From Tribonema minus (lineage: Eukaryota > Sar > Xanthophyceae > Tribonematales > Tribonemataceae), in assembly GCA_017506865.1 (NCBI GenBank), contig JAFCMP010000531.1:62001-126000 (forward strand): a stretch of DNA of 64,000 bases, given 5' to 3'. Position 1 is the first letter of the stretch; the number at the start of each line of letters is the position of its first letter. The notes under the pieces were generated by a model. The model searched no databases. It had not been told where the DNA came from and worked only from the letters and a program-made list of their open reading frames with translations. Positions 1 through 64,000 of the stretch are shown here, piece by piece. The position numbers and the translations under genes were made by a program.

Positions 1-2
1 TG

Positions 3-125
3 CTGGAGGCACGGCGAGCAGAAGAGGCAAAACGGTTGGAGGCAGAAGCGCGCCTGCAAGCTGCACACTCAGAGGGCGGAACGCCGGGCGCAACGGGCAT
101 GGGAGCAGGGGCAGTTGCTGCGTAG
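3..125 (+). CDS. C-terminal end of a coiled-coil protein (partial)
   Basis: From base 3 an open frame runs 40 codons to a TAG at 123-125. It encodes a charged Ala/Glu/Arg-rich stretch (LEARRAEEAKRLEAEARL) typical of a long helix or coiled coil, then a Gly/Ala-rich tail. The 5' part lies outside the window, so neither the protein nor its start can be identified. The reading is supported only by composition: GC-rich codons with heptad-like spacing, followed at once by lower-GC sequence. It could also be a chance open frame. Confidence 0.5.
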   Translation: MEARRAEEAKRLEAEARLQAAHSEGGTPGATGMGAGAVAA

Positions 126-683
126 CAAGGGGGGTGATAGGGGGCAGCGGCAGACTGCAGTTTTTGGTGGTGTTCTACATATATGTTGCCCGTGCTAGCG
201 TCTTTCGGCTGATACAGTCCTGGTATCGTTAGAGGTCTTCTTGCTGCTACAAGCACAGGTTAGGGAAACTGGAAGGGTGTGCAAGGTTGTTAGCAAGGAG
301 GCCTTCTCGCCCCCAACACACACATCATCAGCCATGGTGCAAGCGTCAATCGTCTCACTCCGGGTCTCAAGTGTCGTGGTGGCATTGGCTCTTGCTTTGG
401 TGCGTGTGTGCATGCTGCATGCCAAACTGATCAGCGTCTTTTGCAATGTGACCCTTGATGCTTCAAACAGGAGATGGCAGTTCAAGTTGTGACGAATGCC
501 CTTGTATTGGCATTGCCAGTACAGCAATGCTGCCCCCGCATGTCTGTGTGCGACGTGTTACCACAGCATTTATCGGCTTGGCAAGCATATGTGAGCAACA
601 CACTACAGTTGTCACAGACCATCAACACGCCCCTACCTGCACCGCAGCATGTCCATGCCAAGTCTGTCTATGACTGCAAAATT
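126..683. other. Intergenic, no gene seen
   Basis: Low-GC, TG/CA-rich sequence between the partial gene and the 3' end of the retrotransposon at 684. Several overlapping short open frames on both strands have no recognisable domain or splice pattern. Nothing further can be supported. Confidence 0.5.
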
Positions 684-795
684 GTACTTTTTATTAATTC
701 TCGCTCAGGGCGCGAAAAAGCCCAGATGATTGGCATCTAGCTGTAAGGAATCTACATGTCGTATGACAGTATGAAAGTGTCGCAACGACAACCAC

Positions 796-3700
796 TCAAA
801 CGCCGCCGCCGCCAAATGGCATCTCGGGGTCCTCCCCTACGTCCTCCTCCATGTGCCCCCCCCCCCTGGATTCTGCCATGTGTGTCATGACACGGCCAGA
901 GTACGCCATGTGGAGCGCTGCCGACAGTGCCGAGCGTAAGCGCGCCAGGGCGATGCCCTTGAGAGCTTTAGGGCGCGCTCCTCCGGGCACTGACATCCTG
1001 CTGGCATACTCCGTCGCCACAGCCTCCAGCAGCTTCCGCCCCTGCTCCCCGATGCTGCCAAATGACCCTATTGCCACAAAGTGGCAAGTTTGTAGCAATT
1101 CTGATCATAATGACCAGAGTAGTGGGTAGTCTTGGCGGCCTCTTGGTCGCGGCAGCATCGCTCGGGGTCTGCTGCAGTCTTCGCCGCCCGCGACGCCACC
1201 TGTGCCTCGAAGCAGGTAACGTCCACCATGAGCGGTAGGTGGCGTGTCGGGTCGTCGTAGCCGGTCACCGGGAAGGCGTCGGCAGGCAGCACGATGTCCA
1301 TCCTGCGACTCCCCGGCGGCCCGGCGGACCCCAGAAACGGCGTGTAGTCCTCGTCCACCAGTCCCGTTTTGAGGTATTGCCGCAAAATGCGCTGCGTGGC
1401 CCTCTTGACGCTATTGTGGACGATGGTGTCGTGCGCCTTGACGCGTGGCGCTTGACACAGCCGTGCATGCAGGGTGCCGCCCGGCGACTTCCCGCACAGC
1501 TTGCAAACTGCCGTCTGCTCCTCTACTCCGATGGCGCGTTTGACGGCCAGCTGCCAGGATAGGCCACCGAACGAAGCCGTTGTGGAGTACATGGGCTCGT
1601 TGAGGAATGCCATGCCGATCGAGTGCATGTGGCGCTGCGACCGGAATCGAGCAAGTGCTTGCGTGCGTTGCGTGCCCTGCGGCAGCTGTTGCAGGTCCGC
1701 CTCCACCTTATCTGCAAGCTCGGTAGCGACGGCATCTGCAAGCGCACTCTGATTGGGGCGCTTCAGGCTACACTGCAACTGCAGAGCACTGGCGTCAAGT
1801 ACGCAAGCAGCATCCGCACCAGTGCCACCACCTGCTGTCGGCCGCAGCGGCGGCTGCTGCGTAGGTGGTTGCTGCTGCAGTGGCGTTAGCGCTGGTGGCA
1901 GTATATGTTCCAGCTTGTCACCTGTTGCTGCACGTAGAGATGTGGCAGCTGTGGCGATCGTCCGCATGAGGGGCAGGCGCACCACCTCTGCTGCTGCTGC
2001 GCCTTGTAGCATTGCTGGTGTGGAACGCGCAGCGCCTGCATTGATGGCTGCCGCTGCTGCGTGCGCTGGTGCTGCAGCTGCGCCGCCTGCCGTTGCTGCT
2101 GCTGCCAGTGGTGTTGCTGCTGCCGCAGGTGTTGGTGCAGCACCTGCCGCATTGGCCGCTGCCACCGCCATTGCCGCTGTCGCAGCCGGCACGGTTGCGG
2201 CGCCGCCTGCCGACGCTGCTCCTGTTGCAGGTGCTGCAGCAGCCCTTAGGCTAGTAGGGCCTGTAGCAGCTGTGTTGCCTATGCCCGCAGCCGCTGCTGT
2301 TGATGCTGCAGTTAGTGATGCCGCCGAGGCCACTTGAGGTGCAACATGTGCTGCCGCTGCTGCAGCAGCCTCTGATGCTGGAGCAGCTGCTGCTGCCGCC
2401 GCTGCTGCTGCCGCCGGAGTAGTTGCGCCGTGCGCCGCCGCTGCTGCTGCTGCCGCTGGTGCCGCCTGTGCTGCCGCCGCGGCCCCTGATCCAGCGGCAG
2501 CTGCGTCGTGTGTTGCCGGAATGGCTGCGCCATAAGCGCGGCCAGCCGCTGATGCAGTTGCCGCTGCCGGAGCGGTCGCGCCTCCACTGGCAACCGCCGC
2601 TGCCGCTGTAACAGTTGCCGCTGCTGATGCTGCTGGTGCTGGTGCTGCTGCCGTTGCTGCCGGTGCCGCTTGTGTTGCCGCATCCTCAGCAGCGTTGTCT
2701 GCAGCCGCTTGAGGAGCCGCCTGCTGCAGCACCCCCGCCCATCCAGAGAGTGCTGGTTGCAGCGCTTGCAACGTGCCCGCCACATACGCAGCATCAGCGA
2801 TGTCGCAGGCGCTGGTAATGCCAAGGCCGCCATGCCGTGTTGGGAGTCGCGCTTGCTGTAAGGCTGGGCCGTGCGCTGCCAGATGGAAGTGGGCCCCACT
2901 TTGCTCAAACTGGCGCCAGGTCTGGCCTGGTGGCTGCAGGCCCATTGAGTGCTCAAGCACCCACTGCGTGACCCGATCCCACTCCTTGGCGGCTGGCGCT
3001 GTCTGCGTAGTGGGAATGGTGCGCAGGCAGTACGTCATGCGAGGCACCACGCAGTAGCGCAGTAACCTGAACATAGCCCTCGGAGATGTCAGGCGCGCGC
3101 ATCGCTCTGCAAATCGAGCCCCTGCCCCGCCTGCACCCGCTTCCCTGCGCAGCCATGCGTCCACAAAGCTGCTGTGGCCCACCGGCACCCCCAGCAACAC
3201 AGCTCCACGGTTCTGATTTTCATCCGTATCCCCCACTAGCTGAACGCCCAGCTGCTGCAGCAGTTGCCGCTCGTGGTCTGTCACCACATGCCCCCTGCCA
3301 GGCAGCGCGCGTGACTTGGTGAGGTTTAGCTCCAGCCCCACCTCCGCAAAGTGTTGTTTGAGCTGCGCCACCGCCTGTATGTCATCCTGAGTCAGCGTGC
3401 AAGCGCCTGTTCGGACGTTGGCATCGTCCATGTAGGCGCCCATCCGCCTCCGCGCGCGCTGCGCGGCCGCCGCCTCATTGAACCGTTTCAAGCACTGAGC
3501 AATGGCGCCGCAGAAGAGCATCGGTGCCGCGGGGTCCCCCTGCTTAAACCCGCGCTGAGACATGATGATGCGCGTGGCGCCGTCGACGTGCTGGAACAGC
3601 AGGCGTGGCCGAGTGCGAACGTATGTGCCGATGAAGTAGTCGAGGAAGTCCGGCAGCTGTGCTGCTACCCATTCCGCTGCCGCCAGGACGAACACCATGT

Positions 3701-4790
3701 TGAAGGCATTCTTGAGGTCCAGCATGAACTGCCAGTGACCGAGCTCATACGCGAGTTTGCCGGCCATGGCCGCTTTCTCCGCTCCTGCTGAGACGGCTAC
3801 CCCATACTGCCCGTCTGGCTCAAGGAGCTCCGCCAGGAAGTCTTTGCGGTCTGCCACGTACACCGAAGTGCATAGTCGCTGCAGCACCTCGCTGCAAACG
3901 ATGGGCCGCTGCTTAGCTGTACCATCTTCCTGTTGTTCTGCAAGTGGCGTCAGGCGCCCCGCGCCATGCAACTGCCAGAAGGCATCCGGCAGCCGCGCAG
4001 CCTCCCGCATAACGGTCTGAAGCCACCGTGTGAGGACAGCAGCAAACTCATGCCGTCCCCAGCTTGTGCGTAGCGCATCCTGCAGGTGGCTGTAGCGCAG
4101 CCCCGATGGGCCTGCTCCACTGTAAGGGCTTGCTCGCTGGATGAGCTTGGCAACCGTCTCTGGCTCAATTCCCTCCCCCTGTAACAGGCTGAGTTCTGCT
4201 GGCATGTCGGCTGCTTTCGCCACAAGCTGATCAACCATGCCGGATAGCTCATGGAGTTGTTCCCCTGGCGCAGCGGGGGGGTGTTTGGACTGCATGGCGG
4301 CAAAGCAGTCATCATCAGGTATCGCCACCGTTTTGGGCTGAAGGAAACGCGCTGCCTGCTGTAGCCCCCCCCGTGTGCCCATGCACTGTAGGACGTAGGC
4401 GTTGATCGCTGCCTCCGTTTGCTGGCGCGCGCGCCAGCGCCGGTGCGCACGCGCGTGTGCGAGGAGCGCTGGCACCAACCGGTCAAGCTCACCGCGTGCC
4501 AACTTTCTGATTCTGTCGGAGCGAGTGATGCCAGGTGCGCCATCGGTGGAGGTGATGAGTGATGGCATGAGGTGGTGTAGAATCGTGGATCTTTGCAGTC
4601 CCTGCACCCGCCCTGCGGAATCTGGCTCCCGCGCCGCATTGACGAACATCGTCATTGTGTGTGCCAACAGATGTGTTGCTGCGTTCTCCAGTGCAGCTCC
4701 CACATAGCGACGATTGCGTGGTCTAGCAAGGCTTCTAGTTGTCGCGAACTGCAGCTTGCACAGCTCATCGAGGCTGATGCTGTCAAGCAC
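796..4790 (-). pseudogene. Retrotransposon polyprotein: reverse transcriptase + CCHC + restriction-like endonuclease (frameshifted)
   Basis: The main frame (4790 to 1068) encodes 1240 residues. Reverse transcriptase motifs are A (FMLDLKNAF, Asp358), B (QRGFKQGDPAAP, about 412-423), C (AYMDD, 452-456) and D (LNLTKS), ending with the thumb-type motif LPTRHGGLGI near 649. An Ala-rich low-complexity insert follows (about 690-985). Next comes a Cys-Cys-His-Cys knuckle starting CKLCG at 1096, then a PD-(D/E)XK-like nuclease: RMD (1163-1165), VDVT with Asp1190, Lys1220. This order (RT, CCHC, RLE) is that of R2/NeSL-type LINEs that cut a preferred site. The frame stops at 1068, but the family-typical C-terminus continues in another frame (1098 to 796, about 90 residues), so a frameshift lies near 1085-1110. 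No N-terminal zinc fingers are seen. Motif C is YMDD rather than the YADD usual in LINEs. Confidence 0.85.
1880..2720 (-). repeat. Degenerate GCN (alanine) trinucleotide tract inside the retrotransposon ORF
   Basis: About 840 bp of imperfect GCN repeats encode an Ala-rich linker of roughly 290 residues between the RT thumb and the endonuclease. The bias also opens frames on the opposite strand, and those are artefacts. Length and purity suggest slippage-driven expansion. Confidence 0.8.
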
Positions 4791-4828
4791 TGCTGCGACT
4801 GCGGGGGTTGAGATGGTCCACGTGAAAA

Positions 4829-4928
4829 GCCCACCTGCCCCACCATGAGTACTTGTTACTTCTGTATGTACCAGGTTGGACTTCTACCATCTGGGCTTTT
4901 TCGCGCCCCGGAGCATCAACTAAAGTAC
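4829..4928 (+). repeat. 5'-truncated retroelement 3' tail inside the leader of the minus-strand element
   Basis: About 100 bp ending in the family 3' signature: CTGGGCTTTTTCGCGCCCC, then CAACTAAAGTAC. It points opposite to the host element. The left edge is approximate. The sequence just after it (GTACACGAGTGAT at 4925-4937) is repeated exactly at 5181-5193. Confidence 0.6.
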
Positions 4929-5184
4929 ACGAGTGATCGGCGCCTCTGGCCCAAATGTATACTAGAGGCATAACCGCGGTCCTCCGGCGTTTTCGCTCAA
5001 GAGATGGAGACATCGGCTACGATAGGTGTGGCTCAGACTGGGTGCCGCTGTGTCTGCCCCCCATGAGTCTAGTACAAGCCTGCAACGCAGGGCTCTAAGG
5101 GCCCGTCCGATTTTAGTTTTTTGCATTCTTATCCAACGCATCAAGCCCACCTTGGGGCTGCTATAAATACAAGATCATAAGTAC

Positions 5185-5300
5185 ACGAGTGATTGTCGTT
5201 GCGACACTTTCAGACTGTCATACGACATGTAGATTCCTTACAGCTAGATGCCAATCATCTGGGCTTTTTCGCGCCCTGAGCGAGAATTAATAAAAAGTAC
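5185..5300 (+). repeat. 5'-truncated copy of the retrotransposon 3' end
   Basis: About 112 bp nearly identical to the last part of the minus-strand element (the GTTGCGACACTTTCA stretch, the hairpin GGGCTTTTTCGCGCCC, and the end AATAAAAAGTAC at 5300), in opposite orientation and head-to-head with its 5' end. It is flanked by GTAC on both sides (5181-5184 and 5297-5300), as expected for a short retrotransposition product. Confidence 0.75.
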
Positions 5301-6050
5301 ACATGAGTAAAGCATGGTGCACGAGCCAGCACCTGACTGTGCTCATGGGCCAGACCTGAATTGGAGCTGGTATGTATACGTATCAGTGCACATCTCAAAA
5401 CAAAGCTGCATGCTCTTTTGAGAGCAACGTTGCGGTGTACAAGATCAGCTGCAAGTCTCTGGCATTCTGTCAGCTGCTTCAAAAGCGATGATGTAAGCAG
5501 ACATGCTGTTGTTGAAAGTTATGGCACATGCGACACGACACAGGGCATGCATCTTGGCACGCTTGATGGCCATTTTGACACACACCATCACAATTGCCAT
5601 AGTGCACAAGGGAGGGCGCCTTGCACCCTGTGTGCAAGACAGACTGTGGGTCCAACGAAGCGGCATTGGCCGACTGGTGGTGCACTTGTGCGGCATTGAT
5701 ATGCTTGAATCTCCATCAATCACCGCAGTCAGGCTGCAGAAAGCGATACACCAGACAATGACTGATATACTTCAACCAACTTCATTTTTTGCCCCGAGTG
5801 AGTCATGAAGTATTTACACTTTGCCACATGGCCCTTCGGCGCAATCAGGTACTGCAGCAAGAGTACTCTGACCTCAAACATTAACATCCATTGCTGGCCA
5901 GCTCAGCTTCGTCCTGTACAAGACAATGAGCACAGGCGGCCACAGTCATTTACTCATCGCCAACTCTACTCCAGCACCAGTGTAACATCACCACAGCAAC
6001 ACCGCAGCAACAGCAAAAGCGCAGCGCAACAAGCCCAGCAAGTTGATGCA
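5301..6050. other. Intergenic, no gene seen
   Basis: Balanced-composition spacer between the retroelement cluster and the 3' end of ATAD3. The short frames on both strands show no domain, signal peptide or convincing splice sites. Confidence 0.5.
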
Positions 6051-6051
6051 T

Positions 6052-6056
6052 TTACA
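6052..6056 (-). terminator. TGTAA polyadenylation-type signal of ATAD3
   Basis: TGTAA on the minus strand (TTACA on the plus strand), about 25 bp behind the ATAD3 stop codon. TGTAA is the usual poly(A) signal of green algae. Confidence 0.55.
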
Positions 6057-6080
6057 TCCGACGGCAGGGTATGAGGGGTA

Positions 6081-9000
6081 TCAAACCAGCCGCGGCATAC
6101 CCTCATACCCCCTCAAAGGCATGCCATCCGCCGCATCCTCGTCCACGTGCCCCTCCATCGCGTCCGCATCCCACGCCTGCTTCGTCGCCTTCTGCGCCAA
6201 GAACGCCTGCAGCACCTCCTCCATGAGCTCCGGGGTAAACTCACACTTCTCACTGCCGTATGCGGCCGCCTGCCATGCAATCGCCAGCTTGCTGATCTCG
6301 CGTCCGCTGAAGCCCTCCGTGGCTGCTGCCGCTGCCGCCATGTGGTGCTCCTCGACGCCCTTCACTTCGATGCGCGTGGCCTGCGGCGGCAGCGCGCGGT
6401 AACGCGCACGGCTCAGTAAAGAATGCGCATACCTGAATGAGAGTGTAAACTTGAAGTATATGCTTGAAGGCGCTTGCGCAGAGTCTGCTGCGCATGGCGG
6501 GTTGAGTCCGCACGCGCAAAGGGATGAAGGTCTATGCACTGGCACCATTGACTTGCACACTCGTCATCAGTGAGCGACTACGCACTGCAACGCAAGCCGG
6601 CTAGAGAAGCCGTGGTGACGAAAAAGTCAAACCAGCAGGCGCACCTCGCTCACTACATGGCAACACAGCTCAAAATGTTGCATTTTGATGCCATCGTGTC
6701 ATGGTCATCACGCTCTGCCCACTGCCTGTTGGATGATTCGCAAGTGATCCACATAGCTCTGGGGGCGCGCAGGAGCAAACCCTAACCCTGATCGTAAGAC
6801 ACCTCAAGCCAACCTGCACCAGGTAACGCTGTCAACAGTGCTCAGAAATGCTCACGAAGACCATGCACTATCGTCGCACGCGTAAACGCTTATGTACTGC
6901 GATGCACAAACAAAGTGCGCACAACTGCTTGCTGCGATGCACAAACGAAAGCTGTGGCGTGTGCAGCTAGTCCCACAAATCATGCGCGGAGCAATAGAGC
7001 ACACGAAAGCGACGCCAGCGCTGCGGCATCCACCACTGCTCACGGCAGCCTCAGCAAACCTCAATGTAGCTGCAAAACTACCAATCATCACGACGCGCAG
7101 CGAGCACGCAGCACCAAACAGTACAAGACAGCTCGTACCTGGTTGAACCACGGCACCAGCGCTGCGATGCCGGAGCGCGCCGCGTGCGCCTCCAGCAAGT
7201 ACTTCAACATGTACGAGTCCAGCATGCGGCGACGCTCCTCCACACCCGGCAGATCGAACGGCACGAGCTCGTCGATACGGTCGTTTATCGCGTCATCAAA
7301 CTGCTCCGGCTGGTTGGAGGCGTACACCACCATGAAGCGGTCCGTAGCCTCGCCGGTGCGGTAGAGGAACGCGTTGAGCGCGTTGCGCATGTCCTCCGAG
7401 ATGACCTCCGTGCTGCGGCGCCGCAGGAAGGCGTCCGCCTCGTCGACGAAGAGCACCACGCCGCGCCGGCTCGTCTGCGCCCAGTCGAAGACCTGCGACA
7501 CGGGTAGTGGTGTGATGCCATCAGTGATCTGCACGTGTGCGTATGCTCTGCGTTGCGCCGCTTTGTGCAGCAGACGAGTCTGGTGGCTCCCCTATATGGC
7601 GCTTGCACCCGGAGCTTGACCAGCCATTTGGGCGGTATGCCGAACATGGGGGCGACGCGTCGGCATTGGCACGTACTGGCACGTACATTGCAGCCACCTT
7701 GTGCAGCATCATACATGCAAGCAGCTGCACTGGTCCGGCCTGAGCCGACGATTCGCACCCTTCTTTCATGGTAGTTGGTTGTGACAGCAACAAGTGGGAC
7801 ACTGGATTCGATGCGCATGGCAAGGCGTGACGCAGAGCCCACCCTCGCTACTTGTCTGAGGCATAACCGCCAACTTCTATGAAACTGTCATGTAAATGTA
7901 TGTACTCACAGCAGGCGCTTAGCTGCTGACACCCCTGCCTACCTAACGCAACTGCGCAGGTCTGTTACACAGTGGGGTCAGGTTCTATCTGTGGAAGACT
8001 TCAAAGCAAGCGTTGGAGATACCACACATACAACTTCAACTATGAGGCAGCGCCTGCCGTTGATGTATGTCAGCGAAAGAAGCGTCATATGTCACCTTGT
8101 GCATCTCTGAGACTGCTTCGCGGCCCAGCGGAGCGATGTCGCCTCCTGTCATAATGGCATAGTCCATGCCAGAGGCTTGTGCAAGGCCTTTGGCAAACAG
8201 CGTCTTGCCAGTCCCCGGGGGTCCTAAACACCAAGGAGAGTCACACATTGCACAAACGACAGCGCATGCGTGAAGCTTACTAATCAGCACACAATGGGCA
8301 TCACCTGGACCTTCCAGTGTCACGTGCAAGCAAACTTTGCACCATGGTCAGCGAGGCAATTCAAAACCTTGCTCGCCGTGATGTGGAGAGTGACAGTCTG
8401 CTTGAAGCTTGATGCTTACAGATACTTGCAACAAATGCCAGCCATGATGTTTGTGTCACAATGTCAGCGCAATCGCACCATAGGCCTCTCTTTGCAAAAT
8501 TCGCCATCCACCATTGATAGGCAGCTAACTGCCAATTGATGCAAGCCAGATTGTCCTTGTCAACGCATTGCTACTGTATGCCAGCAGCAATGAGCAGCAG
8601 ATGTTGCTGTCAACGCAGGGGCAGTTCTGATATGCGGTGTATATTGAACGCTGAAAGCACCTCTGTGCTTCAAGTTCAGCTATACATTTATCTGGTCGTG
8701 AGTGTGTTAGGTGAGTGTGCTGCACACCTCGGCTGATGGTAGTTGTGAGGATGTCCCTTGAAAGCTTCTGATACCCTTGAGATCTGCCGTGATAGACCTA
8801 CCCTACCTGCCATACACACCACTGAACATGCATGCCTTGGAGGCAGTGGAATGCGAAACCAGCTCAGCGATTGAATGCTCGTGCCATTGAATGCTTCCTT
8901 CGCGATAATCCAGAGTTGTACATGGCGTCTGCCGTAAGCGCCCTGAGCACTGCTGCTGCCTGGGGGTTCAACCTCAGAATCTTGCAACACAGGACAATGA

Positions 9001-11134
9001 CAAAACATACCGTCAGGGTAAAACTCAATGCAGGCCCGTAACAGTAAGTGCCCACTCCGTACATCACAGCATCTCCGTGCAGCGCCACCCCCACACCGCA
9101 CTCATCGCAGTCAACCCACTACTGCCGCGTACACTCACCGTACAGCAGCAGGTGGCGGAACGGCGCGCGGTTGCGCCGCGTGTTCGCCGAGCTCTCCGCG
9201 ACGCGCCGCAGCCGCGCCTCCAGCGCCTTGTCAAATATCGCGCGCGGCCGCCCCCCCTTGATATCCCCCGCCAGCGCGTCCCCCGCGCGCCCCCTCAGCG
9301 CCACGTGCCGCAGCGTCCTCCACGGGTGGCGCGCAGCATCGAGCGCGCTGCGGCGGCTCGTCTCTCGCACAAGGCTCGGCCGCCCGAGGCGCGCCTCCAC
9401 GAAGCGCCCCGCCACCCCCGTGCCCGTCTTCGCGGCGTAGATGCCGAGCGCCGCCGCGCTGAGCGTCACCACCGCCGCCGTCATCTCCTGGCGGTTCGCG
9501 AGGAACTCGCTCGCGCCGCCGCCGAGCGTCGCGCCCGCGAGGCGGATGGACTCCAGCAGCGTCTGGCGCGACTCGCGCCGGTCCTGGCGCAGCTGCTCCA
9601 TGCGTATGTCGTGGTTCTTGCGCTCCGCGAGGATGCCGCCCTCCGTCTCCGCCTTGACGCGCAGCTGGTCGGTCTGCTGGCGCAGGCGCGCCGCGTACTC
9701 GAGGGTCTGGCGCCGGATCTGGTCCTCGCGCGCCGCCGCCTCCTCCGCCATGCGCGCCTCGCGCTGCCTGCGTGAAAGGAGCGGAGTAGCAGTGACGTAT
9801 CCAGTAAATTGGTGTGTTGTGGTGCTCAGCGTTGGGAGCGCATGATTGAGCTGAGAGGCCTGGCCCGGAGATAAAGCCCAGCCTGAATGACAAAAATGAC
9901 GTCAAGATCCCCTGAGTGGTAGGTCGTTGCGATGGTGGATGAGAGTCATCTTACACTCAAGTGCAGCAAACCGTGACACGCGCCACGGAGCGCAAAATTC
10001 AGCCTGCTTCACCCTAGCAGAAACGCAAATACCCATATGCCATCAGCGGCAGTCATCCAAGTTCTATAGACGCTCTCTGCATCTGCCTGTCACCGTGACA
10101 ATTCCTAGCTGATAATTTGCTGCCTGTCACCGTGACAATTCCTAGCTGATAATTTGAGCTGCACGTGTTGTGCGATAGTGCGACCTGTGCCGTGCTTATC
10201 CGCAATAGAATTACCACGTAATTTGTTGTGAACGCGTGTACAGAAACGCCGTGCGCTGTCACCAGCATACAGGCAGCACATTCAAGTTGACAGGCTGCAA
10301 ATTCGCGCTTGTGCACATTGACGCACCTATCTTGCTCCTCATAGGTGCGTGCGTCTGCATCTAGTTTGCGGCGCAGCTGATCTTTGTACTGCTCGCGGGT
10401 CTGCTCGTGCTCCCCCTGAAGCTTCCTGAACGACCTGCCTTCCTCCGCCTCCTTGGCACGGATGACCTGGTCCGCCTGCCAGGTAAGAGGTTTATGAGCA
10501 GAATGATTAGAACGATGCCGCAAGTCTCTATAGGATTAGCAGAGGCACTGAAATAATGGAGCATGCGCACTGTGGTTTTGCCATGGCAGCAGCGGTCGCA
10601 AACCTACGATGCATGAAGCAGCAAAACCAGGGTGCGAGCATGACTTTCCGAAGCCCTGGTGGCACCAGACTTCAACAGCGTAGTCAGTGTAGTCACTGAT
10701 TGCATGACCCACAAACTTTAAGAGCACGACGCGCTTTCTGCGAAAATCACCTGACGGCAGTACTCCTTGACCTCGTCCAACTTCTTGCGATGCTCGTCCT
10801 GGATCTTGTATTCTTGAGTTCGCAATTGCTGCAGCCGCATCTGACCCGCGGTGCCTCTGGGCATCTCGTTCATCAGCGCCACCGCATCCTCCAGTGCTGT
10901 CGGATCAAATCCTCCGCCTGCGCCCTTGTAGATGCCAGGGTCCCGGACGGGAGCACCAGGTACTGGTTCCACTGGTGATGTCGCTTCCGCTGTTTGGCGG
11001 AGAACGCAGAGTGCAGCAGTCAATACACATCATCACCTCGCACCATCACCAGACAACATGTGAAGTTTTTAGTGTTTGGATGGAATGAACTCACCTGGCT
11101 CTTCTGCAGGCGCGGAGCCCCATCCAGAGAACAT
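6081..11134 (-). CDS. ATAD3: ATAD3, mitochondrial inner-membrane AAA+ ATPase
   Basis: Seven exons join in frame to 612 residues: 11134-11095, 10989-10751, 10475-10327, 9767-9139, 8223-8096, 7492-7139, 6380-6081. All introns are GT-AG and the phases agree, so the model is complete; the length is normal for ATAD3. The N-terminal half is charged coiled coil (about 30-235: [16 protein letters not shown], then [20 protein letters not shown]), followed by a membrane segment (about 239-256). The AAA+ domain has Walker A GPPGTGKT (353-360), sensor-type [11 protein letters not shown], Walker [12 protein letters not shown] (Asp412, Glu413) and the arginine-finger region NDRIDELV. The family sits in the mitochondrial inner membrane and organises nucleoids, cristae and lipid contacts. 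The start MFSGWGS matches the short N-termini of the family. The gene is divergent from the small membrane-protein gene at 11274. Confidence 0.93.
6778..6790 (-). repeat. Short interstitial telomere-like motif in ATAD3 intron 6
   Basis: AAACCCTAACCCT, that is, two degenerate units of the plant-type TTTAGGG repeat, inside the intron between ATAD3 exons 6 and 7. Confidence 0.5.
10083..10156. repeat. 37-bp perfect tandem duplication in ATAD3 intron 3
   Basis: Two adjacent 37-bp units (10083-10119 and 10120-10156), each starting CTGCCTGTCACCGTGACAAT and ending TGATAATTTG. Each contains the inverted repeat GTCACCGTGAC. They lie in the intron between exons 3 and 4. Confidence 0.9.
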
Positions 11135-11273
11135 GCTGCTGCTTCGCTCTTGGCCGGCTTGCCACAAACGGGATGTTTGGTCACCGAGCTTGCAAATTTG
11201 TTCAGGTCGCGAGCAACTTCGTTTGAAGTTTGCTGACTTGAACTGTTCCCACTTTATTCCCACCTGAGAGGCC
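11135..11273. promoter_or_regulatory. Divergent promoter between ATAD3 and the small membrane-protein gene
   Basis: Only 139 bp separate the start codons of two oppositely oriented genes, so both promoters must lie here or overlap the 5' UTRs. No clear TATA box was seen. Inferred from gene arrangement only. Confidence 0.5.
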
Positions 11274-11773
11274 ATGAGCGACGAAGGCCTGTCGGAGTTT
11301 TCTGCGCCGTCTACTGCCGATGATCTGAAGCTCGTGTCCATGGTGAGAGCGCCCTGCGAACCGTGGAACGCGCGGCCGCGCAGGATTGAGACTGTAAGAC
11401 AAGCGCCCAAACGCTGCATGCGGTCAGCGCCCCCTGTGCAACAACGCCCCATGCGCTGGACAGCCAGCACGAGAATCGGCTCGCAGTTTCCTGGGTTCTC
11501 GATACCTGCCGAGTGTTCAATACTTGCCTTCCAAACATGGTTGTCAATGCGGAAGCAGGAGCCAGGGCCATTCAGGCAGGCATCAGGGCCTGGATGGCAC
11601 GGATACTGTGTTTTGTCCTCATCATCGTGCTCCCGGTGATGGCTCTTGAGGAGGGATTATTATCCATCCTTTACATATTCATCTTCGGAACTTTACGCCT
11701 GTGGGCGTATTTTGACACCAATGCATACCGAGCGGTGAAGGAGGCACGAGCGTTACAGCTTGTGCCACTATGA
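11274..11773 (+). CDS. Small protein with two membrane segments, unknown function
   Basis: Two exons (11274-11342 and 11468-11773) join in phase 0 to 124 residues. The donor is ATG|GTGAGA and the acceptor GCCAG|CACGAG. The acidic N-terminus (MSDEGLSEFSAPSTADDLKL) is followed by a soluble stretch and two hydrophobic segments in the C-terminal half: ILCFVLIIVLPVMAL and LLSILYIFIFGTLRLWAYF. The tail is short and basic. I do not recognise the family. Its divergent start beside ATAD3 may mean shared expression, but that is inference. The acceptor was chosen because it alone keeps the membrane-rich frame open; a nearby CAG 19 bp downstream leads to a shorter frame without membrane segments. Confidence 0.6.
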
Positions 11774-12430
11774 GAGGCTTGTGTGCGAGTGGCAGTTCAA
11801 ATGCTCACCGCTCGTCAGTCCAAGCCAGCCATCCCTCGTGATGTGTGCGACGTGGCTGACAAGCTGCAAGTCTCGTGCCTCCTTCACCGTTTGGTCGGCA
11901 GGGGTTTCAAAGTACAACCACAGGCGCAGAGTACCGAAGATGAATTGGATATCCCATCCTCCTCAAGAGCTGGGACCAGGAGCGCGATGATGATGGCACA
12001 ACACATAGCCTTGCTATCCAGGCCCTAATACCTGCCTGAATGGCCCCAACTCCTTTTTCTGCATTTACAACCGCGTTTGGAAGGCAAGTACTGCGAGTAC
12101 TTCAAGCGCGTGAGTGCACATGCGATGTGATGCCAACGAGTTCAGCGTGCTGTGTTGCAGCTGCTACTGTATGCGGTGCCGCCGCCTTGCGCTTGCGCTC
12201 GCCGCCTTGAGTGAGGTCACCACGCTCAGCTGCATCACCTTGCTCAGAGCTGCGTCGGCCGCTGTGGCCGGGCTAGGGCGCACAGCTGTGCCAGCTCACT
12301 GCCAATGCGATCACCATTGCCGCGTGCTATCTCGCCCTCCTGTTCAAACTAAGCATAAGCATGCCAGTTGAATGACCCCGGTGTCGCAAACACGGCAAGG
12401 CCCGATGCCTCGAGTCAAAAGACGGCACGT
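11774..12430. other. Intergenic, no gene seen
   Basis: No recognisable protein or RNA gene. From about 12160 the composition shifts toward the GCTGC-rich sequence of the following repeat block. Confidence 0.4.
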
Positions 12431-12479
12431 CATATTGCGTCCAGCACTGCTTCAGCCTGCGCAGCAGTCATACTAAATA

Positions 12480-12930
12480 GATGTCCAGCCACACCGCCAT
12501 CAGTGCTCGCTGCAGCCTCTGCAGCCGCATTGTTGAACTTGCATGGACACCCCCACGCTTCTGCCTCAGCATGGCCACGCAGGTTAGCTGCGGCTTTACC
12601 GTCATGGAGCTCTTCACACACGTGCGACCGTATCACTACCGCCGCGAGCTGCGCTGCCACTGTCACGTGCGTTGCTGCTGGCGCTGCAAGCCGCGGCACT
12701 GCTGCTGCGTGTGCTGCTGCCAGCGCCATGCACCTCAAAGCCGCCGCTGCGGGCCATGCCGTCGCCATCGCATGCGCTGCCGCTAGTGTCATGTGCCACA
12801 TGGCCGGCACCGCGAGCTACGCTGCCGGAATTGTTGCGAGCGTTGCCACTGACGCCACAAGTCGCGCTGCCAACGCCGCGCGCGCTGCCGCGGCGCCGTG
12901 CGCCTTGCGTTGTTGGGCGCCGGTGAATCT
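12480..12930. repeat. GC-rich degenerate minisatellite (GCTGCCGC-type)
   Basis: Imperfect repeats of GCYGC words give Ala/Cys/Arg-rich frames on both strands. They resemble the block at 13930-14290. The open frames here are compositional and not called as genes. Confidence 0.6.
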
Positions 12931-13854
12931 CACGCCTGATGGTGACGCCTTGAAGCAAGGCACCGCATCAGACCAGCCCTCGTCAGCGTGCCAGTACTGC
13001 GCGGCGCATCTAGGCGGCAGACGCGATGGGCCGTCTGCGTCGCTGTTGCGCTTGCCTGCGCTGTATTGCACGGTGGCATCGCACTCCGTGATGCGCATTG
13101 CTCAACGCAGCAGTTTGCTGTTGTGTGAATCTGGAGCGTCAGTAACGACCTGAGCACTGCTGCATCTGAAATCACCGACACTGGGTTGCCCCATACATGA
13201 GGTCTAAAGTGGTTGAGCGCGAGCACGACCGCCAGGCACTCCATCGCTGTTGCGCCCATGTTGAGTCTAGCTTAGAGTTCAACTTGCTGAAGTAGCCAAC
13301 TACAACTTCGCGCACCTCTTGCCCTTCTTGAAGTTGGCGGCGCCCCCTTGCACACGGCATTTGTGGTGATGGCCCCGTGTGTCCCGCTGAGTGGTCGGAA
13401 TTGCGTGAGCACGCTGGCCACCGCTGTCTTTGACGCGTCAGTGTAGAGCACAAATAGGGCAATGTGAAGGCTGGGTGCATCACCATGTGCCTTGAGCTGC
13501 TGGTACGCTGCCTGTCGCTTCGCGTCCCATCCTAGATCAATAGAAGCGCGTGCTTGGCTTAGGATCGGCGCCATGATCTGCCTCTTTGTGTGCGCCATGC
13601 CTGGTCTTGTCAGCGGTCGGCTTCGCGGCTCCCGTGCCCATGGCCACCTTCATCACGTGCGTGGCGTCCAGGGTTCTCTTAGGATCTGCCGCAAACACGT
13701 CCCTCTTTACGCGCAGCACCCGTAGCACCTCCTCTAAGAGCGGCTCACTGTCCATCGCCAATGGCACTTCGGGCAGCATAGGGTTACCCTCCCCGTCTGG
13801 CAGGAGCATTTCACGCAGCTCCTCATCGCTGCAGACCGTTGACCATTGGTGCAC
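12817..13854 (-). pseudogene. Degenerate Ty3/gypsy-type pol fragment (RT core missing)
   Basis: Reading leftward, pieces in different frames line up with Ty3/gypsy pol. The pre-RT spacer is VFAADPKRTLDATHVMKVAM (about 13700-13640). The end of the RT follows (LGWDAKRQAAYQQLKAHG), then the start of RNase H (FVLYTDASKTAVASVLTQF), the VVGYFSKLN and ECLAVVLALNHFRP segments, and finally the signature YSAGKRNSDADGPSRLP (about 13060-13010). At least two frameshifts separate them, and the RT catalytic core with YxDD is absent between the first and second pieces. No integrase or LTR was found. This is a dead fragment. It is plant/algal in type, not an animal virus. Confidence 0.75.
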
Positions 13855-13929
13855 ATGCTGTCGCGCTGCCGCCCCTTGTGCCGCTCGTCACGGCGTGCTG
13901 CTGCCGCAGCCGCGGCCATGTAGCGTGGT

Positions 13930-14290
13930 AGCGTCACCATCGTGCGCTGCCTTGCTGCTCTCGCTGTTCAAATTGCTGCCGCACGCTCACATGTACATGC
14001 AACCGCAGCCATGCGTTGCGCTGCCGCCGGCGTACGTGCCGCGCTGCTGCCGTCACGGTCACGCCCTGCGCGCGCTGCGGCCCACGCGTGCCGCCGCTGC
14101 CGTGCGTCGCGCTGCTGCCAGCATCACGCACCGCTGCCACCGTCGCGCAATTCCAGTGCTGCACACCCCCGCGTGCCGCTGCCTCTGTGGGTCGCGCTGT
14201 TGCCAACATCGTGCAATGCGCTGTTGCCGCTGGCAGCAGCGCTGCGCTGCCGTTGTCTTCGCGAGCGTGCTGCAGCCGCACTGCCGAAAG
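13930..14290. repeat. GC-rich degenerate minisatellite, second block
   Basis: Imperfect units built around GCGCTGCTGCC with spacers of a few tens of bases, similar in make-up to 12480-12930. The two blocks flank the Ty3/gypsy remnant, so they may be decayed parts of the same element (inference). The long Ala/Arg/Cys frames on both strands are by-products. Confidence 0.5.
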
Positions 14291-14819
14291 TGCTTGTGCA
14301 AACCCTTTTGCACTGCATCGGCCCTATGACAGCGTCAGATTGCATCTGGTCGCTGCCGCTTGCACTTAGGGACTCTCCTGGTGTATTGCCAACCTCAGCA
14401 GTTGGTCTTGAAGGTTTGACGAATTGGCTCAATGACATCTTGAAGCACAACAACACTACCAGCCCGCGCTGGCCTCGCACTGCCCAAATGCATGTGGCAC
14501 TTGACTTGATAAAAGCCGCACTGTCGGCGTGGTAACCACCTTAGGGGGAGGAGGTGGAATAAGCGTGGGGGGCGAAGGCGGAGCGAGCATCATGATGTCG
14601 TCGCCAGCTGCGATAAGCTCGACAATGAGGGCAGGCGCAGCCAATTGCCGGCGGCTCGATGACAATCTACTTAGAGATGCTGTTGGATGTGATGCTATGG
14701 CACCTCATTGACTACGCTCCGCAAGAGTACGATGGCACCGCCGGAGCGCTGCCACCACTGCGTGTGATGGGGCTGCGCACGTCAGCCTCCACAGTGCGTG
14801 ACTGCGCGCCAGTACTGCC

Positions 14820-15010
14820 TGAGCGCTGCTGCACGTGCACGCTGCTATCCGAGCGTTGTTGCAAGCGCGCCCCACCGCAGGAGCGCATGCGCGCGCGCCA
14901 TCACCATGTGAGCAGTCCTGAGCGCTGCTGCACGTGCGCGTCACCGCCTGAGCGCTGTTGCACATGGGTGCCATCACCATCTGAGCGCTGGTGCACGTCA
15001 TCCCCTCCCC
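14820..15010 (+). repeat. Tandem degenerate ~30-60 bp repeat GAGCGCTGCTGCACGTGC
   Basis: Five or six imperfect copies of a unit containing GAGCGCTGYTGCACRTG (starts near 14820, 14850, 14916, 14949, 14981). On the plus strand each would encode (P/S)ERCCT. The surrounding 180-codon frame (14659-15201) has no recognisable domain, so I list a repeat and not a gene. Confidence 0.6.
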
Positions 15011-16190
15011 GGTGGCGCGGACCGAGCGCGCTGCTGTGTGCTCGCGCGAGCTGTCACTGGCGGTGCATTGGTGGAGTGCTGCTGTGCCCCAACTTGAGCC
15101 GCCAAAGTTGCCGCCGCGCCTACTGCGCCCTGCTGCGCAGCTGCACCCTCTGCCTGCGTGCCATTGCCATGCTGGCATCCTCCTGCTCCCCTGCTAGTTG
15201 AGCGCTGCTGTGCACCGCTGGCGTGTCAAAACTGTGCTGTGATGATGCACAACGAGTTCAAAACCGCAAGATTGTGTTTGAAATTTGCCTCAAATTCAAG
15301 TGACACACACATTGTGGTTTACATGGGTCAAGGCAATGGGTTCTTCCAAGCTTTGTTTTTGCAGTACCTAGTGGACAACGCCTACTGAGTCACATGAGCA
15401 GAGTACACCATCCGAATCATTCATATATGATATGTCTACAAGACGCACGCTGTTGGCTCAAGCAGCTGAGCAGACGAGAAGAAGCAAGCAGCAAGCAGAC
15501 ACTGCATCACAGGTATGCATGGTGTAACATCTGTCGGTTGAAACAAAATCTTTTAATTCTCATGCGGTGGGGGGCTGCAGTCATGTGCACCACGCAACAG
15601 GGGGTGCATCAGATACCTTACTTTCATGCGAGATGCACTTTCCCGACATGACTTCACGGCTCACAGAGTGTGCGTACACACCAGGCAAGTTGCGGCCAAT
15701 CAGAATGTGCCTCGATTCCTCCGCTCAAAGGCCTTCTTGAGTTGAGTGCGTGAGAGCCTCGTCACTCTCTGTGCTTCAGTAGGCGATATCGGGTCATGGT
15801 CTGATGTCAGTGTGATGTAGCCAGCTAGTGTATGTCACAGCCTCTCTGATTAGTATGTCGCAACATGCGCTGTTAAGAGAGGAAAATGACACCAAGAAAT
15901 GTGGGATCAGAAATTCTGGTCAGTATGATGGAAGGACGTGAGTGAAGCCTGGCACCAACTACATGCATATTGCGTGGTACTAAAAACGAAGGTAGTCATT
16001 TGCCATGCCGCAGTGACTGTATCTGCTTAATCGACCCCTTGCAGCACTTCTAGCTTGCTTTGAGTACCATGATACTGGCAAAGTTTTGATGCTGGCAGCA
16101 GCAGCACAATCCCACTTGCTGCACAATGTTGGCCACAATCACAGGCGACTATGACGGTCACACGCAACAGTACTATGTAAGTACATCTTG

Positions 16191-16503
16191 ATGTCAGTGC
16201 CCGGAGGAGCGCGCCCTAAAGCTCTCAAGGGCATCGCCCTGGCGCGCTTACGCTCGGCACTGTCGGCAGCGCTCCACATGGCGTACTCTGGCCGTGTCAT
16301 GACACACATGGCAGAATCCAGGGGGGGGGGGCACATGGAGGAGGACGTAGGGGAGGACCCCGAGATGCCATTTGGCGGCGGCGGCGTTTGAGTGGTTGTC
16401 GTTGCGACACTTTCAGACTGTCATACGACATGTAGATTCCTTACAGCTAGATGCCAATCATCTGGGCTTTTTCGCGCCCTGAGCGAGAATTAATAAAAAG
16501 TAC
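16191..16503 (+). repeat. 5'-truncated copy of the LINE 3' end (inverted relative to 684-996)
   Basis: 313 bp nearly identical to the reverse complement of 684-996: the end of the pol frame after the frameshift, a G-run, the GGGCTTTTTCGCGCCC hairpin and AATAAAAAGTAC at 16503. It entered the first segmental unit near a GTAC (about 16182), and its own 3' GTAC became the insertion point of the next element. Confidence 0.85.
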
Positions 16504-16670
16504 TTATGATCTTGTATTTATAGCAGCCCCAAGGTGGGCTTGATGCGTTGGATAAGAATGCAAAAAACTAAAATCGGACGGGCCCTTAGAGCCCTGCGTT
16601 GCAGGCTTGTACTAGACTCATGGGGGGCAGACACAGCGGCACCCAGTCTGAGCCACACCTATCGTAGCCG

Positions 16671-17380
16671 ATGTCTCCATCTCTTGAGCGAAAACGCCGG
16701 AGGACCGCGGTTATGCCTCTAGTATACATTTGGGCCAGAGGCGCCCGGTCCTCGATTCCTTGCCTAAGCACGCCGCTGACGTGCCTGGCCGAGGTTCTCT
16801 TTCTTGCGTGTTCAAGCAAACGATCTACAGTGTGCCCTGATGCTATCCGTATCCCCATGTTCCAATATCCCCTGCTGCTGCCCAAAGCCGTATCCTCACC
16901 ACACGCGACTCCGCAGCTCCTGCTCACAGCCAGCATCTCCCATCCCCTTGCTGCCTGATGCACCCTCGCCACCATCAGCGCCACCGCGAGTGCTGCCGCA
17001 CCTCTCGGTGCTAACGAGCAGTATAATGTCTCCATCTCTTGAGCGAAAACGCCGGAGGACCGCGGTTATGCCTCTAGTATACATTTGGGCCAGAGGCGCC
17101 CGGTCCTCGATTCCTTGCCTAAGCACGCCGCTGACGTGCCTGGCCGAGGTTCTCTTTCTTGCGTGTTCAAGCAAACGATCTACAGTGTGCCCTGATGCTA
17201 TCCGTATCCCCATGTTCCAATATCCCCTGCTGCTGCCCAAAGCCGTATCCTCACCACACGCGACTCCGCAGCTCCTGCTCACAGCCAGCATCTCCCATCC
17301 CCTTGCTGCCTGATGCACCCTCGCCACCATCAGCGCCACCGCGAGTGCTGCCGCACCTCTCGGTGCTAACGAGCAGTATA
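16671..17380 (+). repeat. 355-bp tandem duplication at the 5' part of the non-autonomous element
   Basis: Units 16671-17025 and 17026-17380 are essentially identical, both beginning ATGTCTCCATCTCTTGAGCG and ending TAACGAGCAGTATA. The first 72 bp of the unit also occur in the leader of the full-length element (about 5015-4944). The position resembles the promoter monomers of some LINE 5' UTRs. Confidence 0.9.
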
Positions 17381-17718
17381 TATACTTGTACATCTTACCA
17401 TGGTGGACCGCAGCATTGTGACACTTTGAACCGCAAGTACAAGCTCGCCAACATCGAAAGGTGTGGCAGCGCCATGAAGTGGAGGGTGGGGGCTGCTTGT
17501 CTGGCGCGCCTAGCATGTTTCACCAGCCATGGTGCATCTGGCGCGCCGCAGCAGCACCTGCCACATTTCAGCCGCGCATTTGGAGCCCCTTATCACACAG
17601 CACCAGCAGGCCAGAGGAGCATTACGTTCGAGCTCGCGGCATCGGCAAGGACATGGAAAGCTTTGCAGTTCGCCTCTCAAGCAGCACGAGCAGCTACTTC
17701 CCTCCCCTCACGCCACCC

Positions 17719-18476
17719 AAGGATACTATCTTCGGGCCTTTTGGCACCGTTGATTGTCATACCAATTGCTCTTCGAGCTGATCCGTGGCTGAAGCAGAAG
17801 GAGTGGGGCTCATGCAGCTGTGCGCAGCTGCTGCAGACTACGCCTGCTCGGCCGTCGCCAGGGCTCGTGCCTTTTCCGCCATGTGCCGACCAACCTGCGC
17901 TTGAAGTTCGCCACCAAGGACACTATCCCGGGGCTTCACGGCACCCTGGATTGTTGACCCTACTCCTATGGAGTGTTGTTCGTGTGGCGGCAAACCGCAG
18001 CTTCTGCTGGCACCTCTGGCCCCGACTGCTGCATCGGCGACTGTGGACATCGGACCTGCGCTGCCTCCACCAGCACTTGCCGCCGTACACCGCATTTGCT
18101 GCCCCAGCACCTCACATCTGGACACTATCTTGGGACCTAGCGGTACCCTTGCTTGTTGTTACACACACTCTTTCAGAGTCTTGTCCGTGGGGAGGGTCAG
18201 CGATGCGGCGACGGCGCAGGCAGGTGGCGGCTTCGCCTGCTTGGTGGCCTACGCCGACGCAGCGACCGAGTGTCAAGCCTGCTGCCTGCTGCGGCAAGAT
18301 CATCGACGCGAACACCAACACCTGCAACCACACCGTCGAAGACCGGAGCCTATCCGCCGCCGTCCCTGCCGCCGGCGATGGCGCACGCCTTCAACCCACA
18401 ACCGACACAAGGACACTATCTTGGGGCCTCGCGGCACCCTTGATTGTTAGTCATACAACTCTGCGGAGTGTTGTCC
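17719..18476 (+). repeat. Four copies of a ~66-nt three-helix structured repeat (possible RNA element)
   Basis: Copies start at 17721, 17918, 18120 and 18411. Each has an outer helix P1 and two hairpins, P2 and P3. P1: GGAT/ATCC in copy 1 (17721-17724 with 17781-17784), GGACA/TGTTC in copy 2, GGACA/TGTCC in copies 3 and 4. P2 has a 4-nt loop and a bulged A: CGG-GCC/GGC-CCG, GGG-GCT/GGC-CCC, GGG-ACC/GGT-CCC, GGG-GCC/GGC-CCC. P3: GCTC/GAGC, ACTCC/GGAGT, ACTCT/AGAGT, ACTC/GAGT. The paired positions change together while ACTATC, the bulged A and TTG(A/C)TTGT stay nearly constant. That pattern suggests selection on RNA (or single-stranded DNA) folding. The copies could also encode a short peptide motif (KDTILGPRGTLDC); three of the four share one frame. 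Confidence 0.65.
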
Positions 18477-18737
18477 AAGGCATGTGGTTAGAGAGCGGCG
18501 CCTGTGCGCGGCGACGGGGCAGGCGGCGGCAGCTGCTTGGCGGGAGCGGCGCGGAGGAGCAGGAGCAGGAGCAGCAGGAGGAAGGAGTTCGCAGCAGGGG
18601 TTCCTGTGTGCGGCCGGGGACACCGGGGGGGGTAACACTAGCAAATAGAAGGGCGGGTTTTAGTAGATATGCTTGCTGGAGTGACAGCATCAGCCTTTGC
18701 AGCACCAGTGCCTGGCACTTAGTGATCCATGACCATT

Positions 18738-19089
18738 GTCCTCAGTTCTGGGCGCTGCTACCAGTAGCCCAGGCCTGCACAAAGCTGTTCACGGTTAGGA
18801 CCATTTTGGCAGAGACACGGGAGGCCTCAAAGTGGGTCTGGTCGTGTAGAGGCAGTAGCTTAGGCACTTTGGAGCAGCATGATAGTGGGGACCGATCGGG
18901 GTTTGGGTGGGGTTTGTTGGGGTTGGGTTGGACTCTTCGTAGCAACAGCATTGATACCCTTAGCACCAGTGCCTGGTGCCCAGTGATCATTTTGCCTAGA
19001 GGCGTGATTCAGACGTGTCAGCATGGTCCTCAGTTCTGGGCGCTGTCAAAGGCGACCCAGGCCTGCATAAATCTTTTTCAAGACGGGAC
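18738..19089 (+). repeat. Two copies of a second structured repeat
   Basis: Copy 1 (18738-18801) and copy 2 (19026-19089) share GTCCTCAGTTCTGGGCGCTG and CCAGGCCTGCA. In both an outer helix can form (GTCCT with AGGAC; GTCCT with GGGAC, the change being A-T to G-T) around an inner CTGGG/CCCAG helix. Upstream of each lies a conserved CACCAGTGCCTGG box. The function is unknown; both precede the 3' end of the element. Confidence 0.55.
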
Positions 19090-20511
19090 AAGTGTGCCTC
19101 ACGGCTGGGCAACCCTAAGTAGGGTTTGGTTGTGGGGTGTTGGTGGTAGTGTGAGGAGGGGGAAGCCTGTTTGCGGTTGAGTCTCTCTTCGGAGAAGGAA
19201 TGTTGCATTGAGTGCACATCCAAAGAGAGGGCTTTTCGCGCCCCTTGCGAAGCGAAATCAATAAAAGTACAAGCGCTGTCATGCTGCATGTCAGTGAAAG
19301 CCAGCCAATACAGTACTCATGCATCATGCGTGCATACCAATTGATATACTTCTTGAAGTACATACTTGCATACCTACATGTGATTTGGAAGCTTCAAAAC
19401 GTATTCGGTCCTGATTGCTTTTTTGTCAACTCGAGCTTCAAAACACAGTCAGAGACCATAATTTAGTAGGCTAAGCTGTCAACACGAGCTTCAAAACTCT
19501 CATCAGCAAACATAATTTAGTAGGCCAAGCTTTGCAGCACATGTATAGAGTGACTCATTAGCGCCCAGCTCCGAGCAAATCAGCATACTGGTAAGCTACT
19601 TGCTAGATGAGGTACATGTGTATTACTGCACGGCAGACCTTCGTCATACGTTCACAACTGATTTCAAACATGAAAGTGTTACAGATGCCACCCATGGCGT
19701 ACCTCTCTAATTGACAAAGTGTCAAAGTGCAGGAGGGGAAGAGTGGCAACTTGAAGAGCACGGACGACCACTGGAGACAACTTGAAGTTCATGCCATGAA
19801 GTTTGCTGCTAACGTCTGGCCAGCGACAGCTCTGAAGCAGAAGACAGGGAGAGAGATAGGCAGCACAAAGCAGTCAGGAGGAAATCCATGTTTTGCAAAT
19901 CACGAAGCTATCGCTCAAGGCAGCCAGGCTGTGGTCGAGACTTGTGTCGCAGGAAAACAAAATGTGCATACATACAGAGTACATGCTCAACGCCAATCAA
20001 CAGACAGTGTCATTTGTCATGTCCAAGTCAGTCTTGCAACTGTAAAATCATCCCAATGCAGGTCAATGAATGTCTTTAGCCTGATAGCGGCGCAATGTTC
20101 TTCTTGTTTTGGTCAAGCGGAGAGCATGCGCGGTGTGATGGCTATGCATACCTCCATGCACGTATGCTTTGATTTGACAATGCAGCTGGCCAGGTAGTAC
20201 AACGGCCAGCGTTGGCATCAAAGAGGTGCTTTCACTGGGTAGATGCTCCACTTAAAGGGGAATGGGCTATGCTGTCTTGTCTCTACTTGAGCCGGCAAAA
20301 CACCAAATCACAGTGACGCTGCAATGGCCCCAAAAGTCCTCCAGTCTGGGTGACACATCTGCGCAAACCTATTGAGGACACCCTGCTTTCATCCAATGGC
20401 GCGCAAGTGCAATAGGTTGGTCCCTCAGTAGCTGCTCCTGTGCTGTTATCGCTGCTGCTGTCTCTGTGTGCTAGCAGTAAAACTGGTTCCCACAGCAGTG
20501 GCGGCAGGTCC

Positions 20512-20530
20512 CCCCCCCCCCCCCCCCCCC
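20512..20530 (+). repeat. Poly(C) tract
   Basis: About 19 consecutive C in segmental unit 1. The matching position of unit 2 (24348-24419) carries a GCA repeat instead. Confidence 0.8.
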
Positions 20531-21007
20531 ACCCTTTGAACCTGTTTTATGAACAGTGAGTGTATGGCAAGCATAATCTGCAAGTGGTGCTGCAGGTCAA
20601 GATGTCCTGCTGCAGCACCAGCATCAGCATTGCAGCGACAGCTACACACTTAACAAGGTATATCGTCTGCCATGAATCAAGTGCACGTTGTGGGTGTAAG
20701 TGGCCGCACAAACTTCTTGTTGAAGGCCCTGGGTTATTACAGGCCCAATCTTTCCAACAAATGAAGAGGCCTGGTCTTGGGTGTCCCGCCAGCTACTAGT
20801 AAAGCAGCCAAGATGATACGTCACGGTGCACGTCCAAGCATGTGTATAGAAGTGTCATAAAACCACGAATGGTCACAGTGAGTATTCAGTTGTTTGCGGT
20901 AATCCAGTCAAGTCAGGCCTATGTACATGAAATGCGGTACATGTCATCCTTATGTACGCTCAATGACGTCAAAATGCATGTGCGCATGGAAAATCAGAAG
21001 ACTGTTC

Positions 21008-22056
21008 TCACAGCTGCTGCAGGGTTGATTCACCTTCATGGCGCAGGGGGCGGATGGTGGCGAGAAAGCGCAGGACCAATTCTGGAGGCACCCCATTGAA
21101 GCAGGGCGAGTCCAGGGTCAGCACCACAGCCTGCTGCCATGTCTCAATGCCATGATAAGCCAGAAGTGGCAGGAAGAATTGGCGCAAGTGTGGTTCAAGA
21201 GTGCTCATGTCGACTCCAAAGATGTCTTGGGCTCGTTCGACCGGCATTTCACCTGGCAGCAGGCCATGGTAATATAGGCAGCTTCCGGGGTACGTGGATG
21301 AGCCTGCCAACAAGCAGCAACAAGCAAGGGGAGTATGAAACAGCATCGGACAAATAGCTGGCAATGTCTCGTGCAGACATGTTCGGCCAGCAGCAGTAGG
21401 AGGTAGCGAGCAGCAGCAAGCAATGCTACTTCTTCTCAAGGTGCTGTGCGCGTGCTGTTTTAGAATGCTTTTGAGATAAAGTGTGTCGTAGTTACAGCAG
21501 AGGTGAATATAAAGAGATTTTGCGTGCAGCAAGCACAGACAGAGTGATCTGCTGTACAATAAGCCGAACAGGATTGACGCCTGCGGCTGAACATGTACTA
21601 CCCTTGGAATAAGCTGGACAGCAAGTGAGTTCGAGTGCACCAGAAAATCATGATAAGCCACATGACCTCACAAGCACAGAAGGTACTGCCGCTGGGCTTA
21701 GGGCCAGAAGCGAGCAGCTTGCGCGCTGCTGCTATGCTATGCATACTATTTGTTTTTAACTCACGATTGTTCTTGTGCCACTCGTCGTCGGCGGTCCAGG
21801 CCATGTATCGCTGCAGCGCCTGGCGCAGCTGCATTCGCCATTCAAGCTCCTTCTTGCTCTCTCGTATTCCGCTTGCGAAAAGCAAGGCTCTCGCTCCCCG
21901 GCAGTGAAAATCGAGCCATTGCTGGAGTTCTTTTAAAAGCGCCTCCTGCAAGTGATTCAGCGCTCTGCACCATCGACGAAATGCCGCACGCGCTAGTATG
22001 GCGCGCTCCCTCTCGTCAGGTTCGTCGGCGGATGCGACGCCATGCGCTTCAGCCAT
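21008..22056 (-). CDS. Unknown protein, intact copy of a duplicated two-exon gene
   Basis: Exons 22056-21765 and 21303-21008 join (phase 1, donor AATC|GTGAGT, acceptor TTGGCAG|GC) to 195 residues. The protein is soluble, without a signal peptide or membrane segment. The first exon is charged and helical (ADEPDERERAILARAAFRRW; ESKKELEWRMQLRQALQRY). The second has the well-kept block FFLPLLAYHGIETWQQA, then LTLDSPCFNGVPPE. I do not recognise the family. The same gene lies 3.8 kb away in unit 2, where the block is about 90% alike although that copy is dead, which supports past coding. Another exon could follow, since GAAG|GTGAAT near the end resembles a donor. Confidence 0.6.
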
Positions 22057-22259
22057 CGTGTTGCAGTGCTGAAACACCGTTGCAATTGTTCGCGCGATAA
22101 AAACCTTGAGAATAAACCTTTCTCCTTGAAGTTCGACCAGCTTGTGAGAAACCTGAGGAATCACATGCCGAGTTCCTACTTGCTACTCTGCGGGAGCCCA
22201 ATACTCCAGGCACTTCGTCTTCATTCCCCCTTGAGGCAAGCGACGCGGCTGATCTCATG

Positions 22260-24368
22260 AGGCGGTTGACCACAGGGTCAAGGCGCCACGCCTCTGAAGG
22301 GAGGGGGAGTTGCTATGAAAAATCTACTGAAGTTCTTGGACCCTTTCAGGCGGTAGGAGTTGAATGCATCATTTAAATTTTCAACCACGGAATGACAATT
22401 ACTTGCTCCAGTTGCCTCAAGCATACAAGTGACAAAAACATTATGGACAGGCATCGAGCCAATGGAGGTCTTGCAGGCTAAGACAGTACCTTGTGGACAG
22501 CAGCAGCCTAGTCACATGGGCCGCGTGGACCAAATACATAAACAAGTTGTGACCTGAGCAGCAAAGCAAACAACATAAAGAAGCAACAAGCAGACACTGC
22601 ATCACGAGTATGTGTCACATTTGTCGGTTGAAACGACGTCTGTGAATTCGCATGCGGTGGGGGGCTGCAGTCGTGTGCACCACGCAACAGGGGGTGCATC
22701 ACATACCTTCATGCGAGATGCACTTTTCCGTCATCCTCAAAGAGTGTGCGTACACACTGGGCAAGCAGTAGCCACTCAGAATGTGCCCTCAATTCCTCCG
22801 CCTAAAGGTCTTCTTGAGGTGACTGTGTCGCTCTCTGTGCTACAGTAGGCATTTCGGGCGGTATGTCATGTGCTCAATGTTCAACAGCCCGTCATATTGC
22901 AACATGAGCTGCAGAGAGAGGGCAAACGGCAACCAGAAATGTGGAGCGGGAACAGTGGTCAGTTTGATCTCAACGTGCTGACCCACTGGCCAATGGACAA
23001 GAGTGAGGCCTGGCATCAATTATCACAAGTCAGCATATTTTGTTCTCTGCATACTGCGTGGTGTTTGAAGGTAGGCACTTGGCATGCCTCTGTATCTGCC
23101 TAAGATCTGCACCATCCGCCCTGTCAGTGCTTCTACTTGGCTTGCTTTGGGTAGCATGCACACTACTGATACTGGAAAAGAACGGCGTTCATTGCTGGCA
23201 GCAGCAGCGCAATCGCACTTGCTGCACGCTTTTGACCACAAACACGGGGCGATGATGACTGTGCCAAATCAGGCAACAGGACAGAGTACATCACAGCATA
23301 GCCAACCGCAGCGGTGTGGAACTTCGAACCACAACCACGAGCGCGGTCATGTAGGCTGCCACCTCATGTCGGTCAGCAAAAGTAAGCTGATACAGCATTT
23401 GTGTGTCATGGGTGCATTTGTAATATACATGCACATATCCACGCACATATGTATCTACACGGAGACTCAAACGCGCGCATCACAGCAGATTTGACCGTGA
23501 TTGCTTTCTCGCCAACATGAGCACCAAAACCACAGTCGGAGCCCACAGTTAAGTAGAGTCAAGCTCTTCAGCACATGCATAGATGACTCATTAACGTCCA
23601 GTTGCAAGCAGATCAGCATGCGTGTAAGCGACCTAGAGGTGCCATACGCACTTGGCCGATCTAGGAAAAAAAGGCTATGTTGATGATGCAACATACCTTC
23701 AAGAGTGCCCCCAATGCCATAGTGCAGGAGCGGCGAAGTGGACAGCTCGGACGATCACCCAACTTCAAGTGCATGCCTCGAAGTTTGCTGCTAAGGCTGA
23801 CGTCTTGCCAGCGACAGCTCTGAAGTCGGAAAACAGACAGCGAGATGGGCAACAAGAAGCAGTCAGGACGAAATCTATGTTTATAATCAGATCACCACTG
23901 GTAGGCCATCGCTGACAGCACCGCAGGTTCAGTTCTGAGAACGAAAGCTTGTGCCGCAGAGACATACTTCTACATACTGCAAAGGCGGTTGTCTCAGCGA
24001 GCGATGGCGTATCTGGCCACGCCAACTCGTAGGGGCGGTAGCGAGGTTTTTGATGCGGACAAGATCTCTCTGGAAGCCCATCTGTAATTGGCCTGGCGGT
24101 CAGTGACCGTTTAATAGTGAAGATAGCGCATGTTCTCCATTACGGTCACAGACGCGTATCGGTCCACGCTTGACACGAGCACAAGAGTTGCATATCTTGC
24201 ATATTTCATTGGGTGTTTGCCCCTCAAGTGGAAGTATGTTAAGTAAAGTACATACATGCGGTGTGCAAGTGCAACAAATTGGCCCCTGAGTAGCTGCTGT
24301 GCTGTTGTTGCCGCTGCTGTTGCTGTGGGCTGCAAGTAAATGGTCACCGCAGCAGCAGCAGCAGCAGC

Positions 24369-24421
<53 letters not shown>

Positions 24422-24760
24422 CAGCTACCCCCACAACGCTTTGTTACAGCTTCTTGAAGAGACGGTGTAGGTACGCTGCCTTTGACCAACAGGGCATTGT
24501 GTACGTCGACCAGTAGTCTAGATGGTTTGAAGGCTCTGGAGTTACAAAGGCAAGGCGGCTGTGCTGGCTTCTTTCGCCGATATCCAAATAATCCTGATCT
24601 CAGGGTGTCCTGCCAGCTTCTAGTAAAGCAAGCAAGATGATGCACGCGCATGTTCAACCATGTGTCCATGTATGAAAGCCTGGAAGCGTGGAGTGTTCGG
24701 TAGTTTGCAGTCTTGTAGTCGAGTAGTTCTGGCTCTACATATGTGCGCAAAGTGCATATT
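22260..24760. other. Segmental-unit spacer, no gene seen
   Basis: Diverged repeat-unit sequence, matched in part at 15400-16180 and 26350-27250. No frame is conserved between the copies, and differences include indels of all lengths. It is treated as non-coding. Confidence 0.5.
24348..24419. repeat. (GCA)n microsatellite, about 24 units
   Basis: Nearly pure GCA repeat with one interruption (GCAGCAGCGGCAGCA) in segmental unit 2, where unit 1 has poly(C). The poly-Cys and poly-Ala frames across it are not genes. Confidence 0.9.
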
Positions 24761-24761
24761 G

Positions 24762-25935
24762 TCAGCTCCATGTACACTCAATGAAGTCAGCAAAACATGT
24801 GCGTATTGACAATAATAAGACTACTCTCACAGCTGGTCTCAATTCACCTTCAGGGCGCAGGGGGCGTATGGTGGCGAGAAAGCGCAGGACAAACTGTGGA
24901 GGCACCCCATTGAAGCAGGGCGAGTCCAGGGTCAGCACCGCAGCCTGCTGCCATGTCTCAATGCCATGATAAGCCAAAAGTGGCAGGAAGAACGTGCGCA
25001 AGTGTTGTTCAAGACTGCCCATGTCGACTCCAAAGATGTCTTGTTGTGCGGCTCGTCCGACCGGTAGACCTGGCAGCAGGTCATAGATCCATAGGCTGCC
25101 TGCGTACTTAGACGAGCCTGCTAACAAGCAGCAACAGGCAGGGGAGTATTAACTACTATAGGACAAATAGCCGGCGACGTCTTTGGTCGACATATTATGC
25201 CAGCACAGTAGGAGGCACCAAGCAGCAGCAAGCAAGCTTCTACTTTTATTGAAGGTGCTGTTGGCTCGCTACCGTGGTGTTCAGAAGTGGCCCGTAGCTA
25301 AAGCACGGGAGAATATCGAGGGACATCAAACATGGGTGAAGCACAAACAGAGGAGTGGTGTGCTTTGTCAGAAGCCAAGCAGGATTGGACTGCTGCGCGG
25401 CTAAATATGTACCACCCTAGCAATAAGCTAGGACATGTGACCACAACTTTGCAATACGGCACATGACCATGTTTTCGCAACAGCTCATAAGCATCAAAGG
25501 TACTGCCGCTGGGTTCAGGACCAGAGCGAGCAACCTGCGCGCTGCTGTTGCTAGCACAAATTTACTCTTATTGCCTACTTCTCAACTTATGATTGTTCTT
25601 GAACCACTCGTCGTCGGCGGCCCAGGTCATGTATTGCTGCAGCGCCTAGCGCAGCTGCCTTCGCCATTCAAGCTCCTTCTTGCATTCCTGTATTGCGCTT
25701 GCGAAAAGCAAAAATGCCGCTCCACCGCCGGCATGATCGAGCCATTGCTGGCGTTTTTCCAAGGCGCCCACCTGCAAGTCATCCAGATCTCTGCACCATT
25801 GACGAAACGCCACACTCGCTAGTATAGTGCGCTCCCTCTCGTCAGGTTCATCGGAGGATGCGCCCTCGACGCCATGTGCAAGCAGTGAATACAGTGCTTG
25901 CAAATGTATTGCTGCGAGGCGAATATAAACTAGAA
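24762..25935 (-). pseudogene. Dead second copy of the two-exon unknown gene
   Basis: This is the unit-2 counterpart of the gene at 21008-22056. Both exons align along their length (for example SSDEPDERERTILAS, KKELEWRRQLR, LLAYHGIETWQQAAVLTLD), and the acceptor TTAGCAG|GCTCG is kept. Three lesions are visible. The ATG of the first copy is lost. CTGCGCCAG has become CTGCGCTAG, an in-frame stop near 25649. The donor GTGAGT has become ATAAGT. The second exon is still open and runs past the first copy's stop to 24762. It is probably not expressed as a full protein. Confidence 0.75.
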
Positions 25936-27367
25936 GAATAAACTGTTGTTGTTGGAGCCTATTATGATAATCAGTATGCTGGAGGCTCATCCCCTCAAAC
26001 GCAATTGCGCAATCCCGTTTGATACACAAGCTACTGTAATCATGAGGTGATGGAGTCCTCCCGGCTCCCCAAGGAAGGGTGATGTTTCGAACCAAACTTC
26101 AAGTGATGGACACGTGGTGAACAACTCAACTCAAAGGCCTTTGGATGAAATGCAGAACACCAAGCTCTGTGAAGGTGCACAATCAAGCAAGCCCAAACTG
26201 CACAGGACTCTTTTATGAAATTGCCACAAATCGAGCACAGGTGACACACACATTAGGATGACAGGAATCCAAATAGTTCCTAGGCAATGGGTTTTGTGTG
26301 TACCTTGTGGACCATTCAATTACAAGGCACAAGGTGTTTACCTGAGCAACACAGCAGATGAGCGGAAGCAAGCAACAAGTATACACTGCATCACAGGTAT
26401 GGGGTAACATCTGTCAATTGAAGTAACACCTGTCAAGTCACATGCAGTGGGGGCTGCAGTTGTGTGCGCCGCGCAACAGGGGGTGCATCACATACCTTCA
26501 TGCGAGATGCACTTTGCCGTCATGACTTCACGGCTCACAGAGTGTGCGTACACACCAGGCAAGTAATGGCCAGTTAGACAGTGCTTCGGTTCCTCCGCTC
26601 AAAGGTCTTCTCGAGTTGACTGTGTCGCTCTCTGTGCTACAGTAGGCGATATTGGGTCGCGATTTGATGTTGGTGTAATGTAACCAGCTAGTGTACGCCA
26701 TGTGCCCAACGCTCTCAACAGTCGGTCATGTCGCAACATGCGCTGCAATGCGAGGACAACCGGCAACAAAAAATCAGCGGGAATCCTGGTCAGAATGATG
26801 TCAACATGCTGACCCACTGGTCAACGGACGTGAGTGCCTGGCACCGATTACATACATACTGTTCTTAGCATACTGCTTGGTGCTTAGAGGTAGTCACTTG
26901 CCATGCTTCTGTATCTGCCTAGTCTCTGCACCATCTGCCCTGTCATCCACTTGCAACGCTTCTAGCTTGCTTTGAGTAGCATGCACACTGTTGATACTGA
27001 AGACTTTTGCAAGGTTGTATTGCTGGCAACAGCGGCACAATCCCACTTTCTGCACAATGCTGACAACGAACACGGGGAGACGATGATGGTGGCAACATCA
27101 GGAAACATAATAATGCAAGTACGTCACAACTGTGGCCAACAAAAGCGGCGTGAAGCTTTGAACTGCAAGAACGAGCGCGACAATGCAGGCTGCGAGCACG
27201 CATGGCTGGTAAATGCTGCACGGCGAGCAGTTGCCTTGCATCACAAATCTCATCAGATTGTGAAGTGGTGCCACACTCAAGCGCGTGGTGACAGAGAGTA
27301 GTGCCATTGGGCTTAGTCTCTCCACACCAGCCAGAAACTGACAAGTAGAAAACAAGGACGTCTGCTC

Positions 27368-29082
27368 TCACCTGCAGCTGGTGTCCAGCATGGCAGCCCA
27401 GTGGTACTTGTCGGAGGCGCAACCGTACTTAGAGGAGCCCTCCGTGCACACGTAAGGAGCTCCCAGACCACACCTGAAGATCATGGTCATGAGGCAAAGT
27501 GTGAGTTCAGTGACGACAGAGAAGGTTGGTAGAGGGCGTGATGCTCTCTGCAGAACATGCTGGATGTGCAACGCAACAGGATCACCAGATTATAAAGTAA
27601 TAGGGGAATACTGTGTATGTCAGCCTGTCATCTCACGTGCATACGGTGATAGAACACATGTGCGCATGCAATTTCACAAATTATCGCGTCTTGCTGTTGT
27701 GAAGCAGCCGCCCATTGCCCCACCCAGATAGCTTGCGCATGTTGACGCACCCACAGGCAGGAGCAGTGGCAGCTTTCGTAGGCAATCCATTTTTGACTTG
27801 ATGTCGCAGGCGCTCGTGCAAATTCCCCTGAAATGGACCGCAAGCCTTTGAGGATTTTGCTTGTGTCATTACCTGGCGATGGCAGGTGCTGTGCTCGACA
27901 ACGTCTTGTGAGCTGCAGATCAAATGATACTTCTACGCTAGCACATGAGTGCATGCTGTTGCTGTGTCGCATAGTCTTGGCTGCACTATTGCATGCTCCC
28001 CGCAACCTACAATGACAAGTGCTATACCACATACAAAAACTCTATTGACTGCACTCAAGACACGGCGCGCACACCCACCCACCTCTGGTATCCACCAAAC
28101 TCCTGGCAGTCCTTCTTTCCGCAGGGGCCACACTTCTTGGTCAGCTCCTTGTCATCGCCAGACTCCATCGTCTTAGAGCAGTTGGACAGGTCACAGCAGG
28201 AGTCGCAGTCGTCGTACTTGGGCCAAGTGCTGGCCTCCGCGGCGCATCCCGTTTGAGCACCACCCTGCACGCAGCAGTGCAGGAAGGGGGAGAGGGTAGC
28301 ACCCGGACAGGTGAGTGAGATTTGCTGTTGACCTTTGAGTGACAGTGAGGTTCGAAAGCTGGCACTTGGTCAAGAGATGGTCAAGTGGTGGGGTGTATAT
28401 CTGTGGTCTCTGTACAACACACAAGGTTCCCATCTGTCTATACATGGGCTGAGAATCTACTCAGTGGCTTGCATGAGTACGCGTTGTGCCACATCTGCAG
28501 AGCTGCATGGTGGCGTAGACATACTGACTGCAACAGCATGCGTCAGTTTTTGCTGGTGTTTGGTATCAAAGCTTGCTGACCTCCTTCATGTGCGTCTCAT
28601 GCTGACGTACAGAACATCTCAAAATCTGCTGGATATCTTTGTATCATCGCTGAGCCCGAGATTGAGGTACTGGGACTGCAAAAGTCTGCAGCCTGCAGCA
28701 GCAATAGATGCAGGACTGGCGAAACAGTTGACTGTGTAGTGTCATTCGCGATTGCTGATGGTCCCGAATCTTGGCCACTCACCGAGGTACAGACGAAGGG
28801 AGCGCTGTTGTGGTCGCACATTGAAGCAGCGCAGATGCCGAAGCCGCAAGGACCGCAGGAGTCAGTGGAGTCCAGAGTCGCGGCGCTGCTGGTGCTGTTG
28901 TGCGCAGCGCCACCATAGCTGGCTGCACCGCACACGACGAGCGCAATAGCCACGGAGCCGACGGCGATCTTGCGCCAGAAAGATGCGCTCCTGTCACTGT
29001 CCTGCTTGGCTTGCAGGAGCTGCTGGCCCTCCTCCACCTGCTCGCCGATGCTCGCCATGCCAGTGCCGTACTCAAGAGCCAT
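27368..29082 (-). CDS. Cysteine-rich type II membrane protein, unknown family
   Basis: Exons 29082-28783, 28264-28083 and 27473-27368 join (phases 0 and 2, all GT-AG) to 195 residues ending SCR-stop. Residues 1-37 are hydrophilic with a Gln/Glu-rich helix. One membrane segment (about 39-58, IAVGSVAIALVVCGAASYGG) acts as a signal anchor. The rest carries 17 cysteines in clusters such as DSCGPCGFGICAASMC, DDCDSCCDLSNCS and KKCGPCGKKDC, which suggests a disulfide-bonded or metal-binding lumenal/extracellular domain. I know no named family with this spacing. A GTGAG lies over the stop codon, so an alternative spliced tail is possible. The downstream side borders the segmental repeat array. Confidence 0.7.
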
Positions 29083-29687
29083 TGTGTTGCTGTGCTGTTT
29101 GTGGGCGTAGTGTGAGCTTCCTTGTGAGGCTTCCCATCCCAATGCGTTCTGAGGTTCAAGCGCGTCCGTCAGCTAGAATTCAATTGGGGAAGGTGGGGGG
29201 GGGGGGGGGGGGTCAGGAAGCTGGGGCGTGATTGATGCGTGCGGGCCTGATTATGCTCAGCATTGAATGTGTGTTGCATGAGTCATTCGAGCAGATGCGC
29301 GCTGAGCGTGAGTCTCAAGGATCGAGCTGACGGCTCGAGTGGCCACTACAGATTCAGCAGCAGGATGAGAAGTGACAGCAGCCCTACGACGTTGAAGTTC
29401 AGCAATGATGTAAAGAAGCGGCTCTTGATCATGCAGCAGACAATGAACACATCAATGACATGCAACGAATCCAAAAGAGTACGAGCACAAGCAAGCTCAG
29501 GTTACAAAAACATATGATTGAAGATGTGAATCTGACCTGGGTATACACGATGCACGTGATCCTAGTACGCGCAATCCGGCACATGTACCTGGCGCTGGCA
29601 ACAGCGAACGCAACCATCATCCACAACATCATTAATAGGCAGTACAGATTGGGCCCGCGCGTCGGCGCCACCCGCCCTGGTAAATGC
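29083..29687. other. Spacer with poly(G) tract, no gene seen
   Basis: Upstream region of the Cys-rich gene, reaching to the poly(A) signal of the KOW gene. It includes about 22 consecutive G interrupted by one T near 29188-29211. No coding exon was identified. Confidence 0.5.
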
Positions 29688-29692
29688 TTACA
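29688..29692 (-). terminator. TGTAA polyadenylation-type signal of the KOW gene
   Basis: TGTAA on the minus strand, about 65 bp behind the stop codon at 29757. Confidence 0.5.
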
Positions 29693-29756
29693 TACGACTC
29701 GTTCATCGAATTGATGTGTGCACTGCGACAGCTGCCGCTGCTGCAGCTGCTGGCCG

Positions 29757-32700
29757 CTATGACTTTGCTGGTGCGGGCGGCGGTGTGTCCAGCTGCTTGG
29801 CAATGTCGCCAAGGCTCAGCAGCTTGACCTCCTTGTTGTGGTCCATGCGCACTATCGCCTCCTGCCTTGACTTTATGACGCCTATTAATCTGCCTGTAGT
29901 GACAAAAGCAGTCAACAGATGACAACGCGCTGTCAGTGTGGTGTTACAGCTGCCATCATGTGCCGTCATGTCTGGCAGCTCCCTTTCGCTGCGCCTACAA
30001 ACCCGCCTGCAGGGGCGCAATGCAGGCCCATATGGAGGGCCATGCGAGTCGCAAGTATCCAGGGCAATGCTTGAAGGCATGTATGCATGCTCGTATGCGC
30101 TGTGACGTCCACAATGATGCCCGACATGCGGCAAAGTTGAAAAACCGCTTCGTGAAAAAACGCTCTTGCAACAGCTCCCTGTGCATGGTTATTGTGGTGC
30201 ATTCGAAAATGCATCGAAACAGAGAGGGTGCGCTAGTAAACAGATGTGCATGTGTCCGCACAGCACCACTGGTCATGCTGGGCTGGCATATGTCAACTTG
30301 AAATGTCAATTTGAAGTGACATGCCAACATTTGTACCCACGCACGTATCAAGCTGCCCCCATCTGCACGAGGGCGGAAGCCAGACACGCTTGAAGTATAC
30401 ACGAAGTGCAACATGCAATGCTGTCGCCTCACCTGTCCGACCCTTGTCGGGCCCCTTAAGTATGAGGATGTTGTCCTTCAACTCTGGAGGCTTGGTGGTA
30501 TCTGCAATCAACAGATGCAAAAGCACATATATTGGTGGAAGGCACTTGAGGGCTAACCATCCCTTGTCACCTAGAGCTCGACGATATTTTGATTCGTTTT
30601 TCATTCATACATGCACACGCAAAAAGTGGCGTTTAGTGCCATGTAGTGAAGTGGCATACGAAAGTGAGCAAAAAATATTGGAACGTCGGGGCAGGCACAG
30701 TACAGACAACAGATGATGCCACCGAGGCACTGAGGCAGCAATCACTTGACCTTGAAGTTGAAGTTGAACAGCGACTGCCAAAGTTACAGAAGCTACGCGT
30801 CGGCCCCTTACTCACCGTACACAAGCGCGCTATCCGGAATGCTGGAGTAGAAGGGCTCCGTAGACGTGATGGGGTCGTACGTCTGCACCAGCCCCCCGGC
30901 CTTGAGGAAGCGGTCATATGCGAGTGCGAGCTTGACAAAGCTCTTCTCGGCGGCCTTGGCGCGCTTGTATCGCGACGCTGTGTTGAGGTCATCCAGCGCA
31001 AGAAACACGTTCTGCGCCTCGTACTGCATCGCCTCGCGCGAGCTCTGAGGGAGTTGACGGCAGCCAGGAGCGGTGACGGGGGTGACCGGAGCTCTTTGCG
31101 TATGTGCAGTGTGGTTCTGTATGGTGCATGGTGATGTTATGGGGGTCATACTGCATTGCTGTGCGCGAGCTCCGTGTGTAGGCGCCAGGCTCAGTCGTTA
31201 GTGAGGACTTAGAAAATCTCTGTACATCATGAGTACAAAATGGGTGAGTTGCAGTTGCACGTGTGTGGTGGTGTAGTGCAGTATCGAGCTTGCGCGCTGC
31301 AAGTGGTCGTGTATGCACCTTCGCCAGATGTGCGGTCTAGGCATCGTTGTACGCATCACCAATCCGATGCCTCCAATGTCACTGCTCCTCCTATGAAGTC
31401 GTTATTGAGGGTTAGGTTTAGGGTTTGGCGGTGACCAGCGTGTGTTGTTGTGTGTTGGTGTTGTTGACTTCACCTGTCAAACACCAACTTCACCTGTGAA
31501 GTAAGTGCTGCATGGCAACTACGGTCTCACTTGTCCAACAAATATTCATAAGGAGGGGGGCAGGGCTGCGCAGCTGAAGTGGAGTGGTGTACAGCAGATA
31601 GATGAGCGCCACCGCAAGCACACTGAAAACAGCTAAACACCATTTGCTGCTTGCCAACACGAATGCCAGCAGGAAACACACGCGAAGGCTAGTCTCAGCA
31701 AGGTGCCAGCAAATAACTTGAACAGTGGTAGTTCAGGTGCTGCATGGGCCGTCACTGATATTGCAAACCAATTATATCCTGTCTTCAACATATGCGCATT
31801 GAAATCAACCCAACCCAATTTCTTCCATGTTGATGTGTTGTGCTCTGCAGGCGTTCTTTGAGGCTTCACATGAAGCGACTGACCAGTAGGCCAGCAGGTG
31901 CATAATCAGCAAATGTTTATAATGCTCGACAAAGCTGCCTGCTGTTGCTGCTTGTTGTTGCTACTGAAATTTTTGCTAACATGCCCAGCCCCAGCGCGCC
32001 ATCGCTGTGTGCGCATCACATGTTCTGTCTTCACGTACTGTCACTTTTGTCCAATTGGTGGGTGTGGAAGCTGCAGATAAAGCGAGTGACTTCCCTGTCC
32101 ATGTGTTCACGTCATGCTTCGCAGTACTCTTGTCAGCGCACGAGATATTGGCATTGATTGGCCGAGTGTAAGGCCAAGTATGCAGTCCTGAAATCATAAT
32201 CAAGAAGAAGAATGAGGTGAACTGTACTGCAACTCTACTCAGATCAACATCGCCATGGCCGACCACTTAGTGTACAGGCCTCTCTATTGGTTGGCTGCAA
32301 TGTGAAGTTAGGCACGTGTAAGGGTACTGCAGAAACTGTAGCACCCCAGCAACTTCTGAGAATTGCAGCGTTCTCTTTGTAATGCCAAGTCACAAGCCAC
32401 AGTTGCCAACCTTTCAAATTTCAAAACCACATAACTGATGGTGTGTGTCCAGCTGCTCAGGTGATGCACACGTAGCATAGTACATCCGACATTCATTGTG
32501 GGCCATGTGTTCGCTCTGGTAATGCTCAGTTCTAACTTCAACATTTATTGAAGCTTTGGCACACGACGTGCAGCGTACCTTGTCGGCAGGGCTCTCCGTG
32601 GGATAGAGCCCATCAATCAGGTCCACAAAATTCTCCTCCTGCTCCGAGAACACCCCCAGAAACCCCTGCAAATACCCCCAGTTCTTGGATGTGATCAGGT

Positions 32701-33669
32701 ATTCCACTTCCTCCAGGTAGGGGTTAAGAGCCTGTATTTTGGCCACAGCCGTCTCCAGCTGGTTGTCGCGCACTGGCACCATGTTGAAGTCCTCCTTTTT
32801 TTCCACAAATGGTATTTTGTCAGGCGAACGGCTCCTGGCCTGTTGGCGCCAGTAGCAGCATGGCACAAATGAATCGCTTGCCTTCTGAACAGACAGGCGT
32901 GCTAATATGGTTGTGCCGGTAATGGTCGCCAACAGCATCACTGTGATTGTACCTTGAAGAAATGCTGGGTATTGTGGCTCTGAACACACAGCAGCAAAGA
33001 GATCGACACCCAAACTGTAAGCAACTGCACGCCAGGAAGACATGGGAGTCACACCACGAAGGTGAAGTCGCTCTGCAACAGAAAAACAGTCTTGCCCATG
33101 AGAGTAGAGTTCACGACGTATCAGCCAAATTACAACCACAAGTTGTATTATCTGTGCATCGCAATTCATCATGCTAGGCACACATGCCTTCACACTCGGA
33201 TCGTGAGCAATTTCATTCACCTGTTTCTGCTGCTTGATACCTTCCTCCATTAGTTTGCCCTCGATTTGCACCTTCTCATTGAGATTTTGCACCTCGTCAA
33301 CCTACAAGCACAGTTGCAATCAACAAATCAGACGCAGCCGAGTGTAAGCAAACATGCACAAGCAGCTTCTTCCGACAGCATGTAGCATGTAAATACACTA
33401 TGCAAGCTGGGACGTACCAAGCTAGACGATGGCAGTGATGCCGCCAGCGCTGCATGCGACCCGATGAGGAAGCCTGACAGAATCCCAGCCGTCGCTCGCT
33501 GCAGCGATGCATGCGCCATGTACATCGGAGCACGGCGCTGAGTATGTAATGCTTCAGGAACACCGACTGTGGCGCCACGGAAAGCGCATACACCCCGGGC
33601 TACCACCAAGGCGTGACACGCGTCGAGAAGCGCCCAGGCCAAGGCCAGCAGCGAGCTGGCTCGCCCCAT
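29757..33669 (-). CDS. Plastid-targeted protein with helical domain and C-terminal KOW motif
   Basis: Six exons (33669-33418, 33301-33221, 32839-32579, 31044-30816, 30501-30433, 29893-29757) join in frame to 342 residues. Residues 1-80 look like a transit peptide (Arg/Ser/Ala-rich) followed by a hydrophobic Ala stretch (ILSGFLIGSHAALAASLP), as in proteins sent to the thylakoid. Residues 85-111 are coiled (NEKVQIEGKLMEEGIKQQ). Residues about 125-270 form a predicted helix bundle (LETAVAKIQALNPYLEEVEY; LALDDLNTASRYKRAKAAEK; YDRFLKAGGL), loosely like PsbQ-type bundles. Residues 284-316 are KOW-like (ILILKGPDKGRTGRLIGVIK), followed by KEVKLLSLGDIAKQL. The exact role is unknown; plastid location and a KOW fold are inferred. 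The acceptor of exon 3 has alternatives that keep the frame. The gene is divergent from the CDP-DAG synthase gene. Confidence 0.72.
30533..30605 (+). repeat. Dispersed ~73-bp intronic repeat, copy 1
   Basis: TGGTGGAAGGCACTTG, then GCTAACCATCCCTTGTCACC, TAGAGCTC and a TTCGTTTT tail, in the intron between exons 4 and 5 of the KOW gene. It matches 61599-61669 at roughly 85% or more. Both copies lie in introns of minus-strand genes, in the same orientation. Confidence 0.75.
31408..31426 (+). repeat. Interstitial telomere-like motif (KOW gene intron)
   Basis: AGGGTTAGGTTTAGGGTTT, close to three units of TTTAGGG, inside the large intron between exons 3 and 4. Confidence 0.6.
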
Positions 33670-33830
33670 GGCGCCCTGCTACGTATACGCGCTGTTTCGC
33701 AGGATGTGAAGTCATGTTCCCAATGAGGGCTCAAGAACTTCTAACCCTAAGTTGTACTTCGGTGCATACCAGAGTAGGAGCGCCAGAGGGAGGGCGGTGG
33801 GGAGGAGAGAGGGGACGCGTGGGCGGCGCG
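33670..33830. promoter_or_regulatory. 161-bp divergent promoter of the KOW and CDP-DAG synthase genes
   Basis: The two start codons face away from each other across 161 bp. The interval contains CTAACCCTAAG (33741-33751), a telo-box-like word; such boxes occur in promoters of plant housekeeping genes. Shared regulation is inference. Confidence 0.5.
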
Positions 33831-35888
33831 ATGGCGGCACACTCACGGAGAGCAGGAGCCCTGGCGCTGCTGTACCTTTCAGCGGCCGCTTTTATTCATG
33901 TCGCAACCGCCTTCAGTCCGGCAGCATTGCAACCAAACAGAGGTGAGAGAGCGCCGCCTGCTGCATTACCAGCCATCGATACTTTGTATTGCTGCTGCTT
34001 TTTGGCAACACTGCAAGCTTTGCCAGTCAAATTCTGTGCTTGTTACTCCCACGGCGCACTCCGAAAGCTCGTTTATCCTAAGCTGTGTGCGTCTTGCTCT
34101 CCATTACTTACAGCAATGGCATGGCAAGGCCTGCGCCATCAGGCTGCAGCTGGCACGTTTGGTGCTCTGGCGAGCCGGCGACGATGCTCTGCGGGCATGC
34201 GGCCGCAGCTGCTGCATTTGAGACGCAGCAGGGGAGCCCATCACCGCGCTGCCGTCGTCGCAAAGCAGCACGAACAGGCCAGCCAGCAGGAAGAAGAGAA
34301 GCCCCCAGCAGGAGCCGGTGACTTCAAAAGGCGGCCTGTGCGTGGCTTGCTGTCTCCGTTGGCCCTTTACTGGGATTATGTGGCGTGGCTATGGAAGTCC
34401 ACCACAATCTACTCTCTGGACAAGCAGCTGGGGAGGGCAGGGGTGGTGGAGCGAATACGCGCGGCAGTGGCCACCATGGAGGTACGTGGTGTGCGCTTCG
34501 ACTCTCTTGTCATGCATGTGTAAGTTTACAGAGGAAGTCTGTCACAGACTATTCTCACTCCGCAATTCAAGATACTTCAAGAAGTATGTGGTACGTGCAT
34601 TGTTCCTACAGTAGCGCTACACAATACAGCTGCGAAGCAAGCACCCATATCTGCTATAGAAAGTCTCATTCGCCCCATTTCCGTCCGCCCCTGTCAGGCA
34701 CTGGAGCGCGATGCGGGGGAACGGCTCAGGAGCAGCGAGCTGAGGGACGAATTCGAGCAGACGCTGACGGCGGCGCGCTCGCTCAGGGCCAAGGCCGTGG
34801 AGGTGTGCGCGGCGGAGGACGAGCAGCTCAAAGAGCAGGACAACGTGCTCAAGGAGACCTTCCCGCTGCCCTCGGGCACCAACGCCGTCGCGCAGGCCGT
34901 GCAGCAGCAGGCGCCGCCCATCGATCCCCAGCGCAGCAAGATCAGCAACGCCATGCAGCGCATCCACACGGGGTTCACCATGGGGGGGCTGGCGACGTTC
35001 TGGATCTTCATGGGGAACTGGGGGTTCGCGGTCGGGTTCTTCCTGCAGTCCATCATGGCGCAGCTGGAGTACTACAGGATGGCCATGCAGCGCGGCCACC
35101 TGCCGGCGCGCCGCATCTCGCTCGTCGCCACGACCATCCTCTTCTCCTTCGCGTGCTGGCTGCCCACGTACCACAACTACGCCATGGCGAACGTCGGCTT
35201 CTGGATCATGCTGTACTACCTGCTCATCCGCAAGACGCCCGGCACCATCAGCGACATCAGCACGACGTTCATGGGGGTGTTCTATGCAGCATACCTACCC
35301 TCGTTCTGGGTGCGCCTGCGCGGCCTCGGCTCCATCCTCCCCGCGGAGCTCGTCCTCGTCAAGCGCCTCGCGAACGTGTGGCCGTCGTGGGCGCCCAAGA
35401 TGCTGCCGCCGCCGGACGTCTGGACCACGGGCGCGCTGGTGACGTGGTGGACGTACGTGTCCATCATCGCCGCGGACGTCGGCGCGTACTTTGTCGGCAA
35501 GCGCTTCGGGCGGACCAAGCTGTCGACCATCAGCAAGAGCGCCGGCCACGCGTCGCCCAACAAGACGATAGAGGGGCTGCTGGGCGGCATGGCCTTCTCC
35601 ACGGCCATGGGGACGTTCGCGGCGTACATGCTGAGCTGGCCCATGTGGTACCTCACGGGCGCCATCTACGGAGCCATGCTGTGCGTCATAGGCCTCGTCG
35701 GCGACCTCACCGCGAGCATGTTCAAGCGCGACGCGGGCTTCAAGGACAGCGGCAACATACTGCCGGGGCACGGCGGCTACCTCGACCGCGTCGACTCGTA
35801 CATCTTCACCGCGCCGCCGGCGTATCTCTACATCACCGTCGCGCTGCCGCTGTTCCGGCGGCTGGAGCTGGCGTTGTTCGGGGTATAG
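33831..35888 (+). CDS. cdsA: Phosphatidate cytidylyltransferase (CDP-diacylglycerol synthase), plastid type
   Basis: Exons 33831-33942, 34114-34481 and 34698-35888 join (phases 1 and 0) to 556 residues. The N-terminus (Ala/Arg/Ser-rich, hydrophobic LALLYLSAAAFIHVATAF) fits an organelle transit peptide. A soluble charged region of about 200 residues follows, then a polytopic membrane domain (for example MGGLATFWIFMGNWGFAVGF). The CDS family signature lies near the end: SMFKRDAGFKDSG and LPGHGGYLDRVD (about 500-526). The enzyme makes CDP-diacylglycerol from phosphatidic acid and CTP, the precursor of phosphatidylglycerol and phosphatidylinositol. Plant plastid CDS4/CDS5 have this layout. The last exon is very GC-rich and begins after CTGTCAG. 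The identity is firm; the compartment is inferred. Confidence 0.92.
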
Positions 35889-36830
35889 GGGAGTGGCGGT
35901 GCGCCATCGTGGCGGCGGCGGGCGCTGCGCAGCGGCGGCGGGTGCTGCGCACCGGCGGTGGCAGCAGCTGTGGCGGCGCGAGCGGCAGCAGCAGCGGCGG
36001 CAGCGCAAGCGGCAGCGGCAGTGGCGGCAGCGCGAGCGGCAGCGGCAGCGGCGGCAGTAGCGGCGGCTGCGGCCGCTGCAGTGGAATGGTGCGGCAGCAG
36101 TTGGCACCATCAGCGCCATCGTGGAAGTGCTGGAGCGGTGGCAGCAGCAGCGCGGAGCACGGAATTCATCTGCCGCCGCTGCTGCTGCAGGCGCTTGTGT
36201 GTTGGATGCGCATCCGCGCTACCACGCTGCTGCTGCTGCCTGGCAGCTTGGGGGTGGTGGAGCTGTGCGTTGGCTGTCGCATAACCACCCTTTGCTGCAT
36301 CCTCTGCTGGGGCGGCTACAGCAGTACTGTCCATATATCTGGTGCCGGCGCAGCAGCAGCAGCAGCAGCAGCGGCGCCTGCAAAGGCGCTTCTGGGTGCC
36401 TGCGGAGCTGGCGCTTTGGGGCGCGAGTGTTGCGCAAGCACGCGCCCTAGTCCTTGGCATCGAGGGCTTATGCGCGGGCTGCAGGTGCTGCTGCCGCGCC
36501 TTTGCTGCGGCAGCAGAGGCTTTGGCCGGAGCATCACCGAGCTCGCCATGGCTGCACCAGCCATGAGCGCATGGGGAGGCAGCTGCAGCGGTGCTGGTGC
36601 TGGCAGCGGCGGCTACAGCAGCAGCAGTGGCGGCAGCAGCAGCGGCGGCGGCGGCAGCAGAGGCGGCGGCGGCGCCGCTGTGCAGTATTCTCTGCAGCGG
36701 CAGCGTAATACGGCGCAGCTGCAGCAACGGGAAGGAGGCGGCGGTGCGGCGGGAGGCGGTATAGCGGAGCGTGGAGCGTTTGCGAGGGCTGGGCTGTATA
36801 CAGGATCCAGCGTTTTTTTGAACAGACAGT
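35889..36830 (+). repeat. GCN-triplet-rich region downstream of the CDP-DAG synthase
   Basis: About 940 bp of imperfect GCA/GCG/GGC repeats (GGCAGCGGCAGTGGCGGCAG and similar) directly after the stop codon. It opens long Ala/Gly/Ser/Cys frames on both strands, including one of 815 codons that also runs antisense-like through the real gene in another frame. These are not called as genes. The region may be a long 3' UTR; a TGTAA lies at 37092-37096. Confidence 0.6.
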
Positions 36831-37649
36831 AGATTTGTGCTTGCGCTATTATATCCTGCCTGCACAACCTGGGCTCTCTCCCCGGCTGCACTGCGTGCAG
36901 TGCAGGTTGAGCACTGCAACAACGGTCAGGCCCTGAACGGGGGGGTCCCTCGCGATTGAGTCACTGTTGAGATTGGCGGCAGCGCTGTGGCACCGCCAGC
37001 TCTAGTGACTTTTTGTCATGCGGGCGCGCTCGGGGTGAGACGGGCGCGCCTTGCACTGCACAACTAGCAGCGATTATAGACCGTGCGAGTGTGTAAAGCA
37101 ATAGACAGGTGGCATTCACATCTATTGAGGTGCATGCATGTATGCTGGCTGCTGGTAGTCAGCAACTCTGTGTTGCACTGCCCTGCCCTGTGCTGCGAGG
37201 TTTGATCACTTTTGCACATGTGTGGATGCTGCCCTGAACAGATTGTGCATGCTCATCTTCTTGTTGGATCCTTCTGCGTTTGCCACCAAGGTCCTGACAT
37301 GACAAGGTCAACTTTTTTGGTTGCATTATTATGCGACGCTGTTGGCGCCTGCAATGTTGAACCCTTCTAAGATGAGCATATGTAAAACGGGTGCAGCCAT
37401 ATCGTGATGCCAATATAGCACCCTTTGAGGTCAAACTGAAGTCAAACTGAGCAGAGTTCAACTTCCTCATCAAACTTCAGCGAATTGGTGATGCTCTAGC
37501 ATTCAGCGCTGTGCTGAACGCGCTTGTTGTTGTGCGACGCCAAGGAACCATCGGGAGCGGAGCTGGCCTATACTTGCTGTTCTTAAAGCGACTGCACGGC
37601 TGCTGCAGCTCTTGGCGTTCGCAGCTGACGGATTCAGGAGAGCTCTCTC
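36831..37649. other. Spacer upstream of the ABHD17 gene
   Basis: Balanced composition. It presumably holds the 3' end of the CDP-DAG synthase transcript and the ABHD17 promoter. No coding exon was identified. Confidence 0.45.
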
Positions 37650-39293
37650 ATGGGGACTGCGATATCATCGCTGGTATTCCAGCCCCCCAGTCTGACGTAC
37701 ATGCACAATGCTAAGCACTTCTGGTTGGATACCAGAACGATGAACAGGATTCCTGCTTTCTTCATCGACCGCAGCAGCACAATAACTGTGCTGTTCAGTC
37801 ATGGCAATGCAGAAGATCTGGGTATGATCTACGATTGGTTTCACGACTTCAGCAGGCTCGTCAAGGTCAATGTGCTCGCATACGACTACACTGGCTACGG
37901 AAAGGCTAGCGGGGAGGTTTCGGAGGTAAGCCTGTCAGCCCTGACTGTGAAGACAGGCAAAGGGCTCGTGATGTCGCTGTTCCACAGTTACAGAAACGAA
38001 GTTCAGCCAGCTGGTATTGCAACGGGCTGCATGTGTGTACGCAGCATGCCAACTGACTGAGGCAGGTCTCTGATGCCGTGAATATCACGAACCTGCCAAA
38101 TCGCTTCATGCCCTACCTGTCACTGCCGACCTGTCACTGCCGTCATCTTGTGCTGCAGGAAAATTGCTACGCGGACATCGATGCCGCCTATGAGCACCTG
38201 ACAGTAGATCATCAGATCGCAAGTGAGCGCATAGTGCTGTATGGTCGCAGCCTGGGGAGTGGGCCTACGTGTTACCTGGCGGAAAAGCTATCCAGGAGCG
38301 GCACAAAACTGGGGGGGGTTATCCTGCAAAGTCCGCTGTGCAGCGCATTCCGCGTTGCCTTCAACTTCCGGTTCACACTCCCGGGCGACATGTTCCCAAA
38401 TGTCGACCGCATCAGGTGAGACCAAGGACGACGTTTTTGAACCATCTTCTGAAGGCTGAGGTGCTGATCATTCGAAAAAAGACAGGGTGGCGGTACAAAG
38501 CGGACCATACACAAGGCATGATTCGCTTCTGTTGGAGATTTCCCATTAGACAGTGTGCTGCTCTGTCACACTCATGCGCCATGCACACACGCCACGCAGA
38601 AGTCTGCATCCGGCATCACTGCAGCAAACGCGGTGGTGCAGGTGTCGACCATGTCAGGTCGATGATGCCCCCCCCACCTTATATAGCTGTTCTGCTTTTC
38701 TGCTTGCTAAAATGTGCTTGAGCGCTATTTGACCATGTTGTCCTTCAGCCTGGTGCGTATGAGATGATGTTCTGGAGTCAGCACTCATCCATGCATGCTA
38801 CATGCTGCTGTTCCACAGTCGCTCGTGATCTCGACAGTTCTTCGACCAGCTCTGCTGTGTTGCAATAGTTTTATTGCAGCCTGATGGTGCATAGCTGAAG
38901 CAGCCTGACAAGCAGACCATGCATTGAACTTTTCTCCTCAAGGTCAGCTAAACAGAACCCATCCCTATCGAGCCACATATGCCACGGTTCAAGCGATGAG
39001 ATGCTCCCTCTTCCCCTTGTCCGTGCCCTCCATGCAGCAATATCGAATGCCCCATTTATATCATCCACGGCACCAGAGACGAGATCGTGCCCTTCTGGCA
39101 CGGCCAGGAGCTCTTTTTTGCGGCGCAAACCAAGCACCGCGTGAAGCCATTTTGGGTAGATGGCGCGGGTCACAACAACATTGAGGCACTGCTGAGGGAA
39201 GATGGCGCCTTCTTTACTGCCATTGGTAAATTTCTCGATGAGTACACCGACCGCAACCGGGGTGCGGCACCACAATCGAAGCCCAAGGAGTGA
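37650..39293 (+). CDS. ABHD17: Alpha/beta hydrolase, ABHD17-like (depalmitoylase type)
   Basis: Exons 37650-37925, 38159-38415 and 39038-39293 join (phases 0 and 2) to 262 residues, a little shorter than animal ABHD17. An HGN motif (FSHGNAEDLG) forms the oxyanion region and YDYTGYGKASG follows. The nucleophile elbow is YGRSLGSGP (Ser123). The acid is in HGTRDEIVP (Asp192) and the base in DGAGHNNIE (His223), so the triad is complete. Animal ABHD17 enzymes remove palmitate from membrane-bound proteins. The N-terminal Cys cluster of the animal proteins is absent, but MGTAISS has Gly2 and Ser6 and fits an N-myristoylation site, as in plant members. Membrane attachment and substrates are inferred. 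Confidence 0.88.
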
Positions 39294-39588
39294 CAAGGCC
39301 ACACCTCGCCAGGACGTTGATCGTTGCGCGTTGCATGTAGCTGTGCCGTTGTGCCCTTCCCTGCCATGTTGAATGCATTTTTGATCCCTGACATGTGGAG
39401 CCTGCACCACTTTGTTTTTTCTGCAATATGTTTTGTCTCACTGCTTGCAATGCAGCTGACCTGCTCTGCTTATGATGCATTGAACAGGGCCAAATCGCGT
39501 CCAGCTTTGTGTGGGAATGTACGTATGGACTGGTGTGTGCACTGTACAGTAGCTTCTGAATCGCTCATATTAACGCTGCTGAAGTATC

Positions 39589-40554
39589 ATGGTGAAGTTT
39601 CATGAGCGCGTTTGGTGCACAAGAGCCACGCATAGCCGCAGACCAGTGCTCAGCCATACTAGTGTGCGTGTACCTAGCGCCTCTGATCAGCAAGCCAGGC
39701 GGCAGTCGTTCTGCGCAGGTAGTACCGAGCGATCTTGGATCATGCTTGCGGGCAAGAGAGCTCTGGTGCTGGGCGTCGCCAACTCGAGGTCCATTGCCTG
39801 GCACATAGCAACGCGCTGGAGGGAGGAGGGAGCACAGGTGTTCATCACCTACCAGAACGAGAGGTTCAAAGACACTGTTTCCAACATGCTGCAGACGACG
39901 TGGGGACCCTTCTCGGCATCACTGCCTTTGCCAGCAACGGCCTGCGACGTATCGAGAGACAGCGAACTGGAGGCGCTATTCAAAGTACTCGAGGCGCGAA
40001 ACTTTTGCAGCAGCAGCTCGGATCCCAGCGCCCCTAAGCTCGACGCTGTGCTGCACTCCATCGCGTATGCACCTGCGGCGGCCATGAAGGAGGGGACCAT
40101 GCTAGGTACATCGCGCGAGGCGTTCATTGAGTCCCACGCAGTGTCCTCCTACAGTCTCATCGCAACAGCGCGCTGCGCGCTACCGTATCTGGCGCCTACT
40201 AGCAGCATCACAGCCATGACGTACATAGGCAGCAGGAAGGTGGTCCCAAACTACAACATCATGGGCCCGGCGAAAGCATCGCTGGAGAGCTGCGCGCGCG
40301 CGTTGGCGTACGAGCTTGGTGAAAAGAATGTGCGCGTCAATTGCCTCAGTCCTGGGCCAGTGCGCACTTTGGCCGCTAAGGGCATCAAGGGATTCAGCGA
40401 AATGCAGCGCATGGCTTCGGAGCGCGCACCAATGCAGCGGACGGCCAATATGGAGGAAATTACGAGCTCGGCCACGTTTTTAGCGAGCAATTACGCGTCG
40501 GCTATCACAGGTCAAATTATTTACGTTGACTGCGGGTTCTCGGCAGTCATCTAG
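39589..40554 (+). CDS. fabI: Enoyl-[acyl-carrier-protein] reductase (NADH), FabI type
   Basis: A single uninterrupted exon of 321 residues. The core starts at MLAGKRALVLGVANSRSIAW (from about residue 52), the FabI version of the NAD-binding site. HSIAYAPA is the second FabI hallmark. The catalytic pair is Tyr222 and Lys229 in NYNIMGPAKASLE, with Tyr212 in MTYIGS, the same 10+7 spacing as bacterial FabI. SPGPVRTLAAKGIKGF matches the substrate-binding loop. The enzyme does the last reduction of each type II fatty-acid elongation cycle. Residues 1-51 are basic and Ser/Thr-rich, a plausible organelle-targeting peptide; the alternative start at 39742 would remove it. Unlike its neighbours the gene has no intron. 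It is bacterial in type, so gene transfer or organelle origin is likely. Confidence 0.9.
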   Translation: MVKFHERVWCTRATHSRRPVLSHTSVRVPSASDQQARRQSFCAGSTERSWIMLAGKRALVLGVANSRSIAWHIATRWREEGAQVFITYQNERFKDTVSNMLQTTWGPFSASLPLPATACDVSRDSELEALFKVLEARNFCSSSSDPSAPKLDAVLHSIAYAPAAAMKEGTMLGTSREAFIESHAVSSYSLIATARCALPYLAPTSSITAMTYIGSRKVVPNYNIMGPAKASLESCARALAYELGEKNVRVNCLSPGPVRTLAAKGIKGFSEMQRMASERAPMQRTANMEEITSSATFLASNYASAITGQIIYVDCGFSAVI

Positions 40555-40897
40555 GGCACATCACATCACATTACTGGATGGATTTGGACTGGAAGTGTCT
40601 TTCAACTTGTATTGTTGTGCTTGCAAGATGTCTGTTCCTTGTGTATAATGCCACACCGTTCATTCATTCCACTCATGTCACTGGGTGCCAGCAGCATCAT
40701 GCACTGCTGTGGTCTTGATTGCAGGTCGTTTGCACCTTGTCGACAGGTCATTTGAACAGTATGATTCATCATAGTGCGGTGATATTGTTTTTTTCATGTG
40801 CGCGCAAGGTTTTCTTGCTGAGTTGCAGCATACATGTGCACGTGGTGACTGCGACTGCTTGCACACATGTGTCGTCCCTTCGCTCGGAGCTGACAGA

Positions 40898-40993
40898 CCC
40901 TGGGCAATTTAGTTCTGGAAACAAAAGCCTGGGCAATTAACAGGGTTCTGGAAACCAAAGCCTGGGCAATTAACAGGGTTCTGGAAACCAAAG
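40898..40993 (+). repeat. 33-bp tandem repeat, 2 exact copies plus one diverged
   Basis: Units 40928-40960 and 40961-40993 (CCTGGGCAATTAACAGGGTT, then CTGGAAACCAAAG) are identical. A shorter 30-bp relative sits at 40898-40927. They lie in the 5' region of the VAP-like gene, ending about 60 bp before its start codon. Confidence 0.9.
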
Positions 40994-41051
40994 CCCGGCG
41001 AGTTTTGCCCGTAGCAACGCTTACGCTCTTGGCATACACCTGAAAGCGAGG

Positions 41052-44000
41052 ATGGCTTGGGAACCTATGCAGATCGAACCGCCTGAGGTGCGTGATGACA
41101 TTGTCCACATGTCGGTGAGGCGCCCAACGCTGAAAAAGAAACTGCAACATATATTAGAAGAAACACACGACTTGCTTACTATGCCGTGGGGACCTGCAGG
41201 TGCTGGAGTTCCAGATATCGGGTGAAGATGAGCCCCAGCAATGCCCACTGGTGTTTACGAACACCAATCCGATTGCCGCTGTCGCGTTCAAGGTGAAGAC
41301 CACCAAGCCCAAGCGGTATCTTGTGCGCCCGAACCAGGGGCTGGTGATGCCTGGCGGGAGTGAGACGTCTACTATCACGCTGCTGGCGGCAGAGGCGAGG
41401 GTGATATTCGAGGAGCATGCTCAGACTGGGGTGTGGGACGATTCGAACAAGTTTCTGGTCCAGACGGTTGCTGTTGACGGGGATTTCTTCAATACGTTCA
41501 ACCAAAGTGGACCGAAGGAGCAAACCAACATGGTGAGTGGTGCTTACCGCTACGCGTGGCGTTTCATGTCCCTAGTGCAGGTTCGCAGCCGCATGACTTT
41601 GATGCAGTTTCGCAATGCTTTACCATTGACTCGACAGAGCCCCCTCTGCTTTGGAACATCAGCACCGTTTTGCCTTACAAACATGGTAACAGTTCTCCAT
41701 CCTGCGTCTGTAATGGATACATGCGGCGACCCCATAGCTTGCGCTGCAGAATACAAATGCATGTGTGCATCGTCTCGCGGACAGTGCCTGGAACCAAGTC
41801 TACATATCACTCAAATGAACGTGCGCAGCGAACCACAGCGCAGCCTCTCTTGAAACATCAAATCGCTTCAGCATTAGCTGCAATGCGAGTGAATGCAGCT
41901 TTTTGCGTGCTCACAAGCTGATGATGTCTTTGAGCAGGGGCTACATCAGCAACACAGGAGATGATCGCATGCGAGTTGGGATGCTTGACCTCTATTTCTT
42001 CCCCTTATTTATAAATAAGCATGACTTGAAGCTTTCAATGCGTACGCAAGAACTCTCTTAACCAAAAAATACATGAAATTTTTTGTGATGCTTTGCATAA
42101 ATGCACCCTTATCCGAAAGCAAACCTCAAAAAGTTGCAGCCGCTGGCGCTGTTGCAGCTCTTGGATGTTCACGCCGCATTGCATTGCGCAGGCTCAGAAT
42201 GTGCGCGCTGCACTACGAGCTGTTGACTTGACTCAGGCCAAATCTTCAAATGCAAGGCAAATGTGGTCGAAGCATGTGCCGCTGTGCATGCTTGTGAATC
42301 AAACAGGGAAGGCCCCCAGTTACTCATTGCCAGCATTCGCCATGACACCAACTCAAAGAATTGCTGGTGTACAGCTTCGTGCTCTGCCCTTGCAGTATGT
42401 CCACAAAGTGTCTGAGATCAGCAGAGCACGGGACTGTGAAGCTGGTTTCGAAGGCAAAATCAAAACCTTGGAGCCGCAAAACGCAGCTCATTGCCTCAGC
42501 ACATGATTTTCTTGGCTAGAGTATGAGCACACCCCAAGTCCACAAGGTACATAGGGCCGATGCTGGCGTTTCAGTACCAGCCTGCAATATCTCTATTGCA
42601 GAGTGGGCCGGCCAAGATGCGAGGCTGCATGTAGCCATCACCAAACAAACCCCTTGACGCTAGGCACGCTTCTCAATCTGGTTTCATTGGAGCCACTGCA
42701 CAGCAGCAACTCGTGGCTCACCAAAACCACCATGTATGGGCACGGCCCTCGCATGCTCCCATCGCGTCGCCAACCACAGCTGACGGATCTGTGGAGCAAC
42801 ATCTCCAAGCAGAAGGCCGTCAAGCAAAAAAAGCTCCGGGTAGCGTTTCAGGGGGGGGCGGGCGCGCGCTCTCACGCGGCGCCAATGAGCCTCCACAAGG
42901 CTGTGGAGGAGGCTAAGGAGAGGATTGGCAGGCACGGCAGCTTGTCCAGGGACCGACACGTGCCGGCCAGCGATGATCAGCTGTGGGATGAGGTGCGTGC
43001 GGTTGTGTAGTGGGCGCGTAGCTGCGTGGGGAGCGTCAACACATCTGTACTTCAAGTACTTGCAGTTTGAGTGGTTGTGAAGTTCACAGGATGAGATCTG
43101 ACCAGGCATGGCGTCATCCTGCCCGCAGTACGCGGGATAAGTTTTGTGGCATGACGACTCAAACTACTGGAAGACTGGAACACTCTAATGCTGCCTTATG
43201 CATGATCGGAGTGTTGGCGAACACCCTTGAAATCTGATCATGTGGCCAGAACACCTTGTTTCACCATCAGCATGCCTTCAAATGCCTAAACATGACGTTT
43301 TCAGGTACGTATGATTTACCATCATGGCCCTGCATGAATGCGTTACTGGCAAAAGCAGTGCAGTGACTCAGCGCAGTGACTCAATGCACTGCTTTATCTG
43401 CTTTACGCATCCCAGGTGCGCTGCCAGATTTGTTATTGCCACTGGGTCAGTCGCCTGAACACCACTGTGAATGAGCTGATCATTTGCCTGCCACCGCTGG
43501 CTGCACCAAATCGCTCTTTGGCTGATTGGGCACATGTTATCAACCCTGCCTGTGTTGTCAAGTCACACTTTGGTTCCTTTCTTGTCCTGCAAATTTGTTT
43601 TCGTGCCAGGTGAAGACCCTGCGCAAGAAGTACGATGATCTCGTGGCGTTCACAGTCAACCTGACTGCTGAGAAGGATCTCATACAGCGCAGCCTGGACA
43701 GCGCCAGGGAGGACTTGCAGAGGGAGGCCAGCAGCAGGCGCCAGTTGGAGACGCAACGTAAGCACACCACACCTGTCTTAGGGTTAGGTTCAGGGTCAGG
43801 GTTTAGGGTTTGAGATGCAACATGAGCGCTTGAACCCTTTGTGTGTATGCTGATGCGATTTCTCGTGTCACCGGCGATACATTGTGCAGTACCATTCAGT
43901 ACAGTGCAGTACAGTGGCCTCTTCTGGTTGCAGCATGATTGCTCACGGTACTGGCCATGAAGAAACTGGCCATTGCATGCGGACTGACCAGTCTGTTATC

Positions 44001-44863
44001 ACAAGTATTGCTCCGTCTGTACCTTCAGGGGCAGCCACCATGTGTGTACTCTGACATTGTGAGACCATGGTTAGACGCGAAGGCTTAGCATGGTAAGTAG
44101 GTGCTTGTTTCTGACAGTGTCCTCGTTTTGGTACACAAGCAACAGAGACAGTGCTCCACTGCTGCAACACAGTATGGTGCGAGGTGAACTACCAGTCAGT
44201 ACTCGCGTACAGTGCCACTCACTGATTGCCAGTCAGCGCAGGTGGCAGTCACGACGCGTTGACCGAGACTTTTGTAAACAAATGTTTCAGCCACAAAACG
44301 CTTTTCTGTGGCTCGTGTGTCTTTCGTGACACGATGGATGACGATGACTGTAAAGACGAGAGAACTGCGCACGACGGCGCCGCATGTTGAAGTGAGCACA
44401 GCGCCACATTCAACCTATGGCCCTGTGTTATACATATGATGTGAGAACTTGTGGAAGAAGAAGCAGGAACAGTGCAATCGTAGCTGCAGCAGTGGGAAGT
44501 CTTTCCTCATTTCGAGCCAACACCAGTGTTGACACTGCAGTGAGCGTGGGATGCAATGCCTTGGCGATCTCATCATTCTTCAACAGCCGCTTTTCCGCAT
44601 CACATGTATGGCTGGCTGCCTCCGCACCAACTCACGCATCGACTACATTTCAACCCATTGTGAAGTGACGAATTGCAACATTGCCCCTTTTCCTGCATTT
44701 CTGTGTTTCAGTGTCCTCTGCAGGTCCGCGTAGGACACCTGGAGGGGGGGCGAAAGGGGGGGCCAAGGGGGCAGGTCAATCCGGAGGCGGCATCGGCATC
44801 ATATACGCGCTGCTGCTGGGTGTACTAGCGTACTTCCTTGGCCAACATTTCGGCTCCCGATAG
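41052..44863 (+). CDS. VAP27-like MSP-domain tail-anchored ER protein
   Basis: Five exons (41052-41087, 41200-41532, 42780-42992, 43610-43757, 44724-44863) join in frame to 289 residues. The MSP (VAP) domain spans about 5-150: IEPPEVLEFQI, TNTNPIAAVAFKVKTTKPKR, YLVRPNQGLVMPGG, then NKFLVQTVAV and the closing strand KKLRVAFQ. A coiled coil follows (about 200-240, KKYDDLVAFTVNLTAEKDL). After a Gly-rich linker there is a C-terminal membrane anchor (IGIIYALLLGVLAYFLG) and a short GQHFGSR tail. The layout MSP, coiled coil, tail anchor is that of VAPs, which hold the ER to other membranes by binding FFAT-motif partners. Intron 2 is 1.25 kb, intron 4 nearly 1 kb. The first exon is only 12 codons; it is chosen because it supplies the first MSP strand. 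Confidence 0.88.
42004..42019. repeat. Perfect 16-bp AT palindrome in VAP intron 2
   Basis: CTTATTTATAAATAAG followed by CATGA. A near-identical palindrome is at 58842-58857. Confidence 0.7.
43778..43812 (+). repeat. Interstitial telomere-like repeat in VAP intron 4
   Basis: About 35 bp of degenerate TTTAGGG-type units (CTTAGGGTTAGGTTCAGGG and so on), starting 20 bp after the exon 4 donor. It is the longest of six such motifs in the window. Confidence 0.7.
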
Positions 44864-45470
44864 CTGCCACTGGTGTCAGGCGATGGCGCGCGCCTGCCGC
44901 AGTCAATGATGAACGTGTACGGCGCTTGCACAGCTGCGCCAGCCGCAGCGGCAGCAGCACAAAGAGCGGGCATGGATGGCAGCACCAGCGCGTGCTTGCC
45001 CAGCAGTCATGTGTGTGTGACACATGACAGTTGGGATGTTGTGTTGCCAGGCTGCCAAGCAAGCAGTGGCTGCAGTGACAGCCACGTGGCGAGGGGCATA
45101 CTGAGCAAGGGCCTTGAAATGTGTGCAAGGCACCCTATGTACCCTGGATGAAAATGTTTGTTGTTCTAGGCCCGTCGTGCGGCGGCTGGTGTGAGCATGT
45201 GCTCATCAAGCCAGCAAACAACCATGACCTGTACACTAATGTGAATGTGCATATATCAACGACATGGCCCCAGCCCCCCTTTTTCTTGTTCAGAATGTGT
45301 TCTTCCCCCCTGTTTTTTGACCATGTGTGAGCCTAACCCTAACCTAACCCCGAGCACGCACCAGATGTTCACTTTGAGATCCATCTGGACAATAGGTAAT
45401 GAAAAGTACACAGGCTTAATGGGTTAGCCGACGACAGCATAGAGCGGCGAGTTCTACAGGCGAGAGCACT
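44864..45470. other. Spacer between VAP-like and NHX genes
   Basis: Contains the presumed VAP 3' UTR, a short telomere-like motif (CCTAACCCTAACCTAACCCC, about 45333-45352) and the NHX promoter. No coding exon was found. Confidence 0.5.
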
Positions 45471-48400
45471 ATGGGTATCTTGCTAGTGCGCCACCTGGCC
45501 AAAGAGGCTGCGAAAATGACAGCCATAAGCTCTACAAGCGGCAGCAGTTCAAGTGATGTCCCGCAAGAGCCTACGGAGCCGGATTCCCGAGTGCTGTACG
45601 AAGTGCCCCTGGCGGTGCTCATCCTCATCCTTTACGTTGTGTTGGGGCACAGCTTGGAACTGTGGAAGGACCACCAGGCAGCAGATGCAGCAGCCAGGTC
45701 CTACCTTCAGCCCATCACGCGGCATCGCCCCCCCAAACCTTTGCTCTGCACGTTTCATGAGAGTGGGCCTGCGATACTGCTGGGGCTGGCCGTGGGGCTC
45801 ATGATGAACTACGGAGCTGGCGAGCAGTTCGATTTCGATGCGGATATCTTCTTTTACGTAGTGCTGCCGCCGATCATCTTCCATCAGGTACTTCCCCTTT
45901 GCCTAACCGCAAGTATTCGAGTCTCAGCTGCTGTGCGTGCTGTTGCTGAGCCCTATGCCCGCTTCTGCATGTCAAATGGCTTTCAAGCGTGTATGGAACA
46001 GCTGCCAAGTGCCTTGGTGGCAGACTCTCGCTACCTCAACGCAGTCGATGAGCAATATTCAACATCAACTTTATTTCGAATCCCGCTTTTGGACCCCCTC
46101 CCTGTCATTGCGCAAGCAACTAGATGCTTTGCCTGTTGCTCACTGCTGGCCGAGCTTCCGCATTCGAACGACGCTCAATGCGCATCTTGCTCACTTCGTG
46201 GCGGCTTGTGACACAAGTTTATTGAGCGCCGCAACTCACCCGCCCCCCCTCTCGACCCCCGACCGCTGCTGCCGCTCCTCAGGGCTACGCCTTCAAGAAG
46301 CGCAACTTCTTCAAGTACTTCCACCACATCTTCTCCTTCGGGATCATAGGCACCCTCATACAGTTCGCCGTCATCACCCTCCTGGCCTACTACCTCTCCA
46401 GCCTCAAGTCGCTCGCCATCATCCGCGACGACGGCGTCCCCATCGGCTTCTCCCTGCACGAGTGCATGCTCATGGCCGCAGTGCTGAGCGCCGCAGACGA
46501 GGTGGCAACGCTCAGCCTCATCAAGCAGAGCGAGTACCCCAAGCTCAGCGCCGTGCTCTTCGGAGAGGGAGTCATGAACGACGCCATGTCCATCCTGCTC
46601 TTCCACGCCGTCACGACGGTTACGCCCGCGGGGGCCCCCGAGACGTCGGCCGGGATGAGCGTCGCGCACCTCATGCTGCAGGCCATGTACCTGCTCATCA
46701 CCGCGGGGGGGGTGGGGGTGGGGTCGGGGCTTCTCGTGTCAGTGCTCCTCAAGAGCCTGCCCTCGCTCAAGACCAACTCGGTGCGGCAGACGGCGATACT
46801 GATGCTGGGGGGGTACTTCAGCTTCAGCGTGAGCGAGGCGCTGGAGCTGAGCGGCGTGCTCACCGTATTCTTCTGCGGGCTCACGCTGAGCCACTACGCG
46901 TGGCACTCGCTGGGCACGGAGGCGCAGGTGAGTTGCTGAGCGCTGATGCAGTGATTTGCGCCCCCATCTTTTGTTTGCGCCCCGTTTGCTCAGGAGGATA
47001 TGGTCGTTGTTGAGGGCGGGTGTGAGCTGAATGGAGTGCTCTGGGCGTGCCTGTGTCGAGTTTTTGTGAGGACAGACAAAGGATGGGCAACATTACGTAA
47101 GTTTGGATTTGTCCTAATCCTAACTCTAACCCTAAGAGAATTGAGGACTTGCCCTCAGGTAGGCCACTTGGTTATGGAAAAAGTGACCCGAGACGCAGGT
47201 TTCACCTACTTGTGTCAGATTCTGGCATGCTTTGAACTCACGCGCCAACAGCTCATCACCTGACAAGGTGCCTGTGCAGGAGCCGTGCTGATGTAGGCAG
47301 CGCCCTGGCACCGCAGTGATAGTCCATGAACTTTGGGGCCAGTGGCCCCATGTGTCACTGCTGCGCCATGGAACATCTCCAGTGTGCTGTGCATCATCGT
47401 CAACAGAGTGAATGACGTATGGCGCTGCATGTCCCTCGGGTCATGTGCGCACTTTACGGCGAAACGGCCTACATTCAAAATGGAAGTACAGGAAACGGCC
47501 ATCAGGATAACACATTGCCCCACCACGCTGCCCATATCTCATTGTCTGGCATGTTGCACCGCCAACGCAATGTGAACTACCATGCAGCGACCGGCGACCG
47601 TCAGTGCTGGTCTAAGTCGCCGTTGTTTGCTGCACGCATCAACATTGTACATGTGCATGTCAACTTCACAGGTATACATACATACATGTGAGGCAATTAT
47701 AGTATGCATGCATATATGCATATCTACGCCAAATAGCCACAAATGCAGGCACGCATACGTACGAGTCAAGCTTCACACGCCTTGTGTGTTGCTTGGAAAC
47801 CGGTGTGCTGTCTGCACGTGTGCAGCTGGCGCCTTGCACACTGCAGAGGTTCAGCACCTCGCCAAACTCAAAGATCAACTTCAGTGTCTCTGCCGTGGCT
47901 GCTGCGAGCGCAGGTGGCGAGCAAGATCACATCGGACACAATCAGCATGATAGCGGAGGCGTACTGCTTTGCCGCCATTGGCCTCAGCGTACACGAATTC
48001 GACGCCAACCAGTGGTGTGTGGGGTTTATTCTGGGCATGGTGGCGGTGCTGATGGTGGCGCGCGCGGTTGCCATCTATGGAATCTCCCTGATAGGGTCAA
48101 TACTGGTGCCGCGGTCTTTCAACCTTCCACTGGCGGAGCAGGTATGTATTTAGTACTGTGTCATACCCATACCTATACCTATACCCTCCGTTGCAGTAAT
48201 GCAGTACTGTGGCATGACGCCTCGAAGGCAGCTATGGCGGTTGCAGGTGCTGATGTCGCGCTCAATGCGTGCCTGCACTTTTGTGGGTATCATCAATTGT
48301 AACAATATGAAGGGCACAACTGAACATGCTTTACAGGCCAGATGGCACGCTGGTAGTTTCACAAAAACCTTCTCCGTTGATCATGCATGTGCACACGGGT

Positions 48401-49391
48401 TGATGTTGATGTTATCGATGTTGAGCACCTATGTGTACACATGCACCAAGGGGTTTTGCCACATTTCAGAGCGGTACATGATGTGTTAAGGATCGCCCAC
48501 TGCTCATGCCTACTCCAGAGCAATCATCTGCACCACAAAGCGATCAGCGGTGCTGACCAAAGCATGCTGAGGCAGCTCACTCATGATTCTTTGCAAGTTG
48601 CACACCCAGTCATGCCTAAATCAGAACCGATGAGTTCCAGACTAGCATGAAGCTCATATGTCTCCTCTCTGAGCAATGCCAACACTGTCCTCAACAACAC
48701 CATATACCTGCAACGCCGCGCACATTGCCATATGCGCTTCACAGTGAAGGTCACACCCTGACCCCGGCGTTTCCGCCTTTTCACCCAAAACGCCCAACTG
48801 CGCTACTATCGCAGAACGTTCTGTTCTTTGGAGGACTGGTCCGCGGCGCCATCTCCTGGGCGCAGGTGGTGCAGGTGCGCGACGTGCACCGCGGCGTCAT
48901 GGTCACCACCACACTGGGCGTCATCCTCTTCACCGTAGTCATATTCGGCGCCGTGATGCCCTTCTTCACGCGCCACCTCATGCCGGAGGACGAGGCGCTG
49001 CCGTCGCGCAGGGCCGTAGCTGCCGCTGCCGCCGACTATGACGACGAGGAGATACCCATGCCTCACAGCGCCAAGCTCACCACCATCGTCAGCCAGCAGG
49101 AGCTGTCCATCAACACGCTGCTGCCGCCGCAGAGGGCAGCAGCCGCGCTCAACGGCAAGTTCAACAAGCTGCGTGGCACCTCCGCAGAGCGGCGCATCTC
49201 CACGCCGGACGCCGCCAGCGGCGCCGCCGCCGCCGCTGCTGCTGCCGCCGGCAATGGCGGCGGCGGCAACGAGGACCCGGCGCTGGCGGCGCTGGTGCCG
49301 CTGCCAGCGCAGGGGATGCGCACTCCCGGCGGCTCGTTCCGCAGTTCTCACGTGCGGCAAATGAGCGACGGCGCGAGCACGGCCAATGCGG

Positions 49392-49422
<31 letters not shown>

Positions 49423-49675
49423 GCGGCAGCTCACGGGCATGGGCCACGTGTACAGCGCCTGGGCGTGGTTCGATGACAACGTCATGAAGCCCGTCTTTGG
49501 GGGGTCTTCGCACCGCCACGGCGAGAGGCAGGGGGGGGGGGAGGGGGCGGACAGGGGGGGGGCGGCTCCGCCGACACCTGTCATGCGGGGGCCGCGCACG
49601 CGCACGTACTCGGGCATGGCCCGGCTCAACCCGCCGCCGCCGAGCTACGGGTCTGTGCAGCAGTCGTCGTCATGA
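45471..49675 (+). CDS. NHX: Na+/H+ exchanger, CPA1/NHX family
   Basis: Four exons (45471-45887, 46283-46927, 47914-48141, 48815-49675) join in phase 0 throughout to 716 residues. The N-terminus has a first membrane helix (AVLILILYVVLGHSLEL). FFYVVLPPIIFHQG is the amiloride-binding segment. SAADEVATLSLIKQSE and LFGEGVMNDAMSILLFH carry the acidic residues of the ion pathway typical of CPA1. Further helices follow, up to VLFFGGLVRGAISWAQ. The family swaps Na+ or K+ for H+ across plasma, endosomal or vacuolar membranes. The last ~210 residues are a cytosolic, Ala/Gly/Arg-rich low-complexity tail. Intron 2 (46928-47913) contains a telomere-like motif. I cannot tell vacuolar from endosomal type. 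Confidence 0.92.
47111..47137 (-). repeat. Interstitial telomere-like motif in NHX intron 2
   Basis: Degenerate CCCTAAA-type array (CCTAATCCTAACTCTAACCC TAAG), about three and a half units. Confidence 0.6.
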
Positions 49676-51843
49676 TGTCTTTTGTCATGATGTTCATCTG
49701 CGCTTACGTTACGTGTGTCCCCTCGGCGAGCCCCCCTTTTGGGGGAGCGCTGCTGCAGCAGGCGCGCCCCGCGGGTGCTGCGCGCCATACCTACATACCC
49801 CTCAGAAAGCGGCTGTTGTTGCGGTAGGTGAGTGCTGCGCTCTGCGGAGGGCAGAGGGGAATGAGGGGGGGGGGGGCTGACATTCAGGGGGATTGGACAG
49901 TACCCAGTTTTCCATGTGATTTAGCAGATGCAGAGATTACGGGCGCGAACGCGGAGGCGGCCTTCGATTGTGTGTGTTTGTGGATGTGTATACCATTACA
50001 TTACGTACGTTTTTGTGCTCAGGCCCGCCTCACGTTGCTGCAGAGCTCGTGCTGTCCAGAGGAATGACTGACAAGCGCATCGCCATGACATCACAACCGC
50101 CTCTCTCCCTTCTGATGGTGTTTTGTTTTCTTGTTGAGCACTGCTGTCTGGTTTGTCCACGATGGGCATCAGAGTCAGGGAGCTTGTGACAGGATGTCTG
50201 CTCAATAGTAAGCTGTTCAGCTCTTGTCAGGCGTGTAGGCCAATGATGTTTGTGTCGTCCAGTGCATGCTACAGATGCATGCTTCTTGACACAAGTATAC
50301 AATGCGTTGCTTCGCGTAGGAATCTGTGTCTTTTTCGTGGTGTTTCAATGAGGCCCAATGTATGTGCTGTGACTCCCTTTCCAGGGGAGGTGCGATGTTT
50401 CCTTGCACTGGCTGGCACTCATGCCAATGAGGCCCGTCTGCGGGCTCAAGATCCTCGCTGCCAGCAGTTGCGTACTGCTCATTTACATCAGCAGCTCTCT
50501 TGCTCTGGTCGAGCAGTCCATTATCACTTCACAGCATTGAGTAGTCTAGATGCGCTGCCTTTGGTCAATCCCTAAGGTGACCTGTCTGCTTGCCCTACAG
50601 CATCCAGGGAAGCTGAGTGAGAGTGAGACTTGTCAGTACCAAGTGTTTAGGGGGCGAGAACATCAGAAACATGAACTCCATCCAAAGTACACGAACGTAA
50701 TGATGGTGGCACAGGGTCACGCACGAACGGATGCTCATGACATGACCATACGGTATGCATAGTAGTGAATCAGGCTGTGATGCCCAGCCCACTTGCTTCG
50801 CTTTGAGTAGAACCACGCAGCTGCGTCACCTCGACAACATCACATAAAGTTCAACAGTTGTCATGCTGGGGTCGGACCTTACCGTTCAAGTGAGTGTTCA
50901 TACCTACTCATTTGTGGGTCACAGCATCATCGAGCAAGACACAGAGGCTGTGAAGGTTCACGTGATTTGTATGTGAGCATATGGCTAATTCTGGCAGCAC
51001 AGAAAAACATTTTGCAAGACATTGAATCAAGGGACCACACCAAAGGCACTGCTTGCACAGAGAAGCATCATACAGCCCAAATGGAGATGTGTCTGAACCG
51101 ACCAAGTTGAAGTTGTCATTGTGTGCCTAAGCTGAACGTGAAGCGGCTGTTACTCCTGTGTTCCAGCGGCATCGCAAGTTGAAGATGACTCTCCTAAATC
51201 TTCGCATCCCTGCAGTCAAGATGCAAAATGTGCACAGTAGCAATTTGAGTCAGAGGCCGCATCATCGCAATAAACGTCTATCTCTTCGCAGTGTGTTCAG
51301 CACTTTCATCTGAAAAATGTGCAGATTGCTACCTTGCATTTTTAAGTGTAAACCTCGTCGGCTCCACGTGTCCTGACAAGGGCAGTACATTCAAGGTTAC
51401 AACTCCAATGCCGGCAAATCAAGGTCGCTTTTGATCAACGACCAATCACATTGCCCTGCGAATAATTCAGAAGACTATTGATGTAGCTGCCTGCGCATGG
51501 TAACTGCATGCTGATTTGATGAGCGAAATCATAACATTGCCAACTCAGATCATTACTTGCACGACATACATACGCACGCTGTTGCACACCTACCGGACAA
51601 ACACGGCTGCCTTTGTCCACTGTCGCCATGGCAAAAGCAGCCGCCCTACGTCAGACTGCTGCCCTAATCTGCTGCCATACTGGGCCATACGCATGAATTC
51701 ACACATCAGCTTGCTCAATATCTCAATTGTGAACTTCACGGCAGAAGCATGTAAACATTCACGCATGCATGTGACGTACGGATATACTGCAGAAGTACTT
51801 TATGAAGTATACTCTGATTCTGCATGAACCTGAAAGCGTACCA
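49676..51843. other. 2.2-kb intergenic region, no gene seen
   Basis: Short overlapping frames only, none with a domain or a credible exon chain. There is a G-run (about 49865-49876). The region lies between two converging genes (NHX + and the fusion gene -), so it would hold both 3' ends. Confidence 0.5.
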
Positions 51844-52289
51844 TCAACATTGTACATTGTCAAACCTCACCTTGGGCGTGAACCACACTAGCGAGTAGCG
51901 CTCCCCCCTGAATGGCAGTGTCCAGTGCCTCTGCGTCCACCCATTAAATTCCAACGGCCGATACCTGATATCGCACTCCACCCCTTCCACCACCAGTTCC
52001 CCCCCTGCATAATCCCCGAGACCCACTATCAGACTCAGACTCTGCCCGGACCCAGCACCGCTGTCCTTATGCGGCCGAAACTGCGCGTGCCTGTTGATCG
52101 CGATGGTGCTGCTGGGCGTCCTATTGGGCATGAGCACGCGCTCCAGCTCAAACGCCGCGCGCATAAGCTCCGGGAAGAGATCGTTGCCGCGCGGCACGGC
52201 GCACGTCGCCGGCATCCGGCCGACGCTGAAGCTGCCGCCCGCGCGCGCCGCCGCCGCCGCCGCCCCTGCAGCTGCCGCCGCTTCCCCTG

Positions 52290-52324
<35 letters not shown>

Positions 52325-54129
52325 GCCGCCATCCCCCCTGCTGCTGCTGCTGTTGCTGTCGCCGCTGGTGGCGCCGCAGTTGAGATACCAGCTGCTACTG
52401 TAGCACCAGGGCCAGAAGTGGCGAGCTGCGCGGGCACTAACAATTCAACGGCAGCAGCTTCTGCTGGCACCTGCTCCTCACTCTCATCCTCTTCTCCAAC
52501 TGCAGCAGCTGCGCCATTAGCGATGACGGTTTGGCGTCCCTTGCTGCTGTCCGGCCACAGACCACTGGCGTCCGCTTCGCGCAGTAGACGCAGCACTCTC
52601 GCGTACACCTCCGGCGCCGGCGGCAGCGCCGCTGCTTCCGCCGGCGACAGCGACAGCGGCGGCTGCGGCGGTCCGCTTTGAGCCAGCTGCTTGCTGTCAC
52701 GCCAGCGCTGCAGAAACGCCCGCAGCGCCGGCAGCGACTCCTGCAATGGGCCGTCCACCCACTTGCTGCCCCAGTGCTCCTCCTCCTCCCAGCGCGCAGC
52801 CGCTGCCTCCAGCACCTCTTGGCGCCACTGCTGCAGCGCCGCCGCCGTCACCATCTTCCCCCACACTACTTCGCTGCTGGCGGCGCCGCCGCGCTTGTCG
52901 CCGCTGCCGCCCTCCTGCTGCTGCTGCTGTGACTGCTGCGGCTGCTGCTGCTGCAACTGCTGCGACTGCTGCGGCGATTGCTGCTCCTGCTGCTGCGGCG
53001 GCGAGAGGCCGAACTTGTCGCTGTGTGCAGGGCTATAACCCACCTCCGCCAGGTGCACGCCGCACGCGGGCGCCGCCGGCGCGACGGCCATGTGCTCCGT
53101 GTACTGCGCATCCAGCGCGGCGTCGATGGCGTCTGGTGGCAGCGCGCCGCGCGCGCACGCAATCAGCAGGCCCACCATGCGCCGCGCCTGCTGCGAGAGG
53201 AACGCGTTGCACGTGACGCTCAGCACCACGCACGCGCGGCCGCGCAGCGCCGCGCTGTCCGTGTGCTTGAAGCGGAACAGGCGGCGCGTCGCGATGGGCT
53301 CCGTGGGCGCGGTGCTGGCGCAGAAGTTGTGGCAGCAGACGCGGCGCCCGCGCTGGTCCGTGCCGCCGTAGAACCTCCGCAGCAGCGGCTTGATGCGCTG
53401 CATCACGGCCGCCACGTCGCCTTCGCCGCATTCCGCGCGCTGCTGCTGATCGCTGCTGTGAGCGCTGCTGCCCCCGGAGTCCGCTGCGCCGCGCAGCAGC
53501 GAGAGCGGCAGCAGGTAGTCGTACCGGCGCCGCCGCGCCATTCGCTCCGCGTGAAAGTCCACCCCCACCTCCATGTGCCCCAGGACCCTGACGCCCCGTG
53601 GCAGGCGTGCGTTGACATCGCTCAGCGACCCTCGCAGCATGTTGAAGGTCATGACGTCAGCAACGGCTGCGACCTCCGGCTCCTGCGCCAGAGCTCTGTT
53701 GTTGCTGGCGATCCAGCTGGAAGCTGCGGTGAGGCCATCAGGGGGCTCTGTGCTTCCCGTAATCGCGCCCCATATGGCTGCCACTGCTGCGTCGCTGCTG
53801 ACGCCGTGATAGCCGAAGAGCAGGGCGATCTTGCGGCCTCTGGTGGTGGCGGTTGATTTCATGCCTTTGGAGGCGCAGAAGGCGCCGCACTCTGTGTTGA
53901 GGTCGAGGAGGTGGCGGAACAGGGCGTTCCGCGTGTCGAAGGGCTGCGCGCACAGCTTACACGCGAGTGCCATGCTTGCAGAACCTGACACACGGCAGTC
54001 GGCAAGGAGGCAGCGATTGTCTGTCATAGTCGAGTTTGCAAATGAAGACAATGAACAGGGAAGAAACCCGAAAGCCATGTACATTTTGGTGGAATTCGCG
54101 TCACCGGGGCAGCAGCTTGTGCTTGCCAC
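51844..54129 (-). CDS. Zinc-finger / TruA-like pseudouridine synthase / 2OG-Fe(II) oxygenase fusion
   Basis: One open frame of 761 residues (start at 54129, or at 53973 with MALACKLC). Residues about 55-80 hold a C2H2-like finger (CKLCAQPFDTRNALFRHLLD). Residues about 95-390 follow the TruA/PUS1 fold: RVLGHMEVGVDFHAERMARR, RYDYLLPLSLL, CCHNFCAST, VTCNAFLSQQARRMVGLLIA. At the catalytic loop, where active enzymes have RTDKGVxA, it reads ASNNRALAQ, so the essential Asp is Asn. Low-complexity Gln- and Ala-rich linkers follow. Residues about 648-755 are a 2OG-Fe(II) oxygenase domain: INRHAQFRPHKD (His687, Asp689), GGELVVEG, and RHWTLPFRGERYSLVWF (His735, Arg744), so metal and 2OG residues are present. 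The role is unknown; a nucleic-acid (RNA base) oxidase guided by a dead PUS domain is inference. CCCAAG|GTGAGG near 51866 resembles a donor, so the true C-terminus may differ. Confidence 0.82.
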
Positions 54130-55966
54130 CAGCTAGGGCAGACTAGGTAGCTTGCCCGTGCCGTAAAGGGTATGGATGAATGCCCTGCTTGCTGCTCTGA
54201 AGTCGACATTTGGGGGAGAGGCTGGTATTTGCTCCCAACATAAATGTTGCGTTTTAGGATGTCAGCGCCCGTGCACGCGAACATTCAAGTCAGTGTGCAA
54301 TCAGCTGCAAACCGTGTGAAGAGCCCAAGCATTGCAGCAGATATCCCTAACACATACATGGCGAACTACAAGCTCATTGCAGCAGACCTCCCTAGCACAT
54401 ACCTGGCGAACTACAAGCTGCGAGCTTTTGTGAATCATGCCACGGAGCAAAACTTCTTTCTTGGCAGCAACTTCAACACTTGAGGCAAGGAACGAGGTAC
54501 CCTGATCCTAGCAGACCTTGGTCCGGTCTAGCAATCTTCGTGCGACATAATGAATAGAGACGATGAACATCGTGTCAGGTGTATACCCTCAAGCGCACCT
54601 GGATCACACACCTGTGATGAGAAAGTGGCAGTTGCTGCTCACCACACGTTTCAGCAGGCAGCTCTCAGCACTGGCTGTAACGCCCAGTCTCAGTGTTCAG
54701 CATAAATAGTGCCTCCGTCTCGTCCCGCTGCTTTGCTTCCTGTGCGCGTGCTCGCAGCCGACGGCACCACACTCTCGTTCTTCCGAGTTCCAAGTTCAAA
54801 ACTTCAAGTTGTTCATATCGTTGTGGGCAAGGTAGGCACTGTAGTTGACTATGCACATGTGTACTCGTACCACTATATATTGACCACACACAACTATTAT
54901 GAAGCCACAAAATCCATAGTGAAGCAATGTTCACTTTGCAGCTGGATCTCATGTTCTTTGCATCCTCCTTGTTGACGTGTGCAGCAGTGCATTCAGAAAG
55001 ATGACCAAGATGTCAACCTACATCTGCAGCAAAACGTCTTCATGACTGGGCAAACAATCTCTGCTGACATAGCGAACGATGTCAAGCGCAAGCACCGCCG
55101 TCTCATGTCAGGCGCAAAAAGCCAGAATCACAAGCCAGACACAAGCACACCACCATGATGTCAAAGCCATGTAGCACACAACTTGCGCAAGCAGCGTAGA
55201 CAGCAGCAAAAACCCAAGAGTCATGGAGGCAGCAGCACCAGTAACAACACGTGGTACATACACACAAGTGGCGGTCACCGCTGAGGCGTCCAAGCAGAAG
55301 GGGGGGAGGTGGCAGCGCAATGGGGTCAATGAACCAATGGCCCGGGGGTACTGCAACTCGTACGGGAAACAGCAGCAAAACGTGCCACGTCGGGCCGTAG
55401 TGGCGCTGGCACCTACTATGTACATGCATGTGGCGCATTCGCGCGCCACCATGATCGGCTGCTGCTGCTGCTGCTTAAAACAATGCACGGCCGGCTTGCC
55501 GCTTCCAGGTGCAACGGTTGTGGCACCGGGGGGCGCAAGCGCGCGCCGCGGTCATGTCGCAGCCAGAGGCCGCACAAGAAAGGGGGGGGGGGGGGGGTAG
55601 AGAGCCTGGTGCTACTGCTCAGCTATGGCTGTACCGCCGCTTGCACCATGCAAGCCGCGCCCCCGAGTATGATACAGACTTGGGGCGCAGGCTTTAGGGC
55701 ACACGGCAGACGTGACCTACTGTCGTGCAGCTGCTGGTGCAGGCGGCACAGACAGGCGACCACGCGCGCACGTACTATACTACCTAGACACACAGATATG
55801 AAATATGGAGCAGGGGGACGGGCTCCGGGCCGCACTGACACAATATCAACCGCGGCAGGCACGCGAAGGGCGGGACGCAGCGGGGCGACCCCCTACTGGC
55901 AAGGGGGGGGGTCAGCAGCAATCAGAGGAATTCGCTGCGGCCTTGAAGGGGGTTGCCTGCCCCCTC
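54130..55966. other. Intergenic, no gene established
   Basis: Presumed promoter of the fusion gene on the left and 3' region of the kinase gene on the right. A frame at 54665-54840 (minus) looks mildly coding (LRARAQEAKQRDETEALF) but has no splice context. A G16 run lies near 55582-55597. Confidence 0.4.
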
Positions 55967-58643
55967 CTAGATCCACGACTGCTCGTCATCGAGCTCCTCC
56001 TCCTCCGTGGTGCTGCACGTGTCGCTGCCGCCAAAGAAGCCGTCCGCGCCGCTGCCGCGGTGGCGCCGCTGCTGCTGCTGCTGCCGCCGCGCCCCGCGCT
56101 GGTGCCGCGCCAGCAGCCACGGGTGGCGCAGCGCCTGCGCCGCAGTGAGGCGCTTGCCGGGGTCCGCCTCCATGAGCGCTGACACAAAGTCCTGCGCTGC
56201 CAGGCTGATCTCGCACCAGTCGCTGAGGTGGAACTCAAACTCGCCCGCCTTGTTCTGCGCGAGCAGCTCCGCGTCCGTCTGCCCGTAGAACGGCTCATAG
56301 CCGCACAGCAGCGTGTATGCGACCACGCCCACGCTGTACGTGTCTACGTTGGGGCCGTACGGCTCGTGTGGACCCGCGTGCAGAATCTCCGGCGCCACAT
56401 ACCCTGGCGTTCCGCAGCGCCCCCGCAGGCACCCGTCCGCGCCCGCCGCCCCCGCCATGCCGAAGTCTGCCAGCTTGACGGGCGGTACGCTGCTGCGCTG
56501 CGCGCCGCTGCCGCCGCTGCTGCTGCCGCTGCTGCCGTCGAGCTCGTCGACGGGCGCGTCCGGAGGCATTGGGCAGAGGATGTTGGAGAGCTGCAGTCGA
56601 CACGCACACAAGAGAAAAGAGTGGTGAGAATAAGCAAGTGTATGTTGAAGTGGGAGTATCATCTTCAACATTGAATCGAAAGCGCTTGAAGGCATTCATT
56701 CAATCATGTCATAGCTACAGCTAGATGAGTGCCTCGGTGAAACAGCACAGCCGCAGCGTCAACGGTGACTTGGCCGGGAACAAGCACGGGGACAGCCGAC
56801 CGTCAATGGCACTGCAACATTGATGTATACTGACCTTGATGTCCCTGTGCGCGATGCCGCGCTGCTGGCACATGTCCACAGCCTCCAGCAGGCAGCGCAC
56901 AATGGGTACGGCATCCGCCTCCGTCATGGCGCCCGCGTGCGCGAGCTCGTGGAAGAGCGTGCTGCGCGACATGAGCTCCATCTCCAGCACGAACGCGTCC
57001 GCCGTCTCAAACGCGCTGAGCAGCCGCACCACCGGGCTCGCCGCCGCGCTGTCGCACGCCGCCGTCAGCGCCGTGTGCACGGCCGTCTCGCGCACCAGCG
57101 TGTCGGGGCGCTCCTGCCCAAGCTCCACGCGCCGCCAGAACTCCGTCTTGTCAAAGATCTTGAGGGCGCAGGGCGTATGAGCGCCGCGCACGCGCCGCGC
57201 CTTCTTGACGCACGCGAAGCGCCCGTTGCCCAGCGTCGAGTGGCTGCCCGCAGACTCCGTGAGCGCGGGGCGCGCCGCCTCCAGCGCGTCGCTGCTGCGG
57301 TCGAACTCGTACAAATCGCCGAGCGACAGCGCCGCCGCCGCGCGCAGCAGGCCCAGCCACGCGTCCGCATCTGCCGCCGTCGCGCCGCGCACAAAGAAGA
57401 CAGTCTCCGCCGGCGGCGCCGCGTCCTCTGGCGACGGCGGCATGGCGGAAGCGCGAGCGACTACGCATACCACTTCCGGCGACCAGCGCGTGATGGTGGC
57501 GCCGCAGAGCACGGCAAAGCCGGCGGGGGCGGCGTGCGCGGCAGCGGCAGCAGCAGGCGACGAGTACTCCAGCAGCATGTTCTGGCGCAGCAGCAGCGTG
57601 CGCGCCGCCCACGCCGCAGGCCCGCCGCTGCTGCTGCCGCGCAGTGCCGCCGGCGCCACATCCACGCCCTCCAGCATATAGCACTCCAGAGGGTTGTATG
57701 TCGTCGCGCAGAGACAGCGCGGAGCGGTGCCGACGGTGGCGACAGAGGGGTGGCTAAGCGCCGTCAGCGACGCAGCGACGCAGGGGGTGACCCAGCCGAC
57801 TGTGGAACATGCGGCGGCAGCATCGCCGGCAGGGAACGGCTGCAGGGCGCATCCGCTAGGCTGTTGGATATCGTTCCAGACGTCGGATGTCGCATGACAC
57901 GGGAACGAAAGGGCGTAATCCTCGTCGTCGCTGCTGCTGCTGCTGCTGCTGCTAGGTGACTGGAGCTCTGCGGCAGCCGATGGCGATGAGAACGGGGCGT
58001 GCATGCTGCTGATGTCCCCCTTGATGACGCCGCAGCTCCTAGGCCGTCTCCTTGAGGGCACGACGCCATCCTGCAGAGGCACGCCGTGCTCTGTCCTGAA
58101 ACTCAGGGTGTCTCCCAGATATGCAAAGGAGTCTCCGAAGGCGAAAGTGCCGTTATTGTGGAACTGCGTGAACGCCATGCGCATCCCCTTCTCTGCGTCC
58201 ATGTGGGCAAAGGGATCCCCGTTGGATGACAAAGGACCTGTTGTTGATGTAGCGGTGTCATCGGTACAGTCCATACTGAACACGCCATCGCTGTTGCCGC
58301 AGGATCCGTCGCTGGTGGCTCTGGCCCTTAGCGTGGGCGCCTTGATGCGCCCGTCCAACCCCCTGTACGCATCTAGCTGCGAGAGAAAAAATGCGTAATG
58401 TCTGGCCTCACGCGAATCCAGGGCATCGAACGTGACACCCTGTCCGTGCTCCGATGGCGCTGTCTCGTCGCATGTGGGCAGGACTGGGAGACTAAGCCGT
58501 CTCCGAGGCAAGACGTGATGCCGGCCGAGAGCCTTGCCCGTGCATGAAAACGGATATCGTGGCACAGAGTCTGATGAGCTCCTCTCAAAGCCCTCTCTAC
58601 AGTCTATCTCGACCTGCATCGCGGTGGCTGCGCGCGGTGACAT
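55967..58643 (-). CDS. PH-domain serine/threonine protein kinase (CAMK-like)
   Basis: Exons 58643-56835 and 56590-55967 join (phase 0, donor AAG|GTCAGT) to 810 residues. The intron splits the catalytic loop, between HRDIK and LSNIL. The first ~300 residues are Ser-rich and disordered. A PH-like domain follows (from about ECYMLEGVDVAP, ending in the typical DADAWLGLLRAAA helix). The kinase domain has LGNGRFACVKKAR (Gly loop), ALKIFDK (Lys), HRDIK with Asn in the next exon, DFGMAG, GTPGYVAPEIL, and DTYSVGVVAYTLLCGYEPF. All catalytic residues are present. A PH domain next to a CAMK-type kinase recalls protein kinase D, but no C1 domains are seen. Lipid-regulated signalling is inferred. The C-terminus is Gln-rich and then acidic (TTEEEELDDEQSW). 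Confidence 0.87.
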
Positions 58644-60407
58644 CTACGGCTCGCACATGCACCTCTGCAGCGCCTTGGAGGTGCTATCGGGTGCGTCTCT
58701 GCGTTGCTCTAAAAACTAGCGTCTCCTATGATCTCCTTTCTTAATAGAAGGTTTTGTGAAGCTAGATTGTCCCCCCAGTACCCCTGCCGTTAGAAAGCAA
58801 TCGTTGCGACGCGCTGGGTTGTGCAATGCAGTGGTGTTTTTTTTATTTATAAATAAAGGCATGATGTTCGTAGTGTAGCCAGGATCAGCCGGTTTAGGAA
58901 AACAATGTGAGACTGGTAGCAAAATCAATGCTGAGCGATTGCACAATTTGAGCACCGTACATGATGATCTTGCCCGTTTTTCATCCAATGCCATGTCAAC
59001 AGCAAAGCTGCTGTTTGCTGTACTCTCCAAAGTCTCTGGATTTGAATGGCGTAGAGCGTACTGCCTGCCATATACCGCACTTCGATTTGTCTGTTCATGC
59101 CTGTAATGCAGAATGGCACAACCAGAGTACTTGCAGAGGCATGCAGCAACTCCTGGTGCCAGGGAGCGTCCATGTCTCCTGTCACCTGAGTGCCTGAGGT
59201 TGTTGTACATCTCATCTGGTGAATTTTACAGAGAGAGTGGTACTTTGCCGCAAAGGTCACCGCATTCATGTCGTGTCAAAAATTGGTGGCATTCCCTCTG
59301 ACTTCCACCAAAAGATGTCGATGGTAGTTGGCAATGCCACGCGATTTGGAATTGCTCACGTGTATTACTTGCAGAACCACACTCCGGCGAATCACACAGC
59401 ATTGGTGACTGCACAGATATACGCAAGCACACTGCTGTGTATGGCTGACCCTCGCCCTGACCCTGACTCAATCAACAGGTGCAAGGCCGGCATCTCTACT
59501 GTCATTACTGCGTACGCAATTATTGACTATCCTCTCTCCCCAGTCTGGCATCAGTAATCGGAGGGGACTATCGCGTAGTGTAAGGCTCTGGTCAATGTGC
59601 AGTATGTGGTTGCACCAGATGTCGTTTGCAATGATCAGCATCTCTCTTGCTCTGGGGCTGTGATTGGTCTAGTGCATAGTGTGAATGCTCAGACAAAATC
59701 ACACAGCGTGAGCAACGCCAGCTACAGTGACAGCAAACGGAATAGAACACTGATCGGCCAGCACGGCGCAGGCGTCTTGGTGGCAGTACTTGCACAAACT
59801 GGTTTGATGGCGATTTCTGCACAGTTGTTTCAGCTCCACCTCAATCATTGGGCGATCTTGTATGGGGCGCGTGGCACCTGATGCACAGGTGTTCAGGCAA
59901 CCACCATCAATCAACACATGCAAACTTCAATGCATCACGAGGCTCACACTCAGCATGTGATCGTGCCATCCATGATGCAGGGCAATGCAGCACAATGAGA
60001 CAACACGCGTTTCTCATAAACTCTTTCTGAGGTTGACCACTTTTGTGGTGCTAACATCGATGTAGGCTTGCGAGACTGTGTCTCATGTCTGTCATTCTGT
60101 CATGGGCTGAGACTCCTTGCATTGCATCTAGACATCTGCTTGATGACTGCAACTCCCAGCTCTCATGAGAGTTGCCTGAACTATCAGCCACAGCAAGGCC
60201 CCATAGATATACATGCTGTCTGCGATACTTACAATGCACAACATTTAAGTAGTGGCGTGCAATACACCACTCCCCTCTATTTCTTGGCCAAGCACACGCT
60301 ATTCTGCTGCAGACTTTCCGTCTATCCAATCCAAGGCAGGACACTAGCGAGGTCGGATGGTGCCCATTGCTGATCTGCTGACAGCGCTTTTCCAGCTGCT
60401 GACCCAC
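58644..60407. other. Intergenic, no gene established
   Basis: Upstream of the kinase gene. It includes a perfect AT palindrome (58842-58857). Frames such as 59219-59557 (+) and 58716-59210 (-) show no domain, splice or codon-bias support. Confidence 0.45.
58842..58857. repeat. Perfect 16-bp AT palindrome
   Basis: TTTATTTATAAATAAA followed by GGCATGA, matching the palindrome and flank at 42004-42019. Confidence 0.7.
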
Positions 60408-60513
60408 CATAATTAGCCTTGTGAGCTCCGAAGGTGAGCAGGGACCTGATAGGTGTGCTGCGCGCTTTGCTGCTGCAGCTGTAGTCGCCCGCCATCTCCA
60501 GTTCCGATGCCCA
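60408..60513 (-). other. Possible orphan coding exon
   Basis: A minus-strand stretch bounded by a good acceptor (CTTCTGCAG|TGGGCATC) and donor (AATTATG|GTGGGT), encoding about 35 residues (ELEMAGDYSCSSKARSTPIR and on). No partner exons were found, and the gene it would belong to is unknown. Confidence 0.3.
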
Positions 60514-60857
60514 CTGCAGAAGCAAGAGCAGCAGCGCATAAACTGTCAGCAGCGCATTGATTGATGTCTGTCAGTGCGCATTGTGGCAGCACGCGCAGGC
60601 GCGCAGGCGCCAGCAGGCTCGGCAGAAATGAACGCGCAGGACATTTTGCATGCGCCTGCTCTCACCATTGCATCTGCCATGGCTTTCTCTGCTTTGGACG
60701 ATGATGCTGCTGTAGCTGATGCTTGCATGCCGGTCGCTCCTGCCAGCCGATATAACGAGGATGCAGCTATCCCTGCAGAGCCAGCATGTCAAGTCAGTCA
60801 CGAGGTGCAACTTGCACTTCGTCACACGGCAACGTGTGCACGAGTCAAACAGCGAGT

Positions 60858-60860
<3 letters not shown>

Positions 60861-60888
<28 letters not shown>
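60861..60888 (+). repeat. Poly(C) tract, 28 bp
   Basis: 28 consecutive C, the longest homopolymer in the window. Such tracts are prone to length error in sequencing. Confidence 0.9.
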
Positions 60889-61086
60889 GGAGCAGAAACC
60901 ACAACTGCACAGCAGATGTCGACAACAGAGAAAAGGGTTACAACACGTGACTATTATTGCAGCTGATGCAACAGGAAGGCCGTTGTCATTTTCAGCGGCA
61001 CACATGTGTGTGCAGGCATGACTGCAGCAAGGTGCTCCATGTAGTTGTCAGCAAAGCCGCCATGTTTAAAGGCATCACCATCCCGA

Positions 61087-63496
61087 TTATGCATTGATCA
61101 TGCCCGTGGCATCCACAGCTTGCGCTGGTGATCCGTTGTTGAAGTACTGCACTGCGGACATGTTGAACTTGTTGAGGAACGCATTGCCCCATTCCAGGAC
61201 CTTAATGAGAGGCAGGCAGACAAACTCCTTTGTCGCCCCTGCATGGCAATGGTAGCGCCACCCCACCGCAGTGAGCAGCAGGTGCAGGATGGCAGAGAGC
61301 GGTGATCGTGACAGTTGCCGCACTTTGAAGCGACGCGCCAAAGGGTCCAGAACCTGTCAACAGTGGTCAGCAGCACGCGGAGAATGTCGGCCACGTCATG
61401 CTCAAGACTGAAATCAAGTTCCAGCATGATCTTCAAGGTTACGTCAACAATGTGAAACACAGACAGTATTGAATGAGAGAGGTATGAAGCCTAATGTGTT
61501 GTCCATGGTGTCGTATCTGCCTTACGTTCCTGCAACTAATATTAGCTGGTATTGTTAGACTCGTGGCCAATTGCTGCAGCAGCAGCGACCACGGTTACTG
61601 GTGGAAGGTACTTGCGGCTAACCATCCCTTGTCACCTAGAGCTCTGCGATCTTTTGGTTCGTTTTCATTAGCTTTGGCATCAGCACTGAAGCGTAACAAG
61701 CTGGGTGTTATGCATTCATTTCATGCGTGTGGCCAGTGCAACTCTCTTCGCTGCGTGCCTTGCACTGTCTGATGGACAACTATGCACCCAAAGTGTGGTG
61801 CATGCACGCATGAGCATGCAACTATGCCGTCTGCTTCAAGCAAAGACGCACGCAACACATCATGTACTTCTACTAGAGGCAGATGCCACATCTGGTAGAA
61901 TTAAACAGGCGCAGCTGATCATGCAGACCACTCACCATTTCCAAGTAGCCAATCACAACACTGGACCCCAGAAAGCAGAGCGATAACTGCAGCGCCCATT
62001 CCGGGTCCCGATAGAACATGGTGAGCAACGCGGCTGTGGCTGCCACCCCCGCAAAAGTTGCTCTCGCTGCAGCCGGCCCCATCATGATGGACTCCAGGTC
62101 TGTGCACAGCTCGGCTTCGTAGCTCAGCGGATCTGCGCATAGGATTAGTGTTGGGGTTAGCAACAATAAATAATACGTTTAACTGCCTAGAGTATGAATT
62201 GGCTGGTGTCAGTGTACACATTCAGACATGGGTATGCGCTGGCGCGACTGAATGCCAGGTCACTCAGAGAGTGATAATGCGCTGTCATGATATGCAGCTG
62301 GTGTACCTATCATGGAATCTACATAGTCCTGTCATGACAGCAGCTGTGCAAGCGTTGAACAGTAAACTCAACTTTGCACTGCGGTCATTTATGCATGATG
62401 ACAGACAATAACACAAGGGCAAGAGGACCTTTGTCACGTCAGCATGAAGGTTCCTTGCAGTCATCGTTGCAGTGTATGCGCAAGTTGTTCAATAAACGTG
62501 TCACAGCCTGCCCAGTGACTGATTTTGAGCAACACCGAAACCGCGCATGATGTGTACGCCTATGACAATGTAATGACACAACTTGACAACGCAGGCAACC
62601 CCCGGGTATGGTCGCCAGACGCACCTATACAGGGTCCCAGCAGCGCTATGACATCCCTCTTGAGCACATCTCCACAGTACAGCGCCATGGTGAACCGCCC
62701 CGCTGCCTTGAACGTGGACGCAGTCACCGAGGTTACGAGTGCCGCGTACAAATCGCGCAGGGTAGTGGACAGAGCCTTCCAGGGGATGGCAGTGCGCAGC
62801 GCCATGATGGAGCTGCTCGCTGCTGCAAGCTGGTCCTGCTGTGCTGCTATGGCTCTGATCTGCTCGCGATGCGCACACGAGAGGCCAGGACAGATGCAAG
62901 TGGCTGGTTGGGCTTGTGGCGTGGATGTAATTGTGAGATCACCAATGAGATGATCCTGTCAGGCACACAGGGTTGTAGTTTAATGCTGGTGATTGGCATA
63001 TGCATGTGATATCTGCTGATGTGGCCCTTGCAAAGGCCCACATGCGTAAGCTGCAACTGCTGAAGTCTTGTGATGCTGACATACATCGTTGGCAATGAAA
63101 AGAAGGCTACCAGTCAAGTCGACTCCAGCAGCGGCTCAGCGAACTTCAACTTGAACCACCATGGCCCCGGCGCACACTGCCACCACCACCGTCAACCCTG
63201 ACGCTGACACGCGGTGCATGCGCACTGATAGCCCCCATATACCAGCCTACCTCCTGTCTGTGCCTGGTGATGAACTGCCGCGCCTCCTCGGCTGTAATGC
63301 GCCCGTCTCTCAGCATCTCCTGCCTGTCCCTGAGCATGTGTTCGCGCTCCTCGCGCCGCAGCTTCTGCTGCGCGAGCGACTCGTTGAGCGACAGCGTGTG
63401 GCGCGCAGCCAGCGCCGTGGCCTTGCGCGCTTTCTTGTAGTGAGACACGAGGTCGCGGCAGTGCTTGCGTGCGAGGAAGGCGACACAACACAGCAT
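61087..63496 (-). CDS. Membrane protein of unknown family
   Basis: Exons 63496-63251, 62859-62625, 62132-61936 and 61353-61087 join in frame to about 314 residues (GT-AG, phases 0, 1, 0). The first exon encodes a basic coiled region (LAQQKLRREEREHMLRDRQE; RITAEEARQFITRHRQE). The middle has IRAIAAQQDQLAAASSSIMA and then two membrane segments (ATFAGVAATAALLTMFY and WALQLSLCFLGSSVVIGYLE). The C-terminal exon has a further hydrophobic helix (LSAILHLLLTAVGW) and ends GMINA-stop. I do not recognise it. The start MLCCVAFLARKHC is a best guess; an upstream exon beyond 63500 is possible. Confidence 0.55.
61599..61669 (+). repeat. Dispersed ~73-bp intronic repeat, copy 2
   Basis: Matches 30533-30605 (TGGTGGAAGGTACTTG, GCTAACCATCCCTTGTCACC, TAGAGCTC, TTCGTTTTCATT). 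It lies in the last intron of the membrane-protein gene, antisense to it, as copy 1 is to the KOW gene. Confidence 0.75.
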
Positions 63497-63499
63497 GAA

Positions 63500-64000
63500 A
63501 AAGCTGCTGGGCGGTGTATGTATGATGTATGCGCACGGGCATTTGAACGATAGGAGCAGGCTGTGTTGTTGCCTGCAGATCATGCTCTACATTTTGCGGA
63601 CGCGCAATGCCTTTGCACCACAGGCGGCGACACGCGCACTCAGTGACTAAGATTTTACAACAATTGTGCACACTGAGACCGTGCTTAGTGCGGCGGTGTT
63701 GGAGCCACCAAGGGCACTCATGTAATTGCTGATAATATGGCAGCTACTTACTACTTGATCAAATCTGCGACAGCTGAGATGGCAACGCCGCGTCTTGAAG
63801 ATGCTGCTAATGTGCCAATGCCCATTGGCCAGTCTTTCACGACACAAAAACATGCATGTGCCGCTCCTAGCTTGGTGCGCTGGCGTAAAACAGCTCTGTT
63901 CCGCATGCCTTGCGATCGGGACTGGCTTGTGGCGTCTGAGAAAAGCAGCTGCAAGTCCATCACTCAACAGTCTGCATCCGTGATGTGCTGCTTCCTGATT
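63500..64000. other. Right edge, no gene established
   Basis: Possibly the upstream region or first exon of the membrane-protein gene. The short frames on both strands have no domain or splice support. Confidence 0.4.

Follow-up and report, generated by a model that had tools for sequence, protein, structure and literature searches.

A four-copy candidate RNA fold in a probable LINE-mobilised retroposon of Tribonema minus

Within the 64,000 nucleotides of Tribonema minus DNA analysed here (the window), one short region holds four similar segments that could all fold in the same way, with paired bases that differ from copy to copy. The locus raises the question of what kind of element carries these segments, and whether they are kept as an RNA structure. 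The original prediction read them as a structured RNA domain, possibly a new one, in a retroelement. A repeat search of positions 17400-18800 recovered them as a single four-copy family with starts at 17718, 17915, 18117 and 18408 (spacing 197, 202 and 291), a core of 56 nt and 61-79% identity to the reference. We term the repeated segment domain X and its carrier unit A (Table 1). Whole copies of X measure 64-67 nt, counted from the GGA of helix P1 through the last C of P1.

Table 1. Features of the window discussed in the text
Feature	Position	Strand	Remarks
Putative partner LINE	684..4790	-	ORF at 1068-4790 with RVT_1; tail end at 684
Probable 5'-truncated LINE copy, 3' end only	16190..16503	+	314-bp block
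Family D element	16500..17380	-	Same head as unit A; perfect 355-bp tandem duplication
Unit A, probable non-autonomous retroposon carrying the X repeats	17442..19271	+	1830-bp block in fetched genomic regions
5' head hairpin with GNRA loop	17443..17470	+	Common to families A, B and D
Open frame of 568 codons	17474..19180	+	Starts at the first ATG that follows the head; no Pfam match
Domain X, copy 1	17721..17784	+	P2 17733-17749, P3 17768-17778
Domain X, copy 2	17918..17981	+	P2 17930-17946, P3 17962-17974; frame differs from copies 1, 3 and 4
Domain X, copy 3	18120..18186	+	P2 18132-18148, P3 18167-18179
Domain X, copy 4	18411..18476	+	P2 18423-18439, P3 18458-18469
Module Y, copy 1	18734..18789	+	Second repeated module
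Module Y, copy 2	19022..19077	+	Second repeated module
3' tail of unit A, common to the LINE	19229..19271	+	Sequence comparison by eye

Unit A, its putative partner LINE and related families

A search of the T. minus genome (158 Mb in 554 contigs) with positions 17719-18476 gave 134 candidates, and the 40 that were scored showed 98-100% identity. Protein hits (P0003-P0005) likewise name T. minus, a yellow-green alga of the xanthophyte stramenopiles. The complete block of unit A recurs at 97-99.8% identity in 15 genomic regions of 10 kb, in 13 of them as a single end-to-end alignment, and the near-identity of these copies argues that they are recent. Unit A terminates in AATAAAAGTACA, the final GTACA of which overlaps the flanking repeat. 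At the 5' end, other copies start at about TTTTGCCCCCCC(C)GG(G)GCC, a start that the window copy does not have; it lacks some 20 nt of the 5' leader (TTTTGCCCC...) present in those copies. The starting points of other A copies vary and lie inside the unit, as expected from 5' truncation. Direct repeats anchored on GTAC were found at both flanks in the manner of target-site duplications: among the 14 copies counted (L016, whose 3' end is altered, was excluded), they measured 6-15 nt in nine, three of these being at least 11 nt, and 4-5 nt in three, with none in the remaining two, and these counts carry no chance control. The long ORF of unit A gave no Pfam match and no recognisable reverse transcriptase, and judged on that ORF the unit has no such enzyme of its own. 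The expectation that the carrier is a retroelement was thus borne out by sharp unit ends, near-identical copies and GTAC-anchored flanking repeats. One diverged A copy (L028, 300-2010, minus strand) is short of 197 nt, a length equal to the distance between the first two X copies, and the P2 and P3 of its X copy 3 are separated by a 218-nt insert.

A putative partner LINE lies in the same window. Its ORF matches RVT_1 (E 9e-11, Pfam) and contains YMDD, an alanine-rich stretch after the reverse transcriptase and, at the C-terminus, a CCHC followed by R(x)DIVLP...VDVT, a stretch that we take to be a restriction-like endonuclease. Pfam gave no endonuclease in this ORF, and comparison with the wider NCBIfam and with PDB returned nothing useful. 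Compared by eye, the tail of unit A, GGGCTTTT(T)CGCGCCC ... AAT(T/C)AATAAAA(A)GTAC, resembles that of the LINE at 684 on the minus strand, GGGCTTTTTCGCGCCC...AATTAATAAAAAGTAC, with GGGCTTTT(T)CGCGCCC and AATAAAA(A)GTAC in both; GTAC is also present at the 3' junction of the window LINE. The 314-bp block near the family D element is probably a 5'-truncated LINE copy, because the minus-strand LINE of the window ends in the same block. Taken alone, the A tail is no more stable than shuffled sequences (z 0.19), and the LINE tail is somewhat more so (z -2.27). The anatomy of unit A, in its copies, ends, flanks and shared tail, is most simply explained by retroposition through target-primed reverse transcription, and unit A is very probably a LINE-mobilised retroposon.

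Behind the 5' leader, unit A begins with a head of the layout GCUCG-YYR-stem-GNRA-stem-GGCAGC, which is also found in two further families, B and D. The stem arms are ACATC/GGTGT in A, ACGCC/GGCGT in B and GCACC/GGTGC in D, and so covary between families, and the three heads fold alike (z -2.5 to -2.9). In A and B the ATG follows the end of the head after two or three bases, and selection on codons therefore cannot explain this covariation. A head pattern with a free stem gave 406 matches in the genome, those within tandem duplications being counted separately, and none for the reversed control. Among the matches listed, the stems are mainly those of A, B and D; C46:247289 and C57:559741 clearly depart from these, and a few show single changes. 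In region L017 (7639-8705), a family B element measures 1066 bp and includes a 319-bp tandem duplication. Genome-wide, family B gave 765 first-look candidates, and many of the 40 scored are 99-100% identical. Its 321-codon ORF has relatives in public collections, P0006 and P0007 (55% identity over the full length and 49% over 60%), and for this reason the family B protein may be real. The same family holds a stretch similar to Y twice, which makes Y common to A and B.

Canonical U6 5' ends contain GCUCG...GGCAGC, and an origin of the head from U6 was considered; it was dropped because the 5' end of the U6 match obtained differs. That match (G000:C8:68682-68794, in L022) was the only one above the cut-off among 47 candidates scored. 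It has an unusual 5' stem-loop, in which a GAAA loop is followed by UGGCAAC, and which loosely resembles the retroposon head.

The fold of domain X

All of the arms named in the original prediction are present in the four copies. P1 reads GGAT/ATCC in one copy, GGACA/TGTTC, with one G-U, in another, and GGACA/TGTCC in the other two. In 4/4 copies, P2 comprises six pairs closed by a 4-nt loop, with an A bulged out of the 3' strand. The P3 arms are GCTC/GAGC, ACTCC/GGAGT and ACTCT/AGAGT, and in copy 4 a shorter ACTC/GAGT with only a possible U-G to extend it. We aligned the copies by hand on the arms, taking 4 pairs for P1, 6 for P2 and 4 for P3 (14 pairs in four copies), and standard pairs occupied 56/56 cells, which confirms that the four copies share one fold. 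The words ACTATC and TTGATTGT, described in the original prediction as unpaired, may in fact be partners: AC-U-AUC can pair with GAU-U-GU and lengthen P2. The five extra pairs below P2 form in 28-30 of the 30 distinct rows of the genomic alignment considered below. In the window, copy 3 carries GCT for GAT, which breaks the extension; it is a variant, with C at a site where 13 of 17 aligned units have A.

Six of the 14 pairs vary, and four have changed on both sides: C-G/U-A in P1, G-C/C-G and G-C/A-U in P2, and A-U/G-C in P3. No pair is broken. When letters were permuted within columns, the result was p = 0.0038 (0.38% of 200,000 trials), and the claim that these are compensatory changes rather than plain identity therefore holds. 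In a MAFFT alignment confined to P1 and P2, 8/500 shuffles matched on four measures and 120/500 on the fifth, the number of pair types. In the corresponding P1 and P2 control, an offset of 1-3 columns between partners lowered pairing from 100% to 37.5-50%. The p values of 0.004-0.016 are modest and come from only four independent lineages, all within one element of one genome. Covariation beyond sequence conservation was accordingly found on four copies, a small sample.

Single copies of X fold 0.8 to 1.8 SD better than shuffled sequences (z -0.8 to -1.8), which is unremarkable. Within the full 1830-nt unit, the modelled pairing probability of P2 is 0.93-1.00 under three span limits. Those of P1 (0.02-0.94) and P3 (0.03-0.96) range widely, and both helices form weakly or not at all in several of the contexts folded. 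On these predictions, P2 is the solid part of the X fold.

A covariance model was built from the four copies and, at E <= 1e-6, recovered 76 copies from 20 sources, giving 30 distinct rows. A search of this kind had been proposed along with the original prediction. Standard pairs fill 96.5% of the cells of the 30-row alignment against 90.7% in shuffles, with 0/500 shuffles as high, but the rows are closely related derivatives of those four copies, and their relatedness inflates the contrast. Two of the five measures did not rise above shuffles (both-side changes, 163/500; pair types, 490/500). P3 pairs in 89.7% of this alignment. With up to 3 mismatches allowed, the X core matches 336 places genome-wide, and its reversed control 6. 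The exact core pattern had 0 matches in contigs of viruses and prokaryotes, and the viral contigs contained no relatives of the proteins P0001 (described below) or P0006. A pattern with P2 flipped, designed for diverged X outside family A, gave one chance-like match, and its reversed control four. DNA bearing X from another species was not found in these searches, which leaves the four paralogous lineages of a single genome as the basis for the claim of a new RNA domain; in support of that claim, the fold covaries and matches no Rfam family.

Selection on RNA structure and competing explanations

We consider it probable that X has been selected as an RNA structure. The copies might instead be merely diverged tandem duplicates, in which four GC-rich sequences have come to look compensatory by chance. 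Tandem modules are indeed common in these elements, as the duplications in B and D illustrate, the comparison involves only four sequences, and the z-scores of the X folds are ordinary. Chance of this kind is nevertheless hard to reconcile with the permutation result or with the few shuffles that matched the MAFFT alignment. In addition, a self-comparison of one unit recovers the X copies and, between the X spacers, one match only, of 28 nt, behind copies 3 and 4; the spacers are thus nearly without remaining similarity while X is still similar. We regard chance divergence as unlikely.

A similarly low probability attaches to the proposal that X is mainly a peptide repeat (KDTIxGPxGTLDC) derived from coding sequence, with pairing as a by-product of codon conservation. 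The 568-codon ORF lies within a 578-codon stop-free stretch, and under either of two Markov models 0/1000 simulations were as long. Public collections hold related proteins. P0001 (561 aa, JGI-sourced, from a 1958-base contig) shows 93% identity over 98% of the query, and P0002 (EukProt), with 95% identity over 23% of the query, follows the peptide frame through the third and fourth X copies. The latter may come from Tribonema itself, and its Trinity transcript name indicates that A or a close relative is transcribed. Calculated on the 39-nt X cores with six copy pairs pooled, pN/pS is 0.63 in the peptide frame, the third, against 1.27 in the long frame and 1.16 in the second. However, the long ORF reads X copies 1, 3 and 4 in the frame with the value of 1.27, and the spacing of the copies places copy 2 in a different frame from the others. 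In the peptide frame, copies 2 and 4 run straight into a stop, and copy 1 reaches one seven codons later. Pairing is nevertheless kept there, by the P3 and P1 3' arms past the stops in copies 2 and 4 and by the P1 arm that coincides with the stop in copy 1. Codon phases between the window unit and a diverged A copy are flat (26/33/29). Single-copy changes (n = 128) comprise 83 nonsynonymous, 37 synonymous and 8 stop, close to the 66/29.5/4.6% expected, and changes common to at least three copies comprise 7 nonsynonymous and 2 synonymous. Neither the phases nor the recent copies gave any sign of codon-level constraint on the ORF of A, even though its frame has stayed open. Purifying selection in a frame shared by all X copies, which would have made X a simple peptide repeat, was not found: the flat phases and the absence of a common frame oppose it, although one frame has the low pN/pS. 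Because no frame is common to the four copies and the codon phases are flat, a peptide repeat by itself does not explain X, and we rate selection on RNA above selection on peptide, since arms beyond the stops still pair. Peptide selection may contribute to the conservation of X.

Self-cleavage, one of the functions originally suggested, would make X a ribozyme that processes the retroposon RNA, a proposal to which the three-helix shape and conserved joining words lend some plausibility; ribozymes are present in other retroelements, the retrozymes (PMC4918200). Rfam, however, gave no match across the window at gathering scores, nor across unit A at E values up to 5. Known ribozyme covariance models were included, and the earlier remark that X does not match the hammerhead is upheld. 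Moreover, a template with four active cleavage sites would be fragmented, and 16/16 sources nevertheless hold the unit with all four X copies (17 units), and the joining words can pair. From the Rfam result and these intact units we judge a ribozyme very improbable. A resemblance to the SRP Alu domain, suggested by UGUNR after P2, was also considered and dropped, there being no Rfam match and no loop-loop complementarity by eye.

Possible mobilisation and comparison with known systems

Selection on RNA structure can be placed in a wider account, in which unit A is a LINE-mobilised, mRNA-like non-autonomous retroposon and X a protein-docking module; as a whole, this account could equally well prove right or wrong. 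The RNA of unit A would carry the 5' GNRA hairpin, four X folds and the 3' tail that the LINE also has. It would probably be a Pol II-type transcript, to judge by its ATG-led frame, its internal runs of TTTT and the AATAAA close to its end. Priming by the LINE reverse transcriptase would take place at GTAC sites, with copying of the RNA from the tail onwards, and in this way that LINE may mobilise unit A. The feature for which X is kept would be its RNA structure, above all the P2 hairpin with the bulged A and the loop of 4 nt, and the presence of X in four copies could give higher avidity for a LINE protein or a host RNA-binding protein; RNP assembly, export and translation are candidate stages for such docking. 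The window LINE appears to lack X, since across the window the covariance model matched nothing beyond the four X copies at E <= 1, and the bound protein would then be either one from the host that binds RNA or that of the LINE, making an unrelated contact. We put forward X as a multivalent docking module only tentatively. More doubtful still is the broader picture of a Tribonema retroposon family in which a GNRA head, with X four times and Y twice as multivalent docking sites, would allow elements to compete through tandem modules beyond the tail alone.

Most of what is known about the capture of LINE enzymes by non-autonomous retroposons comes from 3' tails and Alu. The Alu dimer, with two SRP Alu domains, is a retroposon RNA with a repeated protein-docking fold. 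Like it, unit A has more than one copy of a fold, with docking by X putative; unlike the SRP Alu domains of the dimer, X has no match in Rfam, SRP RNA included. Tailed SINEs form SINE/LINE pairs with a common 3' end. Unit A is much longer than these and bears an ORF, no tRNA gene was found in the window, and the TTTT runs and AATAAA signal suggest Pol II transcription, unlike that of tailed SINEs. A strict SINE would further have a Pol III promoter or a head derived from a small RNA; on this point, the observations are the lack of an Rfam match over unit A and of a tRNA in the window. Both tailed SINEs (PMC3747384) and unit A have a 3' tail shared with a LINE and flanking repeats. Retrozymes resemble unit A in being non-autonomous retroelements with an RNA motif; compared with the hammerhead retrozymes (PMC4918200), unit A has no hammerhead match, no LTRs were seen, and its ends are of the LINE type.

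The nearest parallel that we considered is RTEX-N1_Ec32 of the brown alga Ectocarpus, a LINE-dependent element of ~600 bp whose 3' end is shared and for whose 5' region no origin has been determined (PMC12477816). Unit A would function in the manner of this element and of tailed SINEs. Both elements are non-autonomous and abundant and share their 3' end with an autonomous LINE. At 1.83 kb, unit A is three times longer; the partner of RTEX-N1_Ec32 is RTE-X, and the putative partner of unit A is a LINE with RVT_1. Unit A also has a repeated RNA fold, a GNRA head and a long ORF, features that do not appear in the available part of the Ectocarpus description (PMC12477816). In the literature searched, the accessible portions of the sources gave no recognised account of X, of the head hairpin or of Tribonema retroposons. 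Transformation of Tribonema has been reported (PMC7139823), and a transformable alga with a high-copy, recent retroposon could show whether mobility gains from internal RNA modules. The 5' region of the Ectocarpus element (PMC12477816) may likewise become easier to interpret through the shared head hairpin. As a separate observation, L028 contains at 2892-2919 (plus strand) a fifth type of head, GCTCGTTGGCCCTGAAAGGTACGGCAGC followed by GCCATGAGGAGA, which perhaps belongs to a further element family.
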